Source: Candidatus Hydrogenedentes bacterium CG07_land_8_20_14_0_80_42_17 (GTDB lineage Bacteria; UBA8481). Taken from it: DNA of 6,032 bases. Shown here in pieces: positions 1-6,032 of this stretch (its first letter is position 1; every line of letters begins with the position of its first letter). A program made the position numbers and the translations under genes. The notes under the pieces were generated by a model. It saw only the letters and a list, made by a program, of their open reading frames with translations. It searched no databases and was not told the origin of the DNA. The stretch spans positions 1 to 6,032 of the forward strand of contig PEWQ01000047.1 of assembly GCA_002780065.1 (NCBI GenBank). The letters are read 5' to 3'.

Positions 1-20
1 CCTCACTTAATCCCTCACTT

Positions 21-215
21 TTACCTGTCTTTTGAAATATCCTTTATCGTTGACTTGCCAATCTGCTGTCCCAAGATACGCCCATTGTCATCAATCCCGA
101 AATAAACAGTACCTTTACAATGTTTATTCAACATAGCCCCTAAAGAAATAACCGCTTCTTTTAGTTCTGATGTTGACTTTTTGAATTCAGTGGTTTCATT
201 TTCTGTGAATTTCAT
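21..215 (-). pseudogene. Truncated AlbA_2 (Schlafen-type) DNA-binding domain gene
   Basis: From the ATG at 215 the frame gives about 64 residues beginning MKFTENETTEFKKS, then ELKEAVISLGAMLNKHCKGT and VYFGIDDNGRILGQQIGKST, ending IKDISKDR before TAA. This is a near-perfect match to the start of AlbA_2 proteins (often annotated RecG-like or RNA-binding domain-containing), which normally run to several hundred residues with a C-terminal winged helix. The frame stops inside the AlbA_2 domain, right after the conserved DIS. The start is set by the conserved ENETTEFK and by an AGGCGGG ribosome-binding sequence just upstream; the open frame upstream to 254 is not family-like. In many bacteria these genes are accessory or phage-defence associated. 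I read this as a broken gene; a very short domain-only protein is possible but less likely. Confidence 0.7.
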
Positions 216-327
216 ATACCCGCCTATTTGCTTCAACCAACTCGCTCGGTGCAAAATTTTTCAATATGATACTGCTGGATTTTTTCGGCGTGGTCTTACC
301 ATTAAACCATCGGCTGACTATCTTACT
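196..327 (-). other. Coding-like remnant, possible end of an HTH protein
   Basis: The gap between the GreA-like gene and the AlbA_2 fragment is not obviously random. In the frame ending at TGA 198-196, codons 327-199 read as 43 uninterrupted residues, including VSRWFNGKTTP, which resembles the recognition helix and turn of XRE-type regulators, then a helix-like segment NFAPSELVEANRRVYE. The frame stays open a little further upstream inside the GreA-like gene until a TGA, but has no ATG, GTG or TTG start until a late internal TTG. It overlaps the start of the AlbA_2 fragment by 20 bases. It could be the decayed 3' end of a regulator gene, or chance. I do not claim a functional gene. Confidence 0.2.
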
Positions 328-598
328 CCAACATCCAGGGCATGGTTGCTTGGATCTCTTCCATTGTCATTCCTGAATCGAGTAATTGTTGGATTGCTTC
401 CTTCTTCTCATCACTCATCTTCTTCTCGGCAATTTTTTTCGCTTTCTCAGCATCTTCATTGGCTTGTTTGTATGAACGATACAAAGCCAGAGCTTCACGA
501 GCGGCATGGTATTCGGCGTTCTCTTTGAGATCGCCGAATTCGCGCGCCGTTTTTACGGCTTCGATCAGTTCTTTTTCTTTATCATCTATCATAGGCAT
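323..598 (-). CDS. Small GreA-tip-like coiled-coil protein
   Basis: A 91-residue, charged, mostly helical protein. Residues 10-36 (ELIEAVKTAREFGDLKENAE, then YHAARE) match the GreA/GreB coiled-coil tip almost word for word, and D23 and E26 correspond to the E. coli GreA acids D41 and E44 that position Mg2+ for transcript cleavage in the polymerase secondary channel. Around it the protein departs from GreA: the first helix is only about 20 residues, the second continues as a Lys/Glu/Ala-rich coiled coil to ~60, and the FKBP-like C-terminal domain is replaced by a ~30-residue tail with DEKKEAIQQLLDSGMTMEEI. It may be a stand-alone secondary-channel factor, an antagonist, or a decayed GreA piece with a new tail; the intact tip and open frame favour a working protein. 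Start ATG is 598 or 592, with no Shine-Dalgarno sequence. It follows coaBC by 30 nt and ends in TAA. Confidence 0.75.
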   Translation of the reverse strand: MPMIDDKEKELIEAVKTAREFGDLKENAEYHAAREALALYRSYKQANEDAEKAKKIAEKKMSDEKKEAIQQLLDSGMTMEEIQATMPWMLE

Positions 599-627
599 AT
601 TTTAGCTGAAGTAGAATTAATTTTCAA
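599..627 (-). promoter_or_regulatory. Candidate promoter before the GreA-like gene
   Basis: In the 30-bp gap after coaBC the minus strand has TTGAAA (627-622), a 17-nt spacer and TAAAAT (604-599), which directly touches the first ATG at 598. With the usual 6-7 nt from -10 to transcription start, the RNA would begin at the second in-frame ATG (592), giving a leaderless message for a protein two residues shorter. The geometry matches the rpoZ candidate promoter. The match is good (4 of 6 and 5 of 6), but the DNA is AT-rich and the gene may also be read through from coaBC. Confidence 0.45.
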
Positions 628-628
628 A

Positions 629-1843
629 TCACATTTTTAAAATTATGTTCCAAATATTTTTCGCTGCAATTTTTTTAGGAAGTGACTCGAATTCGATTAC
701 ATTATTCGAATCCAAATTTATAAATTTAATTTTTGCAGTTTCCGAACCCATTGATTCTTTTGCTGAATTGACAACTACTCCATCCGCACCTTTTGCTTTT
801 GCTTTGGTAATTGCCCGTTCTAAATCATCAAAACTTTCTTCGGCGGAAAATGATATTCCTTTTATTGGAGGATTATTTTTTCTTTTTTCGGCGATCAGAG
901 TTGCAAAGACATCCGGAGTAGAGATAAGTTCTAATGTTAAAATTTCCGTTTTGGATTTTTTTCCGCTCATTTTTTTAGAAGGCTTAAAGTCGCTGATAGC
1001 GGCAGGGGAGATGAGAATGTCAAAATCTCTAGTTCGGGCGGCATCTAACATTTCCTGCGCACTTTCGATATGAATTGTCTCGACCCATTGCGGCGGCTGA
1101 ATCATCGCCGGGCCGGTAATGACAGATACATCGTGCCCGCTTTCGAAGATTGTTTCTGCCAGAGCTGCTCCCATTCTTCCCGACGATCCGTTTGATATGA
1201 AACGAACATCGTCGATGCTCTCTCGAGTCGGCCCTGAAAGTATCAATACCTTCAATGGCTTTTGTTTAAGGATAGATTGCGATAGAGCCCGCATGGTTAC
1301 AGAAACGATTTTTTCAGGCTCGCTCATCCTGCCGAATCCGAAGTCTCCGCACGCCATTTCGCCTTCTTCAGGGCCGATAAAGATCACTTTTCGGGAACGA
1401 AGAACCTCGATGTTTTTTTGTGTGGCTTCAGCTTCCCACATTCGGGGATTCATGGCGGGCGCTATAATAAGAGGAGTGCTTTTTTTTAGGCAAAGCGCAG
1501 AAACAGAAACTGGATCATCTGCAAAACCGTGAGCTATTTTTGCAATGATGTCCGCAGTTGCCGGAGCAATGAGCATTGCGTCCGCTTCTCCTGTCATGTC
1601 CGTGTGTGTAATTTTATTTGAATCTTTTTCTCCGAATGATGTAGGAATGGAAACTGAGTCGAGATAGACATTCTGTTCCGTTAGAGCTTGAAAAGTCAGA
1701 GGCGCAATGAATCGAGTCGCCGCAGATGTCATGGCAGTTTTTACCGAACAGCCTTTTTCGCGCAAGCGTCTGACAATTTCGGGAGCTTTGTACGCGGCTA
1801 TAGAACCTGAAACACCCAATATGATTTTAATATTCTTATTCAT
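629..1843 (-). CDS. coaBC: Bifunctional phosphopantothenoylcysteine synthetase/decarboxylase
   Basis: A 404-residue protein of the usual CoaBC length. It makes 4'-phosphopantothenoyl-cysteine from phosphopantothenate and cysteine using CTP (CoaB) and decarboxylates it with FMN to 4'-phosphopantetheine (CoaC) on the route to coenzyme A. The CoaC half (1-~190) opens with ILGVSGSIAAYKA and has the likely active-site His80 (ITHTDM), the PAMNPRMW substrate motif (129-136) and Cys165 of the flap (MACGDFGFGRM). The CoaB half (~197-404) starts VLILSGPTRESIDDVRFISN, then SSGRMG (220-225), and has AAISDFKPSKK with the basic segment around 287-298. The FSAEES and MGSE stretches differ mildly from the common FAAET and FGS forms. 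The ATG at 1843 has no Shine-Dalgarno sequence. It is probably cotranscribed with rpoZ upstream, and a GreA-like gene begins 30 nt after its TGA. Confidence 0.96.
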   Translation of the reverse strand: MNKNIKIILGVSGSIAAYKAPEIVRRLREKGCSVKTAMTSAATRFIAPLTFQALTEQNVYLDSVSIPTSFGEKDSNKITHTDMTGEADAMLIAPATADIIAKIAHGFADDPVSVSALCLKKSTPLIIAPAMNPRMWEAEATQKNIEVLRSRKVIFIGPEEGEMACGDFGFGRMSEPEKIVSVTMRALSQSILKQKPLKVLILSGPTRESIDDVRFISNGSSGRMGAALAETIFESGHDVSVITGPAMIQPPQWVETIHIESAQEMLDAARTRDFDILISPAAISDFKPSKKMSGKKSKTEILTLELISTPDVFATLIAEKRKNNPPIKGISFSAEESFDDLERAITKAKAKGADGVVVNSAKESMGSETAKIKFINLDSNNVIEFESLPKKIAAKNIWNIILKM

Positions 1844-1869
1844 ATTCGTATTTAGCAGAACGTGACGGA

Positions 1870-2088
1870 TTATTCTTTTGGAGTTTTAGCCGCCGCAGGT
1901 GAGTCAAGTTTTGGTATCAATTTATTTTCATAAAGCTCACGTAAAGCGATAACTTCAGCTGTTCCAGAAACATCTTCTACGAGTATTTTGTCTCCACCTT
2001 TGATTTCATGAGCACGCTTGGCAATTAGACTAGCCAAAGCATATTTGAGACCAACTTTATTTACCAAATCTTCAATTTTTATTTCCAT
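1870..2088 (-). CDS. rpoZ: RNA polymerase omega subunit
   Basis: A 72-residue protein with the omega layout: IEDLVNKV at the N-terminus, a helix ASLIAKRAHEIKGG, and a conserved ALRELYENKL near residues 48-57, followed by a short polar tail. Omega binds the beta-prime subunit and helps fold and assemble the core polymerase; in some bacteria it also forms part of a (p)ppGpp site. The frame is open upstream to 2142, but that extension is a hydrophobic, AT-rich stretch with no family resemblance, so the ATG at 2088 (MEIKIEDL) is the start. The next gene, coaBC, begins 26 nt after the stop, matching the widespread rpoZ-coaBC gene order and supporting both calls. It ends with TAA. Confidence 0.9.
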   Translation of the reverse strand: MEIKIEDLVNKVGLKYALASLIAKRAHEIKGGDKILVEDVSGTAEVIALRELYENKLIPKLDSPAAAKTPKE

Positions 2089-2094
2089 AGCAAA

Positions 2095-2123
2095 AAAATA
2101 TTCCAAAATAATAAATAAGTCAA
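2095..2123 (-). promoter_or_regulatory. Candidate promoter for rpoZ (leaderless)
   Basis: On the minus strand TTGACT (2123-2118) is followed after exactly 17 nt by TATTTT (2100-2095). The -10 box ends six nucleotides before the rpoZ ATG at 2088, so the expected transcription start falls on or next to the A of the start codon. No Shine-Dalgarno sequence is present at a usable distance; a GGAA lies about 12 nt upstream of the ATG. The -35 box is strong (5 of 6) and the -10 weaker (4 of 6), in an AT-rich 85-bp gap where chance matches are easy. Confidence 0.5.
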
Positions 2124-2173
2124 GTTGAAAAAATGCTGACAAGAAACAAAAACTGAAAAAAGTGTTTTACTTA

Positions 2174-2686
2174 TTACTTTGTTGCTTTGAGCTTGAGCAT
2201 CAAATTGTCGATTTTTTTATGCAGATCTTCAATAGAGGAATTGTTTTCTATAGTTAACCAAGGACTCTTTATCAGATCGACTTCAACCTCCGTGATGTGC
2301 CCGATATTAGCCGGAGTAGCGTCTTTGATGAGGTCGGAATTTCTTTTTATCATCAGAGTTTTAAATCCGGCATCGCATAGCCGCTCATGCTCCAGAACCA
2401 TTCTCATATCGTCTATTACAATATTTCGGCCGGCTGGAAGTTCTGTAAGTGTTTTGTCAATCCAGAAACTAGCATTGTAACGTCTGACTACTGTTCCTAA
2501 TTCCTGCAATAGAGTTCTTCCACGTTCGTCTTTATTTCCATCCCATCCAACTTGACGAGCTATATCTTTAATTGACTCTGCAAATCCGGTGACAAAAAAA
2601 CCATATCGCTCTACAAGATATTTCGCTACAGTCGTCTTTCCGGTCCGCATTCTTCCGGCAATTCCAATTTTGATGATTTTTGACAT
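2174..2686 (-). CDS. P-loop nucleotide kinase, dNMP-kinase-like
   Basis: A protein of about 170 residues. From the chosen ATG at 2686 there is a P-loop near the N-terminus (GRMRTGKT, residues 11-18). It is followed by FAESIKDIARQVGW, then LLQELGTVVRRYNASFWID, a pattern typical of phage-type deoxynucleoside monophosphate kinases (LQ-LGT ... FW). An IVIDDMR segment resembles their 'D-R' strand and is followed by an E-H-E-R-L helix and a beta strand. By family it would transfer the ATP gamma-phosphate to a (deoxy)nucleoside monophosphate in the cytoplasm; the substrate cannot be read from the sequence. Another in-frame ATG at 2704 lies inside the repeat array, and the ATG at 2686 sits directly before the SKIIKIGIAG strand, so I prefer 2686. 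Neither has a Shine-Dalgarno sequence. Tandem stops TAA TAA end it. Alternatives are a divergent dephospho-CoA kinase or an uncharacterised AAA-type ATPase. Confidence 0.72.
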   Translation of the reverse strand: MSKIIKIGIAGRMRTGKTTVAKYLVERYGFFVTGFAESIKDIARQVGWDGNKDERGRTLLQELGTVVRRYNASFWIDKTLTELPAGRNIVIDDMRMVLEHERLCDAGFKTLMIKRNSDLIKDATPANIGHITEVEVDLIKSPWLTIENNSSIEDLHKKIDNLMLKLKATK

Positions 2687-2694
2687 AGAAATTA

Positions 2695-2723
2695 GTAGGG
2701 ACATGGCAATGCCATGTCCCTAC
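2695..2723. repeat. Perfect 29-bp palindrome closing the array
   Basis: Positions 2695-2708 are the exact reverse complement of 2710-2723, with a single A at 2709 between the 14-bp arms. The right arm is part of array unit 1 and the left arm is an inverted partial unit. It has the form of a complete palindromic REP- or MITE-like element from which the tandem units could have been copied. In RNA it could fold, but there is no U-run after it on the minus strand, so an intrinsic terminator is not supported. Confidence 0.9.
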
Positions 2724-2867
2724 GCAATGCCATGTCCCTACGCAATGCCATGTCCATACGCAATGACATGTCCATACGCAATGACATGCCCATACGCAAT
2801 GCCATGCCCATACGCAATGCCATGCCCATACGCAATGCCATGTCCCTACGCAATGCCATGTCCCTAC
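2695..2867. repeat. Nine-unit 18-bp tandem repeat array
   Basis: Nine head-to-tail 18-bp units fill 2706-2867, plus an 11-bp inverted half unit at 2695-2705. The plus-strand consensus is GCAATGCCATGTCCCTAC. Units 1, 2, 8 and 9 are identical to it. Units 3-7 (2742-2831) carry substitutions at three sites: C to A giving CCATAC in all five, C to A giving ATGACATG in units 4-5, and T to C giving CATGCCC in units 5-7. There are no unique spacers, so it is not CRISPR. It occupies almost the whole gap between the large amidase-nuclease gene and the kinase gene. The unit resembles half of the GTAGGG...CCCTAC palindromic repeats I recall from many bacterial genomes; that kinship is from memory. Confidence 0.95.
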
Positions 2868-5800
2868 TTGCCTTGACTGTAATATGATTCGAATGCAGAC
2901 ATATACTCGGATGCAAGTTTTGACGCTTTCAAAACCAGCAAATTTTCATCATTGCGGAATGATGACGAATATGTCCAGTTTGCGGAGCCTGTTATTAATG
3001 TCGGTTTACTCGATGCCGGATCCACAACCATAAATTTGTTGTGCATCAAACCGCTTGCTCCGTCTTTCTTTACGTCGATGCCTTTGTCTCTCAAAGAACT
3101 GACTTGAGACAATTCTGAAAGAGCCTGCCATGCGTCGGCAACCCCGCGTACTTTGACTCCACGGTCTTTGGCGCGCTCGAGAGCAGATGCAATATCAGGG
3201 TCAGTGAAAGTGAAGATAGCAAATGCAATCTCCGTCTGAGCTCCGTCGATCGCTTCGATAATGCGGTTTTTGATTTCACCGCTTGGAGAAAAATAAACCT
3301 CTGCTTCTATAGTGCTCTTCACAGGATCGACTGCAATGCGATTTCTTATTGCATTGAATATTGCCGCGTCCATTCCAGGAACCTGAAGAAGATCCTCAAT
3401 TACTGTGAACGGTCCATTCTTCTTTCGCTCGGAAATAATGTTGGCTGCAAGTTCTTCCGATACTCCTGAAAGCTTCGCAAACGTTGACGCTCTAGCTTTG
3501 TTTATGTCTACGATGTCGGAAGGCAATCTAATAGTGGTTTGTGCGCTTATTCCGCCGCCTTTGGCCGTCGAAAATTTTCCACTCCACATTCTGTTGAATT
3601 CGGAAAGATACGCAGAGGCGAGTTCGTTGGACCGGATCACGAGGGCGTTATTCGCATTATTGTAAGAGTCTTTTACCGTCATGTTTGCTGAACCGACCCA
3701 GACAGTTCTTTCGTCGATTATCGCAAATTTGTCGTGCATGAGCGCATTGCCGGATTGATCGCTTTTTACGATTGTTATTCCCGCGGCTTCAAGCTCTTTT
3801 GCGTATGGAGAATAAAGAGAGCTACTGTAGTTCGAACCGTCCATAACTATTTGAACGTTCTCGGGACCGAGATTTTCTGCGGCGTAGATTAAAGCGTCGA
3901 TATCCATTCTTGAGTCAAGCGCGTAAATTGCTACTTTGACGGACGATGATGCGTTTCGAATCATCGTGGAAAGTTCAGATTCATATCTGCTCTGCCCGTT
4001 GCTCTGGTTTAGCGATGCGGAGATAACTCCGGTTTGACGCTCTACACTTACAACAAGCGAACCTTCTAATGTCTCTTTTCCTTTTGAGGTATTTACAGTG
4101 ACAGCTTTTGTCACCGTGACTGACGGCTCGTTTCCAAATTCGACATCGAATCTAACTGAAGTTAAAAGTTTATCGCCTTCAAATGCGTTGGCTGTAAAAG
4201 TATGGACTGAACCGGGAGAGACTAAAGTCGGACCCTCGATTGTGACAAATCTTTCTGAACCTTCATAAGAACTTGCCGCGACGAGCATCGGCATTAGAGA
4301 TGCGGAAATAGTTTGAGGAGAAATCGGTGCCGCAATTATCGGAGTTTGTGAAGGCAGAATCGAGGATGCTGCAAGCATGAATGAAGCGGCTTTTCTAACA
4401 AGAGCTTGCGTAATCAACCCGGATGAATTGCCTGCGCCTGCAGTGCCTTCTCTGCTACCGACTTTGCCGTTCGATGTCTGCCATGAATTTGGCTCAGTGC
4501 CTGCTAGCTCGGGTTTCTTCCGCTCCATAGAAATTCCTTTCGTTGTGTTCTTGCCGCCAAACCATGCGCTTGTTGAACCAATTCTGTCGATAATTTGAGA
4601 TGAGGAATTTGTCGGACTTCCAGTCCATAAAGTTACGATCTGCCCGCTTTGCTTCCAAGTCTGAGCGTCAATCTCGTCAACTGTGATTCCTGTTAGTGCT
4701 CCGGCATCTGCCGCAACGTAATATCCTTTTGCTTTTATGATGGCCGGACTGTTTATGATAACTTGAACTCTGTCGGTTGTAGCACCTGTTCCGGCAGTGA
4801 TTCTCCAGTTTGCAATTGAAATATCATTCGATGTTCGATTGTAAAGCTCGATATACTCGTAGCCGTCCCACATGATTTCGTTTACTACTATATCTCCAGC
4901 TTGAGGCCCCGCGGGAAGCTTAGAAATCGCAATTGAGTTCCACCAAGTTGAACCGGCTTCAACGTTTCTTACACCTGAATTGGATGAATAGCCGGACTTA
5001 GTAACTGAGACCGTGTATTGACCAGGAGTGAGATTCGAGAATACATAAAGCCCTGTTGCTGATGAGTAAACCTTTTGTCCGCCGGGAGAAATAACAGCTT
5101 CGGCTCCGGAAATTTTTGCTCCGGTTGTTTGATCAGAGACGATTCCCTGCAGAGTTCCTGTCTTTGGCGAGGCTGTGACATTTACAATAAACGGCGACAC
5201 GGGAGAACCGGAAGGCAACCGCCCAAGATTCGAGGGACTAAATGCATCGCTCGCTTCAATGTAATATTCGACTCCGCTTGGAGTGACGATGGATGAAGGA
5301 ATAGTTGCTGAATAAATTTCGCCGGCGCCTTTCACCATTGTGACCGAGGTCCAAACTGATGTTCCTCTGGCGCGATAATAAAGTTTTGCGGAGCTGATTC
5401 CAGAGGCATCTGTTATCGTCGCGGATATTTGAAGAGCGGAACCTTCTTGAGCTTGAGAAACAGCCGAATGAGAAATTACCGGAGGCACTGCGTCGGAAGG
5501 AACGGTTTTTCCAAGATGAGTCATAATGCCTTTGAAGATTGCATCGGCTGAAGAATTGAGATGAGATATGTTCTTCAACTTCTGCTCTTCCGTTGGATTT
5601 GATATGAAAGAGTTTTCGACGAGCTGAGCAGGCATATTTGTTTCGCGAACTACATGGAAATTGTCGGCATGAACTCCGCGAATTCCGATGTTAGTCGATA
5701 CGACTCCAATCTTGTGATAGAGATCTAGTTCATTCACTGTCTTCGATGCGAGGTCTTTTGAATTTTGCGATGCAGAGGTGTAAACATGACTTCCAGTGTA

Positions 5801-6032
5801 ATTGGCGGATTGGCTGGAACTAGCGTTTTGATGGATAGAAACGAATCTGTCCACTGCGAGTGAATTGGCGAGATTGGTTCTGCCGCTGAGCGAAACGAAG
5901 ACATCACTGGCGCGTGTCATGTAAACAGTCGCGCCCTGAGCCGTCAAGAGGTCTCTGACGCGCGCACCGATTGTAAGTGCGCAGTCAGCTTCTCTCAAAC
6001 CTGTTGGACCAATAGCGCCCGGATCGCCGGGA
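2864..6032 (-). CDS. Mosaic amidase / lamin-tail / HKD-nuclease protein, 5' partial
   Basis: The frame is open to the window edge, so the N-terminus (signal peptide, first zinc His) is missing; the TTG at 5998 is an internal Leu, counted here as residue 1. Just before it the frame reads PGDPGAIGPTG, the usual Amidase_3 lead-in. Domains: Amidase_3 ~1-165 (zinc ligands E3 and H56 in SIHQNA, catalytic E128 in LVENSFISN); Ig/Fn3-like ~172-277; carboxypeptidase-regulatory-like ~281-358; lamin-tail domain ~366-518 (VVNEIMWDG, YIELYN); hydrophobic Ala/Ser/Pro linker ~527-577; beta-rich ~581-665; HKD domain 1 ~671-808 (H755, K757, D762, GSAN 769-772); ComEA-like helix-hairpin-helix ~828-890 (VDINKA, NGPF, VPGM); HKD domain 2 ~897-1042 (H986, K988, D993, GSAN 1004-1007). 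All visible catalytic residues are intact. By family knowledge it would cleave peptidoglycan stem peptides and hydrolyse phosphodiesters, probably DNA. Export is inferred from the domain set. The stop TAG lies in the first unit of the repeat array. Confidence 0.93.
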   Translation of the reverse strand, partial: PGDPGAIGPTGLREADCALTIGARVRDLLTAQGATVYMTRASDVFVSLSGRTNLANSLAVDRFVSIHQNASSSQSANYTGSHVYTSASQNSKDLASKTVNELDLYHKIGVVSTNIGIRGVHADNFHVVRETNMPAQLVENSFISNPTEEQKLKNISHLNSSADAIFKGIMTHLGKTVPSDAVPPVISHSAVSQAQEGSALQISATITDASGISSAKLYYRARGTSVWTSVTMVKGAGEIYSATIPSSIVTPSGVEYYIEASDAFSPSNLGRLPSGSPVSPFIVNVTASPKTGTLQGIVSDQTTGAKISGAEAVISPGGQKVYSSATGLYVFSNLTPGQYTVSVTKSGYSSNSGVRNVEAGSTWWNSIAISKLPAGPQAGDIVVNEIMWDGYEYIELYNRTSNDISIANWRITAGTGATTDRVQVIINSPAIIKAKGYYVAADAGALTGITVDEIDAQTWKQSGQIVTLWTGSPTNSSSQIIDRIGSTSAWFGGKNTTKGISMERKKPELAGTEPNSWQTSNGKVGSREGTAGAGNSSGLITQALVRKAASFMLAASSILPSQTPIIAAPISPQTISASLMPMLVAASSYEGSERFVTIEGPTLVSPGSVHTFTANAFEGDKLLTSVRFDVEFGNEPSVTVTKAVTVNTSKGKETLEGSLVVSVERQTGVISASLNQSNGQSRYESELSTMIRNASSSVKVAIYALDSRMDIDALIYAAENLGPENVQIVMDGSNYSSSLYSPYAKELEAAGITIVKSDQSGNALMHDKFAIIDERTVWVGSANMTVKDSYNNANNALVIRSNELASAYLSEFNRMWSGKFSTAKGGGISAQTTIRLPSDIVDINKARASTFAKLSGVSEELAANIISERKKNGPFTVIEDLLQVPGMDAAIFNAIRNRIAVDPVKSTIEAEVYFSPSGEIKNRIIEAIDGAQTEIAFAIFTFTDPDIASALERAKDRGVKVRGVADAWQALSELSQVSSLRDKGIDVKKDGASGLMHNKFMVVDPASSKPTLITGSANWTYSSSFRNDENLLVLKASKLASEYMSAFESYYSQGK

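Follow-up and report, generated by a model that had tools for sequence, protein, structure and literature searches.

The window analysed here, a stretch of 6,032 nucleotides, encodes on its minus strand a protein in which a secreted cell-wall amidase is fused to two phospholipase D (PLD) lobes with a helix-hairpin-helix (HhH) pair between them. The fusion is an unusual combination of ordinary parts, known from one genome, and each of its halves is an already known type of secreted protein. As stated in the initial annotation, the gene occupies a single unbroken frame; it runs from position 6031 to a stop codon at 2864–2866 (1055 amino acids), and the order of domains along it is Amidase_3, beta-sandwich, CarboxypepD_reg, lamin-tail domain (LTD), and PLD lobe-HhH-PLD lobe. 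A profile search confirmed the domain order read earlier from the sequence, with Amidase_3, CarboxypepD_reg, LTD, PLDc_2 (twice), and HHH_3 all scoring above the Pfam cutoffs.

The window is the complete contig C15 of genome G000 (2.39 Mb, 207 contigs, 87% complete), and the fusion gene is therefore cut off at position 6032, so that 2864..6031 (minus strand) holds its 3′ 1055 codons and the stop. The 5′ end, with about 50 codons before the overlap, was located on contig C126 (L003:9997-10184, plus strand). The last 36 bases of C126 are identical to the beginning of the fusion-gene strand (5997..6032, minus strand), and reading continues upstream in frame. C126 encodes MKHFEKFFSFVSIGLIILAITADSSAGTLSGIKLAIDPGHGG... 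in the frame of the fusion gene, the upstream in-frame continuation reads MKHFEKFFSFVSIGLIILAITADSSAGTLSGIKLAIDPGHGGQSGQTYNGLPGDPGAIGPTG, and the start codon, a signal peptide, and a DPGHGG motif are all present. The signal peptide, identified by inspection as Sec-type (MKHFEKFFSFVSIGLIILAITADSSA-GTL), lies at the true N-terminus and agrees with the earlier suggestion of a secreted protein, and DPGHGG is the segment with the first histidine of the amidase that had been expected upstream of position 6032. The pieces of the gene on C126 and C15 were read separately rather than as one joined sequence, and the DPGHGG...PGAIGPTGLKEAD-like segments of related amidases from genomes G135 and G271 align with both of them. 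Given the exact overlap, these aligned segments, and the propeller-amidase gene arrangement in the same two genomes, the C126/C15 join is well supported.

The Amidase_3 domain (PF01520; residues 3–169, 5525..6025, minus strand) was recognised by Pfam with an E-value of 8e-39 and 133.8 bits against a cutoff of 27, spanning profile positions 11–172 of 174. The catalytic residues listed in the initial annotation as E3, H56, and E128 correspond to E14, H67, and E139 in open-frame numbering; all are present and invariant in an alignment with three other amidases. With DPGHGG on C126 supplying the first zinc ligand and E14, H67, and E139 located in the window, the set of zinc ligands and catalytic glutamate is complete. 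Among solved amidases, 4rn7 and CwlV come nearest. Residues ~176–285 (5177..5506, minus strand) gave no Pfam match above the cutoff; this region, situated between the amidase and the CarboxypepD_reg domain (residues 293–359, 4955..5155, minus strand; Pfam, E 2e-9), is probably another beta-sandwich, by inference of the Fn3/Ig-like kind. The LTD (PF00932; residues 377–470, 4622..4903, minus strand) follows, with an E-value of 2e-10 and 41.3 bits versus a cutoff of 34.3 in Pfam. A second amidase of this genome, with a longer catalytic domain, is encoded by a separate gene (G000:C117, 524 amino acids).

The C-terminal half begins with an Ig-like beta domain (residues ~598–677, 4001..4240, minus strand), followed by two PLDc_2 matches (Pfam, E 4e-49). 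Lobe 1 covers residues 681–825 (3557..3991, minus strand; HKD motif H766-K768-D773-GSAN) and lobe 2 covers residues 906–1055 (2867..3316, minus strand; HKD motif H997-K999-D1004-GSAN), both delimited by Pfam and by a structural model. The HKD signature is HxK(x)4D(x)6GSxN (PMC5714352); lobe 1 matches it exactly, and lobe 2 retains H, K, D, GS, and N with a four-residue insertion before GSAN. Among solved sequences, the nearest to the PLD half are the mitochondrial cardiolipin hydrolase (MitoPLD/Zucchini), Nuc, and NucT. The AlphaFold model of this half has a pLDDT of 80, exceeding 90 over most of both lobes; its nearest folds are PLD3/PLD4 (VIA-align Z 32 and rmsd 2.4 over 294 residues for PLD3), and its second lobe matches Nuc with an rmsd of 1.3. 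The fold predicted for the PLD half is thus a pseudo-dimer, with PLD3/PLD4 and Nuc as its nearest structural relatives. The initial annotation had called it a nuclease. This assignment is likely to be correct, as opposed to a lipase, in that the nearest PLD relatives are nuclease-type; it stops short of proof, since PLD lipases and phosphatidylserine synthases share the fold of the model, although with somewhat lower scores.

Between the lobes lies the HHH_3 pair of helix-hairpin-helix motifs (residues 840–899, 3335..3514, minus strand), matched by Pfam with an E-value of 4e-16 and 59.2 bits against a cutoff of 27. Its hairpins read GVS and GMD in place of GIG, the second glycine being gone in both; relatives from genomes G030, G060, and G061 keep canonical GIG hairpins, and that from G135 is partly degenerate. 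Given the loss of the second glycines, the HhH of the fusion protein may be structural and may no longer bind DNA. The AlphaFold model gives this segment a low pLDDT, which is probably due to the absence of HhH from the other rows of the alignment, and the confident structure comprises the PLD lobes only.

Secreted amidase and PLD-HhH-PLD genes are still separate in other phyla. Full-length relatives of the C-terminal half were found in only 5 of the 386 sampled genomes (G000 itself, G030, G060, G061, and G135), and outside G000 it is a separate protein of ~500–570 amino acids consisting of a hydrophobic N-terminus, an Ig-like domain, and PLD-HhH-PLD. In contrast to the PLD half of the fusion, these standalone proteins have a signal peptide of their own and no amidase attached. 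Those of G030, G060, and G061, all from the phylum of G030, show 38–41% identity across the whole C-terminal half, Ig-like domain and HhH included, and the G135 protein matches it in two blocks (32% and 40%). For the N-terminal half, relatives are encoded in G135 (37% identity, residues 3–372, E 3e-50) and G271 (35%, E 1e-40), both members of another phylum than G000. These secreted amidases (G135:C127 and G271:C279) have the N-terminal order signal peptide-Amidase_3-Ig/CarboxypepD_reg in common with the fusion but stop after the beta domains, of which the CarboxypepD_reg domains come last, without the LTD and the PLD part. Similar orders, with Amidase_3 followed by Ig or CarboxypepD_reg domains, occur in L010, L144, L146, L159, and L183. 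Neither kind of standalone relative contains a counterpart of the LTD.

The boundary between the halves is marked by a hydrophobic junction (residues 548–587, 4271..4390, minus strand), the 40-residue stretch of highest hydrophobicity in the windowed protein (mean Kyte-Doolittle value of 1.10, next best 0.51). It falls exactly between the halves, where the standalone PLD relatives carry their signal peptide, and LVAASSYEGSERFVTIEGP at the G000 junction resembles the mature start of these proteins, e.g., PALYQGEYALIVEGP in G060. The junction is probably the fossil signal peptide of a once-separate PLD protein, and the case suggests a route of origin in which two genes for secreted proteins fused and the second signal peptide was left as a scar.

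The rarity of the combination, suspected in the initial annotation, was borne out: a search with each half in 386 genomes revealed no second amidase-PLD fusion. None of the amidase frames of up to 1059 amino acids screened for PLD-like segments contained a PLD, and some of the longer amidases, analysed by Pfam (L010, L159, L180, L183, and L184), have other partners, never PLD. Within the same phylum, represented by two genomes, G001 has two-lobe PLDs and no PLD-HhH-PLD. When plasmids and phages were searched with the whole protein, no place covered 80% of it and no second fusion emerged among the matches listed, which for plasmids amounted to at most 5000 records. With regard to a viral origin, IMG/VR yielded one weak match. 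The literature searched contained no described amidase-PLD fusion, including Amidase_3 and PLDc_2 together, and no paper on a lamin-tail domain with phospholipase D and nuclease in bacteria. Having no second genome behind it, the fusion rests on one metagenome-assembled genome (MAG).

Several known proteins resemble parts of the fusion. Proteins with an LTD and tandem PLDc_2 domains (L062, L068, L073, L121, L122, and L127) are likewise large and bring together an LTD and two PLD lobes, but they have no amidase and no HhH between the lobes. The HKD motifs and fold of the PLD half are common to Nuc, NucT, and PLD3-PLD4, none of which has an HhH insertion or an amidase fusion; moreover, Nuc and NucT are single-lobe homodimers, whereas the fusion has two lobes in one chain. 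CwlV-type and AmiC-type Amidase_3 enzymes share its amidase domain and catalytic residues, with no PLD unit attached. Vibrio cholerae Xds combines a signal peptide, a lamin-tail domain, and an extracellular nuclease in one protein (PMC6746945); unlike the fusion, it has no reported amidase and no PLD-HhH-PLD order (PMC6746945).

On contig C126 the fusion gene is preceded by a gene for a PD40-type propeller (L003:9026-10000, plus strand), whose stop codon overlaps the fusion start codon; DNMK, rpoZ, and coaBC are the other neighbours. The amidase relatives of G135 and G271 are also located directly downstream of a propeller-like gene, which Pfam supports weakly in G135 and not at all in G271. 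The arrangement in which a propeller-like gene directly precedes that of a secreted amidase is thus seen in two phyla (L003:9026-10000, plus strand; L164:9388-10503, minus strand; L165:2566-3666, plus strand), and the two could possibly form a functional pair. The G000 genome encodes BamA/Omp85, and its cell envelope is therefore very likely diderm. It also contains pilus or type II secretion ATPases and, on contig C154 (L170:4816-8792, plus strand), a ComEC gene directly followed by one for a 285-amino-acid, ComEA-like protein with three HHH_3 repeats, the hairpins of which are mostly canonical.

Taken together, there seems to be about an even chance that the fusion protein is an exported bifunctional hydrolase for peptidoglycan and nucleic acid, most likely of dead or lysed cells. 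According to this proposal, the fusion of two secreted-protein genes would have produced a single enzyme that is exported by its signal peptide. Its Amidase_3 domain, in which the zinc ligands and catalytic residues are intact, would cut the MurNAc-L-Ala bond of peptidoglycan, while the beta domains and the LTD would space and tether the enzyme. In the PLD pseudo-dimer, the two lobes would form one active site, to which each contributes an HKD motif, and we infer that this unit could cut DNA or RNA via the phospho-histidine mechanism known from Nuc, NucT, and PLD3. The enzyme would probably serve to digest wall and nucleic acid that dead or lysed cells, or biofilm, have released, at or outside the cell surface. 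However, no recognised outer-membrane secretion or sorting domain was seen at the C-terminus, and the protein may therefore stay periplasmic. Against such a bifunctional hydrolase stand the occurrence of the fusion in only one genome and the presence of lipases and synthases among tandem PLDs, between which the fold alone cannot decide. Should the two halves both be active, a single secreted chain would breach a bacterial wall and break down the DNA lying behind it; the fusion also defines a small PLD-HhH-PLD family, which is testable in the simpler standalone proteins.

One could suppose that the fusion is an artefact, two separate genes having been joined in silico between ~4270 and 4500. 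It is present in one MAG only, and in G135, G271, and G030/G060/G061 the halves occur unfused, but the frame is single and without a stop, and the hydrophobic remnant is modified rather than an intact signal peptide with a start codon. In addition, apart from the overlap at the end of C126, the DNA of the gene has no match elsewhere in the genome, which leaves no visible long repeat to cause a misjoin, and the codon usage of the halves correlates at 0.71, inside the range of 0.56–0.94 among the genes of this genome. Taking these data into account, we regard a misassembly as very unlikely. A genuine gene could encode a polyprotein, one chain whose cleavage within the hydrophobic, AxA-like junction, or in a linker close by, would release a separate amidase and a separate nuclease and so restore the ancestral state of two genes, the fusion only coupling their expression. 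The hydrophobicity of the junction and the occurrence of LVAASSYEG where the signal peptide of standalone relatives ends are consistent with such processing, for which AtlA of S. aureus, cleaved into an amidase and a glucosaminidase (PMC3409170), offers a precedent. Since signal peptidase normally acts on N-terminal signals, and the junction lies below the usual transmembrane hydrophobicity (best 19-residue mean of 1.23), we consider this outcome unlikely.

The roles proposed in the initial annotation fared unequally: export, intact catalytic motifs, and nuclease-type PLD relatives agree with a secreted hydrolase, while predation, competition, and DNA uptake are hypothetical roles. The genome does have ComEC and a ComEA-like gene, but the HhH hairpins of the enzyme are degenerate. 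A periplasmic transformation accessory, whose amidase opens the cell's own wall and whose PLD-HhH unit holds and trims incoming DNA before ComEC, would suit a genome with ComEC and the adjacent three-HHH_3 gene, pilus-type ATPases, and a secretin that carries HHH_3 domains. In H. pylori, the PLD nuclease NucT, which resides in the periplasm, has been implicated in transformation and purine salvage (PMC5714352). However, besides the degenerate hairpins, the fusion gene lies, in the contigs seen, away from the genes for ComEC and the pilus, and standalone amidase relatives adjoin the propeller gene rather than competence genes, which makes this role quite improbable. A dedicated exported machine coupling local peptidoglycan opening to DNA capture and processing in one chain, which would be a hitherto unknown route of DNA acquisition that handles wall and DNA together, has a context in the ComEA-like HhH domains also borne by the secretins of this phylum, and we give it very little credence. 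A weapon, that is, an antibacterial or predatory enzyme lysing neighbouring cells and destroying their DNA, seems just as remote. The pairing of amidase and nuclease fits in principle, and two-enzyme chimeric effectors exist, e.g., TseP with an amidase and a lysozyme (PMC11893102), but the analysis revealed no marker of a secretion system, no toxin-delivery domain, and no immunity-like gene next to the fusion, whose neighbours are those named above. Moreover, killing is not to be expected of a nuclease that acts outside an intact cytoplasm.

Further features were seen in these genomes. Both members of the phylum encode very long secretins in which the secretin domain is followed by four ComEA-type HHH_3 domains: at L134:8116-12759 (minus strand) on G000:C204, with at least 1547 amino acids and near PilB/PilT/PilC-like genes, and at L172:10880-19000 (minus strand) on G001:C88, with at least 2706 amino acids. 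Several HHH_3 hairpins of the G000 secretin look degenerate, and DNA binding by it appears uncertain. The pilus/secretion cluster of this secretin also includes a 1119-amino-acid pseudopilin-like protein with an internal lamin-tail domain (L134:976-4335, minus strand). The standalone PLD-HhH-PLD genes of G030, G060, and G061 are divergent to further PLD-like genes (L006:171-1420, minus strand; L086:7104-8345, minus strand; L087:6254-7459, plus strand), a single long frame in each of G060 and G061 and a pair of frames in G030. In the window itself, a 91-amino-acid frame at 323–598 (minus strand) has only a partial GreA/GreB N-terminal match, and an 18-bp tandem repeat with nine copies (2706..2867, minus strand) overlaps the stop codon of the fusion gene. 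The repeat plays no part in the function of the fusion protein, and related copies are present on contigs C108 and C205.
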